Positions 1 through 64,000 of a stretch of 64,000 nucleotides of DNA are shown one piece after another; within the stretch, counting starts at the first letter, position 1; the number at the start of each line of letters is the position of its first letter. Location of the stretch: contig CP047152.1 in NCBI GenBank assembly GCA_041879295.1, forward strand, positions 2,051,501-2,115,500, in the 5' to 3' direction. The notes beneath the pieces were generated by a model. The model made no database searches and had not been told where the DNA came from. It saw nothing but the letters and a program-made list of their open reading frames with translations. Made by a program: the position numbers and the translations under genes. The DNA comes from Pseudomonas putida. Lineage in GTDB: Bacteria; Pseudomonadota; Gammaproteobacteria; Pseudomonadales; Pseudomonadaceae.

Positions 1-1225
1 GCAGGAACTGCGCCAGATAGCGGGCGCGGATCAGGGTATACACGGCCTTGTGCTTGGCCGGCAGGCGCGAAGGGTCGCTGGCGGCGGCGGTGGGGATGAT
101 GCCATGGTGAGCGCTGACTTTGGCGTCGTTCCACGCCCGCGAGCGGCGTTGCGGCTCCAGGTAGGGCTGCAGCGGCGCCAGGCTGGCATCGGCCCGTTGC
201 AGGGCAGCGAGGATGGCAGGTGCCTCGGCGTGCTGGCTTTGTGGCAAATAGCCGCAATCGCTGCGCGGGTAGGTGATCAGCTTGTGGGTTTCGTACAGTG
301 CCTGGGCAATGTCGAGGGTTTCCTGGGCGCCGAGGCCGAACTTTTTCGAGCACAGCTCCTGCAGGGTGCCAAGGTCGAAGGGCAGTGGTGCAACTTCGCG
401 CACACGCTCGGTCGCTACCTTTACCGCTCGGGCAGTGCCGGCATGGCTTATATCGGTGGCGGCCTGCTGTGCCAGGCCTTGCTTCAGGCAGCGGCCTTGG
501 TCATCGCAGGCGTCTTCGGGGGCGCGCCATTGGGCATTGAAGCGTTGGCCGGCGTGTTCCAGTTGTACATCGATGGCCCAGAACGGCACCGGCACGAAGT
601 CGGCGATGCTGCGGTCGCGGTCGACCACCAGGCGCAAGGTGGGCGTTTGCACGCGGCCTACCGGCAGCACACCCTGGTAGCCGGATTGGCGGCCCAGCAG
701 GGTGAACAGCCGGCTCATGTTCATGCCGATCAGCCAGTCGGCGCGGGAGCGGCCCAGCGCCGAGTGGTACAGGTTGAACGTCTCGTGGCCTGGCAGCAGG
801 CGTGCCAGGGCTTTGCGGATGGAGGCGTCGTCCAGCGCCGACAGCCACAGGCGCTGCACCGGACCTCGGTAGCGGCAATGCTCGACCAGCTCGCGGGCAA
901 TCATTTCGCCTTCGCGGTCGGCGTCGGTGGCAATCACCAGCTCCCGCGCTTCACCGAGCAGGCGCTTGACCGCCTTGAACTGGCTGGCGGTCTTGGGCTT
1001 TACCAGCATCTTCCATTTGTCTGGAATGATCGGCAGGTCAGCCAGGTTCCAGCGCTTGTAACGTTCGTCGTAGCTGTCGGGCGGGGCGGTTTCCAGCAGG
1101 TGGCCAATGCACCAGGTGACGCAGATATCGGTGCCTTGCCAGCAGCCGTCGCCTTTGCGGTTGGCGCCGAGCACTTTGGCGATGTCTTTTGCCTGGGAGG
1201 GTTTTTCACAGAGGAACAGGCGCAT
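1..1225 (-). CDS. topB: DNA topoisomerase III, N-terminal 408 residues (cut by window edge)
   Basis: Type IA topoisomerase that decatenates and relaxes DNA through a transient 5'-phosphotyrosine break. Reading the minus strand from ATG 1225 gives MRLFLCEKPSQAKDIAKVLG, the Toprim start, then an ATDADREGEM acidic Toprim motif, and the active-site tyrosine in LITYPRSDC at about residue 319, close to the position in E. coli TopB. The zinc or basic C-terminal part lies outside the window. A long plus-strand reading frame over the same bases is a shadow. The identification is secure; only completeness is unknown. Confidence 0.93.
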   Translation of the reverse strand, partial: MRLFLCEKPSQAKDIAKVLGANRKGDGCWQGTDICVTWCIGHLLETAPPDSYDERYKRWNLADLPIIPDKWKMLVKPKTASQFKAVKRLLGEARELVIATDADREGEMIARELVEHCRYRGPVQRLWLSALDDASIRKALARLLPGHETFNLYHSALGRSRADWLIGMNMSRLFTLLGRQSGYQGVLPVGRVQTPTLRLVVDRDRSIADFVPVPFWAIDVQLEHAGQRFNAQWRAPEDACDDQGRCLKQGLAQQAATDISHAGTARAVKVATERVREVAPLPFDLGTLQELCSKKFGLGAQETLDIAQALYETHKLITYPRSDCGYLPQSQHAEAPAILAALQRADASLAPLQPYLEPQRRSRAWNDAKVSAHHGIIPTAAASDPSRLPAKHKAVYTLIRARYLAQFL

Positions 1226-1340
1226 GGCCGGGACGCTTTATCGGGGTGGTGGGCCATAGGATGCGCAAGCGGGGGCGCGGAGGCAAGTTTTATCTGGATG
1301 GATGTACAGGTTTTTGTCAGGAGAAGTGTCTTTACCTGTG

Positions 1341-1418
1341 CCGGCCTCTTCGCGGGCAAGCCCGCTCCCACATGAATCGTATTCCCATGCAGGAGCGGGC
1401 TTGTCCGCGAAGCGGCCA
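1341..1418. repeat. Inverted pair of P. putida-type REP palindromes
   Basis: Two copies of the core GCGGGCTTGCCCGC, flanked by CTTCGC and GGGAG, lie head to head about 20 bp apart between the topB start and the end of the GNAT gene. Such paired REPs (BIME/REPIN) are mobilised in trans by RAYT transposases and often sit between genes. The same family recurs at 4584 and 6960. Confidence 0.85.
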
Positions 1419-1432
1419 GTGCAGGTTACGGA

Positions 1433-1861
1433 TCAGGCGCGTGAGTCGCGCACCATGTCCACATGCGGGATGCCAGCTTCGAGGAATTCCTCGCTGACTA
1501 CGCGAAAGCCCAGCCGCTCATAGAACGGCGTGGCGTGTACCTGGGCGCTGAGCATCTGTTGTTTCAGGTCGCGGTTCTGCGCTTCGACGATGACCGCATT
1601 GACCAACGCATCGCCAACCTTCAGGCCACGCCAGTCCTTGAGCACCGAGATGCGCCCGATGGTACCGTCGGCCAGCAGGCGCGCAGTACCGATTGGATAG
1701 TCGCCTTCCAGGGCCAGGAAGTGCAGGGCGTCCTGATCTTCCGAATCGAACTCCAGCTCTGGCGGAATGTGCTGCTCGGCGACGAACACGGCTTCACGGA
1801 TACGGCGGATGTCGGCGTTGTCTTTGTGCCAATCGGCGAGGCGAACGCTGATCTTATTCAT
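1433..1861 (-). CDS. GNAT-family N-acetyltransferase
   Basis: A 142-aa protein with the GNAT acetyl-CoA-binding pattern: beta-4 GRISVL followed by KDWRGLKVGDAL (R-x-x-G-x-G variant), then the C-terminal FYERLGF strand-helix. The substrate is unknown. I chose ATG 1861 because it overlaps the stop of the upstream cupin gene by eight bases (ATGAATAA), implying translational coupling; the longer frame to 1915 lies inside the cupin gene. It probably shares an operon with the upstream ribosomal oxygenase. Confidence 0.88.
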   Translation of the reverse strand: MNKISVRLADWHKDNADIRRIREAVFVAEQHIPPELEFDSEDQDALHFLALEGDYPIGTARLLADGTIGRISVLKDWRGLKVGDALVNAVIVEAQNRDLKQQMLSAQVHATPFYERLGFRVVSEEFLEAGIPHVDMVRDSRA

Positions 1862-3020
1862 TGGCGAATCCCAAGCTCCCTTGTTTGACCAGCTGCTGTA
1901 CCAGCATAAGGCCATCTTCGTCCTGCAGCCACTCGGCCAGGTTGTCGATGTGCAAGGCGTCGGCCGCGCATACCAGTTTCAGCAGCTCTCGCAGTTTGCC
2001 GGGCAGTGGGCAACTACGGCCGCTGGCGAACAGCAGCAGGTCATTTTCGAATTCGGACCAGGCCAGGCGTGCGCTGGGGTTGCGAATCAGGATGGCGCCC
2101 TGCTCAAGAGCGTCGATCAGTTCTTCCTCGCTCAGCTCTTCGCCAACGATCTGCTCGGGGTAGCGCGGCTCGGTCATGAACTGGCCGAACCAGGTCAGCA
2201 GCAGGTCCTTGTCGCCCATGTGCTTGTCGAGCAGCGCCTTGAGGCGGTCGAGGGCATCGTGCTGGATCTGGTGCGGGTCGCTGACCGGCTGGGCGTCGGC
2301 GTCGCTGTAGCGCTCTTCGTCGGGCAGGAACTGGCCGAGGAAGTCTGTGAAGTGGGTCAGCACTTCGGCAGCGCTCGGTGCGCGGAAGCCGACCGAGTAG
2401 GTCAGGCAGTCATCCACGGCTACGCCGTAGTGGGCCAGGCGCGGTGGCAGGTAGAGCATGTCGCCGGGCTCCAGGGTCCACTCTTCACTCTGCTCGAACT
2501 CGGCCAGGATACGCAGGTCGGCGTGCTCCAGCAGCGGGCTGTCACTGCTGCACATCTGGCCGATCTTCCAGTTGCGCTGGCCGTGGCCTTGCAGCAGGAA
2601 CACATCGTAGTTGTCGAAGTGCGGGCCGACGCTGCCACCCGGGGTGGCGAAGCTGATCATCACGTCATCGATACGCCAGCTGGGCAGGAAGCGGAAGTTT
2701 TCCAGCAGTTCGGCCACTTCCGGAACGAACTGGTCAACGGCCTGTACCAGCAGTGTCCAGTCTTTTTCCGGCAGTTCGGCGAAGGTGTCTTCGCTGAACG
2801 GGCCGCGGCGCAGCTCCCACGGGTGCGCGCCGTGTTCCAGCACGATACGTGACTCGACTTCGTCTTCCAGGGCCAGGCCGGCGAGTTCATCGGGGTCGAT
2901 CGGGCTGATGAAGTCCGGGAAGGCCTGGCGCACCAGCAGCGGCTTCTTCTGCCAGTAGTCGCGCATGAATTCGCGGGCCGAGATGCCGCCGAGCAGCTGC
3001 AGTGGAGTATCAGGATTCAT
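1854..3020 (-). CDS. JmjC-like cupin ribosomal oxygenase (RoxA/YcfD family)
   Basis: A 388-aa Fe(II)/2-oxoglutarate dioxygenase of the family that hydroxylates an arginine of ribosomal protein L16 in E. coli. Visible iron ligands are H134-x-D136 in GPHFDNYD and a distal histidine near 197 in LPPRLAHYG, inside a double-stranded beta-helix; the C-terminal winged-helix part follows. Start ATG 3020 is preferred over an upstream TTG at 3026. It lies 30 bp after the purB terminator, so it likely has its own promoter at 3021-3060 and carries the GNAT gene behind it. Confidence 0.88.
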   Translation of the reverse strand: MNPDTPLQLLGGISAREFMRDYWQKKPLLVRQAFPDFISPIDPDELAGLALEDEVESRIVLEHGAHPWELRRGPFSEDTFAELPEKDWTLLVQAVDQFVPEVAELLENFRFLPSWRIDDVMISFATPGGSVGPHFDNYDVFLLQGHGQRNWKIGQMCSSDSPLLEHADLRILAEFEQSEEWTLEPGDMLYLPPRLAHYGVAVDDCLTYSVGFRAPSAAEVLTHFTDFLGQFLPDEERYSDADAQPVSDPHQIQHDALDRLKALLDKHMGDKDLLLTWFGQFMTEPRYPEQIVGEELSEEELIDALEQGAILIRNPSARLAWSEFENDLLLFASGRSCPLPGKLRELLKLVCAADALHIDNLAEWLQDEDGLMLVQQLVKQGSLGFANE

Positions 3021-3058
3021 GTTCAACCTATTGAAAAAACGTAATTTTCGTACGGGAA

Positions 3059-3084
3059 TAAAAACGCCCGGCCAGGCCGGGCGT
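3059..3084 (-). terminator. Rho-independent terminator of purB
   Basis: Perfect GC hairpin CGCCCGGCC/GGCCGGGCG at 3065-3083, followed on the minus strand by a T-run. It sits 18 bp beyond the purB stop. Confidence 0.85.
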
Positions 3085-3101
3085 TGTACGCGACGCTCAG
3101 C

Positions 3102-4688
<1,587 letters not shown>

Positions 4689-5315
4689 TCAGCTGGGGCT
4701 GCGCATCATGTCGTACAGTTCGTTCAGCAACTTGCGCCGGCTGAACACCAGCTGCCAGCGGTGCCCGCCCAGCTGCCGCCACAGTCGCGCGGCGCGGATG
4801 CCGGCCAGGAGCAGGGCGCGGATCTTCGAGGCGTTGTTGGGCTGCTGCAGGAAGCGCATGTCGCCGTGCACCTGGATGCGCTGGCGCAAGGTGCTCAGGG
4901 TGTCCTGGTACAAAGCTCCACTGGAAGCGATGACGTTTTCGTGAACCAGGCCGAAATGCTCGGCCTGCGACTGGATTTGCGGCAGGCGGTTGCCGATGGT
5001 GTCCAGCAGGTCGCCACGCTTGTTCAGCTGGCGCTCCAGGCCCAGCATCGACAGGGCGTAGCGCAGCGGCTCACGTTGCAGGCTGTTGGGGTCGCGCTCA
5101 AGGGCGCCGATCAGCGCTCGGTAGCCGTCGCGCAGGTTCAGGTCGTCACCGCCGAACACCTCCAGGGTGTCCTTGGGGTCGCGCACCAGCAGGCTGCCCA
5201 GCATGCAGCCGATATTGGCTTCACTGGCCTGGCCGGTGCGGGCGATGCGGTCGACCAGCACGGCGGCCTGGAACACACCACCCAACGCAATCAGCTGTTC
5301 CTGCAGGTTGCTCAT
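4689..5315 (-). CDS. hflD: High-frequency lysogenisation protein HflD homologue
   Basis: A 208-aa all-helical peripheral membrane protein beginning [18 protein letters not shown]. In E. coli, HflD interacts with lambda CII and its gene lies between mnmA and purB; the same order is kept here. The ATG at 5315 overlaps the mnmA stop as ATGA, indicating translational coupling. The in-frame extension to 5366 lies within mnmA and is rejected. Confidence 0.92.
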
Positions 5316-6436
5316 GCGCGCGGGCTCCACGGCTCGGCAGCCTCGATCACGCCGCCGCCCAGGCACACTTCACCATCGTAAAACACCACGGACTGGCCAG
5401 GGGTAACGGCGCGCTGAGGCTCGTCGAACACGGCGCGGTAGCCGCTGGCGGTGCGCTCCAGGGTGCATCGCTGGTCGCTCTGGCGGTAGCGCACCTTGGC
5501 AGTCAGCTGACGTGGGTTGCCGAGGTCGACCGGGTTGACCCAGAAAATCTCCGAGGCCAGCAGGGCACGGGAGAACAGCCATGGGTGCTCGTTGCCCTGG
5601 CCGACCACCAGCACGTTGCGAGCCAGGTCCTTGTGCAGCACGTACCACGGTTCGTCACTGGCATCCTTCAGGCCGCCAATGCCCAGGCCCTGACGCTGGC
5701 CGATGGTGTGGTACATGAGGCCATGGTGGCGGCCGATCACTTCACCTTCGGTGGTTTCAATATCGCCCGGCTGGGCCGGCAGGTACTGCTTGAGGAAGTC
5801 GCTGAAGCGGCGCTCGCCAATGAAGCAGATGCCGGTGGAATCTTTCTTCTTGGCCGTGGCCAGGCCGTGTTTTTCGGCAATGGCACGCACTTCGGGCTTT
5901 TCCAGTTCGCCGACCGGGAACAGGGTGCGGGCAATTTCCTGGCCGCCGACGGCGTGCAGGAAGTAGCTCTGGTCCTTGTTCGGGTCCAGCCCCTTGAGCA
6001 GTTCGGTGAGTGCGCCAGTATCGCGGCGGCGCACGTAGTGGCCGGTGGCGATCAGGTCGGCACCCAGCGACAGGGCGTAGTCGAGGAACGCCTTGAACTT
6101 GATTTCGCGGTTGCAGAGGATGTCGGGGTTGGGGGTGCGGCCAGCCTTGTATTCCTCAAGGAAGTGCTCGAACACGTTGTCCCAGTATTCGGCAGCAAAG
6201 TTGGCGGTGTGCAGCTTGATGCCGATACGGTCGCACACGGCCTGGGCGTCGGCCAGGTCTTCACGGGCGGTGCAGTATTCGGTGCCGTCGTCCTCTTCCC
6301 AGTTCTTCATGAACAGCCCTTCCACCTGGTAGCCCTGCTCGATGAGCAGAAGGGCTGAGACGGAAGAGTCCACGCCGCCGGACATGCCGACGATGACGCG
6401 GGTCTTGGCGGGGTCTTTAAGTGCTGGGCTGGTCAT
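5312..6436 (-). CDS. mnmA: tRNA-specific 2-thiouridylase
   Basis: A 374-aa cytosolic enzyme that thiolates uridine-34 of Lys, Glu and Gln tRNAs, receiving sulfur from TusE. The N-terminal PP-loop ATP site [10 protein letters not shown] and the two catalytic cysteines in [12 protein letters not shown] and [12 protein letters not shown] are present. The sulfur-relay genes tusDCBE lie in the same window at 26-27.6 kb, so both ends of the pathway are represented. Confidence 0.97.
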
Positions 6437-6495
6437 GGGTACCGGTGTGTATCAAGGGGGAAAAACGCCGATTCTATCAAACCCGTGGCGCCGCG

Positions 6496-6936
6496 TCAGT
6501 CGCGTAGCAGGTCGAGGCTGTGCAGCGGGCCGTTGAGATAGTCATCCAGGCAGCGTGGCACCAGCTCGCTGCGCCAGCGGGTTGGGTCGGCCAGCAGTTC
6601 GTCGCGGGTCAGCCACACGGCGCGGACGATGTCGCTGTCCAGTGCCAGGTCGGCATGATGGCACACGGGGCGGGCGGCGAAGCAGACGCGCTGGTAGGTC
6701 ACGCCGTTGCTGGGGGCGGTGTACAGGTAGATGCCGACCACACCGGTCAGCTCGACTTCCCAGGCGGTTTCTTCCAGGGTTTCGCGCAGGGCGGCCTGGG
6801 GCAGGGTCTCGTTGGGCTCGAGGTGGCCGGCAGGCTGGTTGAAGACGTGCTGGTTGGCTTTGAACTCCTCGACGAAGAGGAACTTGCCTTCGTGCTCGAC
6901 GATGGTCGCTACGGTGATGTGGGGTTGCCAGGTCAT
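6496..6936 (-). CDS. nudJ: NUDIX hydrolase, NudJ type
   Basis: A 146-aa Nudix pyrophosphohydrolase with the box GHLEPNETLPQAALRETLEE (G-x5-E-x7-R-E-x2-E-E). In E. coli the phosphatase NudJ is encoded just upstream of mnmA, as here; it acts on nucleotide and thiamin-precursor pyrophosphates. ATG 6936 (MTWQPHITVATIV) is favoured over the longer frame to 7002, which enters a REP sequence. Exact substrate is not determinable from sequence. Confidence 0.9.
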   Translation of the reverse strand: MTWQPHITVATIVEHEGKFLFVEEFKANQHVFNQPAGHLEPNETLPQAALRETLEETAWEVELTGVVGIYLYTAPSNGVTYQRVCFAARPVCHHADLALDSDIVRAVWLTRDELLADPTRWRSELVPRCLDDYLNGPLHSLDLLRD

Positions 6937-6959
6937 TTGCCATGTCCTTTCAGGTTGCC

Positions 6960-7076
6960 GGGACCGCCTTGCGGTCCTTCGCGGGCTCACCCGCTCCCAC
7001 AAGGTGCAGCGCAGGTCTCACAAACTGCACCTCTCCTGTGGGAGCGGGCTTGCCCGCGAAGGGCCGCAGAGCGGCC
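6960..7076. repeat. Inverted pair of REP palindromes upstream of nudJ
   Basis: Copies at about 6977-7001 and 7037-7062 (TGTGGGAGCGGGCTTGCCCG) are in opposite orientation, separated by GTGCAG/CTGCAC-type inverted sequence. The third REP pair in the first 7 kb. Confidence 0.82.
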
Positions 7077-7087
7077 CCATTTCCCAG

Positions 7088-7124
7088 AAAGCACAAACCC
7101 CGGTGCGTGGCCGGGGTTTGTGCT
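7088..7124 (-). terminator. Terminator of the monomeric isocitrate dehydrogenase gene
   Basis: Perfect 13-bp arms GCACAAACCCCGG (7091-7103) and CCGGGGTTTGTGC (7111-7123) lie 18 bp past the idh stop. No long T-run follows. Confidence 0.75.
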
Positions 7125-7141
7125 GTTACTTCAAGCGAACC

Positions 7142-11038
<3,897 letters not shown>

Positions 11039-11046
11039 AACAACAG

Positions 11047-11084
11047 AAAACCGGCCGCCTTCTGTAAAGAAGCGGCCGGTTGTT
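11047..11084. terminator. Terminator between convergent icd and cspD
   Basis: Arms ACCGGCCGC (11050-11058) and GCGGCCGGT (11072-11080) flank a 13-nt loop, followed by TGTTTC on the plus strand and preceded by CAGAAAA. It may serve both convergent genes. Confidence 0.75.
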
Positions 11085-11109
11085 TCGTATACCGGCACAG
11101 TGCAGGCAG

Positions 11110-11376
11110 TCAGGCTTTTGCGGTTTCGCTTTGCGGCTCGCCGATGGATCTGGCAGTCTCTGCCGCGGCGGCCGCAGCATCCTTGATTTCGATGGCGTGC
11201 AAGCCTTTCGGGCCCTGGACGATGTCGAATACCACGGCCTGGCCTGCCTTCAGGGTTTTGTATCCGTCCATTCGGATGGCGGAATAATGGGCGAACAGGT
11301 CATCGGATTTACCTTCCTCATTGATGAATCCATAGCCCTTGGCATTGTTGAACCACTTGACTTTACCGCTTGCCAT
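11110..11376 (-). CDS. cspD: Cold-shock-domain protein CspD
   Basis: An 88-aa protein with an N-terminal cold-shock domain (MASGKVKWFNNAKGYGFI, RNP-1 KGYGFI, and DLFAHYSAI as RNP-2) and an alanine-rich tail. In E. coli CspD is a stationary-phase inhibitor of replication encoded next to clpS, as here. ATG 11376 is chosen because it gives the canonical N-terminus; an upstream ATG at 11394 adds six unrelated residues. It is divergent from clpS. Confidence 0.93.
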   Translation of the reverse strand: MASGKVKWFNNAKGYGFINEEGKSDDLFAHYSAIRMDGYKTLKAGQAVVFDIVQGPKGLHAIEIKDAAAAAAETARSIGEPQSETAKA

Positions 11377-11606
11377 CCCTATGTCCCTCTGCAAAGGACT
11401 CCATCACTGGAGTATCATCCACTTCATCCGCATACGAACCTTGCGAAAAATCTGGTTGACTGCGCGGATCTTTATCGCCCACGGTGGGTTCTTATTGGTT
11501 GTAACACCGTTTTGCCGATAGTCAAGGTCACGCGGCGCCTGCGCTGGCGGTGGCCTGTGCAGTCAACCCGCAACCTTAACCTGACGCTCATGATGAAATT
11601 CTTTCC

Positions 11607-11969
11607 ATGCATGCACCTAGTGAGATTCGACTAACATTCAATCAGGATCGCCCGCAATCGAATGAGGACGACGGCTCAGGTCTTGCAGTCCAGGAAGCCA
11701 AGCCGATCCTGCAGGCGCCACCGATGTACAAGGTGGTTTTGTTCAACGATGACTACACGCCAATGGATTTCGTCGTCGAAGTGCTCGAGACGTTCTTCAG
11801 TCTGAACCGCGAGCTGGCGACCAAGATCATGCTGACCGTCCATACCGAAGGGCGGGCAGTGTGCGGATTGTTTACCCGTGACATCGCCGAAACAAAGGCT
11901 ATGCAGGTCAACCAATACGCCAGGGAAAGCCAGCATCCGCTACTCTGTGAAATCGAGAAGGACGGTTAA
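11607..11969 (+). CDS. clpS: ATP-dependent Clp protease adaptor ClpS
   Basis: A 120-aa adaptor that delivers N-end-rule substrates to ClpAP. The conserved core [20 protein letters not shown] (degron-binding region) and [17 protein letters not shown] are intact. It lies 30 bp before clpA. The N-end-rule transferases bpt and aat are encoded 3-4 kb downstream, so adaptor, unfoldase and tagging enzymes are clustered here. Confidence 0.96.
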
Positions 11970-11999
11970 TCGCCGACCACTTGGGTATGAGGTGAAGCT

Positions 12000-14270
12000 A
12001 TGTTAAACCGCGAGCTCGAAGTCACCCTCAATCTTGCCTTCAAGGAGGCCCGTTCGAAGCGTCATGAGTTCATGACCGTCGAACATCTGCTGCTGGCACT
12101 CCTTGACAATGAGGCTGCCGCGACCGTTCTGCGCGCCTGTGGCGCCAATCTCGACAAGCTCAAGCACGACCTGCAAGAGTTCATCGATTCCACCACGCCG
12201 TTGATCCCTGTGAACGACGAAGACCGTGAAACCCAGCCGACCCTGGGCTTCCAGCGCGTGCTGCAGCGTGCCGTGTTCCACGTGCAAAGCTCTGGCAAGC
12301 GCGAAGTGACCGGCGCCAACGTGCTGGTGGCGATCTTCAGCGAACAGGAAAGCCAGGCCGTGTTCCTGCTCAAGCAGCAGAGCGTGGCCCGTATCGACGT
12401 GGTCAACTACATCGCCCATGGCATCTCCAAGGTGCCAGGGCATGGTGCGCAATCTGAAAGCGACCAGGACATGCAGGACGAAGAGGGCGGTGAAACCTCC
12501 TCTTCGAGCAACCCGCTGGACGCCTACGCCAGCAACCTGAACGAGCTGGCCCGTGCCGGCCGCATCGACCCGCTGGTCGGTCGCGAGCAGGAAGTGGAGC
12601 GTGTGGCGCAAATCCTGGCCCGCCGGCGCAAGAACAACCCGCTGCTGGTGGGTGAGGCAGGCGTGGGCAAGACGGCCATCGCCGAAGGCCTGGCCAAGCG
12701 CATCGTCGATGGTCAGGTGCCCGACCTGCTGGCGCAGAGCGTGGTGTACTCCCTCGATCTGGGCGCCTTGCTGGCCGGTACCAAATACCGTGGTGACTTC
12801 GAGAAGCGCTTCAAGGCGCTGCTCGGTGAGCTGCGCAAGCGTCCGCAGGCCATCCTGTTCATCGACGAAATTCACACCATCATCGGTGCCGGTGCGGCGT
12901 CGGGCGGGGTGATGGACGCCTCCAATCTGCTCAAGCCGCTGCTGTCGTCGGGTGAAATCCGCTGCATCGGTTCGACCACGTTCCAGGAGTTTCGCGGCAT
13001 CTTCGAGAAGGATCGCGCCCTGGCGCGTCGCTTCCAGAAGGTGGATGTCAGCGAACCATCGGTCGAAGACACCGTGGGCATTCTGCGCGGCCTGAAAGGG
13101 CGTTTCGAAAGCCACCACAACATCGAGTACAGCGACGAAGCCCTGCGCGCCGCCGCCGAACTGGCCTCGCGCTACATCAATGACCGGCACATGCCTGACA
13201 AGGCCATCGATGTGATCGACGAGGCTGGCGCTTACCAGCGCCTGCAGCCGGAGGCCAATCGCGTCAAGCGCATCGATGTGCCGCAAGTGGAGGACATCGT
13301 CGCCAAGATTGCGCGTATTCCGCCGAAGCATGTCACCAGTTCCGACAAGGAATTGCTGCGTAACCTTGAGCGCGACCTGAAACTGACCGTGTTTGGCCAG
13401 GACCAGGCAATCGACTCGCTGGCCACCGCGATCAAGCTGTCCCGTGCCGGCCTCAAGTCGCCAGACAAGCCGGTGGGTTCGTTCCTGTTCGCCGGCCCTA
13501 CCGGCGTCGGCAAGACCGAAGCGGCACGGCAGCTGGCCAAGGCGCTGGGTGTGGAGTTGGTGCGTTTCGACATGTCTGAGTACATGGAGCGTCACACCGT
13601 GTCGCGTTTGATTGGTGCGCCGCCGGGTTATGTCGGTTTTGACCAGGGTGGCTTGTTGACGGAGGCGATCACCAAACAGCCGCACTGCGTATTGTTGCTC
13701 GACGAAATCGAGAAGGCCCACCCGGAAGTCTTCAATCTGCTGCTGCAGGTGATGGACCACGGGACCCTGACCGACAACAACGGGCGCAAGGCCGACTTCC
13801 GTAACGTGATCCTGATCATGACCACCAACGCCGGTGCAGAAACCGCGGCGCGGGCGTCGATCGGCTTCACCCATCAGGACCATGCGTCCGATGCCATGGA
13901 AGTGATCCGCAAAAGCTTCACGCCAGAGTTCCGCAACCGTCTGGACACCATCATCCAGTTTGGCCGCCTGAGCACGGAGACGATCAAAAGCATCGTCGAC
14001 AAGTTCCTTATCGAACTGCAGGCGCAGTTGGAAGACAAGCGTGTGCTGCTGGAAGTCAGCGATGAAGCGCGCGGTTGGCTGGCGGTGTCGGGCTATGACG
14101 TGCAGATGGGTGCGCGGCCAATGGCGCGGCTGATCCAGGACAAGATCAAGCGGCCTTTGGCCGAGGAGATCCTGTTTGGCGAGCTGGCCGAGCACGGTGG
14201 CGTGGTGCACGTCGACCTGCGCGATGGCGAACTTGTGTTCGACTTCGAGACCACGGCTGAGGTCGCGTGA
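12000..14270 (+). CDS. clpA: ATP-dependent Clp protease ATP-binding subunit ClpA
   Basis: A 756-aa Hsp100 unfoldase. Order: N domain ([20 protein letters not shown]), first AAA+ module with Walker A GEAGVGKT and Walker B LFIDEIH, second AAA+ module with Walker A GPTGVGKT and Walker [14 protein letters not shown], and the C-terminal sensor-2 region GARPMARLI. Length equals E. coli ClpA (758). No frameshift is seen. The long antisense frame is a shadow. Confidence 0.97.
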
Positions 14271-14314
14271 TGTGCAGGGGCTGCTTGGCGGCCCCTTGCA
14301 ATTTCATAAGGCAC

Positions 14315-14346
14315 AAAAAAGCCCGGCACCTGGCCGGGCTTTTTCA
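14315..14346. terminator. Bidirectional terminator between clpA and infA
   Basis: Hairpin AGCCCGG/CCGGGCT at 14320-14340 with an A-run before and a T-run after, so it can end both convergent transcripts. Confidence 0.9.
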
Positions 14347-14356
14347 TGGCTTGAGC

Positions 14357-14575
14357 TTAGCGCGCACGGTAGGTGATGCGGCCCTTGCTCAGGTCGTACG
14401 GCGTCAGCTCGACGCGGACCTTGTCGCCAGTGAGAATACGGATGTAGTTCTTGCGCATCTTTCCGGAGATGTGCGCGGTTACGACGTGCCCGTTTTCCAA
14501 CTCCACGCGGAACATGGTGTTGGGCAGGGTGTCGACGACAGTACCTTCCATTTCGAAGCTGTCTTCTTTCGACAT
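14357..14575 (-). CDS. infA: Translation initiation factor IF-1
   Basis: A 72-aa S1/OB-fold protein, [20 protein letters not shown], which binds the ribosomal A site during initiation. Exact family length, and the usual position beside clpA. Confidence 0.98.
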
Positions 14576-14676
14576 GCAGTTGAGCCCTCGGATCCAGTGT
14601 TAGCCCGACGCATATCCGCACCGGGCAAAAAAGTGGCGTGGATTATGCCGGAAAACTGCGTGTCAAGCCAATGCTT

Positions 14677-15384
14677 TCAGTTGAGGGTGACCCAGCGCTG
14701 GTTTATCAGCAGCTCGATAGGCCGGTACTGCGTCTTGTAGTTCATCTTCTTGCAGTTCTTGATCCAGTAGCCCAGGTAAACCGCGTCCAGGTTCTGGCGC
14801 AGCGCTTCGGTGATCTGCCAGAGAATGGCGAAACGGCCAAGGCTGCGGCGCTCCTCGTCCGGCTCGTAGAAGGTGTATACCGCCGACAGGCCATTGGGCA
14901 GCAGGTCGCACACTGCCACCGCCATCAACCGGCCTTCCAGGCGAAACTCGTAAAACCAGCAGAACGGCAGGTCGCGCACCAGGAAGGTGGAAAACTGATC
15001 GCGGCTGGGCGGGTACATGTCGCCGTCGGCGTGGCGCGTTTCGATATAGCGCCGGTACAGCTCGAAATACTCTTCCCTGAACGCCGGGCGTGCTGCGGTT
15101 ACGGTCAGGTCGGCGTTACGCTTGAGAATGCGCCGCTGCTGGCGGTTGGGGATGAAGCGCGCCGCCGGGATGCGCGCCGGCACACAGGCGTTGCAGTTCT
15201 GGCAGTGCGGGCGGTACAGGTGGTCGCCACTGCGACGAAAGCCCATTTCCGACAAATCGGCGTACACATGTACGTCCATCGGCTGGCTGGGGTCGAGGAA
15301 CAGTGTGGTCGCCTGCTCTTCCGGCAGATAGCTGCAGGAGTGGGGCTGAGTGGCATAGAACTTCAACCGCGCCAACTCTGTCAT
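14677..15384 (-). CDS. bpt: Aspartate/glutamate leucyltransferase
   Basis: A 235-aa N-end-rule transferase that adds leucine to N-terminal Asp or Glu, creating ClpS degrons. The N-terminal cysteine cluster ([14 protein letters not shown]) and the ATE-like C-terminal domain ([15 protein letters not shown]) are present. Start ATG 15384 ([20 protein letters not shown]) is used; the TTG at 15390 adds only two residues. Functionally linked to aat and clpSA nearby. Confidence 0.94.
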
Positions 15385-15440
15385 GATCAACCCCTTCGGT
15401 GAGACTTTGTTTTAAGTGTAAGCCAGCTACGGGAACTCGC

Positions 15441-16121
15441 CTAGGCAACCCATGAAGCGCTGTTGGGCTGGTCAAGGTGGCGTGCCAGGTAGTTGGCGAA
15501 CTCGGCACGGCTGATGGCGTGGGCGCCCAGGCTGTGCAGGTGGTTGGTGGGCATCTGGCAGTCGATAAGCACGAAGCCGGCGTCTCGCAGGTGGTTGACC
15601 AAGGTCACGAAACCGACCTTGGAGGCGTTGTCGGCGCGGCTGAACATCGATTCGCCAAAGAACAGCTGGCCCATGGCCAGGCCATAAAGGCCTCCGACCA
15701 GTTCGCCGTCCTGGCGAACTTCAACCGAATGAGCGATTCCGCGGCGGTGCAGCTCGCAGTAGGCGTTGCGCATGGTGTCGGTGATCCAGGTGCCGTCAGC
15801 GTAATCGCGTGGTGCGGCGCAGGCGGCGATCACGCCCGGGAAGTCGGTGTCGAAGCTGACCTGGTAGCGGCCTTGGCGCATCAGCTTGGCCAGCGAGCGC
15901 GACACATGCAGCTGGTCAGGCAACAACACCGTGCGCGGGTCAGGTGACCACCACAGGATCGGTTGGCCGTCCTGGTACCACGGGAAGCAGCCGTGGCGAT
16001 ACGCCTGCACCAGGCGCTCGGGGCTCAGGTCACCGCCGGCGGCCAGTAGGCCGTTGGGGTCGTGCAGCGCCTTTTCCAGGGGTGGGAAGGTCAGCGAATC
16101 GCGGGTCAGCCAGGTGAGCAT
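15441..16121 (-). CDS. aat: Leucyl/phenylalanyl-tRNA-protein transferase
   Basis: A 226-aa enzyme that adds Leu or Phe to N-terminal Arg or Lys. Typical motifs are [21 protein letters not shown] near residue 43 (given as part of the active cleft) and [19 protein letters not shown]. Same strand as bpt, 56 bp upstream, likely one operon. Confidence 0.95.
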
Positions 16122-16516
16122 GGTCTATCGTGCGGTGGGGGAGGGGAGAGGGCAGCATGGCTTGGGTCAAAAGCGGGGTCAATCTCTTTGGGTGCCTCAA
16201 CGCCGGCGCGGTACCCTGCACAAGGCTACCCCTACAGAGGGGCACGGCAATTTAGGCAATTTCCTACACATTCATCAAACCGCAGGCACCATCCGCTACA
16301 TTTGCTGTCACACCTGTGCAAAAACACAGCATAAGCCTTTGTCACAAAAGAAAATGCGTGCTCAAATTGCAGCTATACGAATTCGCCTCCGGCCAAACCC
16401 CCATACGGCGTGCCGCCATGGCGGCTGGCGGGCAGTAATGTTAAAAGTAGTGGTTCGTTGGTCGCGCAGCGGCCGATCACTATTGGACGCGCACCACGCG
16501 CAGGAATAGACGCGTT
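16122..16516. other. Intergenic region upstream of ftsK
   Basis: A 395-bp gene-free stretch between divergent aat and ftsK. It contains a 14-bp palindrome GCCGCCATGGCGGC at 16412-16425 and a lower-G+C segment at 16240-16380 that probably holds the ftsK promoter. I recognise no operator. Confidence 0.5.
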
Positions 16517-19009
16517 TTGAAGAAATCCACCGCAACTCCAGCTCCATTGCCTGTGCCACTGTGGCGGCAGCAGCTGCATTATCGCCTCAAGGAAGGTGCG
16601 TTGATCGCTGTCGGCGCCCTGTGCCTGTACCTGTGGATGGCGCTGCTGACCTACGACACCTCGGACCCGGGCTTCAGCCACACCAGCAACGTCGACCAGG
16701 TGCAGAATGCTGCCGGGCGTGCCGGTGCCTACTTTGCCGACATCCTGTTCATGGTGCTGGGTTACTTCGCCTATATTTTCCCGCTGCTGCTGGCGGTCAA
16801 GACCTGGCAGATTTTCCGCGAACGCCACCAGCCGTGGGACTGGAGCGGCTGGCTGTTCTCCTGGCGGCTGATTGGCCTGGTGTTCCTGGTGCTGTCGGGG
16901 GCGGCGCTGGCACATATCCACTTCCATCCGTCAGCCGGCCTGCCGTTCTCCGCCGGTGGTGCGTTGGGCGAAAGCCTGGGTGATCTGGCGCGCAACCTGC
17001 TGAACGTGCAGGGCAGCACGCTGATGTTCATTGCCCTGTTCCTGTTCGGCCTGACCGTCTTCACCGACCTGTCGTGGTTCAAGGTGATGGACCTGACAGG
17101 CAAGATCACCCTCGACCTGCTCGAACTGGTGCAGGGCGCGGCCACCCGCTGGTGGGATGCGCGCAACGAGCGCAAGCGCCTTGAGGCACAGCTGCGCGAG
17201 GACGAGCCGGTGTTCAAGGCTGCGCCAATGGCTGCCGAGACGCGCGAGCCGGCCAAGCCGTCGCTGCGCGAGCGCATCCTCAAGCGTGAAGAAAAACCCG
17301 CCCAGCCGGTTGAGCCGACCCTTGCACGCGAACCGATTGTACCGCCGCGTGAAACGGCGCCTGAGGCATTGACGCCGCGTGAAACCGTGGTGCCCCGCCA
17401 GCAGCACCCGGCGCCCACCATTGTGCCGCCGTCAGCCGCCAGGGCGCCGGAGCCGAGCAAGCGGGCGATGAAGGAAAAGCAGGCGCCGCTGTTTGTCGAC
17501 AGCGCCGTGGAGGGCACCTTGCCTTCGATTTCCATTCTCGACCCGGCCGAGCAGAAGAAGATCGAGTATTCGCCAGAATCCCTGGCCGGCGTCGGTCAGT
17601 TGCTGGAAATCAAGCTCAAGGAGTTCGGTGTTGAAGTGACGGTGGATTCGATCCACCCCGGCCCGGTGATTACCCGTTACGAAATTCAGCCGGCCGCCGG
17701 CGTGAAGGTCAGCCGCATCGCCAACCTGGCCAAGGACCTGGCGCGCTCGCTGGCCGTGACCAGTGTGCGAGTGGTCGAGGTCATCCCTGGCAAGACCACG
17801 GTGGGTATCGAGATACCCAACGAAAACCGCCAGATGGTGCGCTTCTCCGAAGTGCTGGCCACGTCGCAGTACGACGAGCAGAAATCGCCCGTCACGCTGG
17901 CGCTGGGCCACGACATTGGCGGCAAGCCGGTGATCACCGATCTGGCCAAGATGCCCCACCTGTTGGTAGCCGGTACGACCGGCTCCGGTAAGTCGGTGGG
18001 TGTGAACGCGATGATTTTGTCGATCCTGTTCAAGTCCAGCCCGGAAGACGCGCGGCTGATCATGATCGACCCGAAAATGCTTGAACTGTCGATCTACGAA
18101 GGCATCCCGCACCTGTTGTGCCCGGTGGTCACCGACATGAAGGACGCCGCCAACGCCCTGCGCTGGAGCGTGGCGGAGATGGAGCGGCGCTACAAACTGA
18201 TGGCGGCCATGGGCGTGCGTAACCTGGCCGGTTTCAACCGCAAGATCAAGGACGCCCAGGAAGCAGGCGAAATCATCCACGACCCGCTGTATCGCCGTGA
18301 GAGCATGGATGATGAGCCGCCTGCATTGAAAACCCTGCCGACCATCGTGGTGGTGGTGGACGAATTCGCCGACATGATGATGATCGTCGGCAAGAAGGTC
18401 GAAGAGCTGATCGCCCGTATCGCGCAGAAGGCGCGAGCGGCGGGTATCCACCTGATCCTCGCCACCCAGCGCCCGTCGGTGGACGTGATCACCGGCCTGA
18501 TCAAGGCCAACATCCCGACCCGTATGGCGTTCCAGGTGTCGAGCAAGATCGACTCGCGTACCATCATCGATCAGGGCGGTGCCGAACAGCTGCTGGGCCA
18601 TGGCGACATGCTGTACATGCCGCCGGGCACCAGCCTGCCGATCCGGGTACACGGCGCGTTCGTGTCCGACGACGAAGTGCACCGCACGGTCGAGGCGTGG
18701 AAGCTGCGTGGTGCCCCGGACTACAACGACGACATTCTCAACGGCGTTGAAGAAGCCGGTAGCGGCTTTGATGGCGGCGGCGGTGGTGGCGACGGTGACG
18801 ATGCCGAAACCGACGCGCTGTATGATGAAGCGGTGCAATTCGTGCTCGAGAGCCGTCGTGCCTCCATTTCTGCCGTGCAACGCAAGCTGAAGATCGGCTA
18901 CAACCGTGCCGCGCGCATGATCGAGTCGATGGAGATGGCCGGCGTTGTCACCCCGATGAACAGCAACGGCTCGCGGGAAGTGATAGCCCCGGGCGGCCCG
19001 CGCGACTGA
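16517..19009 (+). CDS. ftsK: DNA translocase FtsK
   Basis: An 830-aa septal DNA pump that resolves chromosome dimers and links segregation to division. An N-terminal membrane region of four or so helices (about 25-190) is followed by a charged, proline-rich linker (220-330), the RecA-like motor with Walker [11 protein letters not shown] and Walker [13 protein letters not shown], and the C-terminal gamma winged helix that reads KOPS ([24 protein letters not shown], quoted in part). The start is TTG 16517 ([12 protein letters not shown]), with AGGAA about 11 bases upstream; it is the only start giving the full first helix. Confidence 0.95.
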
Positions 19010-19019
19010 TGAACACCCT

Positions 19020-19050
19020 GCCGGGCGCCAACGGTGGCGCCCGGCCTTTT
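19020..19050 (+). terminator. Terminator downstream of ftsK
   Basis: Arms GCCGGGCGCCA (19020-19030) and TGGCGCCCGGC (19035-19045), then CTTTTC. It lies between the ftsK stop and lolA, so lolA may depend on read-through or its own promoter. Confidence 0.85.
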
Positions 19051-19071
19051 CAACGCTCAATGAGGATTCCC

Positions 19072-19695
19072 ATGCGCGCGATTCGCATGCTGTTGGTTTC
19101 TGCCCTTACCCTGGGCTCGGTTACTGCTTATGCCGGTGAGCAAGACGTACAACGCCTGACCCAGTTGCTGGAAAAGTCGCAGACCATCGAGGCCAACTTC
19201 TCCCAACTGACCCTGGGCGCCGATGGCGTCAGCCTGCAGGAAACCTCGGGCAAGATGACGGTCAAGCGCCCAGGCCTGTTCTACTGGCATACCGATGCGC
19301 CGCAGGAGCAAGTGGTGGTGTCGGATGGCAAGAACGTCACCCTGTGGGACCCGGACCTGGAGCAGGCCACCATCAAGAAGCTCGACGTGCGCCTGAACCA
19401 GACCCCAGCCCTGCTGTTGTCCGGTGACGTGTCGAAGATCAGCCAGAGCTTTGATATCGCGTCCAAGGAGCAGGGCGAAGTGATGGACTTCACCCTCAAG
19501 CCAAAGACAAAGGACACCCTGTTCGACTCGCTGCGCGTGTCGTTCCGCAAAGGCCTGATCAATGACATGCAACTGATCGACAGCGTCGGCCAGCGCACCA
19601 ACATCCTGTTCAATGGCGTCAAGGCCAACCAGGCGGTACCGGACAGCAAGTTCAAGTTCGACATCCCCAAGGGCGCGGACGTGATCAAGGAGTAA
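19072..19695 (+). CDS. lolA: Outer-membrane lipoprotein carrier protein LolA
   Basis: A 207-aa periplasmic chaperone that carries lipoproteins from LolCDE to LolB. Signal peptide [21 protein letters not shown], then the LolA fold ([33 protein letters not shown]). The start is ATG 19072, preceded by TGAGGA; the earlier in-frame ATG at 19009 lies inside the terminator. Its position between ftsK and rarA is the standard gamma-proteobacterial order. Confidence 0.95.
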
Positions 19696-19707
19696 CCAGA
19701 GCTCGCC

Positions 19708-21033
19708 ATGGACCTGTTTCGAAGCGAACCCGTCGCCCAGCCTCTGGCCGCCCGCCTGCGCCCGTCCAGCCTGGATGAGTACGTCGGCCAGGAGCACCTG
19801 CTGGCGCGCGGCAAACCGCTGCGCGAGGCCCTGGAACAAGGCGCGCTGCACTCGATGATCTTCTGGGGGCCGCCCGGGGTCGGCAAGACTACGCTGGCGC
19901 GGTTGCTGGCGCAGTTCTGTGATGCGCACTTCGAAACGGTGTCGGCGGTGCTGGCCGGGGTGAAAGAGATCCGCCAGGCGGTGGAGGTGGCCAAACAGCA
20001 GGCTGGCCAGTATGGCCGTCGCACCATCCTGTTCGTTGACGAGGTGCACCGCTTCAACAAGTCGCAGCAGGACGCCTTTTTGCCCTATGTCGAGGACGGC
20101 ACCCTGCTGTTCATCGGTGCCACCACCGAAAACCCCTCGTTCGAGCTGAACAACGCGCTGCTGTCACGGGCGCGGGTGTATGTGCTCAAGAGCCTGGACG
20201 AAGCGGCTCTGCGCAAGCTGGTCAACCGTGCGCTGACAGAAGAGCGTGGCCTGGGCAAGCGTAACCTGCGGGTGGGCGACGACGCCTTCAAGATGCTGAT
20301 GGCCGCCGCCGACGGCGATGGCCGGCGCATGCTCAACTTCCTCGAGAATGCCTCGGACCTGGCTGAAGACGGCAGCGAGATCGACGTCGAGATGCTGCAG
20401 AGCCTGCTGGGTGACAGTCGCCGCCGTTTCGACAAGGGTGGCGAGGCGTTCTACGACCAGATATCCGCGCTGCACAAGTCGGTGCGCGGCTCCAACCCCG
20501 ATGGCGCCCTGTACTGGTTTGCCCGCATGCTCGACGGCGGCTGTGATCCGCTGTACATCGCCCGCCGCGTGGTGCGCATGGCCAGCGAGGACATCGGCAA
20601 TGCCGACCCGCGTGCGCTTAGCCTGTGCCTGGCAGCCTGGGATGTGCAGGAGCGCCTTGGCAGCCCTGAGGGCGAGTTGGCGGTGGCCCAGGCCATCACC
20701 TACCTGGCCTGTGCGCCCAAGAGCAACGCGGTGTACGTGGGCTTCAAGACTGCCCTGCGCGAAGCGGCCGAGCACGGTTCGCTGGAGGTGCCGTTGCACC
20801 TGCGCAATGCCCCGACCAAACTGATGAAGCAGTTGGGCTATGGCGACGAGTACCGCTATGCCCACGATGAACCCGACGCCTACGCCGCCGGTGAGGATTA
20901 CTTCCCCGACGAGCTGGAGCCGCGCCAGTACTATCAGCCGGTGCCCCGTGGCCTGGAACTGAAAATTGGCGAGAAACTGCGCCACCTGGCCGACCTTGAC
21001 CGCAACAGCCCTCGCCAGCGGAGAAAACCGTGA
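19708..21033 (+). CDS. rarA: Replication-associated recombination protein A
   Basis: A 441-aa AAA+ ATPase (MgsA/RarA, clamp-loader-like) acting at stalled forks. Walker [10 protein letters not shown], Walker [13 protein letters not shown], sensor 1 [14 protein letters not shown] and the C-terminal tetramerisation domain are present. It follows lolA by 12 bp and overlaps crcB, forming an operon. Confidence 0.95.
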
Positions 21034-21404
21034 TTGCACTCATCGCCGCGGTCAGCGCGGGAGGTATCGCCGGCACCTTGTTGCGCTTTGCTACCACCAA
21101 CTGGGTAGCGGCCCACTGGCCACGGCACTTCTATGTCGGTACGCTGGCGGTCAACCTGGTTGGCTGCCTGTTGATCGGCTTGCTCTATGGCTTGTTCTTG
21201 CACAAGCCGCTGGCGCCGGTCGAATTGCGCGCCGGCCTGATTGTCGGCTTTCTCGGTGGCCTGACGACCTTTTCCTCCTTCTCGCTCGATACCGTGCGCC
21301 TGATGGAAAGCGGGCAAGTGCCCCTTGCCTTGGGCTATACCAGTATCAGCGTGGTGGGCGGGCTGCTCGCAACCTGGGCTGGCCTGTCCCTGACCCGATT
21401 CTGA
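21030..21404 (+). CDS. crcB: Fluoride channel CrcB/Fluc
   Basis: A 124-aa four-helix dual-topology F- exporter with signatures [23 protein letters not shown] and [15 protein letters not shown]. The start is GTG 21030, overlapping the rarA stop (GTGA). No fluoride riboswitch is seen, in line with its placement inside an operon. Confidence 0.94.
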
Positions 21405-21422
21405 ACCAACACCTACATATAA

Positions 21423-22715
<1,293 letters not shown>

Positions 22716-24107
22716 ATGGATTACCTGCCGCTGTTCCACAAGCTGCAGGGCGGCCGCGTGCTGGTCGTCGGTGGCGGTGAGATCGCCTTGCGCAAGGCGC
22801 GCCTGCTGGCCGATGCCGGCGGCGTGCTGCGCGTGGTGGCGCCGGACGTCGACGGCCAGTTGGCCGCGTTGGCCCGGGAAGGTGGCGGTGAGGTGCTGGT
22901 GCGTGGCTATCAGGCAGCCGACCTGGTCGGCTGCCGACTGGTGATCGCGGCCACCGACGACCCAGGGCTGAATGCCCAGGTGTCGTCTGATGCGCAGGCA
23001 CTTAGCCTGCCGGTCAATGTGGTGGATGCGCCGGCCCTGTGTACGGTGATCTTCCCGGCGATCGTAGACCGCTCGCCGCTGGTTATTGCTGTTTCCAGCG
23101 GCGGTGACGCCCCGGTACTGGCGCGCCTGATTCGAGCCAAGCTCGAGGCGTGGATCCCTTCGGCCTATGGTGAGTTGGCCGGGCTGGCGGCACGCTTTCG
23201 GCACAAGGTCAAATCCCTGTACCCGGATGTCAACCAGCGTCGAGGCTTCTGGGAGACCGTATTCCAGGGGCCGATCGCCGAGCGTCAGCTGGCCGGGCAG
23301 GGTGCTGAAGCCGAACGTCTGTTGCAGGCGATGGTAGACGGCGCACCGGTGCAGCAGGGCGGTGAGGTGTATTTGGTTGGTGCAGGCCCGGGTGATCCGG
23401 ACTTGCTGACCTTCCGTGCCTTGCGCCTGATGCAGCAGGCCGACGTGGTGCTGTACGACCGCCTGGTTGCGCCCGCCATCATCGATATGTGTCGTCGTGA
23501 TGCCGAGCGCATCTATGTAGGCAAGCGCCGCGCTGACCATTCAGTGCCGCAGGACCAGATCAACCGCCTGTTGGTCGACCTGGCCCGGCAGGGCAAGCGG
23601 GTGCTGCGCCTGAAGGGTGGCGACCCGTTCATCTTCGGCCGGGGCGGCGAAGAGATCGAAGAGCTGGCCGGGCATGGCATTCCGTTCCAGGTGGTGCCGG
23701 GCATTACGGCGGCCAGCGGCTGCTCCGCGTATGGCGGCATTCCGCTGACTCACCGCGACTATGCCCAGTCGGTGCGCTTTGTCACCGGGCACCTCAAGGA
23801 TGGCACCAGCAACCTGCCGTGGAATGACCTGGTGGCGCCGGCGCAGACCTTGGTGTTCTACATGGGGTTGGTGGGCTTGCCGACCATCTGTGCCGAGCTG
23901 ATTCGCCATGGGCGTGCCGCGAGTACCCCGGCGGCGTTGGTGCAGCAGGGGACCACGCGTAATCAGCGAGTATTCACCGGTACCTTGGCGGACTTGCCAG
24001 ACCTGGTGGCCCAGCATGAGGTGCATGCGCCGACCCTGGTGATTGTGGGGGAAGTGGTGCAGTTGCGTGACAAGCTGGCCTGGTTCGAAGGTTCGCAGAA
24101 CAGCTGA
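22716..24107 (+). CDS. cysG: Siroheme synthase (methyltransferase/dehydrogenase/ferrochelatase)
   Basis: A 463-aa bifunctional protein. The N-terminal half has the NAD-binding motif [15 protein letters not shown] (precorrin-2 dehydrogenase and ferrochelatase); the C-terminal half is the SAM-dependent uroporphyrinogen-III methyltransferase ([37 protein letters not shown]). It makes siroheme for sulfite and nitrite reductases. The ATG follows the serS stop directly (TAAATG). Confidence 0.96.
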
Positions 24108-24114
24108 AATCGTT

Positions 24115-24138
24115 GGGGCTGCAAAGCAGCCCCGGCTT
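24115..24138. terminator. Terminator between convergent cysG and the GST-like gene
   Basis: Arms GGGGCTGC (24115-24122) and GCAGCCCC (24126-24133), followed by GGCTTTC. Confidence 0.7.
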
Positions 24139-24140
24139 TC

Positions 24141-25100
24141 TCAAGCCTGCCAAATCCCTTTGCCCACCAACCGCTCTCGATCATGCGGCAAGCCAAAGTC
24201 CTGCAATGGCCCTTTAGGCACAATCCCGTTCGGGTTGATGGTCTTGTGGCTCATGTAATAGTGCTTCTGGATATGCTCCATGTTCACTGTACCTGCCACC
24301 CCAGGCCATTGGTACAGCTCACGCAGCCAGTTCGACAGGTTGTGGTAGTCGCTCAGGCGGCGCAGGTTGCACTTGAAGTGCCCGTGGTACACGGCGTCGA
24401 AGCGCACCAGTGTAGTGAACAGGCGTACATCAGCCTCGGTCAGGTACTCACCCGCCAGGTAGCGATTGCGGCCTAGCAAGGCTTCCAGGTAATCCAACTC
24501 GTTGAACACATCGTCAAAGGCAGCCTCGTAGGCGTCTTGCGTGGTGGCAAAGCCTGCGCGGTACACACCATTGTTCACTGCCGGGTAGATGCGCTCGTTC
24601 AATGCTTCGATGCTCGGGCGCAGCGATGCGGGGTAAAGGTCCAGGGTATTGCCAGTCAGCTCGTTGAATGCGCTGTTGAATATGCGGATGATTTCCGCCG
24701 ACTCATTGTTGACGATGCGCTTCTCTTTTTTGTCCCACAGCACAGGTACCGTCACGCGCCCCGTGTAGTGCGGGTCATCCTGGGTGTAGCGCTGATGCAG
24801 ATACTGCAGGGCGTCGAGGTGGTCCCCGCTGGAGCCTTGCTGCTGGTCGAAGGTCCAGCCATGGTCCTGCATCAGCCAGCTGACCACCGACACGTCGATC
24901 AATGGCTCCAGGCCTTTCAGCGCGCGAAAGATCAGGGTGCGGTGGGCCCATGGGCAGGCCAGCGACACGTACAGGTGGTAGCGGCCTGCCTCGGGCGCGG
25001 GCAACTGATTGCGGCGCTGGGCGTTCTCTCGCTTGAACGTGCCGTCTTTGCCGTTTTCATACCACTGGTCGTGCCAGCGGCCATCGATCAATAGGCCCAT
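24141..25100 (-). CDS. Glutathionyl-hydroquinone reductase (YqjG/PcpF-like, xi-class GST)
   Basis: A 319-aa glutathione transferase of the xi class, which reduces glutathionyl-hydroquinones. The catalytic cysteine lies in SLACPWAHRT, near residue 63; the C-terminal helical GST domain follows (YLAGEYLTEADVRLFTTLVR). The ATG at 25100 gives the canonical MGLLIDGRWHDQWY start. It stands alone, convergent with cysG. Confidence 0.92.
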   Translation of the reverse strand: MGLLIDGRWHDQWYENGKDGTFKRENAQRRNQLPAPEAGRYHLYVSLACPWAHRTLIFRALKGLEPLIDVSVVSWLMQDHGWTFDQQQGSSGDHLDALQYLHQRYTQDDPHYTGRVTVPVLWDKKEKRIVNNESAEIIRIFNSAFNELTGNTLDLYPASLRPSIEALNERIYPAVNNGVYRAGFATTQDAYEAAFDDVFNELDYLEALLGRNRYLAGEYLTEADVRLFTTLVRFDAVYHGHFKCNLRRLSDYHNLSNWLRELYQWPGVAGTVNMEHIQKHYYMSHKTINPNGIVPKGPLQDFGLPHDRERLVGKGIWQA

Positions 25101-25193
25101 GGTGAGCTCCTGAAACAAGTTGTTTGTCGTTGGAGCCCAGTCTAGGGAAAATCGTTCGAAGAAATAGCGCAAAGATCGGGGTTCTATTATCGG

Positions 25194-26195
25194 CTAAATC
25201 GATCTATCTCGAGTGTCCCAGTAGCCTTGCGCTGTTACGAACGCCTGCTCACGGTGCTGTCCCAAACCACGCAGGGCCAGGGCCATGGTCGCGATCAGGG
25301 CCTTTTCGCCATAACTGTCTTCTACTTCGCCACGCCAGAACGCCAGCAAGTGTTGGGCCTGCAAGCTGGGCGGCTTGACATGGCGGCGTTCGCTCAGCGC
25401 TGGCCACTCTTCATCCCACGCTTCACCTGCCGTGGTGCCGTAGAGATGGCTGATGACATCGGGGTTGACCTCGATTTCGCCGCCATCTCCCTTGATCACC
25501 ACGGCATGGTCGCCCAGCAGGCGGCTGGCCTCGCGGTGTACTGCCTGGTAACCAGGGTGAAAGATACTCTGCAATCCACAGCGAGCGCCCAGCGGGTTAA
25601 GCACTCGCGCCAGCGAATGTATGGGCGAGCGCAGGCCCAGTGTGTTGCGAAGGTCGATCATGCGTTGCAACTGCGGCGCCCAGTCGTGCAGCGGAAAGAA
25701 TGCCAGTTGATGCTGGTCCAGAGCGTTGCCGACGGCGGCCCAGTCGCGGCACAGCGGAATCTGCAGCAGGCCGAGCAGTTGCTCTGTGTACATACGCCCG
25801 GCAGTGTGTGCGCCGCCGCCGTGCATCAGGATGCGCACGCCATTGTTGGCCAGGCACTTGGCCGCCAGCAGGTACCAGGGCAGGTGACGCTTCTTGCCGG
25901 CGTAAGTGGGCCAGTCCAGGTCAACGGCGATGCGCGGCGCCTGCAGGTGGGCGCGCAGGGCCTCGGTGAAGCCGGCCAGCTCTTCGGCGCTTTCTTCCTT
26001 GTGCCGCAGCAGCATGAGGAAGGCACCGAGCTGGGTGTCTTCGACCTTGCCTTCCAGCAGCAGGGTCATGGCTGCGCGGGCCTCTTCGCGTGTCAGGCCG
26101 CGCGCGCCGCGCTTGCCTTTGCCGAGAATGCGCACGAATTCGGCGAACGGGTGTTCGGCAGGGGGTTCCAGAGTGAGGGGACGAGGTTCGGTCAT
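25194..26195 (-). CDS. ybiB: Glycosyl/phosphoribosyl transferase-like protein YbiB (TrpD2 family)
   Basis: A 333-aa member of the anthranilate-phosphoribosyltransferase fold (EEARAAMTLLLEGKVEDTQLGAFLMLLR helical domain, quoted in part; GVRILMHGGGAHTAGR). E. coli YbiB binds DNA and lacks TrpD activity. Its ATG overlaps the tusE stop (ATGA), so it forms the end of the tusDCBE-ybiB operon, a common pseudomonad order. Confidence 0.88.
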   Translation of the reverse strand: MTEPRPLTLEPPAEHPFAEFVRILGKGKRGARGLTREEARAAMTLLLEGKVEDTQLGAFLMLLRHKEESAEELAGFTEALRAHLQAPRIAVDLDWPTYAGKKRHLPWYLLAAKCLANNGVRILMHGGGAHTAGRMYTEQLLGLLQIPLCRDWAAVGNALDQHQLAFFPLHDWAPQLQRMIDLRNTLGLRSPIHSLARVLNPLGARCGLQSIFHPGYQAVHREASRLLGDHAVVIKGDGGEIEVNPDVISHLYGTTAGEAWDEEWPALSERRHVKPPSLQAQHLLAFWRGEVEDSYGEKALIATMALALRGLGQHREQAFVTAQGYWDTRDRSI

Positions 26196-26527
26196 ATGCA
26201 GTTGGTCGGCTTGGGCAGGCCCGCCAGCTTGGCGGCAAGTTTGGCGGGGGTGCCGTTGAACAGGCGGTTCAGGTGCGGGCTGTTGCCCTTTTCAGGGCCC
26301 AGCTTGAGGGCCGTGTACTTGATGAGCGGGCGCGTGGCCGGAGACAGCTGGTATTCCTGGTAGAACTGGCGGAGCAGTTCGAGGATTTCCCAGTGGTCTG
26401 CCGTCAACGGGATACCTTCGCGCATGGCTAAAGCCTCGGCGGCGTCCCGGGACCAGTCATGCAGGTCGACCAGGAAGCCATCCTTGTCCAGGGCGATCGC
26501 CTGATCGCCAACGGTGAGCGTATTCAT
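26192..26527 (-). CDS. tusE: Sulfur-relay protein TusE/DsrC
   Basis: A 111-aa DsrC-fold protein that takes persulfide sulfur from TusBCD to MnmA. The reactive penultimate cysteine is visible in the C-terminus PTNCI, together with the typical DWSRDAAEALAMREGI and HWEILELLRQFYQEY. It overlaps both neighbours by four bases (ATGA). Confidence 0.93.
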   Translation of the reverse strand: MNTLTVGDQAIALDKDGFLVDLHDWSRDAAEALAMREGIPLTADHWEILELLRQFYQEYQLSPATRPLIKYTALKLGPEKGNSPHLNRLFNGTPAKLAAKLAGLPKPTNCI

Positions 26528-26820
26528 AGCCAGCTGTTGACCTTGTCGTATTGCAGCGACAGTTCGACGAACCCGGCGTAGTCCACGGTCTTTGCCAGGT
26601 CGTTGCCGACCGCGCGGGCCTGTACATCCTCGTCCAGGGCGAACAGGCGCTGGGCCAGGCCGGCGGCTTGCAGAGTGCCATACGGCTCGCTGCCGCTGCG
26701 CAGGGCATACACGGCATCACCGCACAGCAGCAGGGCATCTTCGGCTCCGAGCAGGCGTAGGCAGCTGGCCAGGCGCTCGTCGCCAAACGGGGAATGGGCA
26801 ATTACATGCAGGGTCTTCAT
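26524..26820 (-). CDS. tusB: Sulfur-relay protein TusB/DsrH
   Basis: A 98-aa DsrH-family subunit of the TusBCD heterohexamer (MKTLHVIAHSPFGDERLASC). Adjacent to tusC with a one-base overlap and to tusE with ATGA overlap. Its identity rests on size, order and the LLLCGDAVYAL segment. Confidence 0.9.
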   Translation of the reverse strand: MKTLHVIAHSPFGDERLASCLRLLGAEDALLLCGDAVYALRSGSEPYGTLQAAGLAQRLFALDEDVQARAVGNDLAKTVDYAGFVELSLQYDKVNSWL

Positions 26821-27179
26821 CAGAGCGTTACCACCTGGTCAAAGCGAGCTATCAGCGCGGCCAACGCTGCGTCATCGAGCACTTGCACCGGCAGCGCCAG
26901 GGTTTCGGCTGCCAGGCCCCGGCGGGCCAGGCTGTGGTTGCAGGCGAACAGTTCTTCGACGCCGAACATCGGCAGCGCCTGCAGGTTGGCGGCCAGGTTC
27001 TTCTGTTGCACGGCGGCGGGTTGCTGGTCCGGCGCGAGCTGGAACACACCATCGTCGAGGAACAGCATGCCCAACGGCAGGTCGAACGCGCCGCCGGCCA
27101 GGGCGATGTCCAGCGCCTCGCGGGCAGATGGGCCATTCCACGGTGCCTGACGGCTGATGATCAACAGGGACTTGGCCAT
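26820..27179 (-). CDS. tusC: Sulfur-relay protein TusC/DsrF
   Basis: A 119-aa DsrF-family subunit (MAKSLLIISRQAPWNGPSAR, DIALAGGAFDLPLGMLFLDD). ATG 27179 is used; the frame extends to 27203 but only inside tusD. It joins tusD by a one-base gap. Confidence 0.92.
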   Translation of the reverse strand: MAKSLLIISRQAPWNGPSAREALDIALAGGAFDLPLGMLFLDDGVFQLAPDQQPAAVQQKNLAANLQALPMFGVEELFACNHSLARRGLAAETLALPVQVLDDAALAALIARFDQVVTL

Positions 27180-27180
27180 A

Positions 27181-27573
27181 TCAGTCGCCTCCGAAGCAGA
27201 CAAGGCGATCGGCCACTTGCGCGGCCTCGTGCAGTTGGCCTAGCCCCGACAGTTCCCAGGGTTTGGGCAGGTTCACGGCCGGGCGCTGGTAGCGGTTGGC
27301 CTCGGCTTCGTCGAGCACGCCACGGCGCAGGGCGGCGGCGATACACACCACGGCGTCCAGCTGGTGGGCCTGTATGAACGTGCGCCACTGGCCAGCCACG
27401 TCCAGTTCGTCCTGGGGGGCGACCACGTTGGCCGAGGCACTGTGCACCCCGTCCTGATAGAAGAACAGCCGGGCAATCTCATGCCCGCCGGCCAGCACCG
27501 CCTCGGCGAAACGCAGGGCGCGCCGCGAAGAGGGCGCGTGGGCCGGGGAGAACACCGCGATAGCGAATTTCAT
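27181..27573 (-). CDS. tusD: Sulfur-transfer protein TusD/DsrE
   Basis: A 130-aa DsrE-family subunit. The sulfur-accepting cysteine is in DAVVCIAAALRRGV, near residue 78, as in E. coli TusD. ATG 27573 (MKFAIAVFSPAHAPSSRRAL) is the first gene of the tusDCBE-ybiB operon. Confidence 0.93.
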   Translation of the reverse strand: MKFAIAVFSPAHAPSSRRALRFAEAVLAGGHEIARLFFYQDGVHSASANVVAPQDELDVAGQWRTFIQAHQLDAVVCIAAALRRGVLDEAEANRYQRPAVNLPKPWELSGLGQLHEAAQVADRLVCFGGD

Positions 27574-27610
27574 GGCTAACTCATGCAAAGGAATGGTGCC
27601 ATGATAAAGC

Positions 27611-27648
27611 AAAAAAGCCCGCGCCCGCTTGTGCAAGCGGGCGCGGGC
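27611..27648 (-). terminator. Strong terminator of the permease gene
   Basis: 14-bp arms GCCCGCGCCCGCTT (27617-27630) and AAGCGGGCGCGGGC (27635-27648), with a T-run on the minus strand. Confidence 0.92.
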
Positions 27649-27668
27649 CAGTCATTCACGCTCAAGGT

Positions 27669-29048
27669 TCAAGCCTGCTCCTTGCCCTCCGGCAAGAACC
27701 AGTTCAGCACCAGCGCACAAATCCCCCCGGTAGCCACACCCGACTCCAGCACATTGCGAATCGCCGCCGGCATGTGCGCCAGGAACTCTGGCACCTGCGC
27801 AACACCCAGGCCAAGTGCCAACGACACCGCAATAATCAGCAGCGCCCGACGGTCCAGCCGGGTGCTGGCCAGAATATTGATCCCCGACGCCGCAACCGCG
27901 CCAAACATGACCATCGCCGCGCCACCCAGCACCGGCTCCGGCACAGCCTGAATCACCCCGGCAACGCTCGGGAACAACCCCAGCAGCACCAGCATTACGG
28001 CAATCCACATACCGATATGACGGCTGGCGATACCGGTCAGCTGAATCACCCCATTGTTCTGGGCAAAAATCGAGCTAGGGAAGGTGTTGAACAGACCGGC
28101 CAGCAGCGAGTTGGCGCCGTTGACCAGCACGCCCCCCTTGATCCGCTGCATCCACACCGGCCCTTCGACCGGCTGGCGCGACACCTTGCTGGTGGCGGTA
28201 ACGTCACCGATGGCTTCCAGCGAAGTGACCAGGTAGATCACCAGCATCGGAATGAACAGCGCCCACGAGAAGCCCAGGCCAAAGTGCAGCGGTGTCGGCA
28301 CCTGGAATAGCGCGGCCTCGTGCATGCCGGTAAAGTCCAGACGGCCCAGGAAGCCGGCCAGCGCATAGCCGACCGCGAGGGCGATGACGATGGCGCAGCT
28401 GCGCATCCACACCACCGGGATACGGTTGAGAACGACGATGATCGCCAGTACCACGCCCGACATCAGCAGGTTCTCGCCATTGGCAAAGGTGCCATTGGCC
28501 ATGGCCCCAAAGCCACCGCCCATGCTGATCAGGCCGACCTTGATCAGCGTCAGGCCGATCATCAACACCACGATGCCAGTCACTAGCGGGGTGATCAGGC
28601 GTTTGACGAAGGGCAGGATGCGCGACACGCCCATCTCGACGAACGAGCCTGCGATTACTACGCCAAAAATGGCTGCCATTACGCCCTCGACCGGCGTGCC
28701 TTGCTTGACCATCAGCGCACCGCCGGCAATCAGCGGGCCGACGAAGTTGAAGCTGGTGCCCTGAACGATCAGCAGCCCTGCGCCAAATGGGCCGAAGCGT
28801 TTGCACTGGACGAAGGTGGCGATACCCGAGATCACCAGCGACATCGAAACGATCAAATTGGTATCACGTGCAGATACACCCAACGCCTGGCAGATCAGTA
28901 GGCCAGGGGTGACGATAGGTACGATGATCGCCAGCAGGTGCTGCAGGGCTGCCAACAGGCCGATCAACAGCCGTGGCTTGTCCTCCAGACCAAGCACCAG
29001 TTCATTGGCAGGCGCCGCTGCGCCTGGGCTGTGTTCGTGTGAGCTCAT
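27669..29048 (-). CDS. Nucleobase:cation symporter 2 family purine permease (xanthine/uric acid type)
   Basis: A 459-aa inner-membrane NAT/NCS2 transporter with about 12-14 helices. It carries the conserved LVQGTSFNFVGPLIAGGAL segment and the NAT-region FNTFPSSIFAQNNGVIQLTG. Substrate could be xanthine, urate or uracil; the NNGVIQLTG version fits purine permeases best. ATG 29048 chosen; the frame to 29084 adds no transmembrane content. Single-gene unit ended by the strong terminator. Confidence 0.85.
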   Translation of the reverse strand: MSSHEHSPGAAAPANELVLGLEDKPRLLIGLLAALQHLLAIIVPIVTPGLLICQALGVSARDTNLIVSMSLVISGIATFVQCKRFGPFGAGLLIVQGTSFNFVGPLIAGGALMVKQGTPVEGVMAAIFGVVIAGSFVEMGVSRILPFVKRLITPLVTGIVVLMIGLTLIKVGLISMGGGFGAMANGTFANGENLLMSGVVLAIIVVLNRIPVVWMRSCAIVIALAVGYALAGFLGRLDFTGMHEAALFQVPTPLHFGLGFSWALFIPMLVIYLVTSLEAIGDVTATSKVSRQPVEGPVWMQRIKGGVLVNGANSLLAGLFNTFPSSIFAQNNGVIQLTGIASRHIGMWIAVMLVLLGLFPSVAGVIQAVPEPVLGGAAMVMFGAVAASGINILASTRLDRRALLIIAVSLALGLGVAQVPEFLAHMPAAIRNVLESGVATGGICALVLNWFLPEGKEQA

Positions 29049-29308
29049 TGCTGAAAGCTGCCCCGGAAGAAAAAAGGAGCGCATTCTACGGGGTGATGAT
29101 GGATAGCGGTAGAGAAAAGCAGGATGTCAGCATGATCGGCGACCATTTGCCTGATTATCTGACTTTTTGGTCAGTTATTGCGGTTAGAGGCATAATTGGT
29201 TTGAAACTGATGTAGGTCCTCTGTTGGCGGTCAAGCTTTTCTGAGGTGTTCTACGCTCGTTTGTGTCAGGGCGGTAAGGCGCCTGCCTTGGTTTTTGTGG
29301 TGTTGCGT

Positions 29309-29781
29309 AGATCGAGCGCCGCCCGCGCGGCGCATCGCGAGCAAGCTCGCTCCTACATTTGTTTCGGGCCAATTATTCCTGGGGCAGACGCGCACGCCCC
29401 CTTGGCGCTCACCTCGAAATCGTGGGGAACAAACAGGGCGGTCGCGCGCAGGCACAGCATCGCGAGCAAGCTCGCTCCTACATTTGTTTCGGGCCAATTA
29501 TTTCTGGGGCAGACGCGCACGCCCCCCTTGGCGCTCACCTCGAAATCGTGGGGAACAGACAGGGCGGTCGCGCGCAGGTACAGCATCGCGAGCAAGCTCG
29601 CTCCTACATTTGTTTCGGGCCAATTATTTCTGGGGCAGACGCGCACGCCCCCCTTGGCGCTCACCTCGAAATCGTGGGGAACAAACAGGGCGGTCGCGCG
29701 CGCAGGCACAGGCGATTCTGGCCCGAAACAAATGTAGGAGCGAGCTTGCTCGCGATGCGCCGCGCGGGCGGCGCTCGATCT
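29309..29781. repeat. Tandem REP-type array closed by 63-bp perfect inverted repeats
   Basis: A unit of 125-128 bp is repeated three times in tandem (starting 29333, 29458, 29584), each beginning with CATCGCGAGCAAGCTCGCTC, a REP palindrome of a different family from those at 1.3-7 kb. The outer ends, 29309-29371 and 29719-29781, are exact inverted copies of each other over 63 bp. Copies differ at only a few bases, so the expansion is recent. The frames that read through it are periodic artefacts. Confidence 0.93.
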
Positions 29782-29841
29782 ACCAGGCGCTGAACCTCTT
29801 CCGACGAACATCCCGCAACTCAACCCATTTCCAACGCCTAC

Positions 29842-29866
29842 AAAAAAGCCCGCCGAAGCGGGCTTC
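29842..29866 (-). terminator. Terminator of the Bax-inhibitor-type gene
   Basis: Hairpin AGCCCG/CGGGCT (29847-29864), with a T-run on the minus strand, 19 bp past the stop of the gene at 29885. Confidence 0.85.
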
Positions 29867-29884
29867 TTGCGGCACGGCAATCAA

Positions 29885-30556
29885 TCAGTCATCACGACCC
29901 ATGATGCCAAACAACTGCAGCAGGCTGACAAACAGGTTGTAGATCGACACATACAGGCTGATGGTCGCCATGATGTAGTTGCGCTCGCCACCATGAATGA
30001 TCGCGCTGGTCTGGAACAGGATGCAGACCGACGAGAACAGCACGAAGCCAGCGCTGATTGCCAGTTGCAGGCCGCTGATCTGGAAGAAGAAGCTGGCAAC
30101 GACAGCACCCAGCAGGACGAAGAAGCCAGCAGTGATGAAGCCGCTCAGGAAGCTCATGTCCTTGCGGGTGATCAACACGTAGGCCGACAGACCACCAAAT
30201 ACCAGCGCGGTCATGGCAAAGGCGGAGCTGACCACCTCGGCGCCACCGGCCATGCCGAGGTAACGGTTGAGGATCGGGCCAAGGATGAAGCCCATGAAAC
30301 CGGTAAGCGCGAAGGTGGACACCAGGCCCCAGGCCGAATCACGCAGTTTGTTGGTAAGGAAGAACAGCCCGTAGAAGCCGATCAGCACCACGAACACGTT
30401 CGGGTAGCCGACGCGCATCTGCTGGGCAACGAAAGCCATGACACCGCTGAAGGCGAGGGTAAGCGCCAGTAGGCTATACGTGTTGCGCAGGACCTTGCTG
30501 ATCTCCTGCTGCTCGACCTGCTGGCCGTGGTGGACGGCGTAATCCTGTTCGCGCAT
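29885..30556 (-). CDS. Bax inhibitor-1 family membrane protein (YccA-like)
   Basis: A 223-aa seven-helix inner-membrane protein of the UPF0005/BI-1 family, MREQDYAVHHGQQVEQQEIS. E. coli YccA modulates FtsH proteolysis of membrane proteins. The sequence shows seven hydrophobic stretches and a C-terminal IYNLFVSLLQLFGIMGRDD. ATG 30556 is preceded by AGGAGTG. Confidence 0.92.
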   Translation of the reverse strand: MREQDYAVHHGQQVEQQEISKVLRNTYSLLALTLAFSGVMAFVAQQMRVGYPNVFVVLIGFYGLFFLTNKLRDSAWGLVSTFALTGFMGFILGPILNRYLGMAGGAEVVSSAFAMTALVFGGLSAYVLITRKDMSFLSGFITAGFFVLLGAVVASFFFQISGLQLAISAGFVLFSSVCILFQTSAIIHGGERNYIMATISLYVSIYNLFVSLLQLFGIMGRDD

Positions 30557-30642
30557 GGCGACACTCCTTGGTAAACCTGTGGTTTCGGACGTTCAGATGC
30601 TAGGAGTCTACCATTGCTCCTGCAACCCGCGACACAGAGAGT

Positions 30643-30670
30643 TTGACAGCGTGTTTCATTAAGGTATTAT
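30643..30670 (+). promoter_or_regulatory. Consensus-like sigma-70 promoter of tRNA-Ser
   Basis: TTGACA at 30643-30648 and TATTAT at 30665-30670 with a 16-bp spacer, 20 bp before the tRNA, followed by GGCGGCCG discriminator sequence. Confidence 0.85.
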
Positions 30671-30689
30671 GGCGGCCGCAAAACGAGCT

Positions 30690-30777
30690 GGAAGCGTGGC
30701 CGAGTGGTTTAAGGCAACGGTCTTGAAAACCGTCGATGGGCAACTATCCTAGAGTTCGAATCTCTACGCTTCCGCCA
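30690..30777 (+). tRNA. tRNA-Ser (anticodon UGA)
   Basis: An 88-nt class II tRNA. Acceptor GGAAGCG pairs with CGCTTCC, the D arm is TGGCCGAGTGGTTTAAGGC (in part), the anticodon loop CTTGAAA gives UGA, the long variable arm is typical of tRNA-Ser, the T loop has GTTCGAATC, and CCA is encoded. Confidence 0.97.
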
Positions 30778-30782
30778 TATTC

Positions 30783-30813
30783 AAAGCCCTGATTATTCAG
30801 GGCTTTTTGCGTT
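30783..30813 (+). terminator. Terminator of tRNA-Ser
   Basis: Arms AAAGCCCTGA (30783-30792) and TCAGGGCTTT (30797-30806), then TTGCG and TTTTT. Confidence 0.9.
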
Positions 30814-30924
30814 TTTGGGGTATAGAAAAGCCGACCATGGGAACGCCATCGGGAGCCCCATCTCCCCCGGACAGTTCCGCTACCTGACTACCGTTAACCT
30901 CTGGCAGGGCAGGCTTGGTGCCGC

Positions 30925-32286
30925 TCAAGGTTTTTCAGTAGCGCTCGCTTGGCTAGCGGCGGGTTCTGTGGAAGAAGACGCGGCAGCATGAAGCTTGTCG
31001 GTAATCTGCTTGGCCAAGGCATGGTAAAGCGAGACCGGAGACACCCATCCAGAGATGGCCGCCGCCATCAGTGTCGCTGCCAACATGGGAATGGCCAGGT
31101 CCGGGCTGTGTGTCAGTTCAAGCACGATGACCGAGGCGGTCAGTGGCGAGCGTGTCACACCGGCCAGGTATGCGCCCATACCAAGTAGAGCGCCTGCCTG
31201 GGGATCAACATCGGGCAGCAAGCTCAACAGGGGCGCAAAGGCGGCGCCGATGCTCAGCGAAGGCGAAAAGAGCCCGCCAGGAATCCCGGAAAGATAGGAC
31301 GCGACGTTGGCCAGAAACTTCCACAGGAGAAAGCTTGTGTCCGTGATTGGCTGCCCCTCCAGCAACGCACGCGTTTCTTCGTACCCGGTGCCGAATACAT
31401 GATTGCCAGAGACGAGCCCCAACGTGGCCAGCAGCAAGCCACAGATGGCAGCAAAGCGCACCGGATAGCGTCCGCGTAACGTACAGACCCGGCCGAGTAG
31501 GCCCTTGTCGGTGGGCAGCACAAGCTTGGCGTAAAAACCACCCAGCAGCCCGCCCAGCACAGCACAGGCAGGCACGACGCTCCAGCCCCAGCCCACCGGC
31601 ATTCGACCGCTGATTTCTCCAAAATAGGCGTAATGGCCCATCAGCCCCAGCGTGACGACCCCACCGATCAGCACCGCAGTGAGCACCAAGCCGCTGAAAC
31701 GTTGCTCGAACGTGCGGCTCAATTCCTCAATGGCAAAGACTACCCCCGCTAACGGTGTATTGAAGGCTGCCGCAATACCCGCGGCGCCTCCGGCGAGCAC
31801 CAGGCCAGCGATGGTGCGCCGGCCGTGCAGGCCTAAACGTCGGCCAAAGGAATAGAGCACAGCGGCGCCGATGTGGACGGTCGGGCCTTCCCGGCCAACC
31901 GAACCGCCGACCAGCAGGGCGCCCAACGTCAGGCTCATGCGGGCGGCAGCCACAGGGAGCGAGAGTAATCGGGCGCGCAGGCGGCGAGAGGGCATTTCCA
32001 GGGCGGCTATGACTTGGGGAATGCCGCTACCCTTGGCGTTTTCAAACCACCGTTGCGTCAGATAAGCCAGGAGCGCGAAACCAAGCGGAGTGATGAGAAG
32101 AGGTGACCAGGGTGCCCATTCCAGCAAGCGCTTGAACGAAGCGAACGCCGCGTCGGCAAGCCAGGCGAATGCCAGCGCAACCAGCCCCACCAGCAATGCC
32201 CCGATCCAGAACGCCAGTCGCTGACGCCATTCTCGCCAGCTTGAACGGCGGGAGAGTGAAGGTGCAGGACGGGTAGGTTCGGGCAT
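30925..32286 (-). CDS. ClC-family chloride channel/antiporter
   Basis: A 453-aa inner-membrane ClC protein. All three selectivity-filter motifs are seen: GSGIPQV, GREGPTVHIGA (gating glutamate) and GIPGGLFSPSLSIGA. Presence of the antiporter proton glutamate cannot be judged with confidence. ATG 32286 is used over a GTG nine bases earlier. It sits tail-to-head with nhaA on the same strand, in a stretch of ion-homeostasis genes. Confidence 0.92.
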   Translation of the reverse strand: MPEPTRPAPSLSRRSSWREWRQRLAFWIGALLVGLVALAFAWLADAAFASFKRLLEWAPWSPLLITPLGFALLAYLTQRWFENAKGSGIPQVIAALEMPSRRLRARLLSLPVAAARMSLTLGALLVGGSVGREGPTVHIGAAVLYSFGRRLGLHGRRTIAGLVLAGGAAGIAAAFNTPLAGVVFAIEELSRTFEQRFSGLVLTAVLIGGVVTLGLMGHYAYFGEISGRMPVGWGWSVVPACAVLGGLLGGFYAKLVLPTDKGLLGRVCTLRGRYPVRFAAICGLLLATLGLVSGNHVFGTGYEETRALLEGQPITDTSFLLWKFLANVASYLSGIPGGLFSPSLSIGAAFAPLLSLLPDVDPQAGALLGMGAYLAGVTRSPLTASVIVLELTHSPDLAIPMLAATLMAAAISGWVSPVSLYHALAKQITDKLHAAASSSTEPAASQASATEKP

Positions 32287-32424
32287 GGTCCACACATGGC
32301 TGACTTGGAAAGCCGTGAGTATGGCGTGTTTTCCCTGGCAGGCCTACCCGACACAGGTTGTAGTCGTGCCAGGCGTGGCGATCCGTTTGCCCACATGCAA
32401 CGGACCGCCAGTGCCAGAATGTGG

Positions 32425-33786
32425 CTAGGTGGCCGAACTTGCTTTGGTAGCAGGCGCTGCCTTGCGCATGCTCCACATCCCCCAGGCCAAACCCAGCACG
32501 GCCGCGATCAATGATGCGGATAGCACGCCGAGTTTCGCTGCCCCGAGTGAGCCAGGGTCGACGAAAGCGAGGTTGGCGATGAAGATCGACATGGTGAAAC
32601 CGATGCCGGCCAGCAGCCCGACCAGCATGATGCTACGCCAGTTGACCTCGGAGGGAAGCTCGCACCAGCCCAGGCGGACCATCAGCCAGCTGACGCTGAC
32701 GATGCCCAAGGGCTTTCCTGCGACCAGGGCGACAGCGACGGCGATCATGACCCACTGGGGGCCTTCAGCGGACAGGTCGACACCCGAAAGGCTTACCCCG
32801 GCATTGGCCAAGGCAAACACGGGCATGATGCCGTAGGCTACCCAAGGGTGCAGGGTGCCTTGCATGCGCACTACCGGCGGCAGCAGTTCGCGCTGGGCCA
32901 GGCGCAGCCGTTTCAAAGGATCAATGAGGTCGCTGGCATCTTGCTCAGGCGCCTTGGCGCGCCCCAGCAATTCGCCGGTGAAGCGGGTAATGGCATCCAG
33001 CGGGCGCTCACGCATGGGCATTGCGGTGACAGGTGTCATCAGGCCTAGCACAACACCTGCGAGAGTCGGGTGGGCGCCGGTCAACAAGATGCCCAGCCAG
33101 ACGATCGCGCCAGGAATGACATAGGCGAAGGCTGAACCCACACCGATCTTCTGAAGCCCGATCACCATGAGCAGGCCGATCAGTGCAACGCCGAAACCGG
33201 TGTAATCAAGGCCGCCTGAATAGAAAAACGCGATGATCAGGACTGCGATGATGTCATCGATGATTGCCAGGGCGAGGAGAAACACACGTACGTTGGACGG
33301 GATCGACTTGCCGAGCAGTGCCAGTACGCCCACCGCAAAGGCGATATCCGTCGCCGTTGGCACTGCCCAACCTTGTTGGTCTGCTGGCGCGTGACCAAAA
33401 CTCAGGTAGAGGAGTGCAGGCACGGCTACGCCGCCGACAGCGGCTGCCATGGGGAGCGTGGCTTGGCGCAGGCTGGACAGCGCGCCCTCGTGGATCTCGC
33501 GGCGGATCTCCATGCCCACGACCAGGAAAAAGATGGTCATCAAGCCATCATTGATCCAGAAGTGCAGGGACTGCGAATAGACATGCGAGCCCACGCCGAA
33601 CGTCAACGGCGTATGCCAAAGGGCTTCATAACTGTCGGCAGCCGGGGAATTCGCCCAGATCAATGCAGCGACTGCGGCAATCAACAGAACGATGCCGCTG
33701 ACCGCTTCAATGTGCAAAAAGCGTTCAAGGTTGGCGAAGGCTCGCTCGGCCAGGTCTTGGGCGCGAGGTAATTCTTTTTTATGCAT
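32425..33786 (-). CDS. nhaA: Na+/H+ antiporter NhaA
   Basis: A 453-aa inner-membrane antiporter. The ion-binding pair of aspartates is in [20 protein letters not shown], and the N-terminal [21 protein letters not shown] (in part) is typical. ATG 33786 ([20 protein letters not shown]) is preceded by GGGAG; the frame continues to 33843 but the extra residues look like untranslated sequence. Longer than E. coli NhaA (388 aa) owing to terminal extensions. Confidence 0.92.
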
Positions 33787-34089
33787 AGGCGCAGGTGCTC
33801 CCGCATGGCGGCCCGACCTGCGCTGTTCTTTAACCTGCCTCACTGCACCGTGCAGCTGGCACCCGTCCGCTAGTCTACCGAATAACCACTCTCAGATGAA
33901 CAAAAAGCGCCAAACCATTCACTCCAAAGGCGTGTCGGTTTGAGATTTTTTCCTGCAGACGTTAGGGTTTGTGGTTATTTCCGAGCATACGAGGCTTGGC
34001 AAACGGGAATTTATCCAACTGCTAGCCTTGGTAAATATCGTCGTGCTCAGGCACGCTGTGCTCATCGCCTTGCAAGGAGAACTGCCGCT
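33787..34089. other. Divergent region between nhaA and the BCCT gene
   Basis: A 303-bp gene-free region that must hold both promoters. CAAGGAGAACTGC supplies the ribosome-binding site of the BCCT gene. An AT-rich stretch lies at 33930-34010. No specific operator recognised. Confidence 0.45.
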
Positions 34090-36063
34090 ATGACTGCAGC
34101 CCCCAAACCCAGGAGCACCCTTAACCCACCCGTTTTCTACACCAGTGCGATACTTATCTTTCTGCTGGTCTTGTACGCCACGGCATTTCAGGAGCACGCC
34201 CAGACACTGTTCGAGCAAGTCCAGCGATGGATCATCACCAATGCCAGCTGGTTCTACATTCTTGTTGTAGCGCTGGTGTTGATCAGTGTGGTGTTTCTGG
34301 CCGTCAGCCGCTATGGCGACATCAAGCTAGGCCCTGACCACAGTGAGCCGGATTACCGCAAGAGCAGTTGGTTTGCCATGCTGTTCTCGGCAGGTATGGG
34401 GATTGGCCTCATGTTCTTCGGCGTGGCCGAACCGGTCATGCATTTCTCCACACCGCCCGTGGGCGATCCTGGCACCGTCGCCGCGGCGCGCGAAGCCATG
34501 AAAATCACCTTTTTCCACTGGGGTCTGCATGCCTGGGCGATCTATGCCATCGTCGCGCTGATCCTGGCCTACTTCAGTTTCCGCAACGGCCTGCCGTTGA
34601 CCTTGCGTTCGGCACTCTATCCGCTGATTGGTGAGCGAATCTATGGCCCTATAGGGCATGCCGTGGATGTCTTTGCCATCCTCGGTACGGTGTTTGGTGT
34701 GGCGACCTCGCTGGGTTATGGGGTATTGCAGATCAACAGCGGGTTTCATCATGTGTTCGGTTTGCCGGTAAACACCACCGTGCAAGTCATCCTCATCACC
34801 GCCACCTGTGCATTGGCGACGCTTTCAGTGGCCAGCGGCCTGGACAAAGGTATTCGCATCCTGTCCGAGCTCAACCTGAGCCTGGCGGTGATTCTGATGC
34901 TGTTCGTGCTGCTGCTTGGGCCTACGGTGTTCCTGCTGCAGACCTATGTACAGAATACCGGCGCCTACCTTTCGGACATCGTCAATAAAACCTTCAATCT
35001 CTACGCTTACGAGCCCACCGACTGGATCGGTGGCTGGACCTTGCTGTACTGGGGCTGGTGGTTGTCCTGGTCGCCCTTCGTGGGTTTGTTCATCGCACGT
35101 ATTTCGCGAGGGCGGACCATCCGGGAATTCGTCTGCGGCGTACTGTTCGTACCGGCGGGTTTCACCTTGCTGTGGATGACGGTGTTCGGCGACTCGGCAA
35201 TCCATATGATCCTCAACGATGGTGTAAAGGATCTGGCTACTGTGGTCAGTGAAGACAGTTCCCTCGCCTTGTTTGCTTTCCTGGAGCATTTCCCGTTCTC
35301 CAGCATCATTTCGTTGGTCGCGGTGCTTATGGTGGTCGTGTTCTTTGTGACCTCGGCGGACTCTGGTGCGCTGGTCGTGGATATGCTCGCCTCCTCCGGA
35401 AAAGGTCATTCACCCCTGTGGCAACGTATCTTCTGGTCAATCTGCATCGGCGCAGTGGCGATCGCGTTGCTGCTGGCGAACGGCCTCAAGGCGCTGCAGA
35501 CCGCGACCATTGCGAGCGCTCTGCCGTTCGCGGTCATCTTGCTGGTTGCGATTTGGGGCTTGTTCAAGGCGCTGAGTCTTGATGCGACCCGCCGCGGGTT
35601 GCGCAATCAAGCGTTGCCAGGCCCACGCCATACCCGTCACCCACACGGCGGCTGGCAGCGGAGACTGCGTAACATCGCATTGATGCCGCGCCGGGTTCAT
35701 GTCACCCGCTTTATCGCCGAGGTGGTGCGGCCAGCCTGTGAAGAGGTCGCCCAGGAGCTGCGTAAGCAAGGCTACGAGGTGAGCGTGAATGAGCGCGATG
35801 ATGGACGGGTATCCCTGGAGCTCTCCCATGCCGGTGAAGGGCGTTTCCTCTACGAGGTGCGGCCACGGGCCTTCAATACGCCAAGCTTCGTCATGCAGGA
35901 CACCGAAGACGGTGGCGATGCGCGCAAGTATTTCCGTGCGGAAGTGCATCTGCGAGAAGGGGGCCAGGACTACGACATCATGGGGTGGAGCCGCGACGAT
36001 GTGATTGGTGACATCCTGGATCAGTACGAACGCCACCTGCAATACTTGCACGTGGTGGGCTGA
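34090..36063 (+). CDS. BCCT-family betaine/choline/carnitine transporter (BetT-like)
   Basis: A 657-aa inner-membrane transporter with 12 helices and the BCCT signature WGWWLSWSPFVGLFIARISR. The C-terminal cytoplasmic extension of about 150 residues, including LRKQGYEVSVNERDDGRVSL, is the long-tail BetT form in which the tail senses osmotic stress. ATG 34090 follows AAGGAGAAC; the frame open from 33940 lacks a ribosome-binding site. Choline is the most likely substrate. Confidence 0.9.
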   Translation: MTAAPKPRSTLNPPVFYTSAILIFLLVLYATAFQEHAQTLFEQVQRWIITNASWFYILVVALVLISVVFLAVSRYGDIKLGPDHSEPDYRKSSWFAMLFSAGMGIGLMFFGVAEPVMHFSTPPVGDPGTVAAAREAMKITFFHWGLHAWAIYAIVALILAYFSFRNGLPLTLRSALYPLIGERIYGPIGHAVDVFAILGTVFGVATSLGYGVLQINSGFHHVFGLPVNTTVQVILITATCALATLSVASGLDKGIRILSELNLSLAVILMLFVLLLGPTVFLLQTYVQNTGAYLSDIVNKTFNLYAYEPTDWIGGWTLLYWGWWLSWSPFVGLFIARISRGRTIREFVCGVLFVPAGFTLLWMTVFGDSAIHMILNDGVKDLATVVSEDSSLALFAFLEHFPFSSIISLVAVLMVVVFFVTSADSGALVVDMLASSGKGHSPLWQRIFWSICIGAVAIALLLANGLKALQTATIASALPFAVILLVAIWGLFKALSLDATRRGLRNQALPGPRHTRHPHGGWQRRLRNIALMPRRVHVTRFIAEVVRPACEEVAQELRKQGYEVSVNERDDGRVSLELSHAGEGRFLYEVRPRAFNTPSFVMQDTEDGGDARKYFRAEVHLREGGQDYDIMGWSRDDVIGDILDQYERHLQYLHVVG

Positions 36064-36090
36064 ACTGGATTCGGCCCTGCCCTGGCGTAG

Positions 36091-36507
36091 TCAGGGCAGG
36101 GCGGTTCGCCTGCTGTCCAAAGGCGGATTTTCACAGGCCCAGAAGTCTACTGCAGCAATGCGTTCGCTCGGCGGTCCTAACCAATGGGACAGCGGCTGGC
36201 ACCCGGTTGTCGTGCAGACCTGATAGTCGCCAGCCTCGGGCGTTCGCCCGGCATGCAAGGGCTGCAGCGGTGGCAGATGACGACGATAGTGCCAAGTGCC
36301 GTCGCGCAGTTGAGCGTCGTCCGGAATCTCCATGCCGGCCCCGCTGCCTTTGACCCGTGCCTCTACCAGTACCAGGCCAGCCGGGGTCACTTGATAATCC
36401 TCTTCCCAGCGGACCTTTTCGATACTGTGCTGCCACGCGAGGGTAAATTCGTGCAGTGGCAGGCTGACCCACACCACACCGGCCAGCCCAACGCAAAGGC
36501 TGATCAT
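36091..36507 (-). CDS. DUF1850 protein, partner of the TRAP transporter
   Basis: A 138-aa protein with an N-terminal hydrophobic segment (MISLCVGLAGVVWVSLPLHE) and then an extracytoplasmic domain containing HSIEKVRWEEDYQV, the typical DUF1850 start. DUF1850 proteins are encoded with TAXI-TRAP systems and their role is unknown. ATG 36507 overlaps the TRAP stop (ATGA). Confidence 0.85.
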   Translation of the reverse strand: MISLCVGLAGVVWVSLPLHEFTLAWQHSIEKVRWEEDYQVTPAGLVLVEARVKGSGAGMEIPDDAQLRDGTWHYRRHLPPLQPLHAGRTPEAGDYQVCTTTGCQPLSHWLGPPSERIAAVDFWACENPPLDSRRTALP

Positions 36508-38531
36508 GCGGGGTGTCCAGAGGCCGGTCGGCTTCGCCAGTAGTGCCAACCCAGCACTGCCGCACCCAAAACAAAACCGACCTCATCGCTGATGGGCAGG
36601 GCAAGTATCAATGACACGCCAGCAGTGAACGCCAGCAGGCGCTCCCACCAGGGCATGGGGGCACGCAAATGCCCGATCGACGCACATCCCCAAAGGGCAA
36701 CCGCGAACGCCGCCTTGATCACCATGTACAGCGTGCTGCCCATGCCTTCACCTTGCATCATCAACGCCGGGTCATAGACCGCCATGAAGGGCACAACGAA
36801 ACCGGCCAAGGCAATGCGCACCGCCCAGAAACTGATCAACAGGCCTTTTTCCTTGGCAATCGGGGCAGCTGCAAAGCACGCCAATGCCACGGGCGGCGTC
36901 AGGTCGGCCAGGATGCCGAAATAGAACACGAACATGTGCGAGACGATCAGCGGAACCCCGAGCTCCAGCAGGGCCGGGGCGGCAATGGAGCTGGTGATGA
37001 TGTAGTTGGGTATGGTCGGGATGCCCATACCCAGTACCAGGCAGGTGAGCATGGTCAACACCAGCGAGAGGAACAGGTTGTCCCGTCCCAGGTCAAGAAT
37101 GTATCCGGCAAAGGTGGTGGCCAGGCCGGTCAGCGAGATGACGCCGATAATGACGCCGACCAGCGCGCAGGCAATACCCACCGGCACTGCATGACGGGCA
37201 CCCTCCGCGAGGGCCATGACGCATGCGTGCAGGGTGGCGCGACCGCCCTGGACGAAGCAGCACGCAATGGCCAGGCCGGCAATGACCATCAGGATCACCC
37301 CGATCCCCATGCGGAAAAAACCTGAACACAGTATCCCGAGTGCAACCCAGAAAGCCGCGCGTAGCCAGGTTTTTTGAGCGCGCAGGATGATGGCCGAGCC
37401 AAGGATGACGATGGCGGTCAGGGCCAGGCCGACCATTCCCGAGTACAAAGGCGTTCGCCCGGAAAACAACAGCGCGACCAAGACCATCAGGGGTACGAGC
37501 AGGAACCAACGTTGTCGCAACGCATCCCAGGCACTCGGGCACTGTTCGCGAGGCAAGCCATGCAGATGGCTGCGCCGAGCCTCCAGGTGGACCATCCAGT
37601 AGACCGAGCCGAAGTACAGCAACGCTGGGATGAGCGCGGCTTTCGCCACCTCGGCGTAGGGCACGTTGATCGTCTCGGCCATGATGAACGCCACGGCGCC
37701 CATCACTGGCGGCATCAACTGGCTGCCCATGCTGGAGGTCGCCTCTACGCCACCGGCAAATGCAGGTTTGTAGCCGAAGCGCTTCATCAGCGGAATGGTG
37801 AACTGTCCGGTGGTGACGACGTTGGCCACCCCCGAGCCGGTAATGGTACCCATCAGTGCCGAGGAGAACACTGACACTTTGGCCGGCCCCCCGCTGCGAT
37901 GGCCGAACAGCCCCATGGCGAAATCGGTGAACAGACGAATCATGCCCGCCTGCTCAAGAAATGCGCCGAACAGGATGAACAGGTAGATGTAGGTGGCTGA
38001 GACATAGGTCGGTGTGCCATACAGCCCTTCGGTGCCGAATGCCAACTGATTGACGATCTGATCGAGGCCGTAGCCTCGATGCGCGAGTTCGCCTGGCAAG
38101 TATTGGCCAAGCAATCCATAGACCAGAAACAGCGCGCATATGATGGGCAACGCTATGCCCATCACGCGCCGTGCGGCTTCAAAGACCAAACCAATAAGCA
38201 ACAGCCCCACGATCAGGTCGCTGGTGGTCAGCTCGCCGGAGCGTTGAATCAGGTCCCCTTCGAAGTACCACTGGTATGCAGCCGTCGCCATTCCCGCAAG
38301 GCCCAGCAGCCAGGCAAGGGGTTGCCACGGTCGACGGTGGCCAACGAATGAATAGCTCAGGTACACCACCAGCAACAGGAACCCCACGTGTACTGCACGC
38401 AGTACTTGGGTGGAAATCAGGGGAAATGCCGCTGTGGCGATCTGGAAAACCGAAAAGACCAATGCCACGGCAAAAAGCGCCGCAGGCCAGCGATCGGTGC
38501 TGGCGTGAAGACCTTGCGCGGTATCACTCAT
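36504..38531 (-). CDS. TRAP transporter, fused 4TM-12TM permease
   Basis: A 675-aa fused small and large TRAP membrane component. The N-terminal part has about four to six helices; the DctM-like region has VGVIIGVISLTGLATTFAGY and LGMGIPTIPNYIITSSIAAP (in part). Driven by an ion gradient, using the TAXI binding protein encoded just upstream. ATG 38531 follows GGAG at optimal spacing; an ATG at 38543 is less likely. Confidence 0.92.
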   Translation of the reverse strand: MSDTAQGLHASTDRWPAALFAVALVFSVFQIATAAFPLISTQVLRAVHVGFLLLVVYLSYSFVGHRRPWQPLAWLLGLAGMATAAYQWYFEGDLIQRSGELTTSDLIVGLLLIGLVFEAARRVMGIALPIICALFLVYGLLGQYLPGELAHRGYGLDQIVNQLAFGTEGLYGTPTYVSATYIYLFILFGAFLEQAGMIRLFTDFAMGLFGHRSGGPAKVSVFSSALMGTITGSGVANVVTTGQFTIPLMKRFGYKPAFAGGVEATSSMGSQLMPPVMGAVAFIMAETINVPYAEVAKAALIPALLYFGSVYWMVHLEARRSHLHGLPREQCPSAWDALRQRWFLLVPLMVLVALLFSGRTPLYSGMVGLALTAIVILGSAIILRAQKTWLRAAFWVALGILCSGFFRMGIGVILMVIAGLAIACCFVQGGRATLHACVMALAEGARHAVPVGIACALVGVIIGVISLTGLATTFAGYILDLGRDNLFLSLVLTMLTCLVLGMGIPTIPNYIITSSIAAPALLELGVPLIVSHMFVFYFGILADLTPPVALACFAAAPIAKEKGLLISFWAVRIALAGFVVPFMAVYDPALMMQGEGMGSTLYMVIKAAFAVALWGCASIGHLRAPMPWWERLLAFTAGVSLILALPISDEVGFVLGAAVLGWHYWRSRPASGHPA

Positions 38532-38558
38532 ACGCTGCTCCATTACTTGGGGATATCA

Positions 38559-39509
38559 TCAGGGGAGCAGGTTTTTCTCCTTGAAATACCTCTCTGCTCC
38601 TGGATGCAGCGGAATGGGCAGGTTCTTGGCGGCATTTTCCGGCTGGATATCCTTCGCTGCAGCGTGGGCCGTGACCAGGCGTGGAAGGTTCTCGAATATC
38701 AGCTTGGTCATCTGATAGGCCAGGTCATCGCCGATGTCGGCGCGGGTGACGAGGATGTTGTTGATGGCCGCCGTTGATACGTCCGCATTCTGACCATCAT
38801 AGGTGTTGGCAGGAATGGTGGCGGGTTGGTAGGCGTTGTTGCCAATGCGGGTCACCACGTCGGCAGGGATAGGCACGAACACCACCGGCAAGGTCGCGGC
38901 CAGGTCTCGGATAGCCGCTTGACCGAGCCCTGAGGATTGCAGCGTGGCGTCAAGCTGACGGTTCTTGATCAGTTCGACGGACTCCGCATAGGGCAGGTAT
39001 TCAACTTTTCCCATGTCCTGGTAGGTAAGCCCTGCGGCCTTGAAGATGGCGCGGGCATTCAGTTCGGTGCCGGACTTGGGTGCCCCAACCGAGATACGCT
39101 TGCCTTTGAGGTCTGACAGGGAGGTGATCCCTGACTCCTTGCTGGCGACGATCTGGATGTAGTTCGGGTAGGTGCCGGCGATGGCGCGGAGTTTCTTCAA
39201 GGGCGTTTTGAATCCAGCCTCTGCATCGCCCTTCCAGGCATCTGCCACCGAATCCCCCAACGCGAATGCCAACTCCCCTCGACCGGCTTGCAACAGGTTG
39301 AGGTTCTCTACCGAGGCCTTGGTGGCTTGCACCGTGGTCTTGCTGCCCTCGATGCCGTGGCTGTAGATCTGTGAAATGCCTACGCCTACCGGGTAATAGA
39401 CACCACTGGTACCGCCTGTGAGGATGTTGATGAAGGTCGGTGCAGCCTGGGCAGCCGCACAGACAGTAAACAAGGTGCTGGCCAATGCCAGGCGAAGGGC
39501 TCGGTTCAT
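38559..39509 (-). CDS. TAXI-family TRAP transporter solute receptor
   Basis: A 316-aa periplasmic binding protein. Signal peptide MNRALRLALASTLFTVCAAAQA, then the TAXI hallmark ILTGGTSGVYYPVGVGISQIY. It would bind a small acid such as glutamate or 2-oxoglutarate and pass it to the fused permease. First gene of the three-gene TRAP operon. Confidence 0.94.
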   Translation of the reverse strand: MNRALRLALASTLFTVCAAAQAAPTFINILTGGTSGVYYPVGVGISQIYSHGIEGSKTTVQATKASVENLNLLQAGRGELAFALGDSVADAWKGDAEAGFKTPLKKLRAIAGTYPNYIQIVASKESGITSLSDLKGKRISVGAPKSGTELNARAIFKAAGLTYQDMGKVEYLPYAESVELIKNRQLDATLQSSGLGQAAIRDLAATLPVVFVPIPADVVTRIGNNAYQPATIPANTYDGQNADVSTAAINNILVTRADIGDDLAYQMTKLIFENLPRLVTAHAAAKDIQPENAAKNLPIPLHPGAERYFKEKNLLP

Positions 39510-39613
39510 GGCGTCGTTCTCCGCTTGTTGTTGTTATTCCTGCGCCAGTAAACCTAGAACGAATATGCCGTCCCTGCCCAATTTTATGGCTGATTGGCTG
39601 GATGACCTCCGCC

Positions 39614-41068
39614 TTAGAATCGCCAGAAGGCTGGCGAGACCAGTACCAGAACGGTGAGGATTTCGAGCCGTCCCAGCAGCATGCCGATCGTCAATAACCA
39701 TTTCGCTGCGTCCGGCAAGGAGGCGAAATTCCCTGCAGGGCCGATAAGCGTGCCCAGGCCTGGACCGACGTTGCACACGGCAGTGGCAGCCCCACTCAGT
39801 GCCGTCATCCAGTCGAGCCCTATCAGGGAGAGGCCAAGGGCGATGATTGCGATGGTGACGGAGAAGAAGAACGAGAACGTCAGCAGTGAGCGAACGATCT
39901 CTTCATCGATGGGGTGCCCATTGTATTTCTTCGAGATCGTTGCCCGTGGATGGATCAACTGTTTCAGGCTGCTGACAAGCAAGGCAGCGGCCACCTGGAA
40001 ACGGAATATTTTCAAACCGCCAGCGGTAGAGCCCGAGCACCCGCCGACAAACGTCAGGTAAAAGAACAGCATGATGGCGAAGCTGCCCCAGAGCGTGTAA
40101 TCACCCACGGCAACGCCTGTTGTGGTTACTACCGAGGTCACATTCACCGCAACGATACGAAACGCATCCCACCAGGCCAGATCGCTGTGCAGGCAGAGCC
40201 AGGTTCCGACGGTGAGCCAGACGAAGACGAGAAAACCAATGAAACCGCGAACTTGATGGTCCTTGAGCAGGATGCCTCGATGGCCACGCAGCGTGGCGAC
40301 ATACAGCGTGAAGGGCAGGCTGCCGAGTATCATGATGACCACCGCTACCCAATGCACCGCTGGCTGCTCCCAATGGCCCAGCGAGGCATCCGAGGTAGAG
40401 AAACCACCGGTTGAAACCAGCGACATCGAATGATTGATGGCTTCGAACGGGGTCATGCCGGCAGCCCACAATGCCCCTGTCCCCAATGCAGTCAGGCCCA
40501 GGTAGACCAGCAGGATCATCTTGGCTGCCACATGCGAGCGCGGCGTCACTTTGTCAGACCAATCCGAAGACTCGGTCTGGAACAGTCGCATGCCACCCAC
40601 GCGCAGCAGTGGCAGGATCCCCACGGCCATGCCGATAAATCCAATGCCTCCCAGCCAGTGCAGCAGGGAACGCCATATCAGCAGCCCCGGTGATGCACTG
40701 TCCAGGCCAGTCAGCACGGTCGAGCCGGTGGTGGTGATTCCCGACATGGTCTCGAAGAACGCGTCCGTGTAACTGATGTGTCGAATGAACACCATCGGCA
40801 GCGCCGCAAACGCGCACACGATGACCCAGCTTGCCGTCGTGAGCAGATACATATCCCTGGTCCGCAGTTGCGGTGTGTCGGGGACGCCGCGGGCTACCAT
40901 GAGCAGGCCGGCGCATAGAACGATCAGGCTCGACCAGACGAATGCACCGAGGTCGTCGCTGCGGTCGTACACCAGCAGCGTCAGCATCGGAATCACCATG
41001 CTGACGGCCAACGTGATCAGGAATACACCAATAATGAAGGCGATGAAACGCAATGCAGGAAGCGGCAT
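39614..41068 (-). CDS. trkH: Trk-type potassium uptake protein TrkH
   Basis: A 484-aa inner-membrane K+ channel subunit. Four selectivity-filter repeats are visible: SGITTTGSTVLTGLD, SLVSTGGFSTSD, TSVVTTTGVAVGD and VGGCSGSTAGGLKIFR. It works with the cytosolic gating ring TrkA, not encoded here. It lies upstream of the TRAP operon, with its own likely promoter region at 41069-41280. Confidence 0.93.
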   Translation of the reverse strand: MPLPALRFIAFIIGVFLITLAVSMVIPMLTLLVYDRSDDLGAFVWSSLIVLCAGLLMVARGVPDTPQLRTRDMYLLTTASWVIVCAFAALPMVFIRHISYTDAFFETMSGITTTGSTVLTGLDSASPGLLIWRSLLHWLGGIGFIGMAVGILPLLRVGGMRLFQTESSDWSDKVTPRSHVAAKMILLVYLGLTALGTGALWAAGMTPFEAINHSMSLVSTGGFSTSDASLGHWEQPAVHWVAVVIMILGSLPFTLYVATLRGHRGILLKDHQVRGFIGFLVFVWLTVGTWLCLHSDLAWWDAFRIVAVNVTSVVTTTGVAVGDYTLWGSFAIMLFFYLTFVGGCSGSTAGGLKIFRFQVAAALLVSSLKQLIHPRATISKKYNGHPIDEEIVRSLLTFSFFFSVTIAIIALGLSLIGLDWMTALSGAATAVCNVGPGLGTLIGPAGNFASLPDAAKWLLTIGMLLGRLEILTVLVLVSPAFWRF

Positions 41069-41286
41069 TGAGGGAGCTCGTTGGGACAGTGCCGGCAGTA
41101 TTGCCTGCTTTACGGTAATGTCGAGTAAAAAAGGCGTAAAGTCGTGGGAGGGATTTTTTACGCCGCTATCTGGCCCCTGCTCGATAGCTCATTGGGTTGA
41201 CCTCTCCGAGCGTTCTCGTCTATCGGCTCCGAAGCGGCTGGAAGGGCGGCCTCAAGCACCGCTTGCTCTCTGCTCGCGGCGCTTGT

Positions 41287-41308
41287 GCGGCACTATCGAT
41301 AGTGCCGC
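41287..41308. repeat. Perfect 22-bp palindrome
   Basis: Half-site GCGGCACTATC followed by its exact reverse complement, centred on ATCGAT. It is too symmetrical and lacks a T-run for a simple terminator. It lies 20 bp outside the MITE-like element and 218 bp upstream of trkH. Confidence 0.75.
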
Positions 41309-41328
41309 AGAGGGCATGGAAAGCCCTA

Positions 41329-41482
41329 GGCTCTGTACGAAATGCCTTGATACTGGTTCATGCTGCGTTGAAAACAGCCTCGGAATGCTCATGTACTCCA
41401 GTACAGTCGGGCGCGACCCCGGCCGTTCCTCGGCTGTTTTCGCCTTGCCTGACCTGCGTCTCAAGACTTTTCGTAAAGAGCC
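41329..41482. mobile_element. MITE-like or IS-remnant insertion downstream of pcaJ
   Basis: A 154-bp segment starting GGCTCTGTACGAAATG and ending in the inverted CTTTTCGTAAAGAGCC, giving imperfect terminal inverted repeats of about 20 bp (GGCTCTnTACGAAA core). TA dinucleotides flank both ends. A minus-strand frame (41252-41500, 82 codons from GTG) reads through it but has no recognised domain, and probably only reflects the element. No transposase gene is present, so movement would need one in trans. Confidence 0.6.
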
Positions 41483-41496
41483 TAAGGCTGCCCGGA

Positions 41497-42138
41497 TCAC
41501 ATGATCAGAGGCACGCCACTGAGTTTCTGCAGCTCGTCAAAATCGATGTCCGCGCAGATCTCGATCACTTTCAGCCCTTCAGGTGTCACTTCCAGCACCG
41601 CCAGGTCGGTGTAGATGCGGCTGACGCAAGCAATGCCGGTCAGCGGGTAGGTGCACTCGGGCACCAGCTTGCTTTCGCCGGTCTTGGTCAGGTGGTCCAT
41701 CATCACGAACACCTGGCGGGCGCCGGTGGCCAGGTCCATTGCGCCGCCTACGGCCGGGATCGAACCTTCGGCGCCGGTGTGCCAGTTGGCCAGGTCGCCC
41801 TTGACCGACACCTGGAAGGCGCCCAGTACAGCGATGTCCAGGTGGCCGCCACGCATCATCGAGAACGAGTCGGCATGGTGGAAGAAGGCCCCACCGGTCA
41901 GCAGGGTGACGTGCTGCTTGCCGGCGTTGATCAGGTCATCGTCTTCCTCGCCCGGCGCAGGGCTTGGGCCCATGCCCAGCAGGCCGTTCTCGCTGTGCAG
42001 GAACACTTCCTTGTCGCCCAGATAGTTGGCCACCAGGGTCGGTGCGCCAATGCCCAGGTTTACATACGCGCCTTCCTGGATGTCTGCGGCCACGCGTTGG
42101 GCCATCTCGGTGCGGGAGAGCTTTTTGGTGATGGTCAT
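41497..42138 (-). CDS. pcaJ: 3-oxoadipate CoA-transferase subunit B
   Basis: A 213-aa CoA-transferase beta subunit, MTITKKLSRTEMAQRVAADI, with the active-site SENGLLG glutamate. With PcaI it converts beta-ketoadipate and succinyl-CoA to beta-ketoadipyl-CoA in protocatechuate/4-hydroxybenzoate degradation. I recall this sequence as the P. putida PcaJ. Only 14 bp separate its stop from the MITE-like insertion. Confidence 0.93.
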   Translation of the reverse strand: MTITKKLSRTEMAQRVAADIQEGAYVNLGIGAPTLVANYLGDKEVFLHSENGLLGMGPSPAPGEEDDDLINAGKQHVTLLTGGAFFHHADSFSMMRGGHLDIAVLGAFQVSVKGDLANWHTGAEGSIPAVGGAMDLATGARQVFVMMDHLTKTGESKLVPECTYPLTGIACVSRIYTDLAVLEVTPEGLKVIEICADIDFDELQKLSGVPLIM

Positions 42139-42146
42139 GGCAGGCC

Positions 42147-42842
42147 TCAGACAGCTTTGGCAATCGAAGAAGCGGCAGCACCGGTGACGGCGACCACACG
42201 CTGGACGAAGATACCCGGGGTGATGATGTGTTCCGGGTCCAGTTCACCAAGTTCGACGACTTGGTCGACCTGGGCAATGGCGGTCTTGGCAGCCATGGCC
42301 ATGATCGGGCCGAAGTTGCGGGCGGCCTTGCGGTAGGTCAGGTTGCCCCAACGGTCACCCTTGTGCGCCTTGATCAGTGCGAAGTCGGCGTGCAGCGGCA
42401 TTTCCAGCACGTACATGCGGCCGTCGATCTCACGGGTTTCCTTGCCCTCGGCCAGCAGGGTGCCGTAGCCGGTCGGTGAGAAGAACGCACCGATGCCGGA
42501 GCCTGCGGCGCGGATACGCTCGGCCAGGTTGCCCTGCGGGACCACTTCCAGCTCGATCTTGCCGGCGCGGTACAGCTCGTCGAACACGTAGGAGTCGGAC
42601 TGGCGCGGGAACGAGCAGACCACCTTGCGCACGCTGCCTGCCATGAGCAGGGCGGCCAGGCCGATCTCGCCGTTGCCGGCGTTGTTGCTGATGATGGTCA
42701 GGTCGCGGGCACCGGTGGCAATGAGGCCATCGATCAGCTCGGACGGCATGCCAGCCGTGCCGAAGCCACCGACCATGATGGTCGAACCGTCGGTGATCCC
42801 TTCCACCGCGCTGGCGATGGACTCGTACGTTTTATTGATCAA
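42147..42842 (-). CDS. pcaI: 3-oxoadipate CoA-transferase subunit A
   Basis: A 231-aa CoA-transferase alpha subunit. The start is TTG 42842 (LINKTYESIASAVEGITDGS), preceded by CAGGAG; this gives the known length of P. putida PcaI, whereas the longer frame to 43127 crosses the promoter. Motif GGFGTAGMPSELIDGL is the CoA-binding loop. It lies 8 bp before pcaJ, so the two are one transcript, controlled by PcaR. Confidence 0.93.
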   Translation of the reverse strand: MINKTYESIASAVEGITDGSTIMVGGFGTAGMPSELIDGLIATGARDLTIISNNAGNGEIGLAALLMAGSVRKVVCSFPRQSDSYVFDELYRAGKIELEVVPQGNLAERIRAAGSGIGAFFSPTGYGTLLAEGKETREIDGRMYVLEMPLHADFALIKAHKGDRWGNLTYRKAARNFGPIMAMAAKTAIAQVDQVVELGELDPEHIITPGIFVQRVVAVTGAAASSIAKAV

Positions 42843-42993
42843 GGCGAGCTCCTGGTTGTTCCTGGAGTTGTGGTTGTCGGGCTGGCCGGAGCGCGTGAAG
42901 CGATGGGGCCTGTCAGCACGTGATATGGCTTGCTGACTTTCGCTATAGCGTGCCGCAAGATAGGGCAACAGTAGAGAGGGTTTGGCTGAATTT

Positions 42994-43008
42994 GTGCGAT
43001 TATCGAAC
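42994..43008 (-). promoter_or_regulatory. Probable PcaR operator in the pcaIJ promoter
   Basis: The minus strand reads GTTCGATAATCGCAC, which I recall as the PcaR recognition sequence of the P. putida pca promoters. A partial repeat ATCGCAC lies just upstream on the same strand (near 43014). It is about 150 bp before the pcaI start. PcaR activates with beta-ketoadipate. Confidence 0.75.
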
Positions 43009-43323
43009 TGTTGTGCGATCTGCGAGCAGTTCTGGAGGCTATGTGCACCCGAGTGGTGGGAGCATCTGGCCGAGCAGATGGCGCGTTCCAACTGCCGGGC
43101 AGATATAGATGAGGACCGCTTGATCATGGGTTACACGATCAAGTTGTTCTGGCGGGGGTAGATGACCCGGCGCCAGCCCGGTTCAAGAAGCTATCTTGCG
43201 CTGCGAAGAAGCGATAACTGCCTAATACAGTCGATTGCCTTACTGGCCTCTTCGCTGCGCAAGACTGCTCCTGCGAGGTGATGGGCAAGCCAGCCCGTGG
43301 AGCAGGACAGTTGCGTGCTCAGG
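43009..43323. other. Intergenic region upstream of pcaIJ
   Basis: A 315-bp stretch. A plus-strand frame near 43020-43161 (ending DRLIMGYTIKLFWRG) looks protein-like but has no clear start, and may be a gene remnant. Degenerate REP-like sequence lies at 43250-43315. Nothing else is supported. Confidence 0.35.
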
Positions 43324-43509
43324 TCACTGCAAGGTGTCGGGCTTCAGGCTATCCGGCAATTGCCGAATAGCCGCCTCAAGCCGCGCGATCGGCCCAGCGA
43401 GTTGATCCGCTTCCTTGTCCTTGCCTTCACCTCTTAAGCGCTCACGCTCAACGCGCAGGTTAAGCAGATTTTTCTGCAACTTCAGTGCAGAGGTTTTGAA
43501 CGAGTCCAT
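43324..43509 (-). CDS. Small coiled-coil protein of unknown function
   Basis: A 61-aa protein, MDSFKTSALKLQKNLLNLRV, predicted almost wholly helical with heptad-like leucines and many charged residues. No family recognised. ATG 43509 is preceded only by GAGAAAAG. The frame extends to 43788, but the N-terminal extension looks non-coding. Likely real, because codon use is typical, but not certain. Confidence 0.55.
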   Translation of the reverse strand: MDSFKTSALKLQKNLLNLRVERERLRGEGKDKEADQLAGPIARLEAAIRQLPDSLKPDTLQ

Positions 43510-43959
43510 GCTTTTCTCACGCTGTAGGCTTCCGTGCCGTTGTAGGAAAAATGGACCGTAGCAGCTCGAATTTGCCTGAGAAACTGATGTTTCATACAGG
43601 CAAGACTCATTGCCACGCCATTTCCTACAGATTGCGGTAAACAATCCTACAAACCGTGTTTCAGATCGTGTCCTCCCAGGCAAGTTCAGCCTACCGTATT
43701 GGCTGGGTTCAAGAGCTTTCGAGGGGCAGCGTACCCGGCGCAGGTACTGCGCAAGCCTGGAGGCGTGTTTAGACACTTCGTGTATCAATTGCCGGCCCGC
43801 GGCGAGACGTGCTCAGTGTCAACCACTGCGGCTGAATCAGCCCGGCGGCATCCGCGCATCGCATCTGATCCGCTTTTTTTCCATAAACCTGAATCTGTAA
43901 CCGTATCAGCCCAAGCTCGACAATATGCCCATTCCCGCATCACAACTGTAGAGGTTCCA
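43510..43959. other. Gene-poor region with a dispersed inverted repeat
   Basis: 450 bp without a convincing gene. TGTAGGAAAAATGG near 43541 and the inverted CCATTTCCTACAG near 43617 form imperfect arms about 70 bp apart, possibly a MITE trace. The promoter of the small membrane-protein gene at 43960 must lie in its right half. Confidence 0.4.
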
Positions 43960-44043
43960 ATGGGCAAGCTGGCGCTGTTCCTGGGTGGTTTTCTGCTGCT
44001 GACCATTCTGATTGGTATTCTTGGCACCATTCCGCCAAGCTGA
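43960..44043 (+). CDS. 27-residue single-span membrane peptide
   Basis: MGKLALFLGGFLLLTILIGI and seven more residues (LGTIPPS): one transmembrane helix with a glycine-rich face. GAGG stands 6 bases before ATG 43960, a good ribosome-binding site. No family recognised. It stands alone; a hairpin (GCCCGTC/GACGGGC near 44070) downstream may terminate it. Confidence 0.55.
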   Translation: MGKLALFLGGFLLLTILIGILGTIPPS

Positions 44044-44357
44044 GTTCAACTGCGTTTTCCCCTGCGCGGCCCGTCCACTTCAAGCGACGGGCCCAATCTA
44101 TTGGCAAATGGCCGGTAATCCATTGTCATTGCACTGCTGAATCAGCGGTAGGTGCACGTCATTCTCAAGGCAGGAGCGGATCGAGCGGCTCAAGTTGGCC
44201 GATTCGGCATTTCTGCTTGTGCGATAAGTCGTTCTTTACGCTGGGAATTCTGTCCACAAAAAACGTGGGTAGGTCTGTGGATAAAGTGCTGCAAGCCAGA
44301 CCCGCGGCGGGCTCTGTTAAATTGAGCAGAAATTGAACAGTCGTTTCATGGCCTGTT
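44044..44357. other. Gene-free region with a DnaA-box sequence
   Basis: 314 bp. A hairpin GCCCGTC...GACGGGC near 44068-44092 may end the small peptide transcript. TGTGGATAA at 44276-44284 matches the reverse of the consensus DnaA box. No gene seen. Confidence 0.4.
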
Positions 44358-45263
44358 TCAGCTAGGCGAGCCAGCTCGTCGCAGGGCTGCCAGCAAGTCA
44401 CGTACCCGCGCCGGCAACTCGCCGGCAGGGTATACCGCGTGCATCTGTGGGTCCTGGCCGCTGCTGGATGTCAGGCGGTACTGTGGACACACCCGCACCA
44501 GGCGGCCGGCCTTGACCTGTGTTTCGCCGACCCAGGCTGCAAGGCGGGCGATGCCGGCGCCGGCCAGTGTGCTGTGGTATACCGCGCCTCCTGAGCCCAG
44601 GCGAAGCCTGGGCCTGGGGCGCAGGCTGGTGATCTGGCCATCGTGGCAGAAGTGCCAGGCCTTGAGGATGCGTGGCGCGGTATGCAGGATCAAGGTGTGT
44701 CCATCCAGGTCTTCCGGGTGTTGCGGTGTGCCAGCCAGGGCCAGATAGGCCGGGCTTGCATACAGGTGGCGCTGGTAGGGCCAAAGCGGGTAGCCAATCA
44801 GCTCGCTCGATTGCGGGAAGGCACCGCGCACCACGAAATCGAATTTACCTTGCAGCGGGTCGAGGGCTTCGTCGCTGTACTGGACGTCCAGGGTCACTTG
44901 GGGGTGGCAGCGGGAAAACTCGGCAAGCACCTGTGGTAGCACAAGCTCTCCCAGCAGTTGCGGCGCGGCAAAGCGAATCCAGCCTTGGGCGCTGCCACTG
45001 AGCGCGGCCAGTTCATCGGCAGCATCGCGTTGCACATCCAGCAAGCGTTCGGCATGCGGTAGCAAGCGCTCGCCGGCCTCGGTCAGGGTTACGGCGTTGG
45101 CGTTGCGGTTGAGCAATTTGCTTCCCGCATTGTCTTCCAGGGTTTGTACCGCGCGTGTAACTGCACTGGGTGAACGCCCCAGCGCGCGGGCGGCAGCAAC
45201 GAAGCTGCGCTTGTGTGCGACGCTGACGAACGCCTGGATTTCCCGCAGCATGTCCAATGCCAT
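44358..45263 (-). CDS. LysR-family transcriptional regulator
   Basis: A 301-aa regulator: N-terminal winged helix (LREIQAFVSVAHKRSFVAAA, SPSAVTRAVQTLE) and a periplasmic-binding-protein-like effector domain. ATG 45263 is the canonical start (MALDMLREIQAF). It is divergent from the TSUP transporter at 45362, the usual arrangement for a regulator and its target. Effector unknown. Confidence 0.9.
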   Translation of the reverse strand: MALDMLREIQAFVSVAHKRSFVAAARALGRSPSAVTRAVQTLEDNAGSKLLNRNANAVTLTEAGERLLPHAERLLDVQRDAADELAALSGSAQGWIRFAAPQLLGELVLPQVLAEFSRCHPQVTLDVQYSDEALDPLQGKFDFVVRGAFPQSSELIGYPLWPYQRHLYASPAYLALAGTPQHPEDLDGHTLILHTAPRILKAWHFCHDGQITSLRPRPRLRLGSGGAVYHSTLAGAGIARLAAWVGETQVKAGRLVRVCPQYRLTSSSGQDPQMHAVYPAGELPARVRDLLAALRRAGSPS

Positions 45264-45361
45264 TGCCTGCTCCTTGTTGCAGTTATCGCAATATGGCATT
45301 TCAACACAAGTGCGCCACTTTGATTAGCCTTGCAGGCGTCTTCACTGCCTGGAACCGCGTC

Positions 45362-46123
45362 ATGATGGATATTGCTGTGCTTTCTGTGTTCGCCTTCGCC
45401 GCTGGGTTGATCGACGCCGCGGTGGGTGGCGGCGGGCTGATCCAGATCCCGGCCTTGTTCAACGTGTTGCCCACCGCGCAACCGGCGGCATTGCTCGGCA
45501 GCAACAAGCTGGCGTCCGTGTTCGGCACGGCTTTCGCGGCCCGCTCGTTTATCCGTAAAGTGACGCTGGATTGGGGGTTGATCGTGCCGGCGGCACTCAG
45601 TGCCTTTGTCATGTCGTTCGCCGGGGCCGCAACGGTGTCGCTGGTACCGCCCAGCGTGATGCGCCCGGCAGTGCTGGTGCTGATCGTGCTGATGGCTATC
45701 TACACCTTCTGCAAGAAGGACTTCGGCACCTTGCACAAACCTGCGCAGATCGGCCGCAAGGAGCAATGCCTGGCAGTGCTGATCGGCGGCGCTATCGGCT
45801 TCTACGATGGCCTGTTCGGCCCCGGCACCGGTAGCTTTCTGATCTTCCTGTTCATCCGCTTCTTTGCCCTGGACTTCCTGCACGCGTCGGCTTCGGCCAA
45901 GGTGGTGAACATTGCCACCAACCTGGCGGCGCTGGTGTTCTTCGTGCCGACCGGCAACGTGCTGTACGCCATCGCCTTGCCCATGGCGGTGTGTAACATT
46001 CTTGGCGCGCTGACCGGTACCTGGCTGGCGGTACGCAAGGGGGCCGGTTTTGTCCGCGGGCTGTTCCTGGTGCTGTTGTGTGTGCTGATCGCCAAGCTGT
46101 CGTGGGACTTGCTGGCTGGCTAG
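45362..46123 (+). CDS. TSUP family (TauE/SafE) membrane transporter
   Basis: A 253-aa protein with about eight helices, of the sulfite/organosulfonate exporter family (AGLIDAAVGGGGLIQIPALF, GFYDGLFGPGTGSFLIFLF). Start at ATG 45362 or the next codon; the frame from 45257 enters the lysR promoter. Probably under control of the divergent LysR protein. Substrate unknown. Confidence 0.88.
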   Translation: MMDIAVLSVFAFAAGLIDAAVGGGGLIQIPALFNVLPTAQPAALLGSNKLASVFGTAFAARSFIRKVTLDWGLIVPAALSAFVMSFAGAATVSLVPPSVMRPAVLVLIVLMAIYTFCKKDFGTLHKPAQIGRKEQCLAVLIGGAIGFYDGLFGPGTGSFLIFLFIRFFALDFLHASASAKVVNIATNLAALVFFVPTGNVLYAIALPMAVCNILGALTGTWLAVRKGAGFVRGLFLVLLCVLIAKLSWDLLAG

Positions 46124-46124
46124 T

Positions 46125-47534
46125 TCAAATCACCAGGCGTTGTGCTTCGGCCTGTTCGACGCGGTTGCGGCCATGGGCCTTTGCCCGGTACAGAGCCTGG
46201 TCGGCACTCGCCAGCAGTTCCTCCAGGCCGGGGGCCGGCATGTTCGCGTTGCAGCCTGCCACACCGATACTCACGGTAATCTGCAGGCGCTGGTCGGCCT
46301 GCACCACGTGCAGGTCCTGTATGGCGCGGCGCAGGCGCTCGGCGGTGAATGCGGCCCGCTCTGGCGCAAGTCCCGGCAGCATGACAACGAATTCTTCGCC
46401 ACCCAGGCGTGCTAACAGCTCGTCGTTGTGCAGCTGGTCCTGCAGGGTGCTGGCGAATTGGCGCAGCACCTGGTCACCGACTGCATGTCCGTGGGCATCG
46501 TTGATCGACTTGAAGTGGTCGATGTCCAGCATCATCAGGGTCAGAGGCAGCGCCTGGGCGTGCTGTTGACGGCTCTCCAGCAGCGCATTGGCGCGCTGCG
46601 TGAAGGCGCTGCGGGTGAGCGCACCGGTGAGGTGATCGACGGTGGCCTGGTGCGCCAGACGGGCCATGAGGCTACGGTTGGCCTGGCTGACGCAAGCCAC
46701 CACCAGCGGCCCGAGCACCAGCATGGCGATGCCCAGGCGCGCCGACATCAGCGTGGTAACCCCTGGCTCGCTCTGCGGCACGCTGAAGTGCATGAGGTTT
46801 TGCGCCACGGCCACGATCAGCGTGCTGCCGGCCGTGAGCGTCAGCAATGAAACCAGGAACGGTGAGTAGGTCCAGGCACACCACAGCAACGCGGCAATCG
46901 GGAAGGCAATGGCCCCAGGGCCACCAAATGCGATGCTGAATGCCAGCGAGGCCAGCAGCACCAGCAACGGCGCCAGGCGGATGGGCTGCGCGCCGCCGCG
47001 CATCAAGGCCCGCACCGAGGGCGCTGTAAGCAGCACCGGCAGCACCAGCACGCCGGTCGAGAACTGTTCGCTGAACCAGGCTAGCCAGGTGGCGCGCAAC
47101 GACTGTTGGAACCACGGTGCGGCCATTGCCGCTGCCATGCTGGCCGCTACCGCGGCAGCGGCGGCGCAGGCGGCGAACACGCGGAGTACGCCATATGGGC
47201 TGCGCATGCGCCGGTGCATGCGTGGCAAGCGCGACAGCAGCTGCCAGAGGGTGACCACCACGGCAAGATTGCACAGGTTGAGCCACAGCGCCGGCACCCA
47301 AGCGCTGCCGCACAGCAGGTCGGCCCCAACCATGGCCAGCCACACCAGGCTGAAGCCCGTAAACGTGGCTTGACGGGGGTAGCGCAGCAGTACGCCGGCC
47401 AGTACCGCATTGACTGGCCAGAACAGCGACAGCGATTCGATCGGGCGTGCCAAAATACCGCCCAGGGTAAGGGCGAAGGTCACGCCAAGTACAACGACAT
47501 AAGGCAACACGCGCGATTGGGCTGGAAAAACCAT
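46125..47534 (-). CDS. Membrane-bound diguanylate cyclase (MASE1-like sensor plus GGDEF)
   Basis: A 469-aa protein: about eight N-terminal helices resembling a MASE1 sensor (residues 10-300), then a GGDEF domain making cyclic di-GMP. The catalytic loop is ARLGGEEFVVMLPG, and MLDIDHFKSINDAHGHAVGD holds the metal and substrate residues. The product-inhibition I-site RxxD, expected five residues before GGEEF, is replaced (LHND), so feedback inhibition is probably absent. ATG 47534 is chosen; a TTG 15 bases earlier is possible. Confidence 0.87.
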   Translation of the reverse strand: MVFPAQSRVLPYVVVLGVTFALTLGGILARPIESLSLFWPVNAVLAGVLLRYPRQATFTGFSLVWLAMVGADLLCGSAWVPALWLNLCNLAVVVTLWQLLSRLPRMHRRMRSPYGVLRVFAACAAAAAVAASMAAAMAAPWFQQSLRATWLAWFSEQFSTGVLVLPVLLTAPSVRALMRGGAQPIRLAPLLVLLASLAFSIAFGGPGAIAFPIAALLWCAWTYSPFLVSLLTLTAGSTLIVAVAQNLMHFSVPQSEPGVTTLMSARLGIAMLVLGPLVVACVSQANRSLMARLAHQATVDHLTGALTRSAFTQRANALLESRQQHAQALPLTLMMLDIDHFKSINDAHGHAVGDQVLRQFASTLQDQLHNDELLARLGGEEFVVMLPGLAPERAAFTAERLRRAIQDLHVVQADQRLQITVSIGVAGCNANMPAPGLEELLASADQALYRAKAHGRNRVEQAEAQRLVI

Positions 47535-47686
47535 GAACTCGACCGGCAAGCGGAAACGAAATCCAGGACAACGCGATACAGCACCTGGGGCAATTACCCG
47601 CAGTGTGTTGGGTCAGGGTGGTTGATGTCAATCTGCCGCGATTGGTTGCGATAATGTCAAATTGCCTCTATTTCTGGTTACTTTCA

Positions 47687-49516
47687 TCACAGTCCAAAGA
47701 ACCACGGCACCATCACGACGGTAACCAGCATCACCAGGACGGTGAACGGTACGCCAACCTTGACGAAGTCAGCGAAGCGGTATTGCCCCGGCCCAAGCAC
47801 CAGCGTGTTGACCGGTGATGACACCGGCGTCATGAACGCCGCCGACGCGGCCAGCGCTACGGTCATGGCGAACGGGTAGGGCGACATGCCCAGCTGCGCC
47901 GCAGTGCTGACAGCCACCGGAGCCATCAATACTGCGGTGGCGGTGTTGGAAATGAACAGCCCGATCACTGCAGTGACGGCGAACAGGCAGGCAAGAATGG
48001 CGCTGGGGCCGGCACCACCCAGCACGTTTACCAGCGCACCTACCGCCAGGTCGATGCCGCCGGTTTTCTGCAGCGCCTGGGCGAAGGGCAGCATGCCGAC
48101 GATCAGCACCAGGCTTTGCCAGTGGATGGCGCGGTAGGCACTGTTCATGTCGATGCAGCGGCCTGCGCCCATCAGCAGGCAGCCGATCAGCGCAGCAATG
48201 ACATTGGGTACGGCGCCGCTAACCATTAGCCCGACCATCACTGCCAGGCTGAGTACTGCTTGCGGCGCGCGGGTGCGGGCTGGTGCGACCAGGTCGATCT
48301 CGGCGGGCAGGCTCAATACCAGGAAGTCTTTGGGCTTGCTTTGCAACTGGCGTACCGCCTTCCACGGGCCGACTACCAGCAGGGTGTCGCCCAGGCGCAG
48401 CTTTTCTTCCAGCAGTTGCTCTTCGATAGCGGCCTGATCGCGGCGCAGGCCGACCACGTTGAGGCCATAGCGGGTGCGAAACGCCAGCTCAAGGATGCTC
48501 TTGCCGATCAACTGTGAGCCGGGCGGCAGCGAGACCTCAGCCATTCCCAAATCCTGGGACTGGTCGATGAAGTAGGCGGCCTTGAAGTGCAACGGCTCCA
48601 GTTGCATGGTTTGGCACAGGCTGCGCAGGTCGTCATGCTTGGCGAACAGGTCGAGCAGCAGCACGTCGCCCTGATGCAACACGGTGCCCGAGTCGGCAGC
48701 GATCACGCGCGTGGTGAACTTGTGCTGGCGCTCGATGCCGATCACGTTGGCGCCGTGTCTGGTGCGCAGTTCCAGTTCGCCGAGGTTGTGGCCGATCAGC
48801 GGCGAGTGAGGGCGGATGCGCAGGCGCCGTTCACGGCCATTGAGCTTGTAGTCCAGTACCAGGTCCAGCAAGGTGCGGCGGCTTTCCACCCGGCCATCCT
48901 TGCGCACTTCACCGTTGAGCCAGTGCCGGGTCAGCAGCATGTAGCCAATGCCCAGCACCAGCACCACCAGGCCGAACGGGGTAAAGCTGAAGAAGCTGAA
49001 CCCCGCTTCGCCATGGCGGACCAGCTCGCTGTGCACCACCACGTTGGGCGGTGTGGCGACCAGGCTGAGCATGCCACTGATGAGGCCGGCAAAAGCCAGT
49101 GGCATCATCAGGCGGCTGGGTGAAAGCTGCAGGCGTGCAGCGATGCTCAGTACCACCGGGATAAAAATGGCCACCACACCGGTGGAGCTCATGATCGATC
49201 CCAGCCCGGCCACCGCCACCATCAGCAGTACCAGCAGGCGTGCCTCGCTATTGCCGGCCCGCTCGCTCATCCATTCGCCGATGCGATAGGCAATGCCGGT
49301 GCGCACCAAGCCTTCGCCAATCACGAACAGGGCGGCGATCAGCACCACGTTGGGGTCGCTGAACCCGGCCAGGGCCTGTTCCACGGTAAGGATGCCGAGT
49401 AGTGGCAGGGCGAGAATCACCAGCAGCGCGACCACGTCCATGCGTGGGCGGTTGATGACGAACAGGGTAATCACGATGGCCAGCAGGCCGAGGACCCAGA
49501 GCAACTCATGGTTCAT
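47687..49516 (-). CDS. SLC13-type (DASS) transporter with two central TrkA-C domains
   Basis: A 609-aa inner-membrane protein: N-terminal helices 1-190, two RCK_C/TrkA_C domains (about 210-380; [20 protein letters not shown] and [20 protein letters not shown], quoted in part), then further helices ending in [20 protein letters not shown]. Members import sulfate, phosphate or dicarboxylates. ATG 49516 with a GGGAGGGG-like upstream sequence is preferred over the frame to 49609. Confidence 0.9.
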
Positions 49517-49608
49517 GGGGAGGGGGTGTTCCTTCACACGGGGACACGATAGACAGTAGCAGTCAGTGTGCCTGCTTGTAGTGAAGGGGGTGTTGATGTG
49601 CTGCAACA

Positions 49609-49632
49609 AAAAGGGCCGCTATGCGGCCCTCT
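49609..49632 (-). terminator. Terminator of the glycine-zipper gene
   Basis: Arms AGGGCCGC (49612-49619) and GCGGCCCT (49623-49630), with TTTTTGTT on the minus strand. Confidence 0.85.
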
Positions 49633-49642
49633 GGTCACGGGG

Positions 49643-50035
49643 TCAGTGACGGTGGCGGCGGTGCTTCTTGCTGCCGCGGTTGTCGTCGCCCAGATGGTTG
49701 CCGAGGGCACCACCGGCTGCGCCGCCCAGGCCGGCACCCACGGTCGAACCGGTCCTGCCGCCTACTGCGCCGCCCAGCAGCGAGCCGCCGGCCGAGCCCA
49801 GGCCACCGCCGATGGCGGCTTCGGTGCGGTTGCCCTTGCGCGCACCGACAGCGCTACCGGCTGCGCCGCCAACGCCGGCACCGATGGCCGCGCCGGTCTT
49901 GCCGCCGAGCTGTTGACCAACAACGTTGCCCAGGACACCCCCCAGGCCGCCGCCAATGGCGGCAGTACCGTCACCGGCGAAAGCGCCCTGGCACAGCAGC
50001 AGGCCGAGGGCAAGGGAAGGCAGAGTCAGACGCAT
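49643..50035 (-). CDS. Glycine-zipper envelope protein
   Basis: A 130-aa protein with signal peptide MRLTLPSLALGLLLCQGAFA, then five or more GxxxG-type repeats (AAIGGGLGGVLGN, AAIGAGVGGAAGS) and a basic C-terminal tail KKHRRHRH. Glycine-zipper proteins insert into or associate with the outer membrane. Function unknown. Confidence 0.8.
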   Translation of the reverse strand: MRLTLPSLALGLLLCQGAFAGDGTAAIGGGLGGVLGNVVGQQLGGKTGAAIGAGVGGAAGSAVGARKGNRTEAAIGGGLGSAGGSLLGGAVGGRTGSTVGAGLGGAAGGALGNHLGDDNRGSKKHRRHRH

Positions 50036-50108
50036 GATACGAACCTCAAAGGAATCATCAGGATAAGTCGCCGCGCAACGGGCGGCAGGTCAGGGCTGAA
50101 AGGACGCT

Positions 50109-50294
50109 TCAGCGGTAGTAGCGGTCACCGCGGTATTGCCGATCGTCATCGTCGTCGCGGTCATGGCGATGGTGGTGGCGATGGTCACGGTCGCGGTCAC
50201 GCCAGCCGTCGTCATCATGGTAGCGATGGCTATGGCAACCTGCGGTCAGCAGGACAACAGCAACCAGAGAAAGGCTTGCAAGACGCGTGAGCAC
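50109..50294 (-). CDS. Small lipoprotein with His/Asp/Arg-rich tail
   Basis: A 61-aa protein from GTG 50294 (AAGGA upstream): lipoprotein signal LTRLASLSLVAVVLLTAGC with lipobox LTAGC, then HSHRYHDDDGWRDRDRDHRH and a similar run. The tail could bind metal ions or simply be disordered. The longer frame to 50375 is unlikely because it breaks the signal peptide. Confidence 0.65.
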   Translation of the reverse strand: MLTRLASLSLVAVVLLTAGCHSHRYHDDDGWRDRDRDHRHHHRHDRDDDDDRQYRGDRYYR

Positions 50295-50537
50295 GATATA
50301 GGTCCTTGATCCGCATAGGTTTACGGGGCACCTTTTAAGACTGGGACCGATCGATTTGGTTTCCCGGGCGGGCAAAAAAATTGTGCTTCAAGTGATCAGC
50401 GCCAAGGCGTCCGCCTGAAAGAACGGGCTGTGGCGCTGACCGGCATTGATCGTTCCAAGCGTATCAATACGTTCTGGCCATGCTTGGCCGGCGGCGAGGT
50501 GCTCTGCAATGGGTCGCCTTGGCCAGGGCGTGTTGAA

Positions 50538-50828
50538 TCAGGATGCCGGTTGAATCGCCAGCACCACGCCATTGGTGATCTGCACCAGCACATAATGCTT
50601 ACCCATGCGCACCCAGTGGCTTTCCTTTTCCGGTTCTGGCAGGCCTTTGGCTTTCCAATCCTGGATGGCCTGGTCATCGCGTTTGTACTGGTCCGGGGCC
50701 TTGTCGCCGACGCTTAGTTCACGGTTGTGGGTTTCGGGGGCGGTGATGCTTTCTTCGCTCGAGGGGGCGGCGCTGACGCTCAGGGGCAGGCAAGGCAGGG
50801 CGGCGAGTAGCAGATAGTGCAGTTTCAT
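50538..50828 (-). CDS. RcnB-family periplasmic protein
   Basis: A 96-aa protein: signal peptide MKLHYLLLAALPCLPLSVSA, then the RcnB-type ending HWVRMGKHYVLVQITNGVVL. E. coli RcnB affects Ni/Co homeostasis, but most family members have no known role. ATG 50828 is preceded by CGAGGAA. Confidence 0.78.
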   Translation of the reverse strand: MKLHYLLLAALPCLPLSVSAAPSSEESITAPETHNRELSVGDKAPDQYKRDDQAIQDWKAKGLPEPEKESHWVRMGKHYVLVQITNGVVLAIQPAS

Positions 50829-50945
50829 GATGCGTTCCTCGTGATGGCATGTTTTATCTGCGACAGCGGCAAGTGCGCGGCAATTCACTCGGAATGCCTG
50901 CCAGTGCTAGAGTCGCCTTCTTTTTTGCGACTCCGAGGATGAAAC

Positions 50946-51296
50946 ATGCGTGCGATTCTGCCGTTGGCTGCGGTGCTGATGCTGGCCGGTTGTGCTTCTG
51001 CGACCATGGAAACCGCGCGTGGCGGCAAGCCGACTGCGCAGCTCGACTCGCACAAGGCACCAGCGCTGGTTGCCCAGTGCATCCAGTTCAGTTGGCAGGA
51101 AGAGAAGGTGTTCGGTGATGACGCCAGCGGCTACCTGGAACAGCGCAAGCAGGGCGGGTTCACCGTGTATACCCGTGAGGCCGAAGCGTTCGTGGACGTT
51201 TACCCGCAGTCGGGCGGAACGCGTGTGGATTACTACGCGAAGCAGAACGACGGCGTGGCCCTGCAACGCCGGGCTGCTGCTGCAACCTGCCTGTAA
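50946..51296 (+). CDS. Putative lipoprotein of unknown function
   Basis: A 116-aa protein with lipobox LMLAGC (MRAILPLAAVLMLAGCASAT). The mature part has QCIQFSWQEEKVFGDDASGY and ends in a cysteine (AAATCL). No domain name is certain. GAGGATGA precedes the ATG. Single gene. Confidence 0.75.
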   Translation: MRAILPLAAVLMLAGCASATMETARGGKPTAQLDSHKAPALVAQCIQFSWQEEKVFGDDASGYLEQRKQGGFTVYTREAEAFVDVYPQSGGTRVDYYAKQNDGVALQRRAAAATCL

Positions 51297-51478
51297 CGGC
51301 TGGCGCCTGTGCTGGCTTTATCACCACTCCTGCAAGGGCCCGCCTATTCAGGGTAATGAGCAAGGCAGTTGTTGCCACAGCAGAGGGCGCGCAGGCTTTA
51401 CACTTTTTATCAAGACAGCTGTGTTGCAGGGTGTGCGGTGACAGCTAGCATAAGGCGCTTCCACACAAGGACGATTCC

Positions 51479-52300
51479 ATGGACCGCTCACTGCAACTCA
51501 ACCGCATCAGCTGGGATGAGCGTGCCCCGTTGCACGCCGCTTCGAAGGACTATGAAGTCGAACGCCTGGTCCAGCAACACGGGCACTTGTCCGAAACCGT
51601 ACGCTTCGACCTGCCACTGCTCGGCGACATCGACGGGCTTGAGACGGTCCATTTGCAGTGCCACATCGGCACCGACACCCTCTCGCTGGCGCGCCTTGGC
51701 GCCAAGGTTTGCGGCCTGGATTATTCCAAGGCTTCGCTGGCCGAGGCACGGGCTTTGGCCGAGCGTTGCGCGCTGCCCATCCAGTATGTCGAGTCTGACG
51801 TCTATGCCGCCGACAAGGTGCTGCCGGCGGGTAATTTCGACCTGGTCTACACCGGTATTGGCGCGCTCTGCTGGCTGCCTCGCATCGAGCCGTGGGCGCG
51901 CACCGTCGCGGCACTGCTGAAACCAGGCGGGCGCCTGTTCCTTCGCGACGGGCACCCGATGCTGATGGCCGTCAACGAAGATCATCAGGACCGCCTGCAG
52001 CTCGAATATCCGTACTTTGAGCACGAATCGCCAACGGTGTGGCACACCGACCAGACCTACGTCGAAACCGATCAACGCCTGGCCCACACCGAAACCCACG
52101 AATGGAACCACGGCCTGGGTGAAGTGATCACCGCCTTGCTGGCCCACGGCCTGCAACTGACAGCGCTGGTCGAGCACCAGAGCATCCCTTGGGAGGCGCT
52201 GCCGGGGCAGATGGTCAGGGGCGAAGACGGTGAATATCGCCTGCGCGAGCAGCCTGCACGCCTGCCCCTGAGCTACACCTTGGTCGCCGTCAAAGCCTGA
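51479..52300 (+). CDS. Class I SAM-dependent methyltransferase
   Basis: A 273-aa methyltransferase. Motif I is VHLQCHIGTDTLSLARLGA, motif II GLDYSKASLAEARA, and FDLVYTGIGALCWLP contains motif IV. Substrate unknown; small-molecule methylation is most likely. It converges on the SDR gene, ending at the base before it. Confidence 0.85.
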   Translation: MDRSLQLNRISWDERAPLHAASKDYEVERLVQQHGHLSETVRFDLPLLGDIDGLETVHLQCHIGTDTLSLARLGAKVCGLDYSKASLAEARALAERCALPIQYVESDVYAADKVLPAGNFDLVYTGIGALCWLPRIEPWARTVAALLKPGGRLFLRDGHPMLMAVNEDHQDRLQLEYPYFEHESPTVWHTDQTYVETDQRLAHTETHEWNHGLGEVITALLAHGLQLTALVEHQSIPWEALPGQMVRGEDGEYRLREQPARLPLSYTLVAVKA

Positions 52301-53068
52301 TCAGGACAGGAAGCCACCGTCGACATTGAGCGTGGTGCCGGTGGTGTAACTGGAGGCATCGCTGGCCAGGTACAGCACCGCGCCCGCCATTTCCTTGGGG
52401 TCGGCAACGCGCTTGAGCGGGATCTGCTGCAAGGCGGCGTTGAGGATGGCTTCGTTCTTCACCAGTGCCGAAGCGAACTTGGTGTCGGTCAGCCCCGGCA
52501 GTAGCGCGTTGCAGCGAATACCGAACGGCGCACACTCCTTGGCGAACACCTTGGTCATGTTGATGACTGCCGCCTTGGTCACCGAATAGATGCCTTGGAA
52601 CAGCCCGGGCGAAACACCGTTGATCGACGCCACGTTGATGATGCTACCGCCGCCGTTCTCACGCATCAGCTTGCCAGCCTCCACCGACATGAAGAAGTAG
52701 CCACGGATGTTCACGTCCACGGTCTTCTGGAACGCCCCTGGGTCAGTGTCCAGCACATTACAGAATTGCGGGTTGGTGGCAGCGTTGTTGACCAGCACAT
52801 CCAGTCGCCCGAACTGTTCGCGAATGCCAGCGAACACCTGCTGAATCTGTTCCAGCTCACCAATGTGGCAGGCCACAGCCGTAGCCTTGCCGCCGGCCGC
52901 AATGATGGCATCGGCCACCTGCTGGCACCCTTCAAGCTTGCGGCTGGAAACGATCACATGGGCCCCTTGTTGCGCGAGCAAGTGGGCGATGGCCTCGCCG
53001 ATGCCTCGGCTGGCGCCGGAAACAAAGGCAATCTTGCCGTCGAGGTCGAACAGGTGGGTCTTGGACAT
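52301..53068 (-). CDS. Short-chain dehydrogenase/reductase
   Basis: A 255-aa classical SDR: cofactor motif SGASRGIGEA, NNAATN and the catalytic YSVTK, with the serine in INVASINGV. It follows the APH-kinase gene by 36 bp on the same strand. The SDR, kinase, SCP2 and phosphatase genes are often together and appear linked to acyl-CoA or alcohol metabolism. Confidence 0.88.
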   Translation of the reverse strand: MSKTHLFDLDGKIAFVSGASRGIGEAIAHLLAQQGAHVIVSSRKLEGCQQVADAIIAAGGKATAVACHIGELEQIQQVFAGIREQFGRLDVLVNNAATNPQFCNVLDTDPGAFQKTVDVNIRGYFFMSVEAGKLMRENGGGSIINVASINGVSPGLFQGIYSVTKAAVINMTKVFAKECAPFGIRCNALLPGLTDTKFASALVKNEAILNAALQQIPLKRVADPKEMAGAVLYLASDASSYTTGTTLNVDGGFLS

Positions 53069-53104
53069 GCTGTTTTCCTTGTTATCCGTCGTCGTGGGCT
53101 GTGC

Positions 53105-54172
53105 TCAGAAGCTGGATTTGGCGATGACCTGCAAGGTCATTTGTTCCAGCAAACGGTTCATGTGAATGAACTGGGCGAAACGCTTGTCCTGAGTCTGGCC
53201 GTGGTAGTAGCGGTAGTAGATTTGCTGAACGATCCCTGCCAGGCGGAACAGGCCATAGCAATAGTAGTAATCGAAGTTGTCCAGACGGATGCCGGCGCGC
53301 TCGGCGTAGTAATCGACGAACTGGCGGCGGCTGAGCATGCCCGGCGCGTTGCTTGGCTGGCGGCGCATCAGTTGCACTGGCGCCGGGTCGCCGGCTTCGA
53401 TCCAGTAGGCCAGGCAGTTGCCCAGGTCCATGAGTGGGTCGCCCAGGGTGGCCATCTCCCAGTCCAGCACACCGATGATGCGCATGGGGTTGTCAGCATC
53501 CAGGATCACGTTGTCGAAACGGTAGTCGTTGTGCACGATGCCTGGGCGCGGGTGGTCGGCGGGCATTTTTTCGTGCAGCCAGGCGGTTACCTTTTCCCAG
53601 CGTGGCGCATCCGGTGTCAGGGCTTTTTCATAACGGCTGACCCAGCCCTCGATCTGGCGCTGCACGTAGCCCTCTGGCTTGCCCAGGTCGGCCAGGCCGC
53701 AGGCGTTGTAGTCCACCTGGTGCAGCTCGACCAGGCGGTCGATGAAGCTTTTGCACAGGGCTTCGGTCCGGCTGGCGTCCAGGTTCAGTTCGGCCGGGAT
53801 GTCCGAGCGCAGGATGATGCCCTTGACCCTTTCCATCACATAGAATTCGCCGCCGATCAGGCGGGTGTCAGTGCAGTGTGCGTAGGCCTTGGGGCAATAG
53901 GGGAAGCCGCTGTTGAGCTGGTTGAGGATGCGGAACTCGCGCCCCATGTCATGGGCCGACTTGGCCTTTTGACCGAAGGGGGGGCGGCGCAGTACGAAGT
54001 CGCGGTCCGGGTAGCTGACCAGATAAGTGAGGTTGGAAGCGCCGCCAGGGAACTGGCTGATGCTCGGCAGGCCGTGCAGGCCGGGGATATTGGCTTTGAA
54101 GTAAGGGTCGATGACGGCCGCGTCGAGTTCTTCGCCGGGGCGTACCTGGGTGGACTGGTCGGTGAGCGTCAT
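53105..54172 (-). CDS. APH-family phosphotransferase (ACAD10/11 N-terminal type)
   Basis: A 355-aa aminoglycoside-phosphotransferase-fold kinase. Catalytic HNDYRFDNVI and metal-binding GVLDWEMATLGDPLMDLG are intact. Proteins of this group phosphorylate hydroxyacyl groups, for instance 4-hydroxy acids, rather than antibiotics. ATG 54172 (MTLTDQSTQVRPGEELD). Confidence 0.88.
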   Translation of the reverse strand: MTLTDQSTQVRPGEELDAAVIDPYFKANIPGLHGLPSISQFPGGASNLTYLVSYPDRDFVLRRPPFGQKAKSAHDMGREFRILNQLNSGFPYCPKAYAHCTDTRLIGGEFYVMERVKGIILRSDIPAELNLDASRTEALCKSFIDRLVELHQVDYNACGLADLGKPEGYVQRQIEGWVSRYEKALTPDAPRWEKVTAWLHEKMPADHPRPGIVHNDYRFDNVILDADNPMRIIGVLDWEMATLGDPLMDLGNCLAYWIEAGDPAPVQLMRRQPSNAPGMLSRRQFVDYYAERAGIRLDNFDYYYCYGLFRLAGIVQQIYYRYYHGQTQDKRFAQFIHMNRLLEQMTLQVIAKSSF

Positions 54173-54302
54173 GCGTCTTCCTTATTCTCGATAGCAAGTA
54201 CTATTGGGTAATCTAATGGTCCGCCAGGGTTGGAACAATCGTCCCATGTGCCAAATAGGTGAGGGTGTTGCTGGTGGATCACTGCACCGAATGCAGGGCA
54301 AA

Positions 54303-54332
54303 AAAAACCGAAGCCGTCAGGCTTCGGTTTTT
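54303..54332. terminator. Terminator between SCP2 and the kinase gene
   Basis: Arms ACCGAAGCC (54307-54315) and GGCTTCGGT (54320-54328), with an A-run before and a T-run after, so usable in both directions. It lies just beyond the SCP2 stop. Confidence 0.88.
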
Positions 54333-54355
54333 CGATCATCCGGTATTCCCAGCCC

Positions 54356-54673
54356 TCAGGACGGGAACAGCTCGCTGAGTTTCATCGACAGCATCATGTC
54401 GCCCTCAACCCGCAGCTTGCCACCCATGAAGGCCTGCATGCCGTCGGTTTCGCCGCTGACGATACCCTTCAGCGTTTCGGCGTCCATCACCAGGGTGCAG
54501 TTGGCATCCGGGTTTTCGCCTTCCTGCAGGTCGCAGGTGCCGTCCTTGACGATCAGCGCGTAGTGCTTGTCTTCGTCGGTGATGTTGAAGCCGAACACCA
54601 GGTCCAGGCCGGCGGCAGCGGATGGGTTGAATTTCTCTTGCATCTTTTTGACGGCATCAGCTACGGAGGTCAT
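54356..54673 (-). CDS. SCP2 sterol-binding domain protein
   Basis: A 105-aa single SCP2-domain protein (VFGFNITDEDKHYALIVKDG, GKLRVEGDMMLSMKLSELF). Binds lipids or acyl-CoA in a hydrophobic pocket. Preceded by AAGGAATG. It lies between the phosphatase and kinase genes, with a terminator after it. Confidence 0.9.
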   Translation of the reverse strand: MTSVADAVKKMQEKFNPSAAAGLDLVFGFNITDEDKHYALIVKDGTCDLQEGENPDANCTLVMDAETLKGIVSGETDGMQAFMGGKLRVEGDMMLSMKLSELFPS

Positions 54674-54729
54674 GGCGCATTCCTTATAGAGTGATTTACA
54701 CGTCCCCGCAGGGACACAACAAGCCGGGC

Positions 54730-55440
54730 TTATCGGTAGGTGACAAGCTCCGGCGCCCTCAACAGCTGCACATGGGCCTGGCTGTTGAAGGAAGCCAGTG
54801 CCACGTCGCGGCCGCGAAACTTCAACTGGCTGAGCGACGTGTTGATGATCTGCCAGTTCAGCGCGAACGCCTGGCTGGGGGTAATACCGGTAACCAGGTG
54901 GAGCAGGGCGGCAATGGTGCCACCCGAGGTGAAGATAGCAACATGATCGCCGCTGCCGGCGGTGTCCAGCACGCGTTGCAGGCCCCCTTGTACGCGTGAC
55001 GTAAACGAATGCCAGGTTTCCAGGCCATTATCGGCATGCTCGCCATCGTGCCAGCGCTGCACCATCAACGCGAACAGACGCTGAAACTCGCTGCGGTGCT
55101 GTGCGGCATTGCGCAGCACATGCAGGGCATCGGGCTCTTCCGGCAGCAGGTCGGGCAACAGGGCACGGATCACACCGTCGGCATCGAACTCATTGAATGC
55201 CGCGTCGGTCTCAACCGCCGGCACCGGGCAGCCATTGGCGTGCAGCGCCTGCAGCGCCAGCCGCGCGGTATCCTGCTGGCGGCGCAGGTCGCCAGCCACG
55301 CAGCGGTCCAGCCGCACGCCCAACTGGGCCAGGTGTTCACCCAGAGCCTGGCTCTGGCGCACGCCCACGGGCGAGAGGACGTCGTAGTCATCGGCACCGA
55401 AGGAGGCTTGGCCATGTCGAATCAGGTAGAGATTGCCCAC
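54730..55440 (-). CDS. Histidine phosphatase family protein
   Basis: A 236-aa phosphoglycerate-mutase-fold phosphatase. The catalytic motif NLYLIRHGQASFGADDYD stands at the N-terminus; the second histidine lies in the GDHVAIFTSGGTIAALL region (GGT variant). Start GTG 55440 is chosen from the motif position. First gene of the phosphatase-SCP2-kinase-SDR set, and next to the element boundary. Confidence 0.85.
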   Translation of the reverse strand: MGNLYLIRHGQASFGADDYDVLSPVGVRQSQALGEHLAQLGVRLDRCVAGDLRRQQDTARLALQALHANGCPVPAVETDAAFNEFDADGVIRALLPDLLPEEPDALHVLRNAAQHRSEFQRLFALMVQRWHDGEHADNGLETWHSFTSRVQGGLQRVLDTAGSGDHVAIFTSGGTIAALLHLVTGITPSQAFALNWQIINTSLSQLKFRGRDVALASFNSQAHVQLLRAPELVTYR

Positions 55441-55637
55441 GAAAGGTTCCGGCCTGTTGGAGGTTGCTGCGAGGTTAGGATGCGGCTCACGGGCTGTCAA
55501 CGAAAAAACATACAAGCGTTTGAAAAGGTTGTTTGAAAGGTGTTGCCAGCGTTTACACCCGCTGGCAGCACCACAGACGCAACGGTATGCTTGCAACAGT
55601 GACGCGCCGTAGTGGCGCAGGTATTTAAGGAGTCAAC

Positions 55638-55652
55638 GTGGAGTTTCTTGCC
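55638..55652 (+). repeat. attL core (native sohB start and 5' region at left)
   Basis: GTGGAGTTTCTTGCC, identical to 62112-62126; the bases either side differ. The native sohB leader, TTTAAGGAGTCAAC, lies directly left. After integration, the GTG begins an 8-codon frame (VEFLANCP, stop 55662-55664) leading into the integrase region, so native sohB transcription would run into int. Confidence 0.85.
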
Positions 55653-55703
55653 AACTGTCCTTGATCTCGGGTAAAGCCAAGCAGCACGGGGCTTCCACCC
55701 AAA

Positions 55704-57155
55704 ATGTCCATCCTTACCGCTGAATCCAGTGTCACAAATCGTCCCAACGTGTCACAAATCGCAGTGCCCTACGTCTACCGTAGAGCCTCTGGGCGCTATC
55801 ACCTTCGAGTTCGCCTCAAGGGCTGCCACACCTCCTGCACGATCTCGCTCAAGACCACCAATCGACCTGCTGCCATGACAACTGCCAAGCACCTGCTTCA
55901 GACCCTCAAAGCGTTCCACCTCGACAACCCAGAGGCATCTTGGGGGGAACTACGGGATAACCTTCGGGACATCGCTGAGGAAGCCTTGGGCAACCCACAA
56001 GGCGAAGCCTATGGGCTGGTCCTGTCTGAGGTCTCCGAGAACCTCGCTCAGATAGCCGAGACGATGCCCATGAGGTTAGCCCAAGCGCAGGCCGTTCTGA
56101 TGGCTCAGAGGGTTCTGGAGGCTGCTCAAGGGCGGCACAGCGGAGACCTGAGAGAGCTGGTCGAGCTGCTCAATGGGGACCTGAAGGGACCTATAGGCAG
56201 TGTTAATCAAGTAGGAGATGTCGATAGTCGTGAGCCTGTGCCTGTCCCTGTCCCTATCTGTAAGTCGCTCTCCACGGACAGCTCTACGACCACATTCCAG
56301 TCCCTCTACGAAGCCTTCAAGGCTGAGCGTGGCGGGGACAAGTCGGCCAATACCTTGAAGAACTGGAAGAGCAGCACCAGCACCATCGTTGCGCACCTCA
56401 GGGACACCGATATGTCCAAGCACACAAGGGCAACCTTTGTGGGCCTTCGTGATGCTCTCTTGGCTGATGGTCGTAAGCCATCCTCTGTTAACAAGGTCAT
56501 GACCCATGCCTCCACTGTCATTGGCTGGGCTGTGGCTACGGGTCTCATTGAGCGTGACTACTCCAAGAAGCTGACTATCACCAAAGGGGCGGATAGCGAC
56601 CGCACAGCCTTCACTGGGGACCACCTAAAGGCTCTCCATGACTGGGCAATGGGCAACCTTGGGAACGACTGGAAAGCATCTGTCATTGCCCTTGGGGTTG
56701 CCACCGGGGCACGCATTGGAGAGATTCACCAGCTCACCGGCAGTGACATCTATGAGGATGGCGGTCACTGGGTCATGGACATCAACGACAAGGACGGGAA
56801 GACCCTCAAGAACTCATTCAGTCGTCGCACAGTGCCACTGCTGGGAATCCCAGAGGACCACCTTGAGAAACTCTCGCAGACCCAAGGGCGGTTGTTCACT
56901 CAGTCCAAGAGTGGCTTCGATCAACTCACCAATCAGATGATCCGAGACCTGCTGGGCACTAAGACCGGGGGAGGGCTGTCGTTCCACTCGTTGAGGCACT
57001 CTATGGCGTCCGATCTGAAGGCCGCTGGCGTGTCTGTGGGGATCGTCCAGGCCATCTTGGGGCACAGCTCTGGGTCACTTGCATTCGATGTCTACGGGGG
57101 CAATGCGGCTGCTTCGAGGGGCCTTATGGTCGAGGCGCTGGGGATGATTCGATAA
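55704..57155 (+). CDS. int: Tyrosine integrase of the element
   Basis: A 483-aa site-specific recombinase: N-terminal arm-binding region, SAM-like core-binding domain (about 195-290) and a C-terminal catalytic domain. Catalytic residues are R337 (GARIGEI), H428 and R431 (HSLRH), H454 (GHSSG) and nucleophile Y464 (VYGG). No clear ribosome-binding site precedes ATG 55704, which lies 39 bases after the stop of the leftover sohB leader frame, so translation may be weak or coupled. Being downstream of the native sohB promoter, it could be transcribed from there. No excisionase is recognised. Confidence 0.95.
   Translation: MSILTAESSVTNRPNVSQIAVPYVYRRASGRYHLRVRLKGCHTSCTISLKTTNRPAAMTTAKHLLQTLKAFHLDNPEASWGELRDNLRDIAEEALGNPQGEAYGLVLSEVSENLAQIAETMPMRLAQAQAVLMAQRVLEAAQGRHSGDLRELVELLNGDLKGPIGSVNQVGDVDSREPVPVPVPICKSLSTDSSTTTFQSLYEAFKAERGGDKSANTLKNWKSSTSTIVAHLRDTDMSKHTRATFVGLRDALLADGRKPSSVNKVMTHASTVIGWAVATGLIERDYSKKLTITKGADSDRTAFTGDHLKALHDWAMGNLGNDWKASVIALGVATGARIGEIHQLTGSDIYEDGGHWVMDINDKDGKTLKNSFSRRTVPLLGIPEDHLEKLSQTQGRLFTQSKSGFDQLTNQMIRDLLGTKTGGGLSFHSLRHSMASDLKAAGVSVGIVQAILGHSSGSLAFDVYGGNAAASRGLMVEALGMIR
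55731..55758 (+). promoter_or_regulatory. Left pair of putative integrase arm-type sites
   Basis: Two copies of TGTCACAAATCG begin at 55731 and 55751, 20 bp apart (two helical turns), inside codons 10-19 of int. A similar pair lies at the right end in the same orientation. Fits arm-type binding sites for the integrase N-terminus. Confidence 0.55.
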
Positions 57156-57396
57156 CGGGGCGCGTCTCAGGGAGCACCACAAAGACCTAAATGCCGGATT
57201 ACAGAGGGCTCCTAAGCGGCTCTCCTTGAAGTGCTTGTGGAGGCGTTCCGTTTAGATATCCGTTAAAATCAAATTGCCATCAAGCCAGACTAATAGGTAA
57301 GCTGCTTGTACAGGGAAGTGAAAGCGCCTCAAAAGGTTTTTCTTAAGATGCTTCGCGCCCATGTTGAAAGAAAACTTAAGAATTGTAGGTCGATCA

Positions 57397-57798
57397 ATGA
57401 ATGCAAGGGAAATAGTTTGTGCGGCAATCCTGGTGCTCCCTGTGGTGGCGTTGGGGGGGCAGGTTGAAGATGAGTTGTATGGGCTAACTAAAAAGACAAG
57501 CTCTAACTTCTGCTTTATCACTATACAGAACGACTCTGCGAAAAGTGATGCATTAAATCATTTGAGGATTAGCCCGTCTTCAGTATGTGAGTGCACGTCA
57601 ATTGAAACAGCTAACGCGATGCAAGCTAATCCGCATTATCATGCCTACCTCAGGAATCTAATTAGAAACGCCAACATTCAGCAAGGTCAGCCACCATCGT
57701 TTGAGTACAGTCCAGATCAAGATGTTGCAGTGGCGGAGTATACCAAGGTGTTTAATAATTCTTGGGTTAATTGTGTGACTCGCTTAAAAAAGAGCTGA
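57397..57798 (+). CDS. AT-rich cargo gene, predicted exported protein of unknown function
   Basis: A 133-aa protein with signal peptide MNAREIVCAAILVLPVVALG, then a mature part with cysteines in NFCFI, SVCECTS and NCVTR that could form disulfides. No family recognised. Base composition is clearly lower in G+C than the rest of the element, and it lies between int and P1, outside the phage-promoter units, so it is probably expressed from a host promoter during lysogeny. ATG 57397 has AGG at proper spacing; ATG 57361 has none. Superinfection exclusion or another surface role is plausible but unproven. Confidence 0.7.
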   Translation: MNAREIVCAAILVLPVVALGGQVEDELYGLTKKTSSNFCFITIQNDSAKSDALNHLRISPSSVCECTSIETANAMQANPHYHAYLRNLIRNANIQQGQPPSFEYSPDQDVAVAEYTKVFNNSWVNCVTRLKKS

Positions 57799-57841
57799 AG
57801 CGCAAGGCTTGAGCTTAAAGCTGTTTCGTAAGTAGGTGTCG

Positions 57842-57864
57842 TAAAAACCCTCACTATGGCTGCA
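57842..57864 (+). promoter_or_regulatory. T7-like phage RNA polymerase promoter P1 (gh-1 type)
   Basis: TAAAAACCCTCACTATGGCT plus GCA, 23 bp. It fits every position of the consensus I recall for P. putida phage gh-1 (TAAAAACCCTCACTRTGGC followed by H-S-C-M). Aligned to T7/T3 promoters, transcription would start at G57859. It is placed 37 bp upstream of the gene at 57896. Confidence 0.88.
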
Positions 57865-57895
57865 CGTTCGCAGCGGCCATATGAGGACCACTATC

Positions 57896-58531
57896 ATGAC
57901 CCTGCTCACCCAACCCGGACCATTACACCGCCACGTCGATCACGAAACCGGCACCATCCTTCACATTGACCCAATCACTGGCGAGGTCATCCGCCGCAAG
58001 GACATGGTACGACCCGCAAACCTCGAAGCCCAGTATCAGGCATGGGCCGCTGAGCGTCGTGCCGATGAGTCCCTCTCTGAGGACCAACAGAAAGCCGCCA
58101 AGGGCCTGACCAACGGCACCCAAGGGCAACCCCAAGAGACCCCAAGCGATGAACCCAAGCGAGGCCGTGGACGCCCAAAGGCCACCTTCGCTAACCCTGT
58201 CGCAGCCTACATGCACCTCCTTGCGATTCCCGATCCGCTGCCATGGGTAGACGACATCATTACCGGGTCAATCATCACCAGTGCCGGAGTCACCAACGGA
58301 AAGATCAACGTCAAGGCACGAGCGGTCATCGGTGCGTTGTTCCTTTCGGAGATCACAGCGGACGCCTGTAAGACCAATGAGTATTCCTTGAGGACCGCCC
58401 AGCGAATCGCCAAGGCTGCTCGACACGCTGCCCATGGGATCGCTTCGTATGTCGAGAGACACCCAGACATCAAGGCTGAGATTGTGGCTGAGGTAGGCGC
58501 AGAGGCTCTATTCCGGGGCTTAGCGACTTAA
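57896..58531 (+). CDS. Unknown protein with AT-hook-like motif, first gene after P1
   Basis: A 211-aa protein. The N-terminal half is polar (LHRHVDHETGTILHIDPITG), with an AT-hook-like PKRGRGRPKA near residues 87-96, and the C-terminal half is helical (TAQRIAKAARHAAHGIASYV). No family recognised. DNA binding is suggested by the hook. ATG 57896 has GAGGA 9 bases upstream and is preferred over ATG 57881. As the first gene on the helper-driven transcript it is a candidate takeover or packaging factor. Confidence 0.75.
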   Translation: MTLLTQPGPLHRHVDHETGTILHIDPITGEVIRRKDMVRPANLEAQYQAWAAERRADESLSEDQQKAAKGLTNGTQGQPQETPSDEPKRGRGRPKATFANPVAAYMHLLAIPDPLPWVDDIITGSIITSAGVTNGKINVKARAVIGALFLSEITADACKTNEYSLRTAQRIAKAARHAAHGIASYVERHPDIKAEIVAEVGAEALFRGLAT

Positions 58532-58672
58532 CGCCGGATAATATAAAGAAAATCTCAACGACCATCTTCAGGTCAAAGCATCGACCAGACCCAGAGGGAG
58601 AGGGGTTGTTAATTACAACTCCCCTCATCTCAAAGGGCATCTTTAAGAACACCTCAAAGGAGACCTTCCAAC

Positions 58673-59002
58673 ATGACCAGCATTGTCTGCCCAGCTAACT
58701 CACGCCTCACCGAACAAGATATGTCAGTCTTGTCTACTGTATTCCCTCGACCAGCTCGAACCCAGCTCATCGAGTTGCGTCGTGCCCTTAGTGACCATCG
58801 CTCCAACTTCAGGACCTACAAGGCTGGACAGGTCACCTTCGATATGGACGGTGTGGCCCAACGGGTCCTCGCTAAGTGCCCCCAAAAGACTCTCGACCGT
58901 TTGAATCAACTACTTGAACAAGGGTTGTGTCTTCAAGCCATCGCCTCGACTCACTTGAGGATTCCATTGAGTGGCTCTGAGGGAATCTCACTCACAACTT
59001 AA
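58673..59002 (+). CDS. Unknown 109-aa protein of the element
   Basis: MTSIVCPANSRLTEQDMSVL... mainly helical, with basic patches (IELRRALSDHRSNFRTYKAG). No family recognised. AAAGGAGA lies 9 bases before the ATG. An imperfect hairpin around GGGGTTGTTAATTACAAC (58603-58620) precedes it. Probably the second gene of the P1 transcript. Confidence 0.7.
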   Translation: MTSIVCPANSRLTEQDMSVLSTVFPRPARTQLIELRRALSDHRSNFRTYKAGQVTFDMDGVAQRVLAKCPQKTLDRLNQLLEQGLCLQAIASTHLRIPLSGSEGISLTT

Positions 59003-59024
59003 AGATGTCCGTCAAGACTGTCGT

Positions 59025-59047
59025 TAAAAACCCTCACTATGGGTAAG
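59025..59047 (+). promoter_or_regulatory. T7-like phage RNA polymerase promoter P2 (gh-1 type)
   Basis: TAAAAACCCTCACTATGG, then GTAAG: identical to P1 from -17 to +1 (18 bases) and diverging in the initially transcribed region. Predicted start at G59042. It would drive the coiled-coil and capsid-like genes and everything downstream. Confidence 0.85.
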
Positions 59048-59296
59048 ACAGGAAGACCAACAACAAAATAATTTCTCTCTGCCATTGCTGCACAGCCGTT
59101 GCCACGGTTGAACCCTTCGCAATACCGATGCCCTTCAGGCCCGCCATGTCCTGATCCGTCATCAACACCACTCAAATCAAGAACTCATTCGTCAGCCTTG
59201 GAAGGTGCCCACGCGGCTCACTCCTTGCCGTCTTGTCGTGCGCGTCTATGGCACCAAGGCTGAGCGAATGGGTCACCTCACAGGAGAACCCAAACC
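59048..59296 (+). other. Untranslated leader between P2 and the coiled-coil gene
   Basis: About 250 bases with no plus-strand gene. A 41-codon minus-strand frame (59037-59162; MTDQDMAGLKGIGIAKGSTV...) has protein-like composition, but lacks support. The leader could hold a regulatory or packaging signal; nothing certain is seen. Confidence 0.4.
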
Positions 59297-59698
59297 ATGA
59301 AAATCACTATCACGAAAGTCCTGAAGAACGAAGTCACCGTGTCGGGCCAGACCCTGAACCGTGAGTACGTCGAGAACATCATGCTGCCCATGCTGGTCGC
59401 CCAATGCGGGACCGTTAAGGGCCAGCAATTCGAGATCGTTAAGGCGTTCGATGAGGCCGGTCTGTCGCTCCAAGCGATTCCTGTAGTTGCCCGAGAGTAC
59501 CGCCAGCATCAGTACGAGGACGCCCAAGAGAAGGCCCGTAAACAGGCTGAGGCCAATGCCCATGCTGAGCGGTGCCGTGAGCATACGCCCCGAGAGATCG
59601 CCCAAGCGAAGGCTGATCGGGAAGCCCGAAACGCTGCCATTCGTGAGCATGGTCAGAAAATTCTGGCTGCTCGTCGTAGCAATAGCGGTGGCTGGTAA
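59297..59698 (+). CDS. Coiled-coil protein, candidate scaffolding protein
   Basis: A 133-aa protein: a short globular N-terminus (MKITITKVLKNEVTVSGQTL) followed, from about residue 65, by a long charged helix (REYRQHQYEDAQEKARKQAE) and a basic tail AARRSNSGGW. CAGGAG precedes the ATG. It lies 55 bp before the capsid-like gene; a small helical protein directly upstream of a capsid gene is the usual place for a scaffold. No sequence family recognised, so the role is inference. Confidence 0.6.
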   Translation: MKITITKVLKNEVTVSGQTLNREYVENIMLPMLVAQCGTVKGQQFEIVKAFDEAGLSLQAIPVVAREYRQHQYEDAQEKARKQAEANAHAERCREHTPREIAQAKADREARNAAIREHGQKILAARRSNSGGW

Positions 59699-59753
59699 CA
59701 GCACTTCCCTCGACACACAACCACTTCATTCATCTATTCAGGAGACAACAACC

Positions 59754-60755
59754 ATGACTAAGCCATTCCAGTACACCAAACCCTCGACCTACTCCACTGC
59801 CATTGTCGATGAGCACACAGGGTCGATTCGATTCAACACTGCCGATGTCCGTCCAGAGACCCAAGCGGCCACCGATGTGTCCGTCTATGTGGAAGCCCTT
59901 GTGGAAGCCGCTGAGGACTATTTGAACGGCGATGAGTGGCGAGAGGCTGCCATGGAGGCAACCCCTTGCGAGTTCCGTCCGGCTGGCTCTGAGGCCACTG
60001 GGCAACAAATCATCACCATGGCCGACCGCTCTGTCACCTTCGACCCTCGTAAGAACTGGGATAACCAGACCGTCGAGAAGGGCGAGGTCCTGGCCGGTTC
60101 TGTGATCTTCACCGAGGCGACCGACAAGGCATTGGTCATCAGCCACCGAGCTACGATCTTTGACCACAACCTGATGGCAGGCTTCACCGTCCAGTCTATG
60201 GAGCAAACCGCTGACAAGATGCTTCGTGACATTGAGCACAGCGCAGCCGGTAAGGTCGCTGCCATCTTGGCGACTGCCCCAAGCACTGAGAGCGTCTCTG
60301 AGGCCAAACCAACGGGTAAGCCTGCTGAGATCGCTGAGGACCTCATCGACATCCTCACGACCCACGTTAACCAGACTGTAGGGACCTCGCTGAGCGACTT
60401 CGTGATCCTGCTGCCCGTGTCACTGGTGGCTGTTCTTGAGCGTGCTGCTCAACGTGCTGGTCAGGACTCTATCGAGGACCTCATTGGCGCAGGCGTACAG
60501 CCGTATACAGGCACTGACCACGGCGTCTTCATGTTGCCCAAGCTTTTCACCTCGCTGAGCTACCGTGAGCGCCAAGACGGTAGCATCTGGAAGATTGAAG
60601 CGACTCGCAACCCAAACGCCCAAGGCTGGGACCTTGAGATCGTGGCTGTGGTGGACATCATCGCCAATGGCATGGTCAAGGTAGCTCTGACCGAGGATCG
60701 TCTTCAGACCGTTCAAGTGCCGTTCCCGCTGGTCACTCGCATTGCCCTGAGCTGA
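59754..60755 (+). CDS. Capsid-like protein, candidate major capsid protein of the satellite
   Basis: A 333-aa protein from ATG 59754 (CAGGAG upstream; the in-frame extension from 59487 overlaps the coiled-coil gene). Layout resembles an HK97-fold coat: extended N-arm (1-40), acidic helix (42-68), strand-rich segment (72-135), long helix (146-174), helix (192-209), an A-domain-like segment (215-270, FVILLPVSLVAVLERAAQRA) and C-terminal strands (IVAVVDIIANGMVKVAL). There is no portal, protease or terminase beside it. I cannot confirm the fold without a structure prediction; an encapsulin-like or decoy role is possible. Confidence 0.6.
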   Translation: MTKPFQYTKPSTYSTAIVDEHTGSIRFNTADVRPETQAATDVSVYVEALVEAAEDYLNGDEWREAAMEATPCEFRPAGSEATGQQIITMADRSVTFDPRKNWDNQTVEKGEVLAGSVIFTEATDKALVISHRATIFDHNLMAGFTVQSMEQTADKMLRDIEHSAAGKVAAILATAPSTESVSEAKPTGKPAEIAEDLIDILTTHVNQTVGTSLSDFVILLPVSLVAVLERAAQRAGQDSIEDLIGAGVQPYTGTDHGVFMLPKLFTSLSYRERQDGSIWKIEATRNPNAQGWDLEIVAVVDIIANGMVKVALTEDRLQTVQVPFPLVTRIALS

Positions 60756-60788
60756 TCTAAGGGAAACCCTGAGCTGATCTAAGGGAAA
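60745..60788 (+). repeat. Exact 22-bp tandem duplication over the capsid-gene stop
   Basis: CCCTGAGCTGATCTAAGGGA plus AA, twice in tandem (60745-60766 and 60767-60788), with a third partial start CCCTGAT. The stop codon of the capsid-like gene lies in the first copy. Each copy can fold as CCCT...AGGG. Confidence 0.9.
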
Positions 60789-60796
60789 CCCTGATA

Positions 60797-60835
60797 GCCC
60801 CGTAAGGCCGGACCTAAAGAGGGACCGGCAGGGGC
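60797..60835 (+). terminator. Hairpin after the capsid-like gene
   Basis: Nested arms GCCCC/GGGGC (60797-60801, 60831-60835) and GCCGG/CCGGC (60807-60811, 60825-60829). There is no T-run, so it may be a processing or phage-polymerase pause site rather than a classic terminator. Confidence 0.5.
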
Positions 60836-60912
60836 ACAGCTTCACCTATCCGCATCATCGCCCGTCGCTGGGCATCTATCTAACCGAAAGTCTTTCTGTT
60901 TGTTCCTTCATG

Positions 60913-60954
60913 CCACCGGCAGAAACCTTGGTCGGGTCTTTCGGCTGCCGGTGG
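60913..60954. repeat. Perfect 10-bp inverted repeat before the Rha-like gene
   Basis: CCACCGGCAG (60913-60922) and CTGCCGGTGG (60945-60954) flank a 22-base loop, 39 bp upstream of ATG 60993. Could be an operator, a leader hairpin or a packaging site. Confidence 0.65.
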
Positions 60955-60992
60955 GAGCGAACTTGAGGGAGCAAACAAGAGGAAAACAGACT

Positions 60993-61466
60993 ATGACCAT
61001 GACCACCAATACAGCGACCATCTTCGAGAACATCTCCAAGGCCGGAGCGGTATCCTCAACGACTCTCAACGGCTTACCCGGTATGTCGTCCTTGGAGATC
61101 GCTGAGATCACCGGTAAGCGCCATGACCATGTACTCAGAGACATCCGAAAGATGCTCAACGAGCTGGAAAGGGAGACCCCAAATCTGGGGGCACCTCAAT
61201 GGGTCGAGGCCAGCTACCAGTCCAGTCAAAGCAAGTTATTACCGCTGACCATTCTCGACAAAGAGCTGACCTTTACGCTGCTCTCCCGGTATTCCTTCAA
61301 GCTGTCCAACATGATCGTCAAGCGCTGGCTTGAACTGGAAGGCTCAGGGTTTGAACGTGTGTCGATACAGGCTGCTGTGGTTCACCTGCTCGAACGAGAG
61401 AAGGACAACTATCGAATCGCAATGAGGGACATCAAGGCCGCTGCAAGGCGTCTCAAGGCCCGCTGA
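60993..61466 (+). CDS. Rha-family phage regulatory protein
   Basis: A 157-aa protein with the phage Rha DNA-binding signature: MSSLEIAEITGKRHDHVLRD, then IRKMLNEL and YKLSNMIVKRW-like helices (YSFKLSNMIVKRWLELE). Rha proteins of lambdoid phages affect growth in IHF-deficient hosts and may regulate transcription. AAGAGGAAAA precedes ATG 60993; the frame open from 60900 runs through the inverted repeat. Confidence 0.82.
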   Translation: MTMTTNTATIFENISKAGAVSSTTLNGLPGMSSLEIAEITGKRHDHVLRDIRKMLNELERETPNLGAPQWVEASYQSSQSKLLPLTILDKELTFTLLSRYSFKLSNMIVKRWLELEGSGFERVSIQAAVVHLLEREKDNYRIAMRDIKAAARRLKAR

Positions 61467-61545
61467 GGTCGTTGATTGATACTTCCTCAAACGAAGCGTG
61501 ACGGGCTATGCTCAATAGCTAAGTTGCCCACAAAAAGGTCCCGCG

Positions 61546-61764
61546 ATGAGTGTCACACTGTGCTACACCTACAAGGGCAAACGGGTAGTCACTAAGGTGC
61601 CTGTCGAGTCTCTGACACCACATGCGGCGCTATGCTATGCCTTGCTTCAATCAGGCGCTTCTAATGACCAATCTCAAGGGAGGTGGCCGCATACCTATGA
61701 GCGCCTCCTTGAGGTAGCCCTGCAACACGAACTCACAGACGTTCGCTTTCACAAGTCACTCTAA
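61546..61764 (+). CDS. Unknown 72-aa protein of the element
   Basis: MSVTLCYTYKGKRVVTKVPV... a compact, mostly hydrophilic protein with no recognised family. AAAGG is about 8 bases before the ATG. Its position and strand fit the P2 transcript. Confidence 0.65.
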   Translation: MSVTLCYTYKGKRVVTKVPVESLTPHAALCYALLQSGASNDQSQGRWPHTYERLLEVALQHELTDVRFHKSL

Positions 61765-61782
61765 CCCTTCAAGGAGAACCCC

Positions 61783-61863
61783 ATGGACCACCTACAGGCC
61801 CTCTACTGGGTCTGTCTGGCCGTTCAACTGGGGTTCTGGTTGTGGTCGCATAGGCCCCCTTGA
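61783..61863 (+). CDS. 26-residue single-span membrane peptide of the element
   Basis: MDHLQALYWVCLAVQLGFWL and six more residues (WSHRPP). It has one hydrophobic, tryptophan-rich helix, and an excellent ribosome-binding site (AAGGAGA, 6 bases from ATG), which argues that it is translated. Too short for usual gene finders. It could be a minimal lysis or inhibition peptide, but nothing identifies it. Confidence 0.6.
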   Translation: MDHLQALYWVCLAVQLGFWLWSHRPP

Positions 61864-62111
61864 GAATCCGACAGAAAAATCTGAAAGGTCACCTATTCAA
61901 TCATTCCCGCGCAGGTTCCCCCGTAGGCCCTCGCATGGGTGCCCGTAGGCGCGATAGGGACCCCTCACGGGCAGGTGATAAGGACCCAGAAGAAAGCCCG
62001 AAAGGTGCGCCGCTGAGCCTGCCTCAAGTGCTTCGGAATGTCACAAGACCGTACCAAAGTGTCACAAGCCATGGTAGCGTAGCCCTTTAATTCCGGGCAT
62101 TGAGGACTACT
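61864..62111 (+). other. Right-end non-coding segment with arm-type sites and substitute sohB leader
   Basis: TGTCACAAG occurs at 62039 and 62060 (21 bp apart), mirroring the left pair. CCCGTAGGC occurs twice near 61919 and 61949. TTGAGGACTACT immediately before GTG 62112 gives sohB a new ribosome-binding site, and ATGGTAGCGTAGCCC upstream may hold a promoter. A 76-codon open frame here lacks a good start and is not accepted. Confidence 0.6.
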
Positions 62112-62126
62112 GTGGAGTTTCTTGCC
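62112..62126 (+). repeat. attR core (codons 1-5 of sohB)
   Basis: GTGGAGTTTCTTGCC, the right copy of the 15-bp core. Crossing over here keeps the whole SohB protein unchanged. Confidence 0.85.
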
Positions 62127-63131
62127 GAATACGCAAGCTTTCTCGCCAAAACCGCCACCCTGGTCATCGCCATACTGGTGGTGCTGTCGGCCATCGCCGG
62201 GCTGCGTGGCAAAGGTCGGCGCAAATCAGGCGGGCAATTACAGGTCACCCGGCTGAACGATTTTTACAAGGACCTGCGTGAGCGTCTGGAGTCCGGCCTG
62301 CTCGACAAGGCCCAGCTCAAGGCCCTGCGCAAGCAGCAGGCGAAGGCAGAAAAGCAGCAGAAGAAGGGCAAGGCCGAGGACACGAGCCGGGTATTCGTGC
62401 TGGACTTCGATGGCGACATCAAAGCCTCGGCCACCGAAAGCCTGCGCAACGAAATCACCGCACTGCTGACGCTCGCCACCGCGCGTGACGAAGTGGTACT
62501 GCGCCTGGAAAGCGGCGGTGGCCTTGTGCACAGTTACGGCTTGGCTGCATCGCAACTGGCGCGTATTCGTCAGGCGGGCATCCCGTTGACCGTGTGCATC
62601 GACAAGGTGGCTGCCAGCGGTGGGTACATGATGGCCTGCATCGGCGAGAAGATCGTCAGTGCCCCATTCGCCGTACTGGGGTCTATTGGCGTGGTGGCGC
62701 AGTTGCCCAACGTCAACCGCCTGCTGAAAAAGCACGACATCGACTTCGAAGTACTGACTGCTGGCGAGTACAAGCGCACCCTGACCGTCTTTGGCGAAAA
62801 CACCGAGAAGGGCCGGGAGAAGTTTCAGGAAGACCTGGACATCACTCACCAGTTGTTCAAGGATTTCGTCTCCCGCTATCGTCCGCAGTTGCACATCGAC
62901 GAAGTGGCCACTGGCGAAGTCTGGCTGGGCGTGGCCGCCTTGAATCGCAAGCTGGTTGACGAGTTGCAGACCAGTGACGAGTACCTGAGCGAACGCGCAC
63001 GCAACGCCAACCTGTTCCACTTGCACTATGCCGAACGCAAGAGCCTGCAGGAGCGTATTGGCATGGCCGCCAGCGGTACTGTGGAGAACGCGGTGGTAGG
63101 CTTGTGGAGTAAACTCAGCCGCCTGCGCTAA
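62112..63131 (+). CDS. sohB: SohB-family S49 peptidase, membrane bound
   Basis: A 339-aa protein, GTG start giving VEFLAEYASFLAKTATLVIA with an N-terminal signal anchor. The S49 (signal peptide peptidase-like) domain has the catalytic serine in KVAASGGYMMACIG and the lysine region in GEYKRTLTVFGENTEKGREK. Role probably in envelope proteostasis. The protein is intact, but its native promoter and ribosome-binding site are now 6.5 kb upstream, so expression depends on the element's right end. Confidence 0.93.
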   Translation: MEFLAEYASFLAKTATLVIAILVVLSAIAGLRGKGRRKSGGQLQVTRLNDFYKDLRERLESGLLDKAQLKALRKQQAKAEKQQKKGKAEDTSRVFVLDFDGDIKASATESLRNEITALLTLATARDEVVLRLESGGGLVHSYGLAASQLARIRQAGIPLTVCIDKVAASGGYMMACIGEKIVSAPFAVLGSIGVVAQLPNVNRLLKKHDIDFEVLTAGEYKRTLTVFGENTEKGREKFQEDLDITHQLFKDFVSRYRPQLHIDEVATGEVWLGVAALNRKLVDELQTSDEYLSERARNANLFHLHYAERKSLQERIGMAASGTVENAVVGLWSKLSRLR

Positions 63132-63169
63132 CACCTTGAACCCGTTGAAATTTTTTTTCGTTCAGGGGG

Positions 63170-63198
63170 TTGCAAGGTTAAAGGAATGAAGACATAAT
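63170..63198 (+). promoter_or_regulatory. Sigma-70 promoter of tRNA-Cys
   Basis: TTGCAA (63170-63175), a 17-bp spacer and CATAAT (63193-63198). It lies about 88 bp before the tRNA. Confidence 0.75.
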
Positions 63199-63285
63199 GG
63201 CGCCCATCGAAACGCAGCAAGCTTTGAAAAAGGTTCAGCGTTTCAAGGAGATAGCAAAGCGCAAGCAGCTAGATCCGACCTTTGA

Positions 63286-63359
63286 GGCCGAGTAGCAAAG
63301 TGGTTATGCTCCGGATTGCAAATCCGTCTACGCCGGTTCGATTCCGACCTCGGCCTCCA
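63286..63359 (+). tRNA. tRNA-Cys (anticodon GCA)
   Basis: A 74-nt tRNA: acceptor GGCCGAG pairs with CTCGGCC, anticodon loop TTGCAAA gives GCA, T loop GGTTCGATTCC, encoded CCA. Confidence 0.97.
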
Positions 63360-63370
63360 CCATTCGAAAG

Positions 63371-63399
63371 CCCCGCAGATTAACGTCTGCGGGGTTTTT
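63371..63399 (+). terminator. Terminator of tRNA-Cys
   Basis: Arms CCCCGCAGA (63371-63379) and TCTGCGGGG (63386-63394), then TTTTTC. Confidence 0.93.
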
Positions 63400-63404
63400 C
63401 TTTG

Positions 63405-63711
63405 TGGGACGAAAAAAACCACGAGTTCCGAAACTTTCGGGGTGGAGTTCTGAAACTTCAGCCTTTCGAGGGCTTTGCGATCTCCCTCTTTCGAGTGGCC
63501 CGGCAGTACGCTTGCCTCGCTAAGGTCGTTGATCTCTGATGCGGCCTTCGGTCGGATATCGCGGAACTGGATGAAGAACGGCGAAAGGTGCTGGCTGGTG
63601 TGTCGCGTAACCTTATCGAGCAGCAGGCTTAGGTTGTTCCTCACTCCGTTCATTTCCAGGACCATCCTCAGTCGCTTACCGGTCTTACCCCGAGGTTTCG
63701 ATTAGTGATTG
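63405..63711 (-). pseudogene. Remnant of a tyrosine-integrase C-terminus beside tRNA-Cys
   Basis: The minus strand reads GKTGKRLRMVLEMNGVRNNL, then FRDIRPKAASEINDLSEASV and LPGHSKE, which matches the C-terminal half of Pseudomonas phage integrases (FRDIRPKAA being the HxxR box and GHS the second His box). An in-frame stop at 63712-63714 cuts it off from any N-terminus, and the nucleophile tyrosine region is lost. It marks an old prophage or island at this tRNA. Confidence 0.7.
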
Positions 63712-63847
63712 GGTGATTGCTGAGCGTGGTGAGGCGGCAGAAACCCTGTCGTTCTCCTACGTCAGCGGCCCTTACCAGGCTCGGCGCCTGGCCAACATTG
63801 AGTTGCGCCGCCGGGCCTGTGGAACGCAACGAGGCCGATTGTCTTAG
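63712..63847 (+). pseudogene. Fragment of a phage tail (host-specificity J/TipJ-like) protein
   Basis: The plus strand reads ERGEAAETLSFSYVSGPYQA then RRLANIELRRRACG and a stop at 63845. The pattern PYQAxRLAxIxLRR resembles the conserved region of phage tail-tip proteins. No start or upstream part is present. It abuts the integrase remnant, together forming a prophage scar. Confidence 0.45.
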
Positions 63848-63875
63848 AACTTGAAGCCATCATGAGAAAACGAGT

Positions 63876-64000
63876 TCAGTTCTGTGCGTTCAAAAATAAT
63901 GAGAACAGCTCGGACTGAGATTTAATGCCGAGTTTGCTGTACATGTGCTTGCGATGGACCTTCACAGTCTCTGCGGAAATCGCCAGCTTGCGCGCGATCT
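63876..64000 (-). CDS. LuxR-type regulator, C-terminal HTH only (cut by window edge)
   Basis: The last 40 residues of a LuxR/FixJ-type protein: IARKLAISAETVKVHRKHMY, then SKLGIKSQSELFSLFLNAQN. This is the DNA-recognition helix of the GerE family. The sensory part lies beyond the window, so ligand or partner cannot be given. Confidence 0.85.
   Translation of the reverse strand, partial: IARKLAISAETVKVHRKHMYSKLGIKSQSELFSLFLNAQN

Follow-up and report, generated by a model that had tools for sequence, protein, structure and literature searches.

The 64,000-nucleotide window (the whole stretch of DNA analysed) contains a satellite-like element of 6,474 bp, inserted in a Pseudomonas chromosome and flanked by 15-bp att repeats at the 5' end of sohB. 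The element is very probably a satellite of T7-like (Studiervirinae) phages that would be switched on and packaged by an infecting helper, most likely in small shells that it encodes itself. The evidence comprises its integration, matches to phage promoters and to both edges of the helper packaging region, a predicted capsid fold, and conservation in a family of relatives. T7 is the model virulent phage, and no satellite of T7-like phages was recognised in searches of open-access papers. The preliminary description, which knew of no lysogenic satellite tied to a T7-like polymerase and bearing a lone coat gene, agrees with this.

Structure and gene content of the element

All coordinates below are on the forward strand of the window. 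The attL core, GTGGAGTTTCTTGCC (55638..55652), corresponds to the start site of sohB in genomes where the site is empty, and sohB continues beyond the attR core (62112..62126). Two direct TGTCACAA repeats near attL (55730..55762) and two more near attR (62038..62070) are, judging from their sequence, candidate integrase arm sites. The first gene encodes a tyrosine integrase of 483 aa (55704..57155), which shares 39% identity with that of the T7-like Warsawvirus 3MF5. It is followed by a cargo gene without a family match (145 aa, 57361..57798), the gh-1-type phage promoter P1 (57841..57864), orfA (216 aa, 57881..58531, no family match), orfB (109 aa, 58673..59002, no significant family match), and the second gh-1-type promoter P2 (59024..59047). 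Downstream are orfC, the capsid-like gene, a gene for a Rha-family regulator identified by the family scan (157 aa, 60993..61466; it also has a weak small-terminase match at 0.004), and orfD (72 aa, 61546..61764), a small ORF retained in some relatives.

The element has its own integrase and att sites, as phage satellites do, together with an incomplete set of virion and packaging genes, as seen in family scans and in a search for gh-1 genes in 41 loci. The family scans recognised no portal, large terminase, tail or polymerase genes in the element, and the genes to be expected of a T7-like prophage, for a single-subunit RNA polymerase and for portal, tail and terminase, were not found; the element likewise has no recognisable gene for an excisionase or for replication. 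The preliminary description of a 6.5-kb element with an integrase, one capsid-like gene and two gh-1-type promoters, lacking terminase, portal, tail and polymerase genes, is borne out by the family scans (for terminase, the large subunit), the promoter matches, both of which are exact, and the fold prediction. The gh-1 polymerase protein, used as a query, has no match in the element's own genome, and hence the helper would come from outside. A PF00940 search of the same genome was set aside as uninformative, because the controls gave no match either.

For the capsid-like protein (333 aa, 59754..60755), structure prediction points to the HK97 fold. The structure model that included distant relatives had pLDDT of 78.8, while an earlier model built from close relatives only was poor (pLDDT 44.7) and was discarded; TM-scores of the predicted fold are low. 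Some homologues carry a C-terminal Big_2 domain. Searches of Pfam, PHROGs, NCBIfam and PDB profiles yielded no capsid identity from sequence, profile comparison with five T7-type capsids detected no similarity, and tblastn found no homologue in 50,697 phage records. In most relatives orfC (133 aa, DUF6971, 59297..59698) precedes the capsid gene, a scaffold-like position suggesting a scaffold role.

The cargo slot differs in content among relatives and includes TIR-TM, PD-T7-4, HNH, Bro-N and other genes, some of them candidate anti-phage genes by family assignment. We scanned 52 of 58 candidate cargo-region ORFs; PD-T7-4 matched two of the 52, one of which was pinned down, in L008.

A family of stand-alone relatives

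The preliminary description proposed looking for homologous elements in Pseudomonas, and a family was indeed found: the capsid gene is matched in 31 of 398 sampled genomes of the genus, a few of the matches being fragments. The relatives mostly share the gene order, are about 6.4–6.7 kb long (6,366–6,688 bp in 25 of 29 entries), and occupy several integration sites. In one genome (G030), a single 6,428-bp element is found with its ends attached to two chromosomal contexts. Ten gh-1 genes had no match in any of 41 loci. Among the matches listed for 57 flanking ORFs from eight loci (51 of 63 ORFs, plus six from the window; 25 of 34 and 25 of 50 families listed), we saw ordinary chromosomal families such as OmpA, MucB, sigma factor and SohB. 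The S49 peptidase family of Pfam, which includes SohB, matched two flanking ORFs, as did the head maturation protease family phrog_53, whose matches were therefore taken as SohB.

In a wider sample, 369 genomes of the class (272 genera) gave a match only in the element's own genome, and no near copy was present in the plasmid collection. In the three IMG/VR loci sohB adjoins the element, so these copies look integrated rather than free. In metagenomes, 18 of the 178 protein clusters listed have a longest contig of 6.2–6.75 kb, compared to 3.9 expected from neighbouring sizes; this excess could reflect free or circular copies, or else assembly breaks.

Promoters and packaging edges mostly follow the same phages

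A 41-base promoter query from the relatives L003 and L004, in which the counterpart of P2 has its best match in the promoter at the right end of gh-1-like phages, hit 624 places in 70 phage records, 63 of them Pseudomonas phages. Among the matches listed there were mostly 9–10 places per record, and in gh-1 and some other phages these places are annotated as promoters. Most elements have Ghunavirus-type promoters, but some diverged relatives have those of other T7-like genera: the promoters of L055, L056, L066 and L067 are of the Pijolavirus type, those of L058 and others are Warsawvirus-like, and those of L063 and L065 are Pifdecavirus-like. No promoter of 20 bits was found in 9 of 34 elements.

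Both edges of the helper terminal repeat have counterparts in the element. At its right end, positions 61856..61935 correspond to the sequence straddling the start of the repeat (gh-1 37109-37194) and form a candidate terminase cut site. Queried against the 50,697 phage records, this right end matched 169, and the best 40, with E-values down to 7e-8, were mainly gh-1-like phages whose match lies at the terminal-repeat edge if they have an annotated repeat. The packaging-start motif exceeds the threshold in 27 of 41 loci; some, not all, of the elements below the promoter or packaging-start thresholds are truncated. The other edge lies inside the integrase gene, where CTGTCCCTATCTGTAAGTC (56248..56266) is the counterpart of the repeat end (gh-1 212-230). 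The two edges are thus near opposite ends of the integrated element and would meet only on excision. The concatemer junction of T7 has a role in packaging, and T7-like terminases cut at fixed sites.

The signal within the integrase gene, CCCTATCTGTA, is present in 26 of 27 elements (the promoter-class and signal tallies omit L002, L009, L010, L011, L050, L057 and L059 as duplicates or fragments). Its mean column identity is 0.96, compared to 0.57 in the flanks. The window's element, L008 and L049 share one reading frame across it and most other elements use another, which means that it is kept as DNA or RNA and not as protein. Its matches in phage records, which are weak (E-values of 0.01 and up), lie at the repeat end in phages of the kinds that the right end matches too. 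Four genomes (G017, G118, G051 and G055) have loci whose integrase gene contains the signal, but gave no match to the capsid gene.

We scored 19 elements with a promoter score of at least 20 and a packaging score of at least 45, assigning classes by hand; L063 was excluded, as its phage class yielded no packaging end. The promoter class coincides with the best packaging-end class in 16 of the 19 (permutation 0.0026), and in 15 of 18 when one near-copy is removed (0.0086); the exceptions are L045, L056 and L064. Together with the classes of the relatives' promoters, the packaging-edge matches are new evidence that strengthens, at the level of sequence similarity, the case for a T7-like helper.

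The same integrase family occurs in the temperate-looking T7-like phages 3MF5, G11 and phTUNSm. In G11 the integrase gene is at the left end of the genome and holds, near its start, a copy of the signal with one mismatch. The ends of the element may therefore descend from a phage of this kind, and they were probably inherited from an integrase-bearing T7-like phage. At the protein level the G11 copy lies in the N-terminal stretch PYLYRR, and chance may account for it. The expectation that integrases of T7-like prophages lack the signal was only partly borne out: it was not seen with up to one mismatch in those of L144 and L147, but, besides G11, a two-mismatch version is present inside the gene in L148, which has a polymerase nearby, and a near copy in L149, which has a partial terminase nearby.

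Proposed cycle and alternatives

The steps that we infer, from induction through excision upon infection and replication to packaging and transfer, are as follows. The element would lie quiescent in the chromosome, the host expressing the integrase and the cargo, whose slot may guard the host against some phages. Upon infection by a gh-1-like phage, the phage RNA polymerase would read P1 and P2 and turn on orfA, orfB, orfC, the capsid gene and Rha. The integrase would excise the element, leaving the terminal-repeat half-signals about 835 bp apart, and helper enzymes would replicate it, perhaps with priming from P2. Finally, the helper terminase would cut at both edges and fill small shells of the satellite capsid protein, with portal and tail provided by the helper.

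The last step could proceed differently. The satellite might, like PICMI, enter full-size helper heads in the form of concatemers, with the capsid-like protein serving, e.g., in co-assembly or inhibition of helper heads. We hold this to be unlikely, while giving it some weight, as a portal or scaffold of the satellite is not proven, and PICMI115, of a similar size (6,110 bp), is reported to go as concatemers into full-size helper heads (PMC10803314). On the other side, diverged members retain the whole capsid gene, which is, however, also the gene that defines the family. Moreover, fixed-site cutting leads one to expect a unit genome of about 7.3 kb.

It is improbable that the locus is instead an anti-phage island triggered by T7-like phages, in which the phage polymerase would induce the capsid-like and other proteins to poison helper assembly, the edges would act as terminase decoys, and transfer would be incidental. 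The candidate defence genes in the relatives' cargo slot and the phage-polymerase type of the promoters are in line with this, but a mobile element would better explain the conserved integrase, the att sites, the two contexts in G030 and the split packaging signal; this account and the satellite reading can also both be true. Least plausible is a decayed temperate T7-like prophage retaining the integrase, genome ends and a few promoters: the integrase family and the G11 signal copy would suit it, but the capsid lacks detectable similarity to T7-type ones, gh-1 genes are missing from all 41 loci, and decay would produce neither a recurrent gene order, length and att structure across capsids 41–100% identical nor promoters and packaging ends that track different phages.

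The preliminary reading of a chromosomal satellite relying on a T7-like helper is therefore supported. Of the doubts raised with it, that the promoter matches might not serve any T7-like polymerase is countered by their resemblance to phage promoters in 70 records; that the capsid-like protein might be of a non-virion family, by the predicted HK97 fold, though the fold is shared by encapsulins, which are non-virion proteins; and that related loci might always lie inside complete prophages, by the relatives standing alone, without gh-1 genes at 41 loci and with chromosomal flanks among the matches listed. Several observations weigh against the satellite reading: the capsid has no homologue in the 50,697 phage records, the IMG/VR copies look integrated, some loci or elements fall below the packaging-start or promoter threshold, the two classes disagree in three of 19 elements, excisionase and replication genes went unrecognised, TM-scores are low for a fold that encapsulins share, and some genomes pair a signal-bearing integrase with no capsid match.

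With somewhat less assurance, we favour a broader view, in which these elements form a new family locked to T7-like phages by two independent means. Their genes would answer only to the helper RNA polymerase, and the packaging signal would be split so that excision itself gives the helper terminase the go-ahead to fill small satellite-made capsids; lineages would have moved to new helpers through the joint exchange of promoters and packaging ends. If the satellite reading is right, a phage equipped with its own polymerase can be exploited by a satellite that carries the promoters of that polymerase. The differing promoters and packaging ends would then document helper switching in nature, and the helper of each element could be predicted from sequence alone. 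Virulent phages might in this way also move anti-phage genes between bacteria.

Comparison with known systems

P4-like satellites carry a P4-type replication gene and capsid size control, and redirect or remodel helper capsids. Scans of the element gave no match to a P4-type replication or size-control family, orfA and orfB having no assigned family. cf-PICI carry their own terminase and head-morphogenesis genes; the element has no significant match to these, while the predicted fold would give it a capsid gene of its own. P4-like satellites and PLE are also integrated and rely on helper particles, as the element would. PLE, too, are reported to redirect or remodel helper capsids, and the element has a separate capsid-like gene instead. 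Reported average lengths are 10 kb for P4-like satellites, 18 kb for PLE and 14 kb for cf-PICI, the latter with temperate helpers (PMC10803314). By contrast, the element is 6.5 kb long, with T7-like promoters and no recognised terminase or portal, and resides in Pseudomonas, whereas the about 18-kb PLE are found only in Vibrio cholerae.

The PICMI, Vibrio satellites of virulent phages, are likewise of ∼6 kb, with a single integrase, a minimal gene set, defence cargo and a virulent helper, which for our element is inferred. As described in the same source, they integrate next to fis and carry int, alpA and primase but no capsid-remodelling gene (PMC10803314). Our element differs in its site (sohB, or others in relatives), its helper-polymerase-type promoters, its split packaging edges, its lack of AlpA or primase family matches, and its capsid-like gene, as judged by the predicted fold. 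The Streptomyces satellites of the Mulch and Flayer systems also carry genes for encapsidation and are devoid of key genes for replication, but have other hosts, and their abstract mentions neither T7-type promoters nor split packaging edges (PMC10690885). Finally, Warsawvirus 3MF5 and vB_PaeM-G11 have related integrases and similar terminal-repeat edge sequences, in G11 with the near copy of the signal, but, unlike the element, they are full phages of 40–42 kb with polymerase, portal, tail, terminase and a T7-type capsid.

Structure and promoters of the element

The window's element and its relatives very likely form a family of satellites of T7-like phages, and the satellite likely makes a small capsid of its own; transfer between cells is a predicted part of this reading, drawn from sequence. 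The element (55638..62126) is flanked by exact 15-bp direct repeats at 55638-55652 and 62112-62126, yielding a unit of 6,474 bp. The right copy forms the 5' end of sohB, and the integration site is unbroken in three related genomes (G024, G015, and G007). All genes lie on the plus strand: the integrase, a 145-aa cargo protein, orfA, orfB, orfC, the 333-aa capsid-like protein, a Rha regulator, and small ORFs. Family scans found no portal, terminase, tail, or polymerase families in the element at E ≤ 0.001, some PHROG matches being weaker. The repeats and the scans agree with the preliminary description of a ca. 6.5-kb element with an integrase and one capsid-like gene, lacking terminase, portal, tail, and polymerase genes.

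Two exact copies of AAAAACCCTCACTATGG are present, one upstream of orfA and the other upstream of the orfC-capsid block; no third copy with at most three mismatches was found within the window (chance expectation 0.09). Scored with a matrix of 12 sites that a motif search picked out in the T7-like phage gh-1, two of them weak, the two sites reach 33.9 and 29.5 bits, the next best being 10.4. Searching phages with 41 bases spanning the second promoter of the related elements L003 and L004 gave matches at 624 places in 70 phage records, 63 of them from Pseudomonas phages. Together, the exact copies, the scores, and the phage matches bear out the earlier claim of two gh-1-type promoters.

Candidate packaging edges

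The right end of the element aligns to gh-1 37109-37194 (77% over 87 columns, E 4e-9), and the annotated gh-1 terminal repeat begins inside this stretch, at 37143. In an all-phage search with this end, gh-1-like phages lead among the best 40 of 169 records, at the terminal-repeat edge where annotated. The other repeat edge, gh-1 212-230, matches 56248-56266 within the integrase gene at 19/19 bases; an all-phage search with it gave mostly repeat ends among the best 30 of 91 records, with weak E-values. Both motifs are absent from the window's first 55 kb. The repeat-start motif, allowing 8 mismatches in 30, passes in 27 of 41 loci, a count that includes duplicates and fragments, and is more diverged in L058 and L059. 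The repeat-end motif occurs with at most two mismatches in 26 of 27 integrases, being exact as scored in 19; in L055, the scored copy has two mismatches and an exact copy follows directly. By calculation, excision would leave 835 bp between the two edges on the circle, so a unit cut in the T7 fashion would be about 7.3 kb.

Related elements

The capsid profile matched 31 of 398 genomes sampled from the genus; in the class sample (369 genomes, 272 genera), the element's own genome was the sole match. The common gene order, which varies somewhat, is integrase, cargo, promoter, orfA/orfB, promoter, orfC, capsid, Rha, and a small ORF. The homologous elements that the preliminary description proposed to seek in Pseudomonas do recur, and its contrary outcome, relatives always lying within complete prophages, is not what we see, as ten gh-1 genes sought in 41 loci gave no matches.

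Taking the longest direct repeat as the boundary, 25 of the 29 rows give element lengths of 6,366-6,688 bp; one of these 25, L050, duplicates the locus L006. The remaining four are L048 (7.2 or 7.8 kb, with a split integrase), L068 (two 11-base repeats, giving 6,244 or 6,443 bp), L069 (no direct repeat), and L070 (5.1 kb). In L064 (G030, contigs 11, 18, 29, 35, and 53), a single element of 6,428 bp has its ends adjoining two different chromosomal contexts.

The slot downstream of the integrase differs between relatives, holding TIR-TM (L006, L048), PD-T7-4 (L008), HNH, Bro-N, or genes of no known kind; the window's 145-aa cargo had no match in family scans.

Two loci look like remnants: L145 (G017), with a shortened integrase and a packaging-start motif nearby, and L146 (G118), with the integrase and an orfA relative and no capsid. 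Positions 7167-7421 of L009 encode part of a capsid with 100% identity to that of the window; this 7.4-kb contig carries the label of a Micrococcales metagenome bin and may have been misbinned.

Putative helper classes

We scored 34 elements against four promoter classes, which were built from four Ghunavirus-type phages, the Warsawvirus 3MF5, two Pijolavirus-type phages, and UNO-SLW4; in 25 elements at least one site reaches 20 bits. Fifteen elements have more than one such site, and in 14 of these every site falls in a single class, the exception, L060, differing by 0.7 bits. The last promoter of L056, GTAAAAACCCTCACTAAGGCCCCGGGA, resembles the one at the right end of PspYZU08 (39291); that of L058, CCAAAAACCCTCACTATAAGGGG, resembles the right-end promoter of 3MF5 (39106), and the L058 packaging end best matches the 3MF5 terminal repeat. 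For the L055 packaging end, all phage matches are weak, several lying near genome ends. Promoter and packaging-end classes coincide in 16 of 19 elements (permutation 0.0026, ignoring kinship of elements). Of the four classes, two are each represented by a single phage, and one class accounts for most elements.

Integrase-bearing T7-like phages

A same-family integrase with the repeat-end motif in L132 (G055, contig 24) adjoins a gene 59% identical to that for the gh-1 single-stranded DNA-binding protein; G055 is not among the capsid carriers. The integrated loci L144, L147, L148, and L149 have a T7-like polymerase or terminase gene beside an integrase of this family, and some may be whole T7-like prophages.

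Related integrases (E ≤ 1e-20) were found in five phage records representing four phages, all of Pseudomonas and 40-42 kb long; the three with taxonomy read are Studiervirinae. In one of the four, vB_PaeM-G11, the integrase at the left end (72-1532) contains the repeat-end motif with one mismatch, and the repeat-start motif lies at the right end (40547). This layout resembles the satellite ends; the satellite may, judging by sequence, have taken its ends from an integrase-bearing phage like G11.
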